In this document: positions 1 through 37,754 of the stretch, in pieces
How the letters are laid out: the number at the start of each line of letters is the position of its first letter
How positions within the stretch are numbered: position 1 is the stretch's first letter
Notes under the pieces: generated by a model
Database searches by the model: none
Told to the model about the DNA's origin: nothing
The model's input: the letters and a program-made list of their open reading frames with translations, nothing else
Position numbers and translations under genes: made by a program
NCBI GenBank assembly: GCA_945860285.1
Contig: CAMAQB010000030.1
Location: 1-37,754, forward strand
Length of the DNA: 37,754 bases
Source of the DNA: Akkermansia muciniphila
GTDB lineage: Bacteria; Verrucomicrobiota; Verrucomicrobiia; Verrucomicrobiales; Akkermansiaceae
Reading direction: 5' to 3'

Positions 1-320
1 CCGGTAAGCGGGAGTCCAGTGTTCGGATCATACTCCCCGACCGTCGCAAGCGCCTTGAAGTCGGCGTATGGGAAGTCGGTGTCGCCACTTTGGCCATCCA
101 CCGAGTGTTCCGAAGCCTGATCGGCTGTGCTGGCCTCTGGGATCAGAGCCGTCACTTCCCCGATTTTTTTCAGCGACTGAACGTCTTTGATGAAATTGGT
201 ATTGGATGGCACGACTTTGGAGATGTGAGCATCGGAGAGCCCCTGGGTGGGGTTACCAAAGACGATGCCGAGACCTCCGAGCGTGAAGCTCGTTAATTGT
301 AATATTTGATTTGTGTTCAT
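1..320 (-). CDS. Unidentified protein, N-terminal part only
   Basis: An ATG at 320 opens a minus-strand frame that stays open for 106 codons to the left edge, so the C-terminus lies outside the window. The first 30 residues are only weakly hydrophobic (they include TLGGLGIVFG), so a signal peptide is possible but not convincing. Further on the chain is hydrophilic with an acidic DTDFPYADF segment and a GEYDPNTGLPLTG segment. I do not recognise the family from this fragment. A PhoX/DUF839-like secreted phosphatase is one weak possibility. It has the same orientation as the cassette that ends at 418, but a gap of about 100 bases with a possible -10 box (TATACT on the minus strand, near 345-350) suggests separate transcription. 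Confidence 0.55.
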   Translation of the reverse strand, partial: MNTNQILQLTSFTLGGLGIVFGNPTQGLSDAHISKVVPSNTNFIKDVQSLKKIGEVTALIPEASTADQASEHSVDGQSGDTDFPYADFKALATVGEYDPNTGLPLT

Positions 321-417
321 TACTAGGTGCGATAGGATGTATTAGTATAAATTAGTGGATTCATGATCTGAACCGCGCTGAAACATTACCGTCCCCCAGC
401 ATTTCCTAGAATCGAAA

Positions 418-882
418 TCATGTGACAAAAGTGTCAGGTATTGGTGGGTTTCCCCCCATCCCCTCGGTCAGGCAGGTGCCTTCAGGCGTCACCCAGAAGC
501 ACGGGATGGAAAATCTAGCATACATCTCGCGGGTCCGTGGGTTGCTTTCAATCGCGATGTAGCGTGCGTCATCGCCGTGGGTCGGGAATACGTCCTTCTT
601 GAGCAGATGTTCTTTGATTGCCGGAGGATTCCACCATCCCTTCGGCGCGAAGCACGCATCCTGGGGACGCCAGCCGGTTTGCTCCTCGATGCGGTCGAGC
701 GTTTTGATCGTCCAGGTTTCCGGGCGGGCGGTGATGAGGACGACCGTGTGAGGCCGCACAAGTTCCACCAGCCATTGCCGGTATTGCTCGTTGGCCAGTC
801 GCTTCTCCATGCGCTCGGGCGTGGTGCCGCGTGCCGGATTGTTCGCCACGAGTGTGTAGTTGAGATCTAGCAGGATGATCAT
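418..882 (-). CDS. HAD-superfamily-like hydrolase, phage-type
   Basis: A 154-residue protein built like a small HAD phosphatase. Motif I is DLNYT at residues 6-10, motif II is the threonine of ITARPETW at 51, lysines at 90-96 could be motif III, and IESNP around 111-115 sits where motif IV is expected. Two canonical acids are changed: the second Asp of DxD is Asn8, and the motif IV Asp is Glu112. Catalysis may therefore be altered or absent. Small proteins of this type occur in bacteriophages as nucleotide or polynucleotide phosphatases (family knowledge). The ATG at 882 overlaps the stop of the upstream ParB/methyltransferase gene in an ATGA arrangement, so the two are probably translationally coupled. 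It is the last gene of the eight-gene minus-strand train. The HAD fold is fairly likely; the substrate is unknown. Confidence 0.7.
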   Translation of the reverse strand: MIILLDLNYTLVANNPARGTTPERMEKRLANEQYRQWLVELVRPHTVVLITARPETWTIKTLDRIEEQTGWRPQDACFAPKGWWNPPAIKEHLLKKDVFPTHGDDARYIAIESNPRTREMYARFSIPCFWVTPEGTCLTEGMGGNPPIPDTFVT

Positions 883-2393
883 AGGTTAATCTGAAGACGT
901 TGAGAGAAAGAGTCCATGGCGCATTTCACGAGATCCATGCGGGTGCCGTCCGGATAAGGAAGATCGAACTCAAACTCGATGGCCGCGCGGAGGCGTGCGG
1001 GATCGACGGGACGAGCAGACGCGCAGGCCGCGTTGATGTTGTTGGAAAATTCCTCCACCTTCACCGAGCGGAAGAACTGGCCGAAGAGATCCTTGAACTC
1101 AGCGACCGTGTGATACTTCTGCACTTTCGGTTTGTCCTGAAAGTCGCCGATTCGAATGCCAGGTTCGTAGTCGAGACGGAACGCGATGTTGCCCGCGTTG
1201 CTCTCGTTCATGAATGCCTTGCCATTGACCTGCCGCCAGCCGGATTCACCTGCCGATGATGCGCAGGCATAGACCTTGGTGAATGGCTTGCACAGGGCGG
1301 CGCACAGGCAGGCGATGTGCTCGCGGTCCTCGCGGAACGGCACGGAATTCAGCACGCTCGCAATGAAGATGCTTGTCCATTCCTTGCCCGCTGCGACTTC
1401 GGCTAGAAAGATGCGTGCCAGTTCGATGCTCTCCGCCTTGTTGATGCCCCCTGGTCCGAGGCGGTAGGGTTCGAACGGCGTGCAGTCGATACCGGCCTGG
1501 CGAAGGAGGAATGTTTCCGTCAGGTGGCCGGCCCCGAAGTCGAGGATGGTCGTGCCGTGTTCCTTGGTCCAGCGGGTGCGGTCAGATGCCTTGCCAATGT
1601 CGAAGTCCTTGCATGGCTTTGCTCCATGCGTGGCAAAGACGAAGCCGTTGCCAAGCTCGCGCCGGACGCGGCGTGCCCTGCGGAACGAGTTGAAGCGCAG
1701 CATGTCGGCATAGCGCGTATGAATGTCGAAGTCCATCGAGAGCAAATTCATCATCGCCCGGGCGAACTCCGCTTCTTCGTCAGTGACGAAAACCACGGGA
1801 GCGAATGCGACTCCCTTTTCCGCGAGCATCTCCAACCGACCGATGCCGTTGATGACCGTGAGGTCCTCGCGGCAGACAATGGGCATGAGAATGCCGTGGC
1901 GATGCAGCGTGCGGGCGAGGTTGCGAGCATACTGGATCCAGCGGCCCGAGTTCACCCGGCAGAGATCTTTCACGGCGACTTCCGCGGGCTTGAGGCAGCG
2001 CAGGAATCCATCGCTTCCGACTTCCTTGTCCGGGATCAGCGCGGCGAGAGCTTGGATGTCGATCGATTGCAGTTCACTGGTGACCCGACCGGGCGTGCTA
2101 TTGAAATCGAAATCATTAGTCGCCCGGTTGAAGACGATGTTGAGCGCCTTGCGTTGGTCGAGAACGAGCGCCTTGGTCCGGGAAACAGGAACGTGTGTGG
2201 CACCCATGCGCGAGGCGACGAGGTGGCGCTGGTGGCCGGAAAGAATCTCGCCGTCTGAGTCGGCGAAGATCGGCGCGATGAAGCCGAGCTTGCGAAGCGA
2301 CAGCTCGATCAGGTCGAGACGCTCGGGCACTGCCGACCTTGGATTGTAGGTCGATGGTCTGATGGCGTCGATGGGTTCAAGAGTAATGTTCAT
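879..2393 (-). CDS. Tandem ParB-like domains fused to a methyltransferase-like domain
   Basis: A 504-residue protein with three apparent parts. Residues 1 to about 110 are a ParB/Srx-like domain (IRPSTYNPR near the start, then SGHQRHLVASRMG, the usual GxxRxxA element). Residues about 140-235 look like a second, diverged copy (LTVINGIGRLEMLAEKG). From about residue 280, ILDFGAGHLTE resembles the glycine-rich SAM-binding motif I of class I methyltransferases and is followed by FEPYR, a plausible acidic motif. ParB-like domains bind DNA or act as CTPases or nucleases, and phage genomes often place them next to DNA methyltransferases (family knowledge). A double ParB plus methyltransferase in one chain is unusual to me. 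Its start overlaps the previous gene's stop by ATGA. A role in DNA modification or segregation of a mobile element is inference. Confidence 0.75.
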   Translation of the reverse strand: MNITLEPIDAIRPSTYNPRSAVPERLDLIELSLRKLGFIAPIFADSDGEILSGHQRHLVASRMGATHVPVSRTKALVLDQRKALNIVFNRATNDFDFNSTPGRVTSELQSIDIQALAALIPDKEVGSDGFLRCLKPAEVAVKDLCRVNSGRWIQYARNLARTLHRHGILMPIVCREDLTVINGIGRLEMLAEKGVAFAPVVFVTDEEAEFARAMMNLLSMDFDIHTRYADMLRFNSFRRARRVRRELGNGFVFATHGAKPCKDFDIGKASDRTRWTKEHGTTILDFGAGHLTETFLLRQAGIDCTPFEPYRLGPGGINKAESIELARIFLAEVAAGKEWTSIFIASVLNSVPFREDREHIACLCAALCKPFTKVYACASSAGESGWRQVNGKAFMNESNAGNIAFRLDYEPGIRIGDFQDKPKVQKYHTVAEFKDLFGQFFRSVKVEEFSNNINAACASARPVDPARLRAAIEFEFDLPYPDGTRMDLVKCAMDSFSQRLQINL

Positions 2394-3049
2394 AGTCCAA
2401 GGCGGCTGCGGATTTCTGTGAGAACGCTGTCTTTGTCGAAGCCGGCGTCTTGCTTCACACGGTCACACCAGGCGATGAATTCCTCTTGCGTGATGCGGAA
2501 TCGATAGAGGCCAACGGCCACGGTGACATCGCTCTTATCGAGCTCTTTGTCGTGACGATCATCATCGTCATCATCCTCGTTGTCCTTGCCGCCGGGATTG
2601 AGCAAGCCCTCCAGATCGGCTGATTCAAATCCGGCGAGGATGGTATCGAAGTCGATGGCCTTCCACTCGCTGGCGATTTTTTCCAACTCGTTGAGATCGA
2701 CCGAAGAAAGTTCCGCCAAACGGTTGTCGGCGACCAGCACGGCGAGTTCATCGTTCTCGGTGGCGAAGTCCTGATAGTCCACCGGCACGACTTCGACACC
2801 GAGTTGCTTGGCGGCCATCAGGCGACCGTGACCGGAAACGATCAGGCCGGTGAGCTTTGAGACGGTAATCGTCTGTCTCCAGCCGAAATAGCGGATGTTC
2901 TTGGCGAGCAGTTCGATCTGCCGCTGAGGGTGCGTGTTCGGATTGCGCGGGTTCGGCTTGAGTTCGCCCACAGGCACCAGCTTGTCGAAGCTGCACCATA
3001 CTTCTATGCCATTGGCGAGCGTTCGGGCTCTGGGAGAGTGATCAGTCAT
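2390..3049 (-). CDS. ParB-like N-terminal domain protein
   Basis: A 219-residue protein. The ParB fold is shown by LKPNPRNPNTHPQRQIELL near residues 30-50 and by VSGHGRLMAAKQLG around 70-83, the motif that contacts nucleotide or phosphate in the ParB/Srx superfamily. ADNRLAELS follows. Around residue 155 there is a run of aspartates (DNEDDDDDD), then a C-terminal part I do not recognise. I chose the ATG at 3049 because it lies just after the upstream AAA+ gene's stop at 3067; a longer frame would add 25 residues of low-quality sequence overlapping that gene. The end overlaps the start of the double-ParB/methyltransferase gene. Such stand-alone ParB-like proteins are frequent near terminases and methylases of phages and integrative elements. 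No terminase is visible here. Confidence 0.8.
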   Translation of the reverse strand: MTDHSPRARTLANGIEVWCSFDKLVPVGELKPNPRNPNTHPQRQIELLAKNIRYFGWRQTITVSKLTGLIVSGHGRLMAAKQLGVEVVPVDYQDFATENDELAVLVADNRLAELSSVDLNELEKIASEWKAIDFDTILAGFESADLEGLLNPGGKDNEDDDDDDRHDKELDKSDVTVAVGLYRFRITQEEFIAWCDRVKQDAGFDKDSVLTEIRSRLGL

Positions 3050-3066
3050 TGCCGTGGATGCGGCTG

Positions 3067-3732
3067 TCAACAATCGCTGGCATCCAGCCAGGACTCCAGA
3101 TCGGCCAGCGCGGCCCGCACGCATCCACCGCTACCGACCGCGATCCGCAGGGAGGTCGCTTCATCGACTGGCCAGTGACGGCGGAGCATGGCGGCGATTT
3201 CCTCGGTGGATGGAGCGGCGAGCTTGATCGACTGGAAGCGCGTCTGGAATCGCTCGGTGAGCAGGTCGAGCTGCAGGTTGCTGGTGCCGATCACGGCGCG
3301 ACCCGGTGGTAGTCGGTCGAGATAGCTCAGGAGCAAGTCCTGCGCGTCCCGAGTGCAGCGATCCATCTCGTTGATGATCTTGACCGAATAGACTCCGAAC
3401 ATCGACTGGTAGGCGAGATTCGCCATCCACTGCTTCACGGTCTCGACGGTAACCAGCTTGCCGTTGAACTCCTCGACTGCGAAGCGTGTGCCAGCCAGTT
3501 CGTCGGCTACCATATCGGCGATGCTGGTCTTGCCGACACCGGGCGGGCCGTAGAGCAGGATCTTCACCGGAACGGCAGGATCGTTGTGAAGCTTGCGCGC
3601 TTTGGCGACGAGTCGAATGGCGACCGTGGCGGCGGGGCCGCACAGGTCATCGGGCGAGGTAGGTCGCCACGCCAGCGGCGGGCTTGCGGGGCTTGGCGGC
3701 GGGGTTGGGAGAATCTTCAAGGATCGAGACAT
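3067..3732 (-). CDS. AAA+ ATPase, clamp-loader-like
   Basis: A 221-residue ATPase. Box II-like WRPTSPDDLCGPA lies at residues 22-34, Walker A GPPGVGKT at 62-69, the Walker B region VKIINEMD at 117-124, sensor-1 IGTSN around 148-152, and possible arginine-finger residues in RFQTRFQ at 161-167. The usual DE of Walker B is NE (Asn121-Glu122), which resembles the NEAD form of some clamp-loader subunits, so hydrolysis may be weak or partner-dependent. Its 5' end overlaps the preceding small gene by 86 bases in another frame. The box II segment already falls inside the overlap, so the overlap is probably real. In context it could load or remodel the ParB-like or HTH proteins on DNA; that is inference. 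Confidence 0.8.
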   Translation of the reverse strand: MSRSLKILPTPPPSPASPPLAWRPTSPDDLCGPAATVAIRLVAKARKLHNDPAVPVKILLYGPPGVGKTSIADMVADELAGTRFAVEEFNGKLVTVETVKQWMANLAYQSMFGVYSVKIINEMDRCTRDAQDLLLSYLDRLPPGRAVIGTSNLQLDLLTERFQTRFQSIKLAAPSTEEIAAMLRRHWPVDEATSLRIAVGSGGCVRAALADLESWLDASDC

Positions 3733-3886
3733 ACGAATGTGGGTTGTGGTTGGTGATGGCCTTGGCGACGGCCACCGCTCCTTTGCGGTAGAGGGTTACG
3801 GCGAGCAGCTCGCCATCAACCATCACCGACCAGTAGCGGGTGGCGTAGCCATCGGGCTTTCGGTATTTGGTGACTTCGACGTTCAT
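3647..3886 (-). CDS. Small protein of unknown function
   Basis: A 79-residue protein with a well-formed N-terminal half (NVEVTKYRKPDGYATRYWS, then VMVDGELLAVTLYRKGA and VAKAITNH) that reads like a short beta-sheet and helix domain. The tail is low-complexity and rich in proline, lysine and alanine. The ATG at 3886 overlaps the TGA of the preceding gene by one base (TGATG), which argues that it is translated. The tail region is shared out of frame with the start of the AAA+ gene. I do not recognise the family. Its position inside the cassette is the only hint of function. Confidence 0.6.
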   Translation of the reverse strand: MNVEVTKYRKPDGYATRYWSVMVDGELLAVTLYRKGAVAVAKAITNHNPHSYVSILEDSPNPAAKPRKPAAGVATYLAR

Positions 3887-4221
3887 CAGAAGTTGTAGTC
3901 GTGGAAGTGATGGCTACCCGGGATGACCCGCTCGCCGTTGGTGGTGCGGAAGTGTCCGTCCTTGCGGCGCGTCGCCCGATGCAGCGGGGCCGTTGGATCG
4001 GCCTCGTAGGTGTAGCGCTGCTTGTGGTTGTTCACGCAATGGCCGGCAAATCCGCCCGGGATGATCTCGGGCTTCCAACCGTCCAGCCTGGCGACGTCGG
4101 GCTGGAGGTAGAGCGTGTAGCCGCTGGGCGTGACCCTGACCACCGTGCAAGCGGTCCGGTCCGAGTGGTGGCAAATCGTCGCGCCATCACCGGCAATGGG
4201 ATTCCATACCGGTGCGCTCAT
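3886..4221 (-). CDS. Conserved-looking hypothetical protein, phage-associated type
   Basis: A 111-residue soluble protein. It is rich in His and aromatic residues and shows a barrel-like pattern: CHHSDRTACTVVRVTPSGY, then EIIPGGFAGHCVNNHKQRYT, and a C-terminal GERVIPGSHHFHDYNF. Proteins with this general pattern are in my memory common as hypothetical proteins in phages and plasmids, but I cannot name a domain. The start at 4221 is chosen because it forms an ATGA overlap with the stop of the upstream HTH gene; the longer frame from 4308 would run through that gene's coding sequence. It ends in a TGATG overlap with the next gene. Confidence 0.65.
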   Translation of the reverse strand: MSAPVWNPIAGDGATICHHSDRTACTVVRVTPSGYTLYLQPDVARLDGWKPEIIPGGFAGHCVNNHKQRYTYEADPTAPLHRATRRKDGHFRTTNGERVIPGSHHFHDYNF

Positions 4222-4733
4222 TGGTTCCAGCCCTCCCTGCGCATGCGGGTTTTCAACGTGTTGGGCGAAAGTCCGAAGTGGTCGGCGGTCTGCTTCACGC
4301 TGCGGCATTCGGTCCAGTAGGCTTTAACCTGCGACCACTGTTCATCGCCATGGCCGGGATTGCCGACCTTCTTCGCGGGCTTGGAAGCCTTCGCCTTGGT
4401 TGGCTTGACCTCCGCTGGCGTTGGTTCGGGCTCAGCCGCGTCGGCGAACGCGTCGTAACGTCCCGGGCTGGCCTCGGGTTCTGGACGGGTGAGCGGCACG
4501 ATATTCGATGCTACCGTGACGTTGCCATCACCTCCGGCGAGGATTTCCGCGACGATCTCACGGATTAGTGGCACCGGGATTTCGGTGATGGTGAAGACCA
4601 GTCCGTTGAGCGTCTTACGCCCGATGGACTGCTTGAGGAATTTCAGTGCTTCGCCTCGGGTGCGACCTTGAAATCGGCCTTCAAAGACGTTGGTTTCCTT
4701 GTCGTCGCAGACGATGTAATACAGTTTGTTCAT
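4218..4733 (-). CDS. Two-part protein with C-terminal helix-turn-helix
   Basis: A 171-residue protein. Residues 1-70 form a small alpha/beta unit beginning MNKLYYIVCDDKETNVFEGR. Residues about 75-125 are a Pro/Ala/Lys/Glu-rich linker. Residues about 128-171 hold a helix-turn-helix: VKAYWTECRSVKQTADHFG, then LSPNTLKTRMRREGW. This resembles the DNA-recognition end of terminase small subunits, Rha-like or homeodomain-like phage proteins. It may be the DNA-binding component or the regulator of the cassette (inference). It lies 11 bases after the leading 74-residue gene and overlaps the next gene by ATGA. Confidence 0.7.
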   Translation of the reverse strand: MNKLYYIVCDDKETNVFEGRFQGRTRGEALKFLKQSIGRKTLNGLVFTITEIPVPLIREIVAEILAGGDGNVTVASNIVPLTRPEPEASPGRYDAFADAAEPEPTPAEVKPTKAKASKPAKKVGNPGHGDEQWSQVKAYWTECRSVKQTADHFGLSPNTLKTRMRREGWNQ

Positions 4734-4744
4734 GGTGGTGTTGG

Positions 4745-4969
4745 TTATGGTTTGGTGACGTTGCCGTCGGTGTCGATCCGGACGCTGAACACCAGCAGTC
4801 CGAATTTGGTTGGCTTGGCGAAGTCCGCGCGGAACTCGCGGGCATGAATGCCGGCCATCAGATCGACCGGCAGGATGCGCCGGGCAGTGAAGCCGTTTTT
4901 CTCAAGTCCGCGGATGCCTTGCTGCATCGCCTTGGTTAGGTGGTTGTTAGGGATGGATTCTGTTGTCAT
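4745..4969 (-). CDS. Small leading gene of the ParB/AAA+ cassette, unknown function
   Basis: A 74-residue protein starting at the ATG at 4969. The sequence MTTESIPNNHLTKAMQQGIR is followed by a basic, mixed segment (GLEKNGFTARRILPVDLMAG) and a beta-rich end (FGLLVFSVRIDTDG). I do not recognise it. It is the first gene of the minus-strand train, so the promoter should lie in the 73-base divergent gap to the transposase at 5043. That gap holds no strong sigma70 match that I can defend. An upstream extension to 5044 is open but would enter the transposase flank and is less likely. Confidence 0.55.
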   Translation of the reverse strand: MTTESIPNNHLTKAMQQGIRGLEKNGFTARRILPVDLMAGIHAREFRADFAKPTKFGLLVFSVRIDTDGNVTKP

Positions 4970-4973
4970 AGCA

Positions 4974-5042
4974 TCTCTGGGGTCAGTCCTCGCATGGTAA
5001 CATTTTAATTGACGAAGTGCGGTGTGCGGGTAGGGTTTGCGC
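4974..5042 (+). promoter_or_regulatory. Divergent intergenic region, likely RAYT 5' flank
   Basis: The gap between the cassette start and the transposase start carries GGGGTCAGTCCTCGC followed by an AT-rich block (GTAACATTTTAATTGACG). In my memory this GGGGTCAG...-type sequence often precedes REP-associated tyrosine transposase genes, so it may be part of the transposase element rather than host promoter. That statement is recollection and was not checked. TTGACG at 5010-5015 could serve as a -35 box for the transposase, but the -10 at the correct spacing is poor. Confidence 0.35.
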
Positions 5043-5606
5043 ATGGCTCGACCACTTCGATTTGTTTATCCGGGCGCGGTGTATCATGTGATGGCGTGGG
5101 GAGATGGCGGAAAAAAGCTGTTCCTCACCGACTCCGATCATCTGTTGTTTCTCGATTGGCTGGATGGTGCTTGCAAGAGACATGGCTGGCGCATTCATGC
5201 ATGGGTGTTGATGGGCAACCATTTTCATCTGTTGTTGGAAACTCCCGAACCCAATCTGGTGAGTGGGATGAAATGGTTGCTCGGGGGATTTAGCCAAGCA
5301 TGGAATCGTCGCTACAAGCGCACGGGCCATGTATTTCAGGGTCGCTACAAATCGATTCCCGTATCCGGCGAACGCGCTTCAGATCCTTATCATTTCGGCA
5401 TCGTGGCGGATTACATTCATCTTGTGAGATGGGGACAGACAAATAATCATGAAGGTGCGGGCGGCAATCTTCGCGGAGGCCGCGTGCTCGATTACCTCGA
5501 CAAACCCAAGCGGAGCATGTGCAGCCTCTTCCTCAACCTCATGGAATGGGGCGGCCTGAAACTCGACCGCTTCAACGATTCGACCGAACGACTTCCGGGT
5601 GTCTGA
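5043..5606 (+). CDS. REP-associated tyrosine transposase (IS200-like, Y1_Tnp)
   Basis: A 187-residue HUH-type single-strand transposase. It begins MARPLRFVYPGAVYHVM, the classic RAYT opening, and has the metal-binding HUH motif in MGNHFHLLLETP (His60, His62). The nucleophilic tyrosine is probably Tyr124 in DYIHLVR. The usual RYIHLNPVRA segment is altered after YIHL, and the protein is a little shorter than many RAYTs, so activity is uncertain. RAYTs act on dispersed palindromic REP sequences and do not behave like ordinary IS elements (family knowledge). Candidate palindromic partners lie at 33891-34468. The ATG at 5043 is preferred over an in-frame TTG at 5037. It is transcribed away from the ParB/AAA+ cassette. 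Confidence 0.88.
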   Translation: MARPLRFVYPGAVYHVMAWGDGGKKLFLTDSDHLLFLDWLDGACKRHGWRIHAWVLMGNHFHLLLETPEPNLVSGMKWLLGGFSQAWNRRYKRTGHVFQGRYKSIPVSGERASDPYHFGIVADYIHLVRWGQTNNHEGAGGNLRGGRVLDYLDKPKRSMCSLFLNLMEWGGLKLDRFNDSTERLPGV

Positions 5607-5626
5607 ACAGACGGACGTGGCGTTGA

Positions 5627-5643
5627 TCTCCCATCAACTCCCT
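5627..5643. repeat. Short perfect hairpin after the transposase gene
   Basis: GTTGAT, five bases, then ATCAAC: a 6-bp perfect stem about 20 bases past the transposase stop. No T-run follows, so it is not a convincing terminator. It could be part of the transposase element's 3' flank. The rest of 5607-5762 shows nothing else that I recognise. Confidence 0.3.
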
Positions 5644-5762
5644 TTCCCCAAAAACACGCCCCCCACCTTTTGCCCGCTCTTCGAACCTCTCATTTTCTTG
5701 CCCATGCGCATTAACCCTAAAAGCAAATTTCTGGCAGTGAGAACAGTCGATGTGCCCGGCCC

Positions 5763-6128
5763 TCAAAACTCGCCGCGAAAGCTGCAACTCGCAGTTGGTG
5801 TTTCGTAGATCGTGATCTCGAAAAGTCCCGGTAGGCGATCGGCGATCTTCCGCCAGAACCACGCGCACATTTTTTCAATCGTAGGACTTTCCAAACCCTC
5901 GATGTCGTTGAGATAACCGTGATCCATCAGTTCGATCAGCGGATTCATCGCCTCGGAAATGCACTTGTGATCATAGATCCAGCCGATGCTTTCATCGACC
6001 TCGCCTTCGACAGTCACGAGAACCTTGAAGCTGTGACCATGCATGCGCCGGCATTTGTGTCCCTCGGGCAGGCTCGGCAGGGTGTGCGCGGCCTCAAATC
6101 GGAATTCCTTGGTCAATCGCGCTCTCAC
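5763..6128 (-). CDS. queD: 6-carboxytetrahydropterin synthase QueD
   Basis: A 121-residue enzyme of the PTPS/QueD family, which converts 7,8-dihydroneopterin triphosphate to 6-carboxytetrahydropterin in queuosine (preQ0) biosynthesis. Visible signatures are FEAAHTLPSLPEGHKCRRMH with the catalytic Cys and zinc-binding His, then HGHSF. MDHGYLND and ESPTIEKMCAWF follow in the right order, and YETPTASCSF closes the protein. Length is normal for QueD. The start is a GTG at 6128, 12 bases after the murJ stop, so it is probably the last gene of a polyprenyl synthase-murJ-queD transcript. No preQ1 riboswitch was recognised nearby. Confidence 0.93.
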   Translation of the reverse strand: MRARLTKEFRFEAAHTLPSLPEGHKCRRMHGHSFKVLVTVEGEVDESIGWIYDHKCISEAMNPLIELMDHGYLNDIEGLESPTIEKMCAWFWRKIADRLPGLFEITIYETPTASCSFRGEF

Positions 6129-6140
6129 GGGTCGAATGAA

Positions 6141-7787
6141 TCATTTCCCTGCCTTCGGTGCAAATCTTTTCAATCCCGGGACCTTGCGAAGAATCATGCC
6201 CAGGCAGTCGCGCGCCTCTCTCACGCCGAGCACGTGACATAGATAAAAGTACGCCATCGCCACTCCGCCGACCACCGCAAGCACCATCACCCAGCGCATG
6301 ATCAGGCCGTGCGACGCCAGATTCCCCAACAGATAGGTGTTGGCCAGCCAGCAGAGTTCGCCCATTACGAAGGCAGCGATCAGGCAGCGCCACAATGTGT
6401 TGAGGACACTCTTCGTATCAAGACCGCCGGTCATTTTTCGCAAAAACGCATAGAGCAGGCCGAAGTTCACCACCGCCAGCACACTGGTGGTGACCGCCAG
6501 TGATCGATAACCCCAGCCGAGGCGGGCGACAAAAAACCAGTTGAGCAGGAAATTCAAGCCCGTGGCGATGAAGCTCACCATCATCGGAATCCAGCGTTTG
6601 TCGATCGCGTAAAACGCCGGTTGCACGATCTTGATCCAACTGTAAAACAGCAGACCGTAAGCGTAACATTTCAGCGCCCCGGCAATCATGCGCGTGCTTT
6701 CCGCATCGGGGGACTTTTGAAAAATCACCGACACCAGTGGGATGGCCAACATCGACAATCCCACGCAGCACGGCAGCAGCAGGATCGCCACCATGTTCAT
6801 GCCGCGGCTCAACAGGCGCGAAAAATCCTTGCCGATTTGCCCCACCGCCGCGCGCGACAGCGCAGGCAAGGTGATCGTGGCCACCGCCACGCCAAACATG
6901 CCGATGGGCAGTTGCATCAGACGGAACGCGTAACTCAGTGCCGTGACGCTGCCCGTTTCGGTGCTGGTGGCGAACATCGAATTCACCATCACATTGACCT
7001 GCACCGCGCTCGCGGCAACCATCGCGGGCCCCATCAACTGGAGGATTTTTTTCACACCGCGATCCTTCCATCGCGGGTCCCAATGGAAGCGGAATCCGGC
7101 CTTGTGCAAGGCGGGAAGCTGCACGAACAACTGCCCCGCTCCGCCGACCAGCACGCCGATGCTGATCCCCAGCAGGCTTTTCACGCCCCACGAAGGATCG
7201 ATGAGATATCCCGAGAGTCCGCCGGCGAGGATGCAGCCGAGGTTGAAAAAACAGGAGGCCAGTGCCGGAATGCCAAAAATGTTTTTCGCATTCAGCATGC
7301 CCATCACCAGGGCCGAAAGGCTGATGATCAAGATGAACGGAAACATCACCCGGGTGAGGTGGATGATCAATTCGCGCTGTTCGGGGCCATAGGCCTTGTT
7401 GGCCGAAATCAGCATCAGATCGACGATCCACGGAGTGATCACGATGCCCAGAATGGTGACGAGGCTCATCGCCACCACGAAAAGCGAAAGCACGCGGTTG
7501 GCCAGCAGCCAGGCGGACTCGTCGCCGTTTTCCTTGATCTTCTTGGAAAAGACCGTCACGAAGGCCTGGGATAAAGCTCCTTCCGCAAAAAGATCGCGCA
7601 AGAGATTGGGAATGCGGAAAGCGAGATTGAAGCACTCTGCCAGGATCGACGTTCCATACAAATGAAGCATGAAGACATCGCGGATCAACCCCAACACCCG
7701 GCTCAGCATGACAGCGATGCCGATTTTCCCCGTTGCTTTTGCGGCACTGCGGTTTTCTTCGGCGGCTGTAGGGCTTTCTTGTGCCAT
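6141..7787 (-). CDS. murJ: Lipid II flippase MurJ (MviN)
   Basis: A 548-residue integral membrane protein that moves the peptidoglycan precursor lipid II to the periplasmic side of the inner membrane. The N-terminal family signature is clear: SRVLGLIRDVFMLHLYG, then FRIPNLLRDLFAEGALSQAF. About 14 hydrophobic segments are spread over the whole length, as expected for a MOP-superfamily exporter. The ATG at 7787 is preferred to a TTG one codon upstream. It follows the polyprenyl diphosphate synthase gene by 17 bases. That pairing makes sense because the synthase probably supplies a long-chain polyprenyl precursor, but undecaprenyl synthesis normally uses a different (cis) enzyme, so the link is only loose. 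Confidence 0.95.
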   Translation of the reverse strand: MAQESPTAAEENRSAAKATGKIGIAVMLSRVLGLIRDVFMLHLYGTSILAECFNLAFRIPNLLRDLFAEGALSQAFVTVFSKKIKENGDESAWLLANRVLSLFVVAMSLVTILGIVITPWIVDLMLISANKAYGPEQRELIIHLTRVMFPFILIISLSALVMGMLNAKNIFGIPALASCFFNLGCILAGGLSGYLIDPSWGVKSLLGISIGVLVGGAGQLFVQLPALHKAGFRFHWDPRWKDRGVKKILQLMGPAMVAASAVQVNVMVNSMFATSTETGSVTALSYAFRLMQLPIGMFGVAVATITLPALSRAAVGQIGKDFSRLLSRGMNMVAILLLPCCVGLSMLAIPLVSVIFQKSPDAESTRMIAGALKCYAYGLLFYSWIKIVQPAFYAIDKRWIPMMVSFIATGLNFLLNWFFVARLGWGYRSLAVTTSVLAVVNFGLLYAFLRKMTGGLDTKSVLNTLWRCLIAAFVMGELCWLANTYLLGNLASHGLIMRWVMVLAVVGGVAMAYFYLCHVLGVREARDCLGMILRKVPGLKRFAPKAGK

Positions 7788-7804
7788 CAAGTTTTCCGAT
7801 CAAA

Positions 7805-8812
7805 TCATCGTCGGCATTTCTCCAACAAGGCACCGAGAAAGCGGGCGATTTGATGGAGCGCCCTCGTGCTTTCATTGTCCGGCAGCACGGCCAGATCATT
7901 ATGGCACTTGCCGAGCAAATCCCTGGCGGTATCGATCGCGCTTTCCACCGCACCCTCGTATTCGGCAATGCCCACCAGCACGGGAAGATCGAGAGGTTGC
8001 TGGTTGATGATCCGCGCGGTGAGCTTCATGCGTTGGGAATCGCTGGCTGATTCGAGCAGATTCAGAATCGGCAGGGTGAGTTTGCCCTTCTCCAAATCGG
8101 TGCGCAGGGTTTTGCCCACCGTTTCCTCGACGCCCACGAGATCGATGCAGTCGTCGTAAATCTGATAGACCGCGCCGAGCCGCAAACCGTAATCGTACAT
8201 GCTTTTTTCGACATCCTCCGACGCTCCCGACAGGCGGGCCGCCAGGCTGGTCGCCGCGGCGAACAGGGCGCCGGTTTTCATCTCCATGATCTGGAAGTAT
8301 TCCTCTTTAGACAAGGTCAGGTCGAACCGACGCTGCGTTTGCATGATCTCGCCCTGGCAAACCTCGCGCGCCGCGTGACCGACTTTGCGGCAGATGTCGA
8401 TCGAATCAAAATCCGTGGCCAGGGTGAGTGCGTGGGAAAAAAGGGCGTCACCCAGCAATACCGAAAGTCCGTTGCCCCATTTGGCGTTCGCGGTCGGCAC
8501 CATGCGCCGCGTCGTGGCACCATCGATGATGTCATCGTGCACCAGGGTCGCCATGTGGATGAGCTCGAGAATAACCCCGATTTTCCGGTGATTCTCGCCG
8601 GCCTCTCCCAAAGCGCCGCCGGTCAGCACCGCCAGTGCCGGCCGAATGCGTTTGCCCGAGGTGTTGCAGACATACGATACATAGGGCTCCACCATCGGGT
8701 CGAAGGCCCTCACCTGCTCGCGAATTGCAACCTCCACCAGTTCCAGGTGCGGGCGCACAAGTTCAAATGGAAACGTATCGCTGTGGCCTTGCTGATTGGT
8801 GATGGCGGGCAT
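7805..8812 (-). CDS. ispB: Trans-polyprenyl diphosphate synthase
   Basis: A 335-residue prenyltransferase that adds isopentenyl diphosphate units to an allylic primer. The first aspartate-rich motif DDIID is at 93-97 and the second in YDDCID at 219-224. GKRIRP (53-58) and LEKGKLTLP are typical of the long-chain (octaprenyl or similar, quinone side chain) group. Chain length cannot be fixed by eye. The start is taken as the ATG at 8812; a TTG at 8860 would add 16 unlikely residues. It is the first gene of the minus-strand group with murJ and queD and is divergent from the DUF1080 gene. The symbol is by family resemblance only. Confidence 0.85.
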   Translation of the reverse strand: MPAITNQQGHSDTFPFELVRPHLELVEVAIREQVRAFDPMVEPYVSYVCNTSGKRIRPALAVLTGGALGEAGENHRKIGVILELIHMATLVHDDIIDGATTRRMVPTANAKWGNGLSVLLGDALFSHALTLATDFDSIDICRKVGHAAREVCQGEIMQTQRRFDLTLSKEEYFQIMEMKTGALFAAATSLAARLSGASEDVEKSMYDYGLRLGAVYQIYDDCIDLVGVEETVGKTLRTDLEKGKLTLPILNLLESASDSQRMKLTARIINQQPLDLPVLVGIAEYEGAVESAIDTARDLLGKCHNDLAVLPDNESTRALHQIARFLGALLEKCRR

Positions 8813-8939
8813 AGTGTCGGAAAGCTTGTGAAATATTTCACAATGTCTTCCGCATGGCAAGAAGGACCTGAAAGTATTTCTTTACTCTCCTTGAGTGGAT
8901 TTTGGATAAATGGAGGGTTTCGGATCGTATGATGGGTGT

Positions 8940-9644
8940 ATGAAATCGTCATTCACCAACATCCTTGTTTTGCTGGGCTGCCTGTTGAGCACTCTATCGG
9001 CCCAAACCACTGAGCAAAAGCCATCGACGGAAAAAGTTCCGTTGTTCGACGGCAAAACCATGAAAGGCTGGTATGTGTTCTTTGACAAAAGGGAAAAAGA
9101 CCAGGACCCCGATCACGTTGTCACTATTGCGGACAGTTGTTTTCATGTGTCCGGACAGAATTTCGGCTACCTCTCCACCGAAAAGGAATATGCCAACTAC
9201 AAATTGACGCTGTCGTACAAATGGGGGGAGAAAAAATGGCCCCCCAGGGACAAGGCCATACGCGACGCAGGGATTATTTACCATGCCGTCGGGGAAGACA
9301 TTGTCTGGAGCAATGGCATGGAATTTCAAATCCAGGAAGGCGACACCGGCGACCTTTTTCTCATCGGGGGTAAGGAAAACAACCCTGCCGTAACCGTCAA
9401 AGACAAAAAATATGGCGGTACCAAAAGCATCGACCGCGTCGTCAAGTGGTCGACCGAGGAAAAACCCCAGGGCGAATGGAACCTGTGTGTGCTGATCTGC
9501 AAAGGCAAAAAATTCGAACACTGGGTGAATGGCAAACTCGTGATGTCGGGCGAAACCGAGGGTCGCGAAAAAGGAAAAATCCAACTGCAATCCGAAGGAG
9601 CGGAAATCTGGTATCGCGACATCACTCTGGAAGCGTTGCCCTAA
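8940..9644 (+). CDS. Secreted DUF1080 (3-keto-disaccharide hydrolase-like) protein
   Basis: A 234-residue protein with a signal peptide (NILVLLGCLLSTLSAQ, about residues 6-21; the Cys at 14 could be a lipobox variant but cleavage after SAQ is more natural). The mature part is a concanavalin-like beta-sandwich with the family's opening VPLFDGKTMKGWYVF and later GIIYHAVGEDIVWSNGMEFQ and a C-terminal GKIQLQSEGAEIWYRDI. DUF1080 proteins are abundant in Verrucomicrobia and Planctomycetes, and some act on 3-keto-sugars (family knowledge). The next gene, a sugar dehydrogenase, is co-oriented 90 bases downstream, so the two may act on the same class of sugars in the periplasm (inference). Confidence 0.88.
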   Translation: MKSSFTNILVLLGCLLSTLSAQTTEQKPSTEKVPLFDGKTMKGWYVFFDKREKDQDPDHVVTIADSCFHVSGQNFGYLSTEKEYANYKLTLSYKWGEKKWPPRDKAIRDAGIIYHAVGEDIVWSNGMEFQIQEGDTGDLFLIGGKENNPAVTVKDKKYGGTKSIDRVVKWSTEEKPQGEWNLCVLICKGKKFEHWVNGKLVMSGETEGREKGKIQLQSEGAEIWYRDITLEALP

Positions 9645-9734
9645 AGGCAACCTGCGTTCCCAGATATTGAAAATTTGAGCCATTTTTTCGAATCCCTGAT
9701 AGCAAAACCGGGGCAGCAGCGTAGTGTCGGCAAC

Positions 9735-11900
9735 ATGTTGCGCTCACTATCTTTACTGCTGCTTTCCTCGGCCCTCGCGGCAACCTGCATGGCGGAAATC
9801 AGCAATACCATTGTTGCTTCCGGACTGCTTGATCCGATGGAAATCACCATCGCACCCGACGGCGATCTTTTCGTCATCGAGCGCGAGGGCCGCGTGCTTC
9901 GGGTTCATCCTGCCACCGGGGCGATGTTTGTCATTGGCCAGTTGCCTGTGACCGCGCTGAACGAGAAGAATCGATCCAGCAAATGGGCGCGTGAGGACGG
10001 CATGCTGGGCATCACGGTCGACCCGCAATTTGCCAAAAACCAGCGCCTTTATATCTACTACAGTGCCGCCGATATCATGGCCAACCGCCTCTCCCGTTTC
10101 ACCCTCAAGGACGGCATGCTGGACATGGCATCTGAGAAAAAAATGTTGGAGGTCCCCACCGACCGGCGCGACCGGGTCTGCCATCACGGCGGCTCACTTT
10201 CTTTCGGCACCGATGGGCTTCTCTACATGAGTTGTGGCGACAACACCAACCCCTTCGAAAGCGGCGGCGTGGCACCGATCGACGACCGCGATGGTCACGA
10301 CCACGCCAATGCCATGCGCAGCGCGGGCAACACCAACGACCTGCGTGGAAAAATCCTCCGCATCAAACCGACAGAAGACGGCTACACCATTCCCGCGGGC
10401 AATCTCTTCCCTCCCGGCACCGCAAAAACCCGCCCGGAAATCTTTGCGATGGGATGTCGCAATCCCTTCCGCATGTCCCTCGATCCCAAAACCCACACCG
10501 TCTACTGGGGCGAGGTCGGCCCCGATGCGGGCAAACCCTCGGAGAAAGGTCCGGCCGGTCACGACGAAGTGAACCAGGCGAAATCGGCGGGAAACTACGG
10601 CTGGCCATTTGTGATCGCCAACAACAAAGGATACCCGATCATCGATTTCAACACCGGGAAATCCACCAGCGTCACCGACCCCGCCGCACCGAAAAACCCC
10701 TCGAAGATGAACACCGGTCTGACCGACCTGCCCCCGGCCCGCTCCGCGCTGATTTGGTATCCGTATGACAACAGCCAGGAATACCCGCTGATGGGATCCG
10801 GCAGTCGCAATGCCATGGCGGGACCGGTGTTTTACTACGACGCAAAACGCAAGTACAACATCCTCGCGCAGGAAGACGACCACAGTTTGATCACCTACGA
10901 CTGGATGCGCAACAAGGCGTGGAAGGTGAAACTCAACGACAAGGAGGAATTCGTGAAAATGGAGGTTTTCATGGAGGGTTTCCAGCATCCGATGGACATG
11001 GAGATGGCGGCCGATGGCAGCATTTACCTGTTGGAATACGGCTCGGATTGGTACTTCAACAAGAACGGACGAATCCGCCATCTGCGGCCGGGCAACGGCA
11101 ACGCCGCCCCCACGATTGCCATCAAGGAAACCGCCGCCGGGCAATACGAGGCGGCAGCAAGCGATCCCGAGTCCGATGCGCTGACAATTCAATGGTACCT
11201 GACCGCCAACCAGAAGGATGTTTCGCTCGGAGAGGGAAAAACCATCGATCTGAAAGGCAAAACCGGCGAAGAAATCCGCGCGGTGGCGACCGATGCGAAA
11301 GGCAACCGCTGCATCGAGCGCATCAGCTTCCAAACCCAGGTTGTCGCACCCTTGACGATGGTCCTCGAAGGCAAACCACAGCAGGCCGGTTTTGGCGAAA
11401 AGATCAATTTTGCAATAACCGGAGCTGACGATCCCAAAAGCATCGTGGTACGCGCCCGCTACATTCCGCCAACCGGTCATGATGCCGGGGGAGCGTCGTT
11501 CAACGAAGACATCACCAAGCTGGTCACCGCGCGGCAATGCCTGGCCTGCCATCAGGTCGATGCGAGCAGCGTCGGACCGCGCTACCTCGATGTCGCAATG
11601 CGCTATCGCGACGATACCTCGGCTGCGGAAAAACTTCGCGCCAAGTTGAAGGCCGGTGGCTCCGGCAACTGGGGTGCCATCCCCATGCCCGCGCAGGTCG
11701 CGGTCAGCGATGAGGAATCGGCAAAAATCGTCTCTGCCATTTTGGGACTTGCCGAAGGCATGGCGGAAGCGCGCGGCACCGACAAAGGCACGCTGACCCT
11801 GCCACCGGCACCGGCGAAGTCGGAAAGCGGCGGAGCCTGGGAGATCATCGCCGAAGCTCCCTTGCGCACATCCGCCAAAACGCGAATCGGAGCCAAGTGA
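9735..11900 (+). CDS. PQQ-type sugar dehydrogenase fused to cytochrome c
   Basis: A 721-residue secreted protein. After a signal peptide (LSLLLLSSALAATCMA) come about 430 residues of a glucose/sorbosone dehydrogenase-like six-bladed propeller. Markers are GDLFVIEREGRVLRV, DGMLGITVDPQFAKN and FGTDGLLYMSCGD, then GCRNPFRMSLDP and GPAGHDEVNQAKSAGNYGWP. An Ig/PKD-like stretch follows (PTIAIKETAAGQYEAAASDP). A class I cytochrome c domain near the C-terminus has the heme site CLACH at residues 602-606 and an expected Met ligand in IPMPAQV. The fusion suggests intramolecular electron transfer from sugar oxidation to heme. The ATG at 9735 fits the signal peptide. It is convergent with fmt, 23 bases apart. 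Confidence 0.88.
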   Translation: MLRSLSLLLLSSALAATCMAEISNTIVASGLLDPMEITIAPDGDLFVIEREGRVLRVHPATGAMFVIGQLPVTALNEKNRSSKWAREDGMLGITVDPQFAKNQRLYIYYSAADIMANRLSRFTLKDGMLDMASEKKMLEVPTDRRDRVCHHGGSLSFGTDGLLYMSCGDNTNPFESGGVAPIDDRDGHDHANAMRSAGNTNDLRGKILRIKPTEDGYTIPAGNLFPPGTAKTRPEIFAMGCRNPFRMSLDPKTHTVYWGEVGPDAGKPSEKGPAGHDEVNQAKSAGNYGWPFVIANNKGYPIIDFNTGKSTSVTDPAAPKNPSKMNTGLTDLPPARSALIWYPYDNSQEYPLMGSGSRNAMAGPVFYYDAKRKYNILAQEDDHSLITYDWMRNKAWKVKLNDKEEFVKMEVFMEGFQHPMDMEMAADGSIYLLEYGSDWYFNKNGRIRHLRPGNGNAAPTIAIKETAAGQYEAAASDPESDALTIQWYLTANQKDVSLGEGKTIDLKGKTGEEIRAVATDAKGNRCIERISFQTQVVAPLTMVLEGKPQQAGFGEKINFAITGADDPKSIVVRARYIPPTGHDAGGASFNEDITKLVTARQCLACHQVDASSVGPRYLDVAMRYRDDTSAAEKLRAKLKAGGSGNWGAIPMPAQVAVSDEESAKIVSAILGLAEGMAEARGTDKGTLTLPPAPAKSESGGAWEIIAEAPLRTSAKTRIGAK

Positions 11901-11923
11901 TTCCTGGCGCTCGGTAAGGTGAA

Positions 11924-12847
11924 TCAGTCAAAGACCAGCGCCTCCCGCTGACCTCGCGCATAATCGATCGCCGCAATCCGTCGTCCGCCTTCGACCTGAA
12001 CGTCGCCCAGCAACACCGCATTTTTTCCACAGCCCACCAGCAGTCCGTCGCTGCTGGGGTGAGTTTGGCCCGGAGACAGTTCCGCCGCTGAAACTACCTG
12101 AAGAAAAGGGAAAATCTTCAGTCGCTTTCCATTGCCAAGATGCGTGAAGGTGCCGGGCCAGGGATCATAGGCACGCACCCTTCGTTCGATGGCTGCCGCC
12201 TCCTGATGCCAGTCGATGCGTCCCTGCTCGCGCGCCAGTTTGCCCACATGGGAAACCAGCGCCGGATCCTGCGGCGTGCGCGCGGCGGTTCCTTGTTGCA
12301 GCAACTCGATGGCTTCGGCAAGCGCGTTGGGTGCCAGTTCCGCAAGTTTGTCATGCAGCGATCCACCGGTTTCCTCGGGCGACAGGATGATTTTTTTCTG
12401 CAATATGACATCGCCCGCATCCAGTTCGCGCACCATGTGCATGATGCTCACTCCGCTTTCCTCGTCGCCCTTGTCAATCGCCGCTTGAATGCACGCAGCC
12501 CCACGGTATCGTGGCAGCAGCGAGGCGTGAATGTTGATGCACGCCAGCCGGGGAATCGCCAGAAATCGCTCATTGAGGATCTGTCCATAGGCCATCACCA
12601 CCACCAGATCGGGCTGAAGATCCGCAACCGCATCAATCGCGCTTTTTTTCCGCAGGCTTGCCGGTTGCATCACCGGAACACCCGCCGCTTCCGCGCGGAC
12701 TTTGACCTCGGGAGGAGTCAGGATTTGATGACGCCCCACCGGCTTGTCGGGCTGCGTGATCAAGGCGATCGGTTGATGCCCCTGACCGAGCAACCCATCC
12801 CAGGTCGGCAGGGCGATGTCGCCGGTGGCCACAAAAACAATCCTCAT
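11924..12847 (-). CDS. fmt: Methionyl-tRNA formyltransferase
   Basis: A 307-residue enzyme that formylates Met-tRNA(fMet) with 10-formyltetrahydrofolate for translation initiation. The formyltransferase domain starts MRIVFVATGDIALPTWDGLL and contains the active-site region NIHASLLPRYRGAACIQAAI (Asn, His and the SLLP loop) and the Asp of MVRELDAGDVILQK. The C-terminal OB-like domain follows from about residue 205, with AYDPWPGTFTHLG. Length is normal. It starts 3 bases past the adenylate kinase stop, so the two are likely cotranscribed. Peptide deformylase, the usual neighbour, is not in the window. Confidence 0.94.
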   Translation of the reverse strand: MRIVFVATGDIALPTWDGLLGQGHQPIALITQPDKPVGRHQILTPPEVKVRAEAAGVPVMQPASLRKKSAIDAVADLQPDLVVVMAYGQILNERFLAIPRLACINIHASLLPRYRGAACIQAAIDKGDEESGVSIMHMVRELDAGDVILQKKIILSPEETGGSLHDKLAELAPNALAEAIELLQQGTAARTPQDPALVSHVGKLAREQGRIDWHQEAAAIERRVRAYDPWPGTFTHLGNGKRLKIFPFLQVVSAAELSPGQTHPSSDGLLVGCGKNAVLLGDVQVEGGRRIAAIDYARGQREALVFD

Positions 12848-12850
12848 TGA

Positions 12851-13483
12851 CTAGATGATTTTTCCCGCCGACTCAACGTAACTCGGCAGTCCGAGAATCA
12901 CCGAGGTGATTTGATTGATCACCTGAACCGGAGGTTTGGTGGCATCGATGTCGCAAATGATCTCATTCGGAAAATAATCAAGGATCGGCTTCGTTTCCTC
13001 CTCATACGTGGCGATACGACGCTGGATCACCATTTCATTGGCATCGTCGATTCGATTGTCCTTCAAAGCCCGCTTGCGCATGCGGCGGGCCAGTTCGGCG
13101 CGATTCGGACAGGAGAGATGAAAAACCTGCTCGACCTGAATGAACTCCGCCATGTATTCCGCCTGCCTGACGTTGCGGGGAATGCCGTCGAGCACCAAAT
13201 AATCGATGTCGGGTTTGTAAAAATGCATGTCGCTCCAGTTGCCCACCTGGGTGCGCCAGAGTTCGACAGTCAATTCATCCGGCACCAGTTCGCCGCGGCT
13301 CGAATATTGAACGAATTTCTGACCCAATGGCGTGCGCGTATCGAGCGAGCGAAACACATTGCCGCATTCACAGTGGAAAAACCGCGGAATCATTCCGAGA
13401 ATTTTTCCCTGGGTTCCCTTGCCTGAACCGGGCGCGCCGAGAAGAATGATCGCCGGTCTTTTGATATCGAATACTTTGGACAT
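12851..13483 (-). CDS. adk: Adenylate kinase-type nucleoside monophosphate kinase
   Basis: A 210-residue kinase interconverting NMP + ATP and NDP + ADP. The P-loop LLGAPGSGKGTQ is at about residues 15-26. The NMP-binding part includes LDGIPRNVRQAEYM, with Ile where LDGFPR usually has Phe. The short LID segment and closing helix read ALKDNRIDDANEMVIQRR and YEEETKPILDYF. No zinc-binding cysteines are present in the LID, so it is the short form. This resembles Adk or UMP/CMP kinase; adenylate kinase is the likeliest. A second, canonical adk elsewhere in the genome would make this a paralog. It leads the adk-fmt pair. Confidence 0.85.
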   Translation of the reverse strand: MSKVFDIKRPAIILLGAPGSGKGTQGKILGMIPRFFHCECGNVFRSLDTRTPLGQKFVQYSSRGELVPDELTVELWRTQVGNWSDMHFYKPDIDYLVLDGIPRNVRQAEYMAEFIQVEQVFHLSCPNRAELARRMRKRALKDNRIDDANEMVIQRRIATYEEETKPILDYFPNEIICDIDATKPPVQVINQITSVILGLPSYVESAGKII

Positions 13484-13528
13484 GATTTTTGTGCAGGATG
13501 AAAAATTCTAGTGAATGCGGGCAATCGA

Positions 13529-14047
13529 TCAATGAATTTCGACTGATAAATCATCGCTCAGATTTTCGATCGCCTCGCGCAGCTTCCGTTCATCGCCGGG
13601 CGAAGCCATGCTGACCTTGCCGGAGACCCGGAACAGCGGGTGTCCCGACATCGGCGCACTTTCCAAACCGGTGGTCCATTCCTCGACATTTGCGCCCGCA
13701 TCGGCGAGGGCTCGCGCAAGTTGATGAACAATGCCGGGGCGGTCATTGCCGACCACATCGATGCCTAATGTATGACGGTTGTCCGCTTCCAACAGGGGCT
13801 CATTGACAATCGTGATATGAATGTCCTGATTTGTAAAATCGCCCAGGGCGGATCGCAGTGCTTCCATTTCTTCCGGAGGGCATTCGACGCGGAGAATCCC
13901 GGCGAATTGCCCGGCCAGTCTCGCCATCCGGCTTTCCTGCCAGTTTCCCTTGTGTCGGTTGACCACCTCCGCGATGGAACTCACCAAACCCGGCCGGTCC
14001 GCGCCGAGAATTGTCATGACAAGCGAATGTTTCATCTGCATGAGCAT
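13529..14047 (-). CDS. Double ACT-domain protein, GcvR-like
   Basis: A 172-residue protein made of two ACT domains. The first opens SLVMTILGADRPGLVSSIAE (residues about 8-27), the second HTLGIDVVGNDRPGIVHQLA (about 92-111). The DRPG loop that binds amino acids or small ligands is intact in both. GcvR of Enterobacteria, a repressor partner of the glycine cleavage system, has this layout, but no GcvA partner or gcv gene is visible, so only a ligand-sensing regulatory role is claimed. Three closely spaced ATGs (14047, 14041, 14035) could start it; none has a clear ribosome binding site. It sits 45 bases upstream of adk in the same direction. Confidence 0.82.
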   Translation of the reverse strand: MLMQMKHSLVMTILGADRPGLVSSIAEVVNRHKGNWQESRMARLAGQFAGILRVECPPEEMEALRSALGDFTNQDIHITIVNEPLLEADNRHTLGIDVVGNDRPGIVHQLARALADAGANVEEWTTGLESAPMSGHPLFRVSGKVSMASPGDERKLREAIENLSDDLSVEIH

Positions 14048-14080
14048 GACAGAAATCCGACAAAAACGTCACGGACTTTT

Positions 14081-14200
14081 TTATGATTTTCTATCGGAAG
14101 CAGGTGCTGATCGTTGAAATGTCGGGTCAATCGTGCTGTGAACCTCGCTGCACCACCATGCATGATCCACGAGTGCTGATGCCGAAATGCGGATCTTCAT
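14081..14200 (-). pseudogene. Remnant of a RelE/ParE-type toxin
   Basis: Immediately after the antitoxin stop (14201-14203) an ATG at 14200 opens MKIRISASALVD, the typical start of ParE/RelE plasmid-stabilisation toxins. After residue 12 the sequence no longer resembles the family and stops at 14081-14083 after 39 codons. A normal toxin has about 90-100 residues. Most of the gene has probably been removed by a deletion with its breakpoint near 14165. The directly abutting antitoxin supports the identification. Family assignment rests on only a dozen residues, so it is moderate. Confidence 0.6.
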
Positions 14201-14413
14201 CTACGACCTCCGCAGCCGCCGCTTGGCCTGCTCCCAATCCAGCACTTCCTCCTCGCCTGAGGACACCCGCCGCTCCGTCTCCCTGAGAGCCACCTCGTGC
14301 AATGCGGGGGAATCGCCCCCGTCCCCAGCCTGGCTCAGGTCGACCCACTGCGACTCCATCAACCGAAGCATCTCCAGCCGCGGCAACTGCATTGCCAATT
14401 CCTCAACGCTCAT
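14201..14413 (-). CDS. Antitoxin of a RelE/ParE module (addiction module component)
   Basis: A 70-residue protein starting at the ATG at 14413. It matches the short antitoxin family often called addiction module component (TIGR02574-like): MSVEELAMQLPRLEMLRLME at the start, a central acidic region (SQAGDGGDSPALHEV), and RRVSSGEEEVLDWEQAKRRL at the end. A longer open frame continues upstream to 14737 but runs through the other toxin gene and lacks family resemblance, so it was not used. Its cognate toxin is truncated (14081-14200), leaving an orphan antitoxin. Such antitoxins neutralise the mRNA-cleaving or gyrase-targeting partner by binding it and autoregulate the operon (family knowledge). 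Confidence 0.75.
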   Translation of the reverse strand: MSVEELAMQLPRLEMLRLMESQWVDLSQAGDGGDSPALHEVALRETERRVSSGEEEVLDWEQAKRRLRRS

Positions 14414-14628
14414 GAAACGGGCCCTACGCCCAATCCTCCCCAAGATCAAGCCCCATTCCACTGCAGCACGTCCCCCGTCAAAACCATCCTTTTCTTGGAG
14501 CATCAAAGTGATGGCACACCCACTAGCAGGAGCCAACGTTGATCGCGGGCTAAGGGTTGAAATAAGGCGGAAACATCGAAAAAATAGGGGCTGCTGGGTG
14601 TTGTCATGCACGCCTTGCTCGCTGAATT

Positions 14629-14925
14629 CTATTCTCTGCGACTCCCGTAGCTTGAACGCCGGGAATTGTGTCGAACCACTGTCACTTTGATCTTTGTCAT
14701 ACTCGTTCTGAAAAGGAAATGGTATGGAAACCTGCACAAATTGCTCCGGCGCCTTCCGCTGGAATCGAAGTGATGACGTTACGGAAATCTCCGGGCATAT
14801 TCGAAGGCATTTGTGAGCTCTTCCCAGAAATCGTCGGCAAGCCTCTCAGCAATCCCTCCATAGTAATCGAGAATCTCACGAATCTCCCCTTGAACTGCCG
14901 TATGGTAAAGGACATCCCTGCTCAT
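14629..14925 (-). pseudogene. RelE/ParE toxin interrupted by an in-frame TAA
   Basis: The frame from the ATG at 14925 reads MSRDVLYHTAVQGEIREILD, then YYGGIAERLADDFWEELTN and AFEYARRFP, followed by TAA at 14779-14781. The same frame continues without shift into RHHFDSSGRRRSNLCRFPYH and FLFRT...IKVTVVRHNSRR, ending at TAG 14629-14631. The two parts together give a normal toxin of about 98 residues. In relatives the interrupted position is usually Glu (FPERHHF-type), so a G-to-T change of GAA to TAA is the simplest cause. The ATG overlaps the stop of the upstream antitoxin, the standard coupling. Without suppression only a 48-residue fragment is made. A sequencing error is the alternative. Confidence 0.82.
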
Positions 14926-15128
14926 CGCCCTACTGCCTTGCGTAGTTCATCGAAGGTTATGAATTCTGCAGTGCCCGCATCAATCTCGGCTTCCCGCCGA
15001 GCAAGTTCTTTGTCGTCGGGCCCCAAAGGTGCACCTCGGAGATTGGCGAGTAAGTGCGCGGCCAAGCCGGCTTGCTCCTCCTCGGAAAGTTGGTCCACAT
15101 CAGGCAGCAAATCAGTTACCGTCTTCAT
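14922..15128 (-). CDS. Antitoxin of the second RelE/ParE module
   Basis: A 68-residue acidic protein of the same small antitoxin class: MKTVTDLLPDVDQLSEEEQA followed by GLAAHLLANL, a middle segment with DDKELARREAEIDAG, and a C-terminal FITFDELRKAVGR. The last part is the likely toxin-binding tail. Its stop overlaps the toxin ATG by four bases (ATGA). The partner toxin carries a nonsense codon (14779-14781), so this antitoxin may now only autoregulate or act against related toxins elsewhere in the genome (inference). Confidence 0.8.
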   Translation of the reverse strand: MKTVTDLLPDVDQLSEEEQAGLAAHLLANLRGAPLGPDDKELARREAEIDAGTAEFITFDELRKAVGR

Positions 15129-15482
15129 GGGTTGACGCTCCGCGATACTCGGCGCAATGTCAATTTTCTTAGCAAACGTAAAGCACGTGCAACCCTACCA
15201 GCAATGATCATTTGTCTGGAAAGTTGTCATGAAATAGGCCGATCTCCCGAGAAAAATAAGCCGATCTCCCGAGAAAAGAACAGCACCAGCCGAGAATTTT
15301 TCTCCGCTGGTGCTGTAGAGAGGCTCAAGAATTGATCCGGTGGCTTATGGCGTCCCGGCATCCTTGTCATCTATTCAGCGGCCTGCAAGTGCCCCGGACT
15401 GGCAGCCCGAGTTTGCCGCCATTCAGGAAAACCAACGCGAATTGGCATCGACAAACCGCCCCATAAGGCCTATTGGACGCGT
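15129..15482. other. Non-coding gap upstream of the heme lipoproteins
   Basis: 354 bases with no convincing gene on either strand. It holds the shared upstream region of the second antitoxin (minus) and the first heme lipoprotein (plus), an 18-base direct repeat and a strong hairpin (separate entries). No sigma70 promoter with two good boxes was found. Confidence 0.5.
15238..15315. repeat. 18-bp direct repeat followed by a strong hairpin
   Basis: GCCGATCTCCCGAGAAAA occurs at 15238-15255 and again at 15260-15277. Directly after it, CAGCACCAGC (15281-15290) and GCTGGTGCTG (15306-15315) form a perfect 10-bp stem. Its loop contains a further GAGAA/TTCTC 5-bp stem with a three-base loop. No T-run follows, so this is not a standard intrinsic terminator. 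It may be a small repeat-element end, or an RNA structure in the leader of the lipoprotein genes. Confidence 0.5.
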
Positions 15483-15815
15483 GTGAACAAACAAATCCTT
15501 CACATCGCCTTGATCGGGTTGTGTGTTTCCAGTTGCGGCCCGGACCTGAGCGTCATCCCGGAGGCAACGCCGAAAATGGCCATGGAGATGGGAGTGACCC
15601 AAGCATCCCTGCAACGCGGTCGGGCAACCTACATGGCACATTGCAACAAATGCCATGAGCGCGTCCTTCCCGCGAAGATCGACCCCGAATACTGGCGGGA
15701 AATTCTTCCGCACATGAGCGTCAACGCCAGACTTGACAGTGTGCAACAAAAGGAATTGCAAACCTATCTGATTGCCGCGCACGGCACGGTTTACAAGCTG
15801 AATTTACAACATTGA
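15483..15815 (+). CDS. Heme c lipoprotein 1
   Basis: A 110-residue exported protein starting at a GTG (15483). The signal peptide ends in a lipobox-like CVSSC (Cys18 would be lipidated), so it should be membrane-anchored on the periplasmic side. The single heme c site is CNKCH at residues 54-58. A Met in ILPHMSVNA is the probable second ligand and is conserved in position in both following genes. The protein is shorter than most class I cytochromes c, a minimal monoheme unit. Its redox partner is unknown. It is the most diverged of three tandem copies; the next begins 17 bases later. Confidence 0.8.
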   Translation: MNKQILHIALIGLCVSSCGPDLSVIPEATPKMAMEMGVTQASLQRGRATYMAHCNKCHERVLPAKIDPEYWREILPHMSVNARLDSVQQKELQTYLIAAHGTVYKLNLQH

Positions 15816-15832
15816 TTTCCCGAAACCTGCCC

Positions 15833-16150
15833 ATGAAAAAATCCCTGTACTGCCTCGCCTTGTTATCGCTTTTGTTTGGTTGCGCCACCGAAGAACAAGG
15901 GGGTATTTCCGAAGTCCCCAACCCGTCACCGCAGATGGCGGAAAAGAGCGGCACCCCGATCACGACCTTGGAGCGTGGGCATGCGGTTTATATGATGCAA
16001 TGCGGTCAATGCCATGCCTATCCTCTGCCAGCTCAACTTGAAGCGGCGGAATTCGTCACCACGGTTCCCAAGATGGTGAAGCATGCCGGGCTCAGTGGCG
16101 AACAAGGCAGCGATGTTCTCGCCTATATCCTCGCAGTGAAAAAAATGTAA
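15833..16150 (+). CDS. Heme c lipoprotein 2
   Basis: A 105-residue exported protein with signal peptide and lipobox LLFGC (Cys17). The heme c site is CGQCH at residues 57-61, and VPKMVKHAG supplies the likely Met ligand. It shares with copy 3 the linker QMAEKSGTPITTLERGHAVY preceding the heme site, so the two are close paralogs. The ATG at 15833 is chosen because it begins the basic signal-peptide n-region MKKS; an upstream ATT/ATG-type extension would only add residues before it. Cotranscription with both neighbours is likely from the 12-17 base gaps. Confidence 0.85.
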   Translation: MKKSLYCLALLSLLFGCATEEQGGISEVPNPSPQMAEKSGTPITTLERGHAVYMMQCGQCHAYPLPAQLEAAEFVTTVPKMVKHAGLSGEQGSDVLAYILAVKKM

Positions 16151-16162
16151 CACCGGCCAGTT

Positions 16163-16480
16163 ATGAAATTTCCTGTGCTTCCTTTTCTGATCGCCAGCCT
16201 TGTGTGGGCCGGCTGCGCGACTAACAAGTATGAGACCCTCGCCCCCTTGCCCACTCCCGCCATGGCGGAAAAAAGCGGGCAACCGCTTTCGACGCTCGAG
16301 CAGGGGCGGATCGTGTATCTGGCCCAATGCGGACGATGCCACGAACACCAGTTCCCCGACACGGTCAACACCAAGGACTGGCATGTCGTCGTGCCCGGAA
16401 TGGCCTGGAATGCGGGGATCAGCAAGTCCGATGAAAAAGCCGTTCTTGCTTACGTGCTGGCTGCAAAAGTGAAAAAGTGA
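16163..16480 (+). CDS. Heme c lipoprotein 3
   Basis: A 105-residue exported protein with lipobox VWAGC (Cys18) and heme site CGRCH at residues 56-60. VVPGMAWNAG carries the likely Met ligand and the C-terminus is a helix (VLAYVLAAKVKK). It is strongly similar to copy 2 (AMAEKSGQPLSTLEQGRIVY against its counterpart). The stop overlaps the GTG start of the exporter gene (GTGA), so translation of the two is probably coupled. A cytochrome tied to an amino-acid-type exporter is an odd pairing. Confidence 0.85.
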   Translation: MKFPVLPFLIASLVWAGCATNKYETLAPLPTPAMAEKSGQPLSTLEQGRIVYLAQCGRCHEHQFPDTVNTKDWHVVVPGMAWNAGISKSDEKAVLAYVLAAKVKK

Positions 16481-17082
16481 AGGACTTCATCGAATTGGCC
16501 GGTTTCTCCGCCATCATGATCGCCGGTCAGTTCAGCCCCGGGCCCGACATGCTGCTGTTGACGAGAACATCGCTGCAATATGGCGCGAAAGCGGGGTCGC
16601 TCACCGCCTGTGGCATCGCCGCCGGACTGGTGATTCATTCCGGCATCGCACTCGGTGGCGGAGCGCTGCTTTTCAGTCGTGAATCGCCCTGGCTGTGGTG
16701 CTTCAAGATACTGGCCTCGCTCTACCTGCTCTATCTGGCGATAGAAATCCTCAGGTCACCGGTGTCGACAACGCCGGACGAGCAGCAGGTCGATGCCCGC
16801 GGTTTTTTCCTGCGCGGATTTTTGTGCAACCTGTTCAATCCGAAAGTGGCGCTGATTCTGGCCAGCATGAGCGCTCCTTTTCTCCGACCCGACGCCGGCC
16901 CGTTGCGACCGTGGATTCTCGGTGCGATGATTGTCGTCCAAGGAGCCGTTCTCTGGTCTCTCTGGGCGGCATTGCTGCAATCGAAAAGAATCCGCGCCTT
17001 CTATGAACGGCGCGCCAAGGTCATCGGCATAGCATTTGCGACGTTCCTGATCCTTCTCGCCCTGCTGATCTGGCGAAGGTGA
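16477..17082 (+). CDS. LysE/RhtB-family exporter
   Basis: A 201-residue inner membrane protein of the LysE/RhtB family, which exports amino acids or small metabolites. The N-terminal signature GQFSPGPDMLLLTRTSLQYG followed by GAKAGSLTACGIAAGL is characteristic, and about six hydrophobic segments are spaced as in the family. The central RGFLCNLFNPKVALILAS matches the conserved GFLxNxxNPKA motif. The start is a GTG overlapping the stop of heme lipoprotein 3. The substrate cannot be told from sequence. It is convergent with the bactofilin gene, 33 bases apart, with no clear terminator between them. Confidence 0.88.
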   Translation: MKDFIELAGFSAIMIAGQFSPGPDMLLLTRTSLQYGAKAGSLTACGIAAGLVIHSGIALGGGALLFSRESPWLWCFKILASLYLLYLAIEILRSPVSTTPDEQQVDARGFFLRGFLCNLFNPKVALILASMSAPFLRPDAGPLRPWILGAMIVVQGAVLWSLWAALLQSKRIRAFYERRAKVIGIAFATFLILLALLIWRR

Positions 17083-17115
17083 TCGCAATTCCCGACGACC
17101 CAAACTTCCGCGGCA

Positions 17116-17433
17116 TCAGCCGATCTCGGTGCGACCCGCGAGCTGGGCGCCTTCCTCCATGGCGAACATTTTCGCCTTGATGTCACCATCCAGGCGCGAC
17201 TTGGATTTCAGTTCACAGCGATCCGACGTGATCTTCCCTTCCACCCGACCGAAAACCTTCACTTCACCGGCGGTGATGTCGCCCTTGATGTTGGCGTTTT
17301 CACCGATGGTCACGCGACCTTTGTCCGACATGATTTGACCTTCGATCTTGCCATCGATGATCATGTCGTTGGAGAAACGGACGGAGCCGATGATTTCGAT
17401 ACCTTGCGCGAGTACGTTCGTGGGATTGGCCAT
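17116..17433 (-). CDS. Bactofilin
   Basis: A 105-residue cytoskeletal protein. Bactofilins self-assemble into filaments through a small right-handed beta-helix made of short hydrophobic repeats, visible here as IEIIGSVRFSNDMIIDGKIE, GRVTIGENANIKGDITAGEV and KVFGRVEGKITSD. Bactofilins take part in cell shape, peptidoglycan patterning or localisation of surface appendages (family knowledge). The ATG at 17433 begins MANPTNVLAQG; a longer frame from 17493 adds a tail unlike the family. It lies 66 bases downstream of trmO in the same direction. Confidence 0.9.
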   Translation of the reverse strand: MANPTNVLAQGIEIIGSVRFSNDMIIDGKIEGQIMSDKGRVTIGENANIKGDITAGEVKVFGRVEGKITSDRCELKSKSRLDGDIKAKMFAMEEGAQLAGRTEIG

Positions 17434-17499
17434 AGCGGGAGTGAATTCATCACAAAGAAATTGGCTTAGCAATGCAAATCGGAAATCCGGCAAAAGAAG

Positions 17500-18189
17500 T
17501 CATGGTTTTGCTGGCGCGGAAATTTCATGTAGCCAAACTACCTGATCAACCCGAAACCTGACGTTGACACCGCAGAGGCACAGGCCGTAGAGACGACCCG
17601 GTTCGTCGTGAACAGCGGGACGGGGATCCTGCGACAGCGCCTCACGGATGATTTGTTGATCCCTTAGCGGAAGCAAGTCGAACGTCGGTTGCGCGGCAGG
17701 ATCAATCATCACGGGCTTCGCGACCGGCGGCTCCGCAGCGTATCCGCAGATCGCCGAGGGAATGGATTCGGCATAAGCAAGGTACGGTTTGATGTCGAGC
17801 ACGGGAGTTCCATCAATCACATCCACCCCGCCGAGCAACAACACCGGCCCGTCTTCCGCTTCGAAATCGATGCCCTCCAGGCGGCAAAGCGACAATCCGA
17901 TGCTGTTCGGACGGAAGGTGCTGCGGCTGGCAAAAACGCCCACCCGCTGATTGCCGCCGAGCCGCGGCGGCCGCACCGTGGGCGACCATCCCGATGGCGC
18001 GGTTTCATGAAACCAAAACACAATCCACACATGCGAGAATCCTTCCAAGCCGCGCAGCGCGTCGATGCTGCGGAATTTTTCTTGGAAGACCAATCGCCCC
18101 CATGCGCTGGGACAAAGCCCCGGCTGCCGCGGTGTGCCAAATTTTTCATCAAAACAAGTTCTGAGATAACCAATCGGCTCCACCTTCAT
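17500..18189 (-). CDS. trmO: tRNA (N6-threonylcarbamoyladenosine-N6)-methyltransferase TrmO
   Basis: About 229 residues of the TsaA/YaeB/TrmO family, SAM-dependent enzymes that methylate t6A at position 37 of some tRNAs. Markers are EPIGYLRTCFDEKFGTPRQP near the start, LEGFSHVWIVFWFHE, and the core motif VGVFASRSTFRPNSIGLSLC. The chain ends with a C-terminal extension of about 80 residues (DIKPYLAYAES and later GLCLCGVNVRFRVDQVVWLH), as in the long bacterial form. The start is uncertain: MKVEPIGYL at 18189 has a GGTGAAGAG upstream; in-frame ATGs at 18231, 18216 and 18246 would give longer forms. It is divergent from the pseudopilin gene. Confidence 0.88.
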   Translation of the reverse strand: MKVEPIGYLRTCFDEKFGTPRQPGLCPSAWGRLVFQEKFRSIDALRGLEGFSHVWIVFWFHETAPSGWSPTVRPPRLGGNQRVGVFASRSTFRPNSIGLSLCRLEGIDFEAEDGPVLLLGGVDVIDGTPVLDIKPYLAYAESIPSAICGYAAEPPVAKPVMIDPAAQPTFDLLPLRDQQIIREALSQDPRPAVHDEPGRLYGLCLCGVNVRFRVDQVVWLHEISAPAKP

Positions 18190-18355
18190 GCGCTCTTCAC
18201 CGCTCATGCTCATGGCATTATCAAGTGTCATTGATTCCGCAATCATTTTCTTTGCCAAGAATCAAAACTTGGCTTAGTATTTACCATGTGAGTGCGGAAA
18301 AATAGAAATTGCAAGTTGCCTCGCGTTTCGCTTCACTGGATTTCCAACCGACACA

Positions 18356-18943
18356 ATGAACATGAAAAACCAAATCCTCTCCCGCCGTCGTGGCTTCACT
18401 CTCGTCGAACTTTTGATCGTGATCGCGATCATCATGGTACTTGCCGCCCTGGGTTTTGCCGGTGTCACCCGGGCATTGAAGCGGGCAAAAAGCGTGCAGT
18501 CGCTCAACCTTGCAACCGGCCTCGCCCAATCGATCAACAGCTTCTATGATGAATACGGCTCGCTTCCCGCCACCGCACCGACAAGAGACCCCTTGAGCAC
18601 TTCCGCTGCCGGTGGTGTCGACGTTCTCCGCGTCCTGTTGGCCCTGGAAACCGGCAACACCACTCTCAATACGCGAGGCATCCGCTTCCTCGACCCCAAA
18701 CAAGCGAAGGGCAAAAAAGGCGGCATCGACTTCGGTGCCAACGGTGCTACCCTGACCGCGATGTACGATGCCTTCGGCTTTCCCTTCTACATCGCCTTTG
18801 ACGAGGATTACAACGACGAGATCCAAAACCCCGACAAGGTCAAGGCCACCGATCCCGACATCCTCCGTGGATTCAAGGCCGTGGTGTATTCCGCCGGAGC
18901 CGACGGAGTGCTGAATACAACCGACGATGTCAAAACCTGGTAA
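18356..18943 (+). CDS. Type II secretion/type IV pilin-like pseudopilin
   Basis: A 195-residue protein with a prepilin peptidase site: a basic leader ending in RRRG, then FTLVELLIVIAIIMVLAALG, the N-terminal helix with the conserved Glu at +5 (Glu18 of the precursor). The body (SFYDEYGSLPATAPTRDPLS, then a C-terminal YSAGADGVLNTTDDVKTW) matches the GspG-like pseudopilins very common in Verrucomicrobia. The C-terminal DGVLNTTDD may bind calcium, as in GspG. No other secretion gene is adjacent; the PilT-like ATPases 13 kb away could belong to the same class of machinery. Starts at 18356 and 18362 are both possible. Confidence 0.88.
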   Translation: MNMKNQILSRRRGFTLVELLIVIAIIMVLAALGFAGVTRALKRAKSVQSLNLATGLAQSINSFYDEYGSLPATAPTRDPLSTSAAGGVDVLRVLLALETGNTTLNTRGIRFLDPKQAKGKKGGIDFGANGATLTAMYDAFGFPFYIAFDEDYNDEIQNPDKVKATDPDILRGFKAVVYSAGADGVLNTTDDVKTW

Positions 18944-19043
18944 TTCATCCGGGTTGTTGCATTGTTTTCATCGCTTTCTTCTCTGAATCCCGCCATCAGG
19001 TCGCGGATAGAATTCATGCTGTCGCGCAGTATTTTTCCGTGAG

Positions 19044-20993
19044 TTGCCGACCACTTTGCAGAGACTGATACCGCACGTTTGCATTGTTGCAATCGTCGTT
19101 TTGCGCACCCTTGCGGCGGAAAAAACCACCTACGATGATCAGGTGTTTCCGATCTTCCAGCAGTCGTGCCTGAACTGCCACAATCCCGACAAAACCAAAG
19201 GCGGTCTGGACCTCTCCTCATTCAGCGCAGCCATGAAAGGCGGGTCAGGCGGAAAAATCGCGGAACCCGGGGACGCCTCTTCAAAAATCCTCACCAGCAT
19301 CATGCGCACCGCGGATCCGAAAATGCCGCCCGAAGGCGATGCGCTGGGCGCTCCGCAGGTCGCGATCATCAAAGCGTGGATCGACGGCGGATTGCTGGAA
19401 AATGCAAACTCCACCGCACGCAAACCCAGCGCGCCGAAATTCAGCAGCGCCATGAATGGTGCCGGCGGAGCCAGACCGGAAGGACCACCGCCGATGCCCC
19501 GCGACTTGTTGTTAGAACCGCCCGTGGTCGCCACCCGGGGAGCCGCCGTTCGCGCGATCGCCTGCTCGCCGTGGGCTCCGCTGATTGCCGTCACCTCGTT
19601 GAAACAGGTGCTGCTGATCGACCTCAACACGCTCGACTTGATCGGCATTCTGCCTTTTCCGGAAGGGGAACCAGTATGCCTCCATTTCACTCCCGATGCC
19701 CGCTACCTGATTGTCGGCGGAGGCATTCATGGCAAGTCAGGGACCACGGTCACCTTCGACATCACCACCGGAGCGCGCGCGTTGACGGCGGCAAAAGAGT
19801 TCGACTGCGTACTGGCCTGTGACATTCGTCCGGGATTCGACCAGGTCATCACGGGATCACCCGCGCGCACGGTGAAGTTTTGGAACAGCCAGAACGGAGA
19901 ACTCGGCAAGTCGATCAAAAAACACACCGACTGGGTCACCGCGCTGGATATTTCCCCCGATGGCATCCTTTGCGCCAGCGGCGATCGAACCGGGGGGGGC
20001 TATGTCTGGGAAGCGGACACCGGAAAGGAATTCCACACCTTGCGCGCCCATCAGGCCGCCATCACCCAGGCGGCATTCCGTCAGGATTCGAACATTCTCG
20101 GCACTGCGTCGGAAGACGGTACGATCCGTTTTTGGGAAATGAACGGCGGCACTGAAGTGAAAAAAATCGATGCCCATCCCGGCGGGGTTACGGGATTCGA
20201 TTGGTCGCGCGACGGCGGTTTTGCCACCATCGGCCGCGACCTCAAGGCAAAATTGTGGAAGGTTGATTTCAATGCCGTGCGCGACTTCGCCGCCCTGCCC
20301 GCGCTGCCTACCGCGATCGGTCTCGACCCCGAGGGCAAACGATGTTTCGTCGGCGACATCAACGGAGAAGTTCATGTCATCGACTGCGGCTCGGGCGCGA
20401 TCATCGCCAAATTCGGCAACAACCCGCCGACGATTGCCACCCGCATCAGCACTCTGGACGAGTCGATCAGGAAACAGTCGGAAGACCTCGCCGCATTGCA
20501 AAAGGATCAGGCAGTCGGCGATGCGAAAAAGGAAGAACAAAAGAAGGCCATCGCAGCACTCGAGGCCTCCCGCATGCACTGGCGTGCCGCAGCCGTCAAC
20601 ACCCGGGCCCTCGCTGCGGAAACGACGGGTGAAACCATGCAGCGACAGTTCGAAGAGCGCACCGAGATTTTCTCCCGCAGTGCGGCCGAACTGGAAAAAA
20701 TCCACACATGCGTGAACAATCTGACTAAGGAATTACAGGCCTTGCAACTTGAATCCGCAGGTGAAAAGGACAAACAAAAACCAGATCCCGCAGTGGAAAA
20801 AATTCGTACTGATGCCATCGCCGAAAAACAAAACGCATTGCAAGAGCAGCAGAAACTGTTGCACAAAGCGGAATCCGAATTGATCGAACTGCGCAGCGGC
20901 ATCGAGGAAAATTCCCGACCGCGCGTGGAGCAACAACAACTCGCGATCCGCTTGAAAGCGGAATACCGGAACCAGTTGAAAAAGCCGGAATGA
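19044..20993 (+). CDS. Cytochrome c domain-WD40 propeller-coiled coil protein
   Basis: A 649-residue exported protein. After a short signal segment comes a planctomycete-type cytochrome c domain: FPIFQQSCLNCHNPDKTKGG with heme site CLNCH at 42-46, then KMPPEGDALGAPQVAIIKAW with a Met ligand. A WD40-like propeller covers about 150-470 (VKFWNSQNGELG, TIRFWEMNGGTEVKKIDAH, KAKLWKVDF). The last 180 residues are highly charged and helix-forming, a long coiled coil with KEEQKKAIAALEASR and AELEKIHTCVNNLTKEL. Cytochrome c-WD40 fusions are a known hallmark of Planctomycetes and Verrucomicrobia. The start is a TTG (19044); no in-frame ATG occurs before the heme domain. Confidence 0.85.
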   Translation: MPTTLQRLIPHVCIVAIVVLRTLAAEKTTYDDQVFPIFQQSCLNCHNPDKTKGGLDLSSFSAAMKGGSGGKIAEPGDASSKILTSIMRTADPKMPPEGDALGAPQVAIIKAWIDGGLLENANSTARKPSAPKFSSAMNGAGGARPEGPPPMPRDLLLEPPVVATRGAAVRAIACSPWAPLIAVTSLKQVLLIDLNTLDLIGILPFPEGEPVCLHFTPDARYLIVGGGIHGKSGTTVTFDITTGARALTAAKEFDCVLACDIRPGFDQVITGSPARTVKFWNSQNGELGKSIKKHTDWVTALDISPDGILCASGDRTGGGYVWEADTGKEFHTLRAHQAAITQAAFRQDSNILGTASEDGTIRFWEMNGGTEVKKIDAHPGGVTGFDWSRDGGFATIGRDLKAKLWKVDFNAVRDFAALPALPTAIGLDPEGKRCFVGDINGEVHVIDCGSGAIIAKFGNNPPTIATRISTLDESIRKQSEDLAALQKDQAVGDAKKEEQKKAIAALEASRMHWRAAAVNTRALAAETTGETMQRQFEERTEIFSRSAAELEKIHTCVNNLTKELQALQLESAGEKDKQKPDPAVEKIRTDAIAEKQNALQEQQKLLHKAESELIELRSGIEENSRPRVEQQQLAIRLKAEYRNQLKKPE

Positions 20994-21006
20994 ATCACCT
21001 CGCGCT

Positions 21007-22008
21007 GTGAGTTTTGATGGGAAAATCAGGGTCGAATACGCACGCGACCTGCATCTGCCCGATGTAGGCCTGTGGTTGGACCCGCATCGCTCGAAGCCCT
21101 TTGCCTTTGTCTCCCACGCCCATTCCGACCACGTCGCCCGCCATCAACAAATCCTCTGCAGCCCGATCACCGCGCACTTGCTGAAGGTCCGCTATCGGAT
21201 CAGCCCGGAGCGAATGATGCCGTGCGAATTTTTCCAAGCCAGGAGCATTGCCGGCTTTCAATTCACCCTGCTTCCCGCCGGCCACATCGCCGGATCGGCG
21301 ATGATCCACATCAACTGCCTGAACAGCGGCGCCACGCTGCTTTATACCGGTGATTACAAACTCCGATCCTCCCGCACGGTCGAAACCGCCTCATGGCTCA
21401 AGGCCGACACCTTGATCATGGAAAGCACTTTCGGCCTGCCGCGCTATGTGCTCCCCCCGGCTGAGGAAATCGAAAAGCAGATCGTCACCTTTGTCAGCGA
21501 TACGCTGGACCGCGGCGACACGCCAATCTTGTTAGGTTACTCGCTCGGCAAAGCCCAGGAAATCGCGGCCATTCTTGCCGCCCATGACCTCCCCTTTCTT
21601 TCCACCGCCAGCGTTGCCGCCATGACCGAAGCCTGCCGCAAAATGGGCATGTCGCTTCCCGAAGCCGCACTTTTTCATGATCATGTTCCTCTCGGATTCA
21701 GTCTTATCGCTCCTCCCCAAGCAGTGCGGCAGGCAGCCGTGGCCAGGTTGCCCCGTCGGCGCAGCGCGATCATGACCGGATGGGCGATCGATCCGGGCGC
21801 CCGGTTCCGCTACCGCACGGATGCCGCGATTCCCCTCTCCGACCACGCCGACTACCCTGACTTGCTGCGCACCGTGGAATTGGTCGAACCAAAAAACATC
21901 CTCACGGTCCATGGCTCGACGCGCGAACTCGCAGCGGCGCTTCGACAAAGGAACCACAATGCCTGGAGCATTCATGGCAATGACCAACTTGAATTCCCTC
22001 TTGGATAA
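21007..22008 (+). CDS. Metallo-beta-lactamase-fold exonuclease
   Basis: A 333-residue nuclease-like protein. The metal site HAHSDH is at residues 37-42, then LPAGHIAGSAMIH and LLYTGDYKLRSSRT give the next His and Asp ligands. The later LGYSLGKAQE and IPLSDHADYPDLL are beta-CASP elements, and TVHGSTRELA carries the last His. This matches the ligase-associated DNA exonuclease type of the beta-CASP group, which is often encoded next to an ATP-dependent DNA ligase and an Lhr-like helicase (family knowledge); neither is here. The start is a GTG at 21007, 13 bases after the cytochrome c-WD40 gene. RNA processing is an alternative role. Confidence 0.85.
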   Translation: MSFDGKIRVEYARDLHLPDVGLWLDPHRSKPFAFVSHAHSDHVARHQQILCSPITAHLLKVRYRISPERMMPCEFFQARSIAGFQFTLLPAGHIAGSAMIHINCLNSGATLLYTGDYKLRSSRTVETASWLKADTLIMESTFGLPRYVLPPAEEIEKQIVTFVSDTLDRGDTPILLGYSLGKAQEIAAILAAHDLPFLSTASVAAMTEACRKMGMSLPEAALFHDHVPLGFSLIAPPQAVRQAAVARLPRRRSAIMTGWAIDPGARFRYRTDAAIPLSDHADYPDLLRTVELVEPKNILTVHGSTRELAAALRQRNHNAWSIHGNDQLEFPLG

Positions 22009-22124
22009 CGACCCTCGAGGCAATTCGGTGACAAAAGCGTCGAGAAAGAAAAGTTGCCTAGCGCGCATTCCCGTGGTAATGCTCCCCCCGACGAAGAATC
22101 CAAGCGCGTTTCCATCAATCAATT

Positions 22125-23258
22125 ATGTCAAAATTCCGCATTCCCTTCCATAGGGTGAACTGGGTCACCAGCACCTTCTTAATCGGCACTTTCCTCATCG
22201 CCATCACCGTGGTGCCATGGTACATCCTGAAATTCGAACAGTCCTGGTTTCAATGGGCGATGTTCGCCTTCATGGTGCCGGCCACCGCGATGAGCATCAC
22301 GCTTGGCTATCATCGCCTCTTTTCCCATTTGTCCTTCAAGGCAAAGTGGCCGGTGAAACTTTTCACGCTGATCTTCGGTGCCTGTGCGTTTGAGAATTCG
22401 TGCCTCGACTGGAGTTCGGACCACCGCACGCACCACAAGCACGTCGATCACGATGAAGATCCCTACGACATTTCCAAAGGCTTTCTCTGGGCTCACATCG
22501 GCTGGCTGATGTTCAAACTCCGCCCCGAGCACCCCGGACAGAACGTCAATGACTTGCTGAAGGAAAAACTGGTGATGTGGCAGCACCGCCACGTGCAATG
22601 GATTGCCTTTTTGGTCGGCATCGTTGGTCCCACCGTTCTGGGCGGACTTTACAATCACTATTTCACCGATCTCCCTGTTTGGCAGGGCGCCCTCGGCGGC
22701 TTCCTGATTGCCGGGGTGCTCCGCGTGGTGGTGGTGCAGCACTCCACCTTCTTCATCAACTCCCTCTGCCACACGATCGGCAAACGCCCTTATTCCACGA
22801 AACATTCCGCCCGCGACAGTGTGATCATGGCCGTTTGCACATTTGGCGAAGGTTATCACAACTACCACCACGAGTTCCAGCACGACTACCGGAATGGGGT
22901 CAAACCATGGCAGTGGGACCCCACAAAATGGACCATTTGGACGCTTTCGAAAATCGGCCTGACCTCGAACCTGCGCCGGGTTGCCGATTCGAAAATCCTG
23001 CTCGCGGAAATGGGTGAAGCACGGCTGCGCGCGGAGGAAAAACTCGCCGCCCTGAACGCCGCCCATCCCACCATGACCGAGCGCGGCCACTTGATGCTCC
23101 ACGAGCTGTGCTTGAAACTCTCGAAGAATTACCACGAGCTGGAAAAATCCATCGCCGATCGCGTCGACATCTCCCGTCAGACTTTGTTGCGCTGGGAAGC
23201 CGAAACCCGCGAACTGGCGAAATACGTGCAATCAATCAGGAAGCTCATGCCGGCCTGA
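22125..23258 (+). CDS. Acyl-CoA delta-9-type fatty acid desaturase with C-terminal extension
   Basis: A 377-residue membrane di-iron desaturase. The histidine boxes are HRLFSH (63-68), HRTHHKH (100-106) and EGYHNYHH (about 243-250). Four hydrophobic segments flank them in the usual order. The core ends near residue 285; beyond KIGLTSNLRRV there is an additional helical, charged region of about 90 residues (EARLRAEEKLAALNAAHP, then ELCLKLSKNYHELEKSIADR) that ordinary bacterial desaturases lack. It may be a coiled-coil partner site. The ATG at 22125 follows a 116-base gap after the exonuclease gene. Confidence 0.9.
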   Translation: MSKFRIPFHRVNWVTSTFLIGTFLIAITVVPWYILKFEQSWFQWAMFAFMVPATAMSITLGYHRLFSHLSFKAKWPVKLFTLIFGACAFENSCLDWSSDHRTHHKHVDHDEDPYDISKGFLWAHIGWLMFKLRPEHPGQNVNDLLKEKLVMWQHRHVQWIAFLVGIVGPTVLGGLYNHYFTDLPVWQGALGGFLIAGVLRVVVVQHSTFFINSLCHTIGKRPYSTKHSARDSVIMAVCTFGEGYHNYHHEFQHDYRNGVKPWQWDPTKWTIWTLSKIGLTSNLRRVADSKILLAEMGEARLRAEEKLAALNAAHPTMTERGHLMLHELCLKLSKNYHELEKSIADRVDISRQTLLRWEAETRELAKYVQSIRKLMPA

Positions 23259-23406
23259 GTGCCGCTTGAGGCGAAAACAAGTTGAAGCTCAGCCGGCCAT
23301 CAACCGATTGGTGCGGAGGTGTTGGACCGAACTCCGCGAAAACGGGTCTTGACTTCACCTCACAGGCTGGGACGATTTGCAGGGTCCCCCATACACCACG
23401 CATCGC

Positions 23407-24639
23407 ATGAACAAACCTCAGCAACCGGTTAGCTTCTCACCTCAGCAGCAGCAGTTCGCCTTCAAGATTCGCAAGGAAGTCGAGCAGTCGGTCCAGGCCC
23501 TGCAACAAGGAAGACTGGACGAAGCCATCAACGGCCTGCAAACCACCCTGAACAGTCACAAACCGGATGTTCCGGGCCATGACCTTGTCACGCACAACCT
23601 GTTGGTGGCCTGCAAAAGAAAAATCGAACAATTGCTGGCCGCAGGCGACCATGCCGGCACGACGCCCTACATCAATCTTGTGCTGTCATTGCAACCGCGC
23701 GGGCAACTGGCGAACGACCGCGATTTCCGCAGCGGATTTGCCGACAGCCTCCACGGGTTGGGCATTTGTTATGCGGACCATTTTCTCTTCGAAGCGGCCT
23801 CGCTGTGCTTTCGCAAGGCGATTTCGATCAATCCATGTCCGACCTATCACAACGATCTCTCGTTCGCGCTTTCGGCCATCGGTTTGCCGGGGAAACTGAC
23901 CGACTACGCCCCGGCCATGGAGCCGAAACAACTGGGCCAGCACATGTTCATTTCATGCATGCCGAAAAGCGGATCGACGTTTCTGAAAAATGTCATCTGC
24001 AGGATAACCGGCTACAAGGACTGCTTCTTTTTTCACGCCCACGGTCAGAACGAACATGATCTTTATCTGCCGCCGCTGCTGAAATTTTCGATGAAAAACA
24101 CCGTGACCCAGCAACACAGCCGGGCTTCGCACGCCAACATCCAGATGATGCAGGCATTCGACATCAAACCCATCGTGCTGGTGCGCAATGTTTTCGACGT
24201 GGTGGTCAGCCAGTTGGACTTTTACAAGGGGCCCGCGCGAATCAACACGTACCATCAGGGCGGATTTGAAAACCTGGACGACGAACAAAAGATCGATCTG
24301 ATCATTGATAATTTCGTGCCGTGGCATCTCCAGTTCCACGCCTCTTGGCTGGATGCGGAAGCCCGGCAGCGCTTGCCGATTTTTTGGCTCACATACGAAA
24401 CGTTGATCGCCGACAAACCACTTGCGGTTGAAAAAGTGCTCGAGTTTTACGGCTTGAAATACAGCCGGGAAGTCATCGCGAAAACCATCGAGGCCGTGGA
24501 GGCCGACTCGCGCAAAAACCTTTTCAACAAAGGTGTTTCCGGTCGAGGCAAGACCGGGTTGAGCGAAGCGCAGAAAGAGCGCATCCGATCGCTGACACGC
24601 CACTACCCGTCCGTGGATTTCAGCCTGATTGGTTTGTAG
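23407..24639 (+). CDS. TPR-like region fused to a sulfotransferase domain
   Basis: A 410-residue cytosolic-looking protein. Residues 1-170 are helical repeats reminiscent of TPR motifs (QALQQGRLDEAINGLQTTLN and FLFEAASLCFRKAISINPCP). A sulfotransferase domain follows: the 5'-phosphosulfate loop CMPKSGSTFLKNV (Pro186 to about Val195), the 3'-phosphate element IVLVRNVFDVVVSQ, and the C-terminal VSGRGKTGLSEAQ, a variant of the RKGxxGDWK-type loop. PAPS-dependent transfer of sulfate to a carbohydrate or lipid is the family role; the acceptor is unknown. Its position before a giant surface protein could mean modification of extracellular material, but this is speculation. Confidence 0.82.
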   Translation: MNKPQQPVSFSPQQQQFAFKIRKEVEQSVQALQQGRLDEAINGLQTTLNSHKPDVPGHDLVTHNLLVACKRKIEQLLAAGDHAGTTPYINLVLSLQPRGQLANDRDFRSGFADSLHGLGICYADHFLFEAASLCFRKAISINPCPTYHNDLSFALSAIGLPGKLTDYAPAMEPKQLGQHMFISCMPKSGSTFLKNVICRITGYKDCFFFHAHGQNEHDLYLPPLLKFSMKNTVTQQHSRASHANIQMMQAFDIKPIVLVRNVFDVVVSQLDFYKGPARINTYHQGGFENLDDEQKIDLIIDNFVPWHLQFHASWLDAEARQRLPIFWLTYETLIADKPLAVEKVLEFYGLKYSREVIAKTIEAVEADSRKNLFNKGVSGRGKTGLSEAQKERIRSLTRHYPSVDFSLIGL

Positions 24640-25071
24640 GAATCGTCTCGGAGTCGCGCGCATGCTTGCCGGGTCTACTAACGAAGTAGTGGGACGGCCT
24701 GCCACGATTGTGGCGGACCAAATAAACGATCCAATGTTGGACCGGGTTGAACCCGAGTTCCAAAGTGAACACCAAAAGTGCGGGCGATTTTAACCACTGA
24801 CGCACTGAATTCCACTGAAAACGCGCAGTGGGAGGGCTGCGAATCAATCACTGTATTATGCTTTTGAATTTTTACAGTGGGCTCAGCGGTTCTCAGTGTA
24901 TCAGTGGTTTTTAGGCATTAATCCATCATGCAACTTCGGTTTTCGGGTTGAATTGAGGTCATTTTGACAAAAATTGTCTTGACGACACAACTTTCTATTT
25001 CTAGCAATGAAATCGTTACCACAACCCTTCTAGTGTTCAACACGAAAAACAAACTCTCTATCAAAAAAACC
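24640..25071. other. Non-coding gap with a foldback repeat before the giant protein
   Basis: 432 bases without a credible gene. It contains the foldback element at 24791-24912 (separate entry) and an AT-rich upstream region for the gene at 25072. TTGACG at 24979-24984 followed after 17 bases by TAGCAA is a weak possible promoter. An open frame runs from 24964, but it starts with residues unlike a signal peptide, so 25072 is used for the gene. Confidence 0.5.
24791..24912. repeat. Foldback (MITE-like) repeat
   Basis: AACCACTGACGCACTGA at the left end is the inverted counterpart of TCAGTGTATCAGTGGTT at the right end (two mismatches in 17). The match continues more weakly for about 10 more bases. 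Inside lie two further perfect hairpins: CCACTG/CAGTGG (24812-24831) and CACTGTA/TACAGTG (24849-24879). Sequences of the form CACTGA..CACTGA are in my memory frequent in intergenic repeats of several phyla. No coding capacity is present, so any mobility would depend on a transposase elsewhere. Confidence 0.6.
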
Positions 25072-28000
25072 ATGAATACCAAACGTGTCGCTGCGCGCAG
25101 CAGCAAATCCCGTCAAAACTCCACAGTTACGCTCCCCGGATTCGTTTTGTGGAAGTCCGTCCTCCATGCTACAGCCATGACCGCACTTACAGGTCATCTC
25201 AACGCGGCCACCGTTAATTTTGCCTCGGTGCAAACCACCCAAAACGGAACCTGGCGCACTGCGGGTGTGGTCAAGGCCTACGACTTGGACGGCGACAATG
25301 TGCTGGGGACTGATGGCTACTGGCTGGTCGGCAACAACGGCTCCCAGTCGGTGCCCAGCTATGTGGATGCGTTCACCAAGACCGGAAGTATCTAAGGCGG
25401 CAATGGCAGTTATTACACTGTCGATAATCCGGCGAACCCGGGCAACACCACGAATCCCGGCACCACGACCCCGGCATCCAACAGCGAAGTGTTGAAATTC
25501 ACCTTCACCGGTGCCCCGCCCTCCACCGTGCGCCTCGGTGTGATGATCGACGCGCTCGACAACGCATATTTCAATCCGAGCAGTGTGATCATCAAATTGA
25601 ATGGAAGTGTCGTCGGCACCGTCGTGACTTCGGATCCAATCTATCGGGACCGCAACCCGGACTGGGTGTTTTGGGATGTAGAAAACGCCACGGCTGGCGA
25701 TGAGATTGTCATCACCGGGGTCTCCCCCAGCAACCAGGTGACGCTGACGGCGTTCTCCTTCGATAACGTGAGTGCACCGCCCCTGATCTGGAACGCAGGA
25801 TCGAACGGCAACTGGAGTGACGACACATGGACCGAAGCATTACCGGTTTTCCCGGATGGCACCGTAAAATCGCGCATCGATACCGGGTTCACCGTGACGG
25901 TGGATGGCAGTCGGTCAACCCAGCAACTCACTCTGGAAAACCAGGGGAAAATCATCATTCCCACTGGCAACAGTCTCACGGTTTCCGGATCCTTGTCGGT
26001 CGCTCCGGTGGCCTCGGGTTCCGGCGTGACGCTTGCCGACGACTCGTTGCTTTCCGCCCTGAGCGGTTCCATTGATTCCGCCAGCGTCAGTGGTGATGCC
26101 ACCATCAACGTGACCGGTGCGTTGGGAACGCTGACAATTCCCTCATATATCGCGAGCGCCGCTTCATCGTTGAGCAAAGGCGGTGCGGGCATGCTGGCAT
26201 TGACAAACGCGGCGAACGTCCCCGATCCGCTGGCCAACATCTCGGCGCTGACCCTTGGCGGAGGCAAGCTGAAGCTAACTGGTGCGGCAAGCCAGAGTTC
26301 GAGCGTTGGTCTCCTCGGTTCGATCTTCCTCAGCACCACGGACAATGACGTGCCGATGAATCTTGACGGTTCCGGTTACGCCAGTTCAAGCGGCCGGGTT
26401 TTTACAGGCGACAAGCCCAACACCGTTCTCGCGCTCGCTTCCGAAGCGGGTCAGGATGTCGTTCTCACCGGTGAAATCAACAATTGGAACGGATTCCCCC
26501 AGTCCAGCTACGGCGATCATTTCGTCACGGCCTTCAGCGGCACATTCACACCGGCGGAAAGCGGCGATCACAACTTTCGTTGGGACAACGACGACCGCGG
26601 ATTGATGTACATCGATATGGACAACAACGGCGTGTTCGATGCCAGTGACAAGGTTGGCAATTATGATTGGAGTTCCAACGGCACCAAAAATCTGACTGCC
26701 GGCGTGGCCTACAGTGTCATCTTCATGGCCCAGGAGCATGGCGGTGGTGAAAGTGTGAACTGGATGTTCACCACCCCGAGCCTCAGCGAACGCCGGGTCA
26801 ACCCTTCCGATCCCGCCCAGACCGGCATGTGGAACGCCGTGCAAACCACGAATGCGGCCATCAACCTGACCGGCAAAACCGTTCAAGTGAACGCAAACAC
26901 GGAACTACAACTCATCACCAACACCGCGCCGGTCATTCCCGTGGTGAATATCTCGAACGGCGTGCTCACCCTTGGCGGCAGCGCGCCGTCCTTCACCATT
27001 TCCAGCACGAACATCGACGGCGCAGCCACCACGGCTGGCTATTCCAGCGGCAAGACTGTGATGCTCGGTCCAATCGCAGGTAACAATGCTACTACTTCCT
27101 TCGTTAAAGGCGGCACAGGGAATCTCTTTCTGAATGCCGGAAACACTGGACTTGGCAATGCGACCTTCGATGTGCAGGCCGGCAAGCTGAACGCCCTCGT
27201 TTCCTCTGACCTTGGAGGCTCGAGTGCCATGCAGCTTTCCGGAGGCTCCCTGTTGCTTTCCAGTTCCGGCGGCAATCAAGCCTACGATATTGCCACAACC
27301 GTCACCCAGAACAGCGGGATCACCGTTGGCAAAACCACGGGGGGAGCAAATGGACCGCTCACCGTCACCCTGGGTTCGCCCGCACGGTTGTTAACCGTCC
27401 AAAACAACAAAACGCTGACATTGAATGCGACGGGCAATTATTCGCTCAACCTCAACAATAGTCTGGTCTTCCAGGACAATGCGCAGATGAACGTCAGCGG
27501 CGCGGGAGTGAATATCAACATCGTCGGTGCAAGCACGCTTTCTATGGGCAACGGTTCCTCGCTGACCCTCGACTCCGGCACCATGACCACCGACCACCCT
27601 GTCAGTGTTCACAACCTGAACCTGAATGGCGGTGCGCTCGCACTCAACGGAGCCGGAGCCAACAAGAGTCTTCACGTCAACGGCACGCTGACCGTCAACA
27701 ACGCCGCCACCAACCTTGATCTCACCGGAGGGGCTCTTCTCACCACGGCGGGCAATGCCACAATCAACCTAGTCAATGGAACCATCACCACCGACTCCGC
27801 TTTGAGCGTCGGCAATTTGACTGTGGAAAGCGGCGGCACCCTGAACCGTACGGGTGTCGGTGCCAATGGCGATGTATCGGTCGGAGACAGACTTCGCCTG
27901 GTGAACAAGAACTTCAACACCACCGGCTCCACACTCAGCGTCGGCAATCGGATCGAGTTGGAAAACTCCACCCTGACATCCGGAAGCAACCTCTCGCTCA

Positions 28001-31000
28001 ACTCGATTTGGTTGAACAGCAACAGCGTCCTCAACCCCGGTGCGATCACGACGGTCAAGGACATCATCGAGGTTTACAATGGCGCGACGGTCAATTTCAC
28101 GGGCAATACCCTGAACCTCACCAACCGCTTCAGGCTGGAGAACAATGCCACGCTGATCATCGACAGTCCCCTGACCCTCAACGGGACGCTCGAAGTTTAC
28201 AGCAATTCGCTGGTGGATTTCAAGACCCATGCGTTGACGACCAACTATCAGAATGTCCACATCAACGGCAACTCCGAGTTGAAAGCTCCAAATTCAGGCT
28301 CCTTGGACATCAACTATCTGCAAATTTGGGACGGTGGCAAACTGAATGTGCCCGGCGTGCGGATTCGTGACGCCGTTTGGCTCGGCAGCAGGACGACGGC
28401 CGCTTTCAACATCACCGAAGAAAACCCCGGCAAGCGGCTGGAAGCACACCAGGGCGGAGTCGATGATTATGGCACCAACCGCCATGTCTATCTAACCGGC
28501 ACCAATGCCTACACCGGTGAAACGCAGATGCACGATGCCACGGTGCTGGTGGCGCAACAGGGGGTCGGTCTGCCGAATGCTTCGATGGTGCGCTTCTACA
28601 ACGGAGTGCTTGGCACAAATGGCGTTTTCGCCCGGGAAATCGGCGATGGCATCGACGGCGGCGGTCTCGGCCGGGTGCGTTTCAGCAGCTGGGGCGGTTT
28701 TGCGGCATTCGGCGGATCGCTCACGGTTTCGCTGATCACTGCCAACCCCGGCAACCGGATCGACTGGAGCAGCTATGACAACGGCTTCAATGACCAGGGC
28801 TTACGCCTCGGCGCGTCCTTCGATACCCACGATGTCACGATCACAAATCCGATCTACATCAGTCAAGGCATCCACATCGAAGCCCGCAGCTCGCAGCATC
28901 TCGGCATTTTGTCAGGCAATCTCACGGGCAGTGGCGATTTCAACAAGAACGAGGGCAAGGGCACGCTTGTCTTATCCGGCAATAACAGCGGCTACAACGG
29001 CAACATCCACATCCGCCGCGGCGCGCTGGATGTCGGCACCAACGGGGTCGGTCTGGGCGGCACCAATGTGGTCTATCTCCGTCATGATACAGGCGATGCG
29101 TGGAACTGGAATGCCTCGATCATTCAGGCCAACGGCACCCTGAACAAGAACATCGGCCAGGGCGCTGGTGAGTTCTTCTGGGACGAGGAGGGCGGTGGTT
29201 TCGCCGCTCGTGGGGGCAATCTCTCCGTAACCCTTGAAGGCGGGGCGACGCTCGACTGGGGCAACGACAATGCCGGTTTCAATGGTCGCCAACTCATGTT
29301 TGGTTCAACCACTGCGGACAGCGTGGTCACCCTGACCAACAACTTGAATGGCGCGAATGGCTACCGCCGCATCACCGTGATCGACAACCCGAACTCAGCC
29401 AACGACAAAGCGATCCTATCCGGAGCCCTCACCGACTTCCGCGGTTTTGAGCTGCGCGGCGGCGGTGTGCTGGAAATCCCGCATGATTTCACCGACATCC
29501 ACGACGACCAGCTTCGCACGTATGAGACATCCCGACTTCGTGTCCTCGGCAACCTGCGGGCGGGCACCGAGGATACCAGCGCGGATCCTCGCTATGTGCC
29601 GAGCGGGGCCTTCAACGACCTCGAAATCAACAGCGGCAATCTCTACGTCACCGGGAACGTGCAAGCCAACTACTTCTATAGCGGCGGCGCAGCGGACAGC
29701 CAGGTGCAGATCCTCGGCAATGTGGCGCTACGGCATCGCTGGATCCATGACCGCGGCACCGCGCATGTCGTCGGCAACTTGAGCATGGGCGCAGAACACC
29801 TCAACGTGCGGGAAGGCGGAACCATGATCATTGACGGGAACGCCCGCATCGGCGCGCCGAATGGCAACTCGGCGGACCGGAATGTCTATGCGGAGAGTGG
29901 CGGAGCCATCACGTTCAACGGTCCCCTGCAGGCCAGCTATCTCCAATCGAATGGCCAGAACGGCACGCGGTCTTCCTCCGTCCGCATCAACAGCACTGCG
30001 ATGATCGGCAACAACGGCAGCGGCAATGTTTACTTCAACGGCGAGAACATGAATCTCGGCGGCGTGCTTGATGGCAGCGGCACCGTGAATGCCAACTACG
30101 TGGAATTCCACAACATGGCCAGCCTCGGCGGCACGCTCACGCTCAACGTGAACGATCGGATCGAGTTCCTTGGCAGCAACAGCGTCCTGGCCCCCGGCAA
30201 CAGTGCCGGCACGCTCACCGTCAACGGCAATCTCCAACTCAACGGTGGGGCCCACTACGAATGCGATGGTGGCGACCTGGTGGACAGCAACGTCGGCACC
30301 CTGACAGCGGGTGAGGGTTGGAATCTGGACTTGATGTCCGGTGGCGCCGAGATCAGCGCGGGCGGCAGCATGGTCCTTTTCACCTATGAAAACCTGGGTA
30401 ACTTCGACCTTACCCCAAACATCGACGTTTCCGCCCTTATCGAAGAAGGATGGCTGCCAGGAAACTTCGACACCGGAACCTTGACGCTGACAGCCGATGC
30501 CGGCGTGGTGACCTTGCACGGACTGCAAAGTTCCGCACTCCCACAATCAGCATTCGAAAGCTGGATCGCTGGAAAAGGGTTGACCGGCAATGATGCTCTT
30601 CCCGGCGCCAATCCTGACGGTGACGACTTGAACAATCTCGGCGAGTTTGCATTCAATGGTAATCCCGACGATGGCAGCGACCAAGGCATGCTCCATTTCG
30701 AGACCAAGGACAACAATTCCGACAGCATGAAAGAACTCACCTTCACCGTCGCGGTTCGTCGCTCGAATGTTGGATTCGCTGCGGACGGAAACAACGCCCA
30801 GTCAGCAACCTCAGCCATCGATGGTGTGCTCTACACGATTGAGGCGGATACCGACCTCCAGGGCGTTTGGAACAGCGCGGTCACGTATCTTGGCAAATCA
30901 GACAACCCTCCCGCAGGCAGCGGATTGGGCAGTTTGAGCGGCACCGATTGGGAATACCGGACATTCTCCTCATTCAACGGACTACCGAACACCGGATTCA

Positions 31001-31029
31001 TCCGCGGCAAGGCGGTGGAAGCACCTTGA
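25072..31029 (+). pseudogene. Giant secreted beta-helix/PA14 protein interrupted by an in-frame TAA
   Basis: One frame of 1985 codons, broken only by TAA at codon 108 (25393-25395). The first part has a signal peptide (LHATAMTALTGHLNAA). The text flows across the stop: AFTKTGSI, stop, GGNGSYYTVDNPAN. The body is very rich in Gly, Asn, Thr and Ser, with repeats such as LTVNNAATNLDLTGGALLTT that suggest a long beta-helix like autotransporter-associated strand repeats. A PA14-like module covers about 410-575 (FSGTFTPAESGDHNFRWDND). The last 160 residues hold SWIAGKGLTGNDALPGANPD, then DGDDLNNLGEFAFNGNPDD, a C-terminal region common in Verrucomicrobia. Adhesin or surface-layer roles are inferred. 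If the stop is real, only 107 residues are made unless the stop is read through or a TTG restart at 25489 is used, which would lack a signal peptide. Confidence 0.75.
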
Positions 31030-31081
31030 TGTTCGATCAGCCTGGCGGATCTCGTTGATTGCGAAAAGATCGCATAGACAT

Positions 31082-31099
31082 GGGGGCCTGATGGTCCCC
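31082..31099. repeat. Hairpin downstream of the giant gene
   Basis: GGGGGCC, loop TGAT, GGTCCCC: a 7-bp stem with one G-T pair, 52 bases past the giant gene's stop. No T-run follows, so it is at most a weak terminator. The remainder of 31030-31279 shows nothing that I recognise. Confidence 0.3.
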
Positions 31100-31279
31100 G
31101 TGCGACTGCCGTTTCTGTCATGGTGAAAACTACCGGCCCAAGCAGGCGTGAGCCAGCAAGCCTTGGACTCACTCGGCGACCTCTACAAACCTCTTTTCAG
31201 GCTTTCCCCGGTCTCATTCTATTTGGCTCAGCTAAGCGCTTGCGGGTGATTCCTCCTTGTCAACGTCAGTCTTTTTCGA

Positions 31280-32350
31280 TTGGCTGCTTGCGTGGATGCG
31301 AGACTGCAAGAACTGATTTCCGGAGCTTTTGCCACCGGGGCCACGGATGTGTTCTTGATGGAAGGAGAAGCACCGCGTTTGCGGATCAATGGCACCGTGG
31401 TCGAAGTCGACCAGGGACCAGCCGATCAAGAGGCATTGCGGCAATTGTGGTTGGAATGTCGCGCCGACCCCGATGCCGACCTGGATCACGATGCCAGCCT
31501 CGATGTCCCCGGCTGCGGGCGGCTCCGCGTGAATTTTTTCAAATCGCTCGGCCGACTGGCGCTGGCGATCCGACCGATCCGACGTGAGGTTCCCGGTTTC
31601 GCCGAACTCATGCTGCCCGAAAGCCTGCTGTCATCGTGGATGGCCTATCGCTCGGGCCTGATTCTGGTCACCGGACCCACAGGATCAGGCAAGTCGACCA
31701 CCCTCGCCGCCTGCCTGCAATGGGCGAACCTCCATCAAAGCCGCCACATTGTCACCATCGAGGATCCGATCGAATATCTATTCGCGAACGAGCAAAGTTT
31801 TTTTTCCCAGCGCGAGGTCAGGCGCGACACCGCGGATTTCAGCTCCGCCTTGCGCGCTGCTTTGAGGCAGAGTCCAGATATCATCCTGGTCGGGGAAATC
31901 CGCGATCCTGAGACGGCGGCGATCGCCCTGCGCGCGGCGGAAACCGGCCATTTGGTGCTCTCGACCTTGCACAGCTCGGGGGTGGCCGACACCCTGGAGC
32001 GCCTCGCCCACATCCTCGATGCGAACTCGCAAAACACCGGCGCGGCGGAAATGCTCTCCCAGCAACTGATCGGCATCATTTCGCAGCAGTTGTTGCCCAC
32101 ACTGCAGGGATCACAGATGCCGGTATTGGAATTCATGCAAAACGAAGGCGCCAGCCGACCCTGGATCGCCGCACGACGCCACGCGGAAATTCATGATCAC
32201 ATCACCCGCACCGGCGATGGGGTGACGGCAAAATCGTTCCTGCAATCGCTGGTCGCCGCGGTGAACGACGGCATGATCGACGCATCACTCGCCCGCTCCG
32301 CCGCCGGACGACCGCAGGATTTCGATCGTGCGATGCGCGGCATTGTTTGA
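31280..32350 (+). CDS. PilT-like pilus/secretion ATPase 1
   Basis: A 356-residue ATPase of the PilT/GspE family. The N-terminal PAS-like half (ATGATDVFLMEGEAPRLRIN) precedes the RecA-like core with Walker A GPTGSGKST (about 131-139), the Asp box TIEDPIEYLF, Walker B DIILVGEIRDPETA with the catalytic Glu, and the His box TGHLVLSTLHSS. PilT-type hexamers power pilus retraction or related gliding and secretion machinery (family knowledge). The start is a TTG at 31280; the in-frame GTG at 31292 is equally possible, as neither has a good ribosome binding site. It is followed after 18 bases by a second PilT-like gene. Confidence 0.88.
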   Translation: MAACVDARLQELISGAFATGATDVFLMEGEAPRLRINGTVVEVDQGPADQEALRQLWLECRADPDADLDHDASLDVPGCGRLRVNFFKSLGRLALAIRPIRREVPGFAELMLPESLLSSWMAYRSGLILVTGPTGSGKSTTLAACLQWANLHQSRHIVTIEDPIEYLFANEQSFFSQREVRRDTADFSSALRAALRQSPDIILVGEIRDPETAAIALRAAETGHLVLSTLHSSGVADTLERLAHILDANSQNTGAAEMLSQQLIGIISQQLLPTLQGSQMPVLEFMQNEGASRPWIAARRHAEIHDHITRTGDGVTAKSFLQSLVAAVNDGMIDASLARSAAGRPQDFDRAMRGIV

Positions 32351-32368
32351 TTCCATCGCAACACCCTC

Positions 32369-33460
32369 ATGAACGAAACCAGAGACATCGTCAGTTATCT
32401 TGCGCAGACCGTTCAGCTCGGCGGATCGGATTTACACCTTTCCGCCGGTGCACCTCCCGCCGCGCGGGTGGGCGAGCAACTCACGCCCCTGGAGGATTTT
32501 CTGCTCGATCAGGAATCGGTGGAAAATCTGATCCAACAAACCCTCTCGGAATCGCAGCGCGCCGTGCTGGAGGAAACCTGGGAACTTGATTACGCCGTGC
32601 ATGTCGATCAGGTCGGTCGCTTTCGCGGCAATGTGCACATGGTCCGCGGCCACAGCGAAGCCGCATTCCGCTACATACCCCAGCAGATCCCGGATCTCGC
32701 ACAACTGGGGCATTACCTCAGCACGGAAAATTTCTGCCAGTTGCGCCGCGGCCTGGTGCTGGTCACCGGTGTCACCGGCTCGGGAAAAACCACCACGCTC
32801 GCCGCCATGGTGCAGCGGATCTCGGAAATCCGCTCGGGCGTGATCATCACCATCGAGGACCCGGTGGAATTTTTGTTCTCTCACAAAAGCTGCCTGGTCA
32901 AACAACGCGAACTCGGCACCGACACCAAATCATTCCCCGTCGCCCTGCGCCAGGCGATGCGCCAGGATCCGGATGTGATCGTGGTTTCGGAATTGCGCGA
33001 CCTCGAAACCATCCGCGTCGCGCTGACCGCTGCGGAAACCGGACATCTCGTGCTGGCCACGCTGCACACGCTCGACGCACCGCAGACGATCGATCGCATC
33101 GTCGATGTCTTTCCTGCGGATCAGCAGCAACAGGTCGTCACCCAGCTATCCGGAGTGTTGCAGGGGATCGTCTCGCAGCGACTGATCAGCCGGGCCGATG
33201 GTCGGGGCCGCGTGCTGGCTTCGGAGGTTCTTTGCGCCAGCCATGCCTTGCGCACCTGCATCCGCGAACGCAAGATCGAACAAATGGTCGGACTCATGGA
33301 AATCGGCTACCGGGAAGGAAACCGCACCATCGACCACTCGATCGTCGATCTGCTGCTGGCCGGAACCATTTCCCCCGACGAGGCGTTCTATCACTGCCGC
33401 GACCGCAAGGTTCTGGAAAACGCACTCAACACCGCGGCAAAGGCGGCGAAACAACCGTAA
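32369..33460 (+). CDS. PilT-like ATPase 2
   Basis: A 363-residue paralog of the preceding ATPase. The N-terminal part has GGSDLHLSAGAPPAARV. The core shows Walker A GVTGSGKTTT, Asp box TIEDPVEFLF, the Walker B region PDVIVVSELRDLETI and His box TGHLVLATLHTLD. Compared with the usual (I/V)GE(M/I)RD, the Gly before the catalytic Glu is Ser; the Glu and Arg-Asp are kept, so activity is likely retained. Tandem PilT paralogs (as in PilT/PilU) can give different force or regulation. The ATG at 32369 fits the family start. The globin gene begins 5 bases after its stop. Confidence 0.9.
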   Translation: MNETRDIVSYLAQTVQLGGSDLHLSAGAPPAARVGEQLTPLEDFLLDQESVENLIQQTLSESQRAVLEETWELDYAVHVDQVGRFRGNVHMVRGHSEAAFRYIPQQIPDLAQLGHYLSTENFCQLRRGLVLVTGVTGSGKTTTLAAMVQRISEIRSGVIITIEDPVEFLFSHKSCLVKQRELGTDTKSFPVALRQAMRQDPDVIVVSELRDLETIRVALTAAETGHLVLATLHTLDAPQTIDRIVDVFPADQQQQVVTQLSGVLQGIVSQRLISRADGRGRVLASEVLCASHALRTCIRERKIEQMVGLMEIGYREGNRTIDHSIVDLLLAGTISPDEAFYHCRDRKVLENALNTAAKAAKQP

Positions 33461-33465
33461 ATTTC

Positions 33466-33855
33466 ATGTCCGACGAACAATCCGTGATCGAAGCGATCGG
33501 CAAAGAAGGCATCAACCGCATGGTGGAGGGCTTTTATCGACGTGTGAAAACCGACGACCTGCTCGCGCCGATGTATCCGCACGACGACTGGGAGGGCTCC
33601 GAATCGCGACTGCGCGATTTTCTCCTGTTCCGCATCGCCGGGGATCCCAAATACATCCTGGAACGTGGCCACCCGCGCCTGCGGATGAGGCACATGCCCT
33701 TTCGCATCGGCATGGCCGAGCGCGACCGCTGGCTGGCCTTGATGGGTGCGGCCATGGACGAAGCAGAGGTCGAAGGAGCCGCGCGGGCATTTCTGGATGC
33801 CTTGTTCCTGCAAATCGCCGATTTCATGAGGAACCAGCCCGAAGCGATGCCCTAG
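33466..33855 (+). CDS. Truncated hemoglobin, group II-like
   Basis: A 129-residue globin with the 2-on-2 fold. FYRRVKTDDLLAPMYP near the start carries the B10 Tyr, and GHPRLRMRHMPFRIG holds the proximal His of helix F. The downstream ERDRWLALMGAAMD has the Trp (G8) typical of group II (trHbO). Such proteins bind O2 or NO and are tied to oxygen handling or peroxide and NO defence (family knowledge). It starts 5 bases after the second PilT-like gene, so it is probably in the same transcript; a functional link between pilus ATPases and a globin is not obvious. Confidence 0.9.
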   Translation: MSDEQSVIEAIGKEGINRMVEGFYRRVKTDDLLAPMYPHDDWEGSESRLRDFLLFRIAGDPKYILERGHPRLRMRHMPFRIGMAERDRWLALMGAAMDEAEVEGAARAFLDALFLQIADFMRNQPEAMP

Positions 33856-33890
33856 CATCATCTGCAAAGCATCAGTCTTCTTGCCTCTGT

Positions 33891-34247
33891 CCATGGGCCA
33901 ACGGCCCTAGAAAGGCCAGTCCGAAGCATCGCCCTGGTTTCGCCGACAAAGTGCCCGTGATCAGGCTCCGATCCATGGGCCAACGGCCCTAGAAAGGCCA
34001 GTCCGAAGCGTCGCCCTGGTTTCGCGGACAAAGTGCCCGTGATCAGGCTCCGATCCATGGGCCAACGGCCCTAGAAAGGCCAGCCCGAAGCGTCGCCCTG
34101 GTTTCGCGGACAAAGTGCCCGTGATCAGGCTCCGATCCATGGGCCAACGGCCCTAGAAAGGCCAGCCCGAAGCGTCGCCCTGCTTTCGCGGACAAAGTGC
34201 CCGTGATCAGGCTCCGATCCATGGGCCAAAGGCCCTAGACATGCCAG
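33891..34247. repeat. 82-bp tandem repeat, about 4.4 copies
   Basis: The unit begins CCATGGGCCAACGGCCCTAG at 33891, 33973, 34055 and 34137, with a fifth, partial and diverged copy at 34219. The period is exactly 82. The interior copies are almost identical (one T/C difference after CCAG); the first and last complete copies carry private changes. Each unit contains GGGCC-AAC-GGCCC and a diverged form of the GCCC...GCCCTGG palindrome found intact at 34247-34266. 82 is not a multiple of 3, so it is not a coding repeat. Confidence 0.9.
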
Positions 34248-34401
34248 CCCAGGGCATCGCCCTGGGTATGCAGTCGCACATCATCACAAGCCCTGAAAGG
34301 GCGGCACAAAAACGTTGTCGCGCCCCTTCAGGGCTGAATCATCTCAAAACTCCACTCCCAGGGCGATGCCCTGGGCTGGTTTGTTTGCGGGCCTTTGGCC
34401 C
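34223..34401. repeat. Nested inverted repeat of REP-like units
   Basis: Left arm 34223-34266 (GGGCCAAAGGCCC, spacer, CCCAGGGCATCGCCCTGGG) is matched in inverted order by the right arm 34357-34401 (CCCAGGGCGATGCCCTGGG, spacer, GGGCCTTTGGCCC). Between them a second pair, AGCCCTGAAAGGGCGGCAC (34289-34307) and GTCGCGCCCCTTCAGGGCT (34317-34335), is also inverted. Every unit is itself palindromic. The whole block can fold as one long structure, like the paired REP units (BIMEs) of enterobacteria. Confidence 0.8.
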
Positions 34402-34421
34402 TGAAATCCTTGACCCGCGAC

Positions 34422-34468
34422 ACTGAGATGCAACTGATTTTTGGACCAAAAATCAGTTGCATCTCAGT
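34422..34468. repeat. 47-bp perfect palindrome
   Basis: Two 23-base arms (34422-34444 and 34446-34468) are perfect reverse complements around a single central A. The left arm reads ACTGAGATGCAACTGATTTT plus TGG. It is AT-rich at the centre and not related by eye to the GC-rich REP-like units beside it. There is no trailing T-run. Its length and perfection suggest recent origin or selection; a cruciform, regulator site or transposon end are possible. Confidence 0.85.
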
Positions 34469-34628
34469 CCATCATGGCTCAGGTCATGCTACCAACGCTC
34501 ATCCTCTTTCACTGATCACTGCTGACTGGCACTTGGTTCTTTTCCCCTTCTCCAATCTGAAACTCCACGATGTCCCGGTCCAAATATGCTTTTGACATGA
34601 TTGCGGAGATTCGTAGGATCAGCCCGTT

Positions 34629-35306
34629 ATGAACAAACTACTTGCCCACCTGTGCGTCCTCGGATTTTCCCTGCTGGCTCATCCGCTGTGGAGTTCCACC
34701 ACGATTCTAACGAAATCGCCCGTGCATGTCGCCTGCATCGGCGACAGCATCACCGAGGGAGTCGGTGCCGCGGGCGGGAAATCCTATCCCAACCAGTTGC
34801 AGGAATTGCTTGGCGAAGGATACAAGGTGGACAACTTCGGTGTGAGCGCGCGCACTTTGCTGAAGAAGGGCGACTTCCCGTATTGGAACGAAAAAGCCTA
34901 TCAGAACGCACTCGCCTCGTCCCCCGGCGTGGTCATCATCATGCTCGGCACCAACGACACCAAGCCGCAGAACTGGAAGCACGAAGCGGAGTTCGAGGCC
35001 GATTACAAGGAGCTGATCAAGTCGTTTCAGAAACTCGCCAGCAAGCCGCGCATCTTCATCTGCCGCCCTTGCCCGGCACCCGATCCCGGAAATTTCGGCA
35101 TCAATGAGAAAAACGTGCTGGAGGAAATCAAACGCATCGACAAAATCGCGGCGGAAATGAAAGTCGGCATCATCGACATGCACGCCGCTCTCGCCGACAA
35201 ACCACAATTGCTTCCCGACCGGGTGCACCCGAATACCGAAGGTGCCGCGGAAATGGCCAAGGCCGCCTTCAAGGCGGTGTCGACAAAGGCATCCAAGCTC
35301 AACTGA
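34629..35306 (+). CDS. Secreted SGNH/GDSL hydrolase
   Basis: A 225-residue esterase-type enzyme with a signal peptide (LLAHLCVLGFSLLAHPLWSS). The four SGNH blocks are present: IGDSITEG with nucleophile Ser40, NFGVSA with the Gly, LGTNDTKPQN with the Asn, and LLPDRVHPNTEG with the catalytic Asp and His. It resembles the acyl- and carbohydrate-esterase branch common in Verrucomicrobia, so deacetylation of polysaccharides is plausible (inference). The ATG at 34629 has an AGGATC about 8 bases upstream as a possible ribosome binding site. It is convergent with the esterase gene and shares a terminator with it. Confidence 0.9.
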   Translation: MNKLLAHLCVLGFSLLAHPLWSSTTILTKSPVHVACIGDSITEGVGAAGGKSYPNQLQELLGEGYKVDNFGVSARTLLKKGDFPYWNEKAYQNALASSPGVVIIMLGTNDTKPQNWKHEAEFEADYKELIKSFQKLASKPRIFICRPCPAPDPGNFGINEKNVLEEIKRIDKIAAEMKVGIIDMHAALADKPQLLPDRVHPNTEGAAEMAKAAFKAVSTKASKLN

Positions 35307-35327
35307 TTCCTGCCACTCCTCGACCGA

Positions 35328-35362
35328 ACCCGCGGCAATTCATTTTGCGGCGGGTTTTTTTT
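35328..35362 (+). terminator. Intrinsic terminator after the GDSL hydrolase gene
   Basis: AACCCGC at 35328-35334 pairs with GCGGGTT at 35350-35356, and an inner GCAA/TTGC extends the stem past one G-G mismatch, with a five-base loop. A run of eight T residues follows on the plus strand. It overlaps the 3' end of the convergent esterase gene, whose stop is at 35340-35342. Confidence 0.75.
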
Positions 35363-36107
35363 GCGCGAGCAGCCAGGTCCACAGTTCCTTGTCGTTGTAT
35401 GCGGAAACCCAGCTTGCGTGACCCTCTTCAGGATAGATCGTGAATTTCGGTTTGCCGCCGGCTGCTTTCAGGGCCTCCACCATTTCCTCGCTCGCCTTGA
35501 GTTTCACCGTGGGATCATTTGCACCGTGAAACACCCAAATCGGAACCTGCTTGAATTTCTCCACGGTATCGACCTTGCCCCCACCGCAAATCGGCACAGC
35601 CGCGGCCCAGAACTCGGGATAGCGGGCCAGCAATTCCCAGGTGCCGAATCCACCCATGCTGAGGCCGGTCACATAGATGCGCTGCGGGTCCACCGGCTGG
35701 GTCTTGACGATCTCATCGCATAGCGATTTCAACAGCGCGGCATCCCACCAGCGACCCTCCTGGCACTGCGGCGAAACGATGATGCAGCTGTCTAGATCCG
35801 CATTGCGACCGATCATCGACGGCGGACCATGTTTTTTCACCGCCTCCAACTTCGTGCCGCGCTCTCCCGACCCGTGCAGGAAAAGCAACAGGGAATGTTT
35901 TTCCTTTGCGCCAGCGGTGGCTGTCTTCGGAAGATACAACCAGTAATGCATGCTCGCAGTGCCTCCGTCGGCCTTTTTTTCGACAAACTCGCGGGCAACT
36001 TGTTCTCCGGCAGGTGCCTTCGTGTCCGCCGCCAGCAAGGACGCAGGTGACAGCGCGACCAACAAAGCGGCAAGGAACGACATTCCATGATACAGGTGAT
36101 TTTTCAT
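35340..36107 (-). CDS. Secreted alpha/beta-hydrolase (esterase/peptidase-like)
   Basis: A 255-residue exported protein with signal peptide (FLAALLVALSPASLLAA). The alpha/beta-hydrolase core shows LLLFLHGSGERGTKLEAVKK (oxyanion region), IYVTGLSMGGFGTWELLARY with the nucleophile Ser, WVFHGANDPTV with the acid Asp, and YPEEGHASWVSAY with the catalytic His. The family is often annotated as dienelactone-hydrolase-like or poly(3-hydroxybutyrate)-depolymerase-like esterase, and related proteins act on plant-polysaccharide esters. The ATG at 36107 starts the signal peptide; an upstream extension to 36146 would overlap ribBA. It follows ribBA by 35 bases. Confidence 0.88.
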   Translation of the reverse strand: MKNHLYHGMSFLAALLVALSPASLLAADTKAPAGEQVAREFVEKKADGGTASMHYWLYLPKTATAGAKEKHSLLLFLHGSGERGTKLEAVKKHGPPSMIGRNADLDSCIIVSPQCQEGRWWDAALLKSLCDEIVKTQPVDPQRIYVTGLSMGGFGTWELLARYPEFWAAAVPICGGGKVDTVEKFKQVPIWVFHGANDPTVKLKASEEMVEALKAAGGKPKFTIYPEEGHASWVSAYNDKELWTWLLAQKKPAAK

Positions 36108-36142
36108 AATTGAAGCGGGTTGATTTTTGTTAGATAAACCGG

Positions 36143-37348
36143 TCACAGGCGATGCCCCATGTGCAGGCGTTTGGTTTCCATGTATTTCTCGTTGTGCGGG
36201 TTGGAATCAATCGTGATCGGCAATTGTTCGACAATCGACAGGCCGTATCCCTCCAGTCCCACGACTTTTTTCGGATTGTTCGTCAACAGGCGGATTTTTT
36301 TCAGTCCGAGGTCGGCGAGGATTTGCGCGCCCATGCCGTAGTCGCGCAGGTCGGCGGGAAATCCCAGTTTTTCGTTAGCCTCGATCGTGTCGAGCCCGGC
36401 TTCCTGCAGTTTGTAGGAATGGATTTTCGCAGGCAGCCCAATGCCCCGTCCTTCCTGGCGCAAATACAACAGCACTCCGCCTTCGTTGCCGATGCGCTCC
36501 ATCGCCGCAGCCAGTTGCCCGCCACAGTCGCAGCGTTTTGAAAGAAAAACGTCGCCGGTGAGACACTCGGAATGCACGCGAACCAGGGTCGGACGCTCCG
36601 GATCGATATCGCCCCGGACCATGGCAAGATGATGGCTGCCGTCGGTATCAATGTGATAAAGGTGACAGCGGAAATCGCCGTAGTCGGTCGGCATGTTGAC
36701 GACCTGATCGCAGTGAACGAGTTTTTCCGAATGCCGGCGGTGTTCGATCAATTGGGCGATGGTGCAGGCCTTGAGCTGGTGTTTTTGTTGAAAGGCGCCC
36801 AATTCACCGACGCGGGCCATGGTGCCATCGTCGTTCATGATCTCGCAGATCACCCCTGCGGCAGGCAGTCCGGCGAGCTTTGCCAAATCGACCGCCGCCT
36901 CGGTGTGACCGGCGCGACGAAGCGTGCCCCCGGCCATCGCCTGCAAGGGGAAAACGTGACCAGGATGGACAAAGGCATCCGCTCCCGCCGATTCATCGGC
37001 GAGCAGTTGCAGGGTTTTCGCCCGATCCACCGAGGAGATTCCCGTCGTGATGCCCTGCGCAGCGTCAACCGAAACCGTAAACGCCGTGCGCTGTCCTTCG
37101 CGGTTGCGACGCGTCATCGGCGGCAGATCCAGGGTTTCCGTTCTTTCCCTGGTGATCGGCGCGCAGATCAGGCCGCGCCCGTGCACCGCCATGAAGGTCA
37201 CGCTTTCCGCCGTGCAGAGCGACGCGGCTCCCACCAGGTCCGCTTCGTTTTCGCGATTCGGATCATCGACGACAATGACCAAGCGCCCCGCCGCGATCTC
37301 GGCGATGATTTCCTGAATGCTGCTGAATTCTAACGAAAATGGAGCCAT
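36143..37348 (-). CDS. ribBA: Bifunctional DHBP synthase/GTP cyclohydrolase II RibBA
   Basis: A 401-residue fusion of two riboflavin-pathway enzymes. The N-terminal part makes 3,4-dihydroxy-2-butanone 4-phosphate from ribulose 5-phosphate: VVDDPNRENEADLVGAA (the usual NEGD is NEAD here) and SVDAAQGITTGISSVDRAKT, then HPGHVFPL and RAGHTEAAVDL. The C-terminal GTP cyclohydrolase II part has the zinc site in SECLTGDVFLSKRCDCG and the catalytic LRQEGRGIGLPAKIHSYKLQ. It ends with the normal NEKYMETKRLHMGH. Fusion and order are typical. No FMN riboswitch was recognised upstream; the only unusual structure there is the palindromes at 37542-37648. Confidence 0.95.
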   Translation of the reverse strand: MAPFSLEFSSIQEIIAEIAAGRLVIVVDDPNRENEADLVGAASLCTAESVTFMAVHGRGLICAPITRERTETLDLPPMTRRNREGQRTAFTVSVDAAQGITTGISSVDRAKTLQLLADESAGADAFVHPGHVFPLQAMAGGTLRRAGHTEAAVDLAKLAGLPAAGVICEIMNDDGTMARVGELGAFQQKHQLKACTIAQLIEHRRHSEKLVHCDQVVNMPTDYGDFRCHLYHIDTDGSHHLAMVRGDIDPERPTLVRVHSECLTGDVFLSKRCDCGGQLAAAMERIGNEGGVLLYLRQEGRGIGLPAKIHSYKLQEAGLDTIEANEKLGFPADLRDYGMGAQILADLGLKKIRLLTNNPKKVVGLEGYGLSIVEQLPITIDSNPHNEKYMETKRLHMGHRL

Positions 37349-37754
37349 AACGATGATACAAGCTGGCTAGTCATTGAAACGCAGGATCGAACAATTGCAA
37401 TGCTTTTTTGTGAAGGACGAGATTACGGCGATCAAGCCAGGGAGATGCTCAAAGGCAGTAACTGTATTCCAAAAGCAACGGATTTTTTCGTTTTTTTTGC
37501 AGTGTCTCTTTTGCTCGAGTCGGTGGCTTTGCCTGGCTTCCTTGGGGGCTAGCCCCCAAACCCCCAGGATTTTTCGCTTTTTTACCGCAACGGCGGCATG
37601 GTGCACCAGGCCGGGGTGCTTTTGATGCTCTCCGACCTGGTGCCGCCGTATGCGTCACATTTTCGTGCTCAGGTTGCTTCCCAGCAGTGCCTTATCCCCG
37701 TCAATGTGATGGTTGTTTTGTCGTTGCTTTATTTTTCCTCCGCAAGCTTGAAAT
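37349..37754. other. Non-coding end of the window, upstream of ribBA
   Basis: 406 bases with no convincing gene. It contains two palindromic structures (separate entry) and no recognisable riboswitch. A minus-strand frame from the right edge stays open down to a TGA at 37655-37657 (about 32 codons), so the C-terminus of a gene entering from the right cannot be excluded. A 79-codon minus frame at 37367-37606 runs through the palindromes and is not supported. Confidence 0.45.
37542..37648. repeat. Palindrome and inverted repeat upstream of ribBA
   Basis: TTGGGGGCTAGCCCCCAA at 37542-37559 is a perfect 18-bp palindrome. CGGCGGCA at 37591-37598 with CCAGGCCGG at 37606-37614 pairs with CCGACCTGG at 37632-37640 and TGCCGCCG at 37641-37648, leaving a TGGTGCA bulge. 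The pair forms a long interrupted stem. Confidence 0.6.

Follow-up and report, generated by a model that had tools for sequence, protein, structure and literature searches.

Introduction

In the IS200/IS605 transposons, subterminal hairpins at both ends of the element are recognised on the same strand and are not inverted with respect to one another. Inverted ends are a feature of TIRtrons or TIRYTs, which are Y1 transposase genes with inverted, sometimes double-palindromic ends (Di Nocera 2013, PMC3733652). In the classification of Quentin 2018 (PMC6006769), all 26 TIRYT examples belong to transposase subclasses 2.1, 2.2 and 2.5. The same source defines TnpA subclass 1.2 by the motifs DH[IV]H, WQ and Y---Q--HH and a length of about 148 aa, assigns it mainly to Cyanobacteria and Bacteroidetes, and enters 'REP: no' for it. 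Cleavage by an enzyme that uses a GTAG tetranucleotide was abolished by mutating positions 3 and 4 of that tetranucleotide, according to the text of PMC8266576.

A further family of relevance is Acido-Lenti-1 (Rfam RF01687), which Table 1 of Weinberg 2010 (PMC2864571) lists as probably RNA without giving a function. In the text of a 2026 study of Tannerella proteases (PMC13298647), an 'sRNA' of the RF01687 type is read as a possible regulator.

Here we analyse a composite palindromic block at positions 34223-34401 of a 37,754-nt stretch of Akkermansia muciniphila DNA (the window), which comprises contig C30 in full, one of 162 contigs in a 3.70 Mb genome. The block lies between a bacterial-globin gene (end 33855) and a GDSL-lipase gene (start 34629), both on the plus strand.

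Results

Architecture and predicted folding of the block

The block consists of six palindromes in the order A-B-C then C'-B'-A', making up two inverted arms (Table 1). The first-pass annotation of this DNA had described outer and inner arms that are inverted and made of palindromic units, with the unit types in the same order in both arms. All six palindromes were confirmed, and the order from the outside inwards is A, B, C in each arm; the third palindrome type, C, was absent from that description. The outer arms (GGGCCAAAGGCCC at 34223-34235 and its reverse complement at 34389-34401) are 100% complementary, the whole arms (34220-34274 and 34349-34403, 55 nt) are 76% complementary, and in the inner arms B pairs with B' and C with C'. 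In the two arms A and B are spaced by 25 and 26 nt, and B and C by 42 and 41 nt. The conserved unit, as delimited by covariance-model matches (below), extends slightly beyond A and A'. The core between C and C' showed no coding remnant on inspection.

As a single strand, the block is predicted to form one long hairpin. The computed folding energy is -70.3 kcal/mol as DNA (z -11.6) and -131.5 kcal/mol as RNA (z -14.5), and 0 of 200 shuffled sequences equalled either value. The expectation of the first-pass annotation that the block can fold into a large structure is thus borne out by folds far beyond those of the shuffles.

Table 1. Features of the block and the adjoining array (window coordinates)
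Feature	Position	Strand	Remarks
Tandem array of degenerate 82-bp A-B units	33890..34265	+	4.6 copies; model matches 33891-33992 and 34055-34156, 24-27 bits
Left unit A-B-C	34219..34305	+	matched by R1 over its full length (1-87 of 87) at 78.6 bits
Palindrome A, GGGCC aaa GGCCC	34223..34235	+	
CCAG, guide-like tetranucleotide at the foot of B	34244..34247	+	A and G do not vary among the 48 flank units of the alignment
Palindrome B, CCCAGGGC atc GCCCTGGG	34248..34266	+	
Palindrome C, GCCCT gaa AGGGC	34290..34302	+	
Core between C and C'	34303..34321	.	position of the transposase gene in related elements
Right unit C'-B'-A' (A-B-C on the minus strand)	34319..34405	-	matched by R1 over its full length (1-87 of 87) at 67.8 bits
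Palindrome C'	34322..34334	-	
Palindrome B'	34357..34375	-	followed by CTGG (34376-34379), the mirrored guide
Palindrome A'	34389..34401	-	
B'-A' stretch, match to RF01687 (Acido-Lenti-1)	34357..34402	+	all 46 positions; 28.4 bits against a gathering score of 37

The left arm of the block is the final unit of the 82-bp tandem array. A similar array of nine head-to-tail units with 101-bp spacing was found in another genome (G022:C47:192381-193275, locus L182). The 3' end of the globin gene aligns in register with the window array (33834-33915), yet the NQPE codons of this gene are shared by several homologues that lack an array; this register may reflect chance or gene conversion. Two other repeats were observed in the window. 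Immediately to the right of the block, at 34422-34468, two perfectly inverted 23-bp arms are separated by a single nucleotide. Five exact copies of a 20-nt segment of the arm lie elsewhere in the genome (control 0), two of these at contig position 129. By eye, no transposase was recognised at the two copies inspected, and the repeat probably represents the ends of another multi-copy element. A short tandem repeat (22-bp, 2.1 copies) lies at 15232-15277.

Three-hairpin units bracket IS200-like transposase genes

Partial relatives of the block were found on host contigs C14, C28, C138 and C16. On C16 the repeats adjoin a Y1 transposase gene (PF01797; ORF L020:1486-1938), with A-B-C ahead of the start codon and C'-B'-A' after the stop; a further A-B-C and the beginning of another transposase come next. 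The encoded protein (P0001) contains the motifs DHVH, WQ and YIDDQEKHH and scores 66.7 bits against the NCBIfam IS200/IS605 model NF033573 (cut-off 55), with no match to the RAYT model. Its relatives by sequence in the PDB are transposases, e.g. 2xm3. C16 carries the nearest host transposase, and the C stem of its units (GGGCTgaaAGCCC) differs from that of the window.

A single contig scan for relatives of the C16 transposase yielded 78 loci from Verrucomicrobia, Acidobacteria, Planctomycetes, Lentisphaerae, Kiritimatiellota, Armatimonadetes, Hydrogenedentota and others, an assignment in which MAG binning errors are possible. Setting aside 13 broken or short loci left 65 unbroken transposases with a median length of 150 aa, in which Y---Q--HH is present in 63, DHVH in 62 and WQ in 64. 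According to a DNA profile built from the units of these loci themselves, the 100 nt upstream of the transposase contain a forward unit at 45 of the 78 loci and a reversed unit at 12, and the 100 nt downstream contain a reversed unit at 53 and a forward unit at 4. Both A-B-C before and C'-B'-A' after the gene were present at 39 of 78 loci; another 13 are exceptions to this flank rule, being unit-free within 100 nt on both sides. A strict rule of perfect hairpins with an AG foot to B, applied to the 76 loci with enough sequence, found B upstream at 42, downstream at 52 and on both sides at 32. In a 20-locus flank test, which is partly model-dependent because at least three of its contigs appear to coincide with L058, L061 and L062, a plus-strand unit lay upstream at 15 loci and a minus-strand unit downstream at 13 (both at 11), with the wrong orientation at 2 and 1, respectively.

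The geometry of these flanking units matches that of the window: A and B are 25 or 26 nt apart in 68 of 75 cases, and B and C 41-43 nt apart in 45 of 67. The foot of the hairpin, which the search rule required to end in AG, is CCAG in 70 of 94 cases and GTAG in 4; TTAG, CTAG, ATAG and GTAG account for 17 of the 24 feet that are not CCAG. Hairpin subtype follows transposase lineage, with 3 changes for the 'other|other' group against a shuffled mean of 10.3 (0/500), on a transposase tree that is weakly supported (48 of 69 inner branches open). The sole cyanobacterial locus (L112) has a partial transposase match and no unit. In a subtype found at L223, L233, L234 and L275, hairpin B is far longer than usual. 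A further motif, which we take to resemble a type I restriction specificity subunit (HsdS), lies within approximately 1.2 kb of 13 of the 78 transposase loci (L035-L065 and L093, also host C16) and near 0 of 19 controls; HsdS-like genes are a possible preferred target.

A covariance model of the unit recovers both arms of the block

The flanks of the transposase loci provided 58 units with all three hairpins. After removal of 10 near-duplicate or doubtful sequences, the remaining 48, all from genomes other than the host, were aligned and used to train a covariance model, R1. All three stems vary on both sides (16 of 18 pairs), with a covariation score of 0.463 as compared with 0.135 for shuffled alignments. 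The percentage of paired positions in this alignment is circular because the units were picked for having hairpins, a concern that applies less to the range of pair types. The A and G of the foot, invariant in all 48 units, agree with the essential positions 3 and 4 of the tetranucleotide as reported in the text of PMC8266576.

R1 matched each arm of the window block over all of its 87 positions, in opposite orientations (78.6 bits forward, 67.8 bits reverse). Among 38 genomes (the host and members of the same genus, family and order), 33 contained matches at E <= 1e-4. There were at least 110 such matches in G022 and at least 106 in G036, per-genome numbers being lower bounds since at most 117 candidates were scored in each. 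The 3.70 Mb host genome contains 8 units above 60 bits, 17 at E <= 2.6e-4 and 23 at E <= 0.1. Nine host units score 35-44 bits in addition to the 8 above 60 bits, and 7 of these 9 flank three further transposase relatives on C39, C112 and C107 (L021, L022 and L024), which are bracketed by TTAG-footed triple units. The Y---Q--HH motif is present in the C112 protein; it is unseen in those of C39 and C107, since one stop interrupts the C39 frame and C107 yields a partial match.

Units occur in convergent pairs of two size classes

The first-pass annotation had called for a count of the units and their orientations across the genome. The units recur, and they pair convergently, which runs counter to both outcomes that it had named as refuting (units occurring only once, or lacking a tendency to pair). 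Among the best 150 units listed from 38 genomes, neighbours at gaps of up to 120 nt comprised 23 convergent, 8 tandem (all from one G022 array) and 6 divergent pairs. The 23 convergent gaps all fall between 13 and 46 nt, the window pair, with a gap of 13 nt, being one of them. Just 4 further convergent pairs lie within 700 nt in this same set of 150, and their gaps of 467-474 nt all contain a transposase match. The fetched loci, a sample biased towards transposase loci, gave a similar picture: 66 convergent pairs without a transposase at gaps of up to 250 nt (the window's included), 0 at 251-430 nt and 48 at 431-900 nt, all with a transposase. Ten transposase-spanning pairs had non-convergent orientations. 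As is typical of a MITE, the block shares its termini with transposase-bearing elements.

The window's own C subtype could be followed by means of palindrome C and its inner bases (CCCTGAAAGGGCGRCACAA, one mismatch), a pattern with 95 occurrences in 38 of the 288 genomes of the order (reversed control, 3). Of 30 pattern loci, 24 contain units, including the window itself; at L205-L208, L210 and L222 the pattern is present and the unit absent. Around transposases, this C subtype (one mismatch allowed) was found at L227, L232 and L234, all from the same order and all with IS200-like, Y---Q--HH enzymes. At L227 four gene-less pairs lie just downstream of the transposase element. At L234 an intact element has one gene-less pair alongside, in which the first seven transposase codons are identical to those of the neighbour and are followed by a stop and the right end; from its sequence, this pair reads clearly as an internal-deletion derivative. 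A screen of the 66 gene-less pairs, the window's included, found none that keeps 14 nt or more of the transposase ORF. Control stretches gave 39 matches in 1320, perhaps from unlisted transposase fragments. The L234 pair escaped the screen because its two right-hand units score below the threshold applied. Since only L234 keeps a remnant, it is by inference that an internal-deletion origin is assigned to the window block.

Evidence of movement came from contig C28, where a unit forms an 81-nt in-frame insert in a long ORF that is helicase- or restriction-like by eye. The insert is absent from 5 of 5 homologues found among 276 genomes of the order (four of the five were included in the DNA alignment), and in one of them the two halves are exactly contiguous. 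These empty sites imply either at least one movement of a lone A-B-C unit or a unit left behind by a pair. As for the window copy, nine congeners that have the globin gene were compared, and none shows a unit in the 1.5 kb read from each. The next genes downstream of globin differ in these congeners, and the window copy is therefore without a clean empty site. No units were found in the GDSL loci L246-L254, and gene order around the globin and GDSL genes is not conserved in the relatives examined. In this genome the window copy may be an old one that has lost its activity.

The lone C28 unit raises the question of whether the single A-B-C unit, and not the pair, is the mobile quantum, in which case the block would be two independent units that landed head to head. 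The tandem arrays of single units, both in the window (33890-34265) and in G022:C47 (9 units), are compatible with such an origin, as is the fact that 65 of the best 150 units listed have no listed neighbour within 700 nt. Independent landings do not account readily for the 23 of 37 close pairs that are convergent with a narrow gap, particularly as 8 of the 14 others belong to one array, nor for repeated pairs with near-identical cores (L184, three copies). We regard this origin as unlikely.

The outer half of the unit corresponds to Acido-Lenti-1

At the gathering threshold, a search of the whole window against Rfam gave no matches. A relaxed search of a short stretch returned RF01687 at full length on the right arm only (Table 1), together with rows for micro-RNAs and frameshift elements that were dismissed as chance matches to long palindromes. 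The 46 positions of RF01687 coincide with hairpins B' and A' of the unit. Its model does not extend to palindrome C, to the inverted partner or to the transposase, and the family is filed as a probable non-coding RNA (Table 1 of Weinberg 2010, PMC2864571).

From the 78 transposase loci, 20 were chosen for variety; 6 of these contain RF01687 matches that exceed the gathering score, 17 in all. All 17 matches lie inside units and 10 of them are within 120 nt of the transposase gene (compared by hand). The lack of a match at the other 14 loci is consistent with a family model whose training set covered just part of the variety. Genome-wide, RF01687 was detected in 26 of 38 genomes at E <= 0.001 and above the cut-off in 19 of 38, compared with 0 of 14 control genomes. 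In 10 genomes, including the host, the best match per genome was inside a unit in every case; a perfect third stem accompanied 6 of these 10 (against 6.7% of shuffles), and 2 of the 10 are within 1.5 kb of a Y---Q--HH-type transposase. The best 8 of 9 matches in the host genome are all in R1 units, and 7 are beside transposase relatives. The outer half of the unit thus seems to explain this supposed 'sRNA' family.

This correspondence bears on a further alternative, that the block is a transcribed RNA element (a small RNA, 3'-UTR stabiliser or terminator) kept for regulation in the globin-GDSL gap. Its fold as RNA is very stable, Rfam files its outer half (the match at 34357-34402) as an sRNA, and the neighbouring genes are both on the plus strand. 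A terminator-like site at 34357-34375 could be added to this list, but such sites are at chance level (1 found, 0.8 expected). A regulatory element of this gap would also not be expected to be missing from all 9 globin-bearing congeners, or to recur on both strands, within an ORF and around transposase genes. We consider a regulatory RNA to be an improbable explanation of the block; a DNA reading of RF01687 fits better than an RNA reading, and a transcript is possible.

The unit differs from REPINs, TIRYTs and IS200/IS605 ends

The first-pass annotation had compared the block to the paired REP layout associated with RAYT transposases and had pointed to a RAYT gene in the window as its partner. 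The window does contain a Y1-like ORF (5037-5606, P0003), located 29 kb from the block. P0003 has an NHFH motif and a degenerate tyrosine motif, YIHLVR, in place of either Y---NP or Y---Q--HH, and it scores 40.9 bits against the RAYT model, for which the cut-off is 80. R1 found no unit matches near it. P0003 was rejected as the cognate transposase on the grounds of its YIHLVR motif, its sub-cut-off score and the lack of adjacent units. A BIME-like paired layout tied to a Y1 transposase was therefore upheld and its tie to the window's own Y1 gene was not; the earlier interpretation is right in kind and names the wrong partner gene.

In common with REPINs and BIMEs (Bertels and Rainey 2011, text of PMC3116915), the block is an inverted palindromic pair with a short spacer that forms one long hairpin, has a Y1 link and belongs to a type that occurs in clusters. 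It differs in having three palindromes per unit in place of one (PMC3116915), a CCAG foot in place of GTAG (or GT[AG]G), a low copy number in the host genome, and an associated transposase of the Y---Q--HH type (63 of 65) and not a class 2 RAYT with Y---NP. Inverted pairs, copies in tandem, a guide-like foot on the hairpins and a Y1 gene within the window might suggest a classical REP/BIME sequence mobilised by a class 2 RAYT. This reading is largely refuted and highly improbable given the Y---Q--HH motif of 63 of 65 associated transposases, the fit of P0001 to the IS200 and not the RAYT model, the 70 of 94 CCAG feet and the unit-free surroundings of the window's Y1 gene.

The members of the present family resemble TIRYTs in having Y1 genes between inverted terminal repeats and in occurring also as dimers and clusters (PMC3733652). 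The transposases differ from those of TIRYTs in bearing the subclass 1.2 signature, and triple-palindrome ends are not described in the text parts of PMC3733652. The family of the transposase is that of IS200/IS605 elements such as IS608 and ISDra2, from which the ends differ in being inverted copies of a three-hairpin unit. With TnpA subclass 1.2 (text of PMC6006769) the associated transposases share the motifs DHVH, WQ and Y---Q--HH and a length near 150 aa. The difference lies in the composite palindromes that flank the genes here and in the host range of Verrucomicrobia, Acidobacteria, Planctomycetes and others. A survey of the main articles of the open-access literature, by title and the start of the abstract, identified no work linking such ends to subclass 1.2.

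Discussion

Across many species, a unit of constant spacing brackets Y---Q--HH transposase genes, and the same unit recurs in convergent pairs that lack a gene. We assign a probability of roughly 0.8 to the block being a non-autonomous mobile element, that is, two inverted IS200-like transposon ends from which the transposase gene is absent, an assignment that rests on sequence comparison. The match to a model trained on the flanks of transposase genes, the bracketed genes themselves and the two gap classes together make it most likely that the block is a REPIN/MITE-like non-autonomous element of the triple-hairpin, subclass 1.2 TnpA family.

A mechanism can be proposed for such an element. 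TnpA made elsewhere would bind hairpin B of single-stranded DNA, for example on the lagging strand, with the CCAG foot acting as the guide for cleavage. Both inverted units would be excised together as one folded strand and rejoined elsewhere. Palindrome A may mark the outer edge, and C the inner edge, of the element end. Tandem arrays such as that at 33890-34265 could be by-products of repeated joining or recombination.

More broadly, there is probably an unnamed family of single-strand mobile DNA, with a subclass 1.2 TnpA and inverted three-hairpin ends, in Verrucomicrobia, Acidobacteria, Planctomycetes and neighbouring groups. Its gene-less derivatives and solitary units would be what is classified as Acido-Lenti-1, a transposon DNA end and not a small RNA. 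A warning follows for annotation, in that an Rfam 'sRNA' invoked as a possible regulator may be transposon DNA. A transposase subclass described without a REP substrate gains a candidate one, and the prediction is that a TnpA of the subclass 1.2 type cuts A-B-C ends and not GTAG REPs. Finally, the presence of transposase-bearing and gene-less forms on one contig (L234 and L227) displays the step from a transposon to a REPIN-like element.
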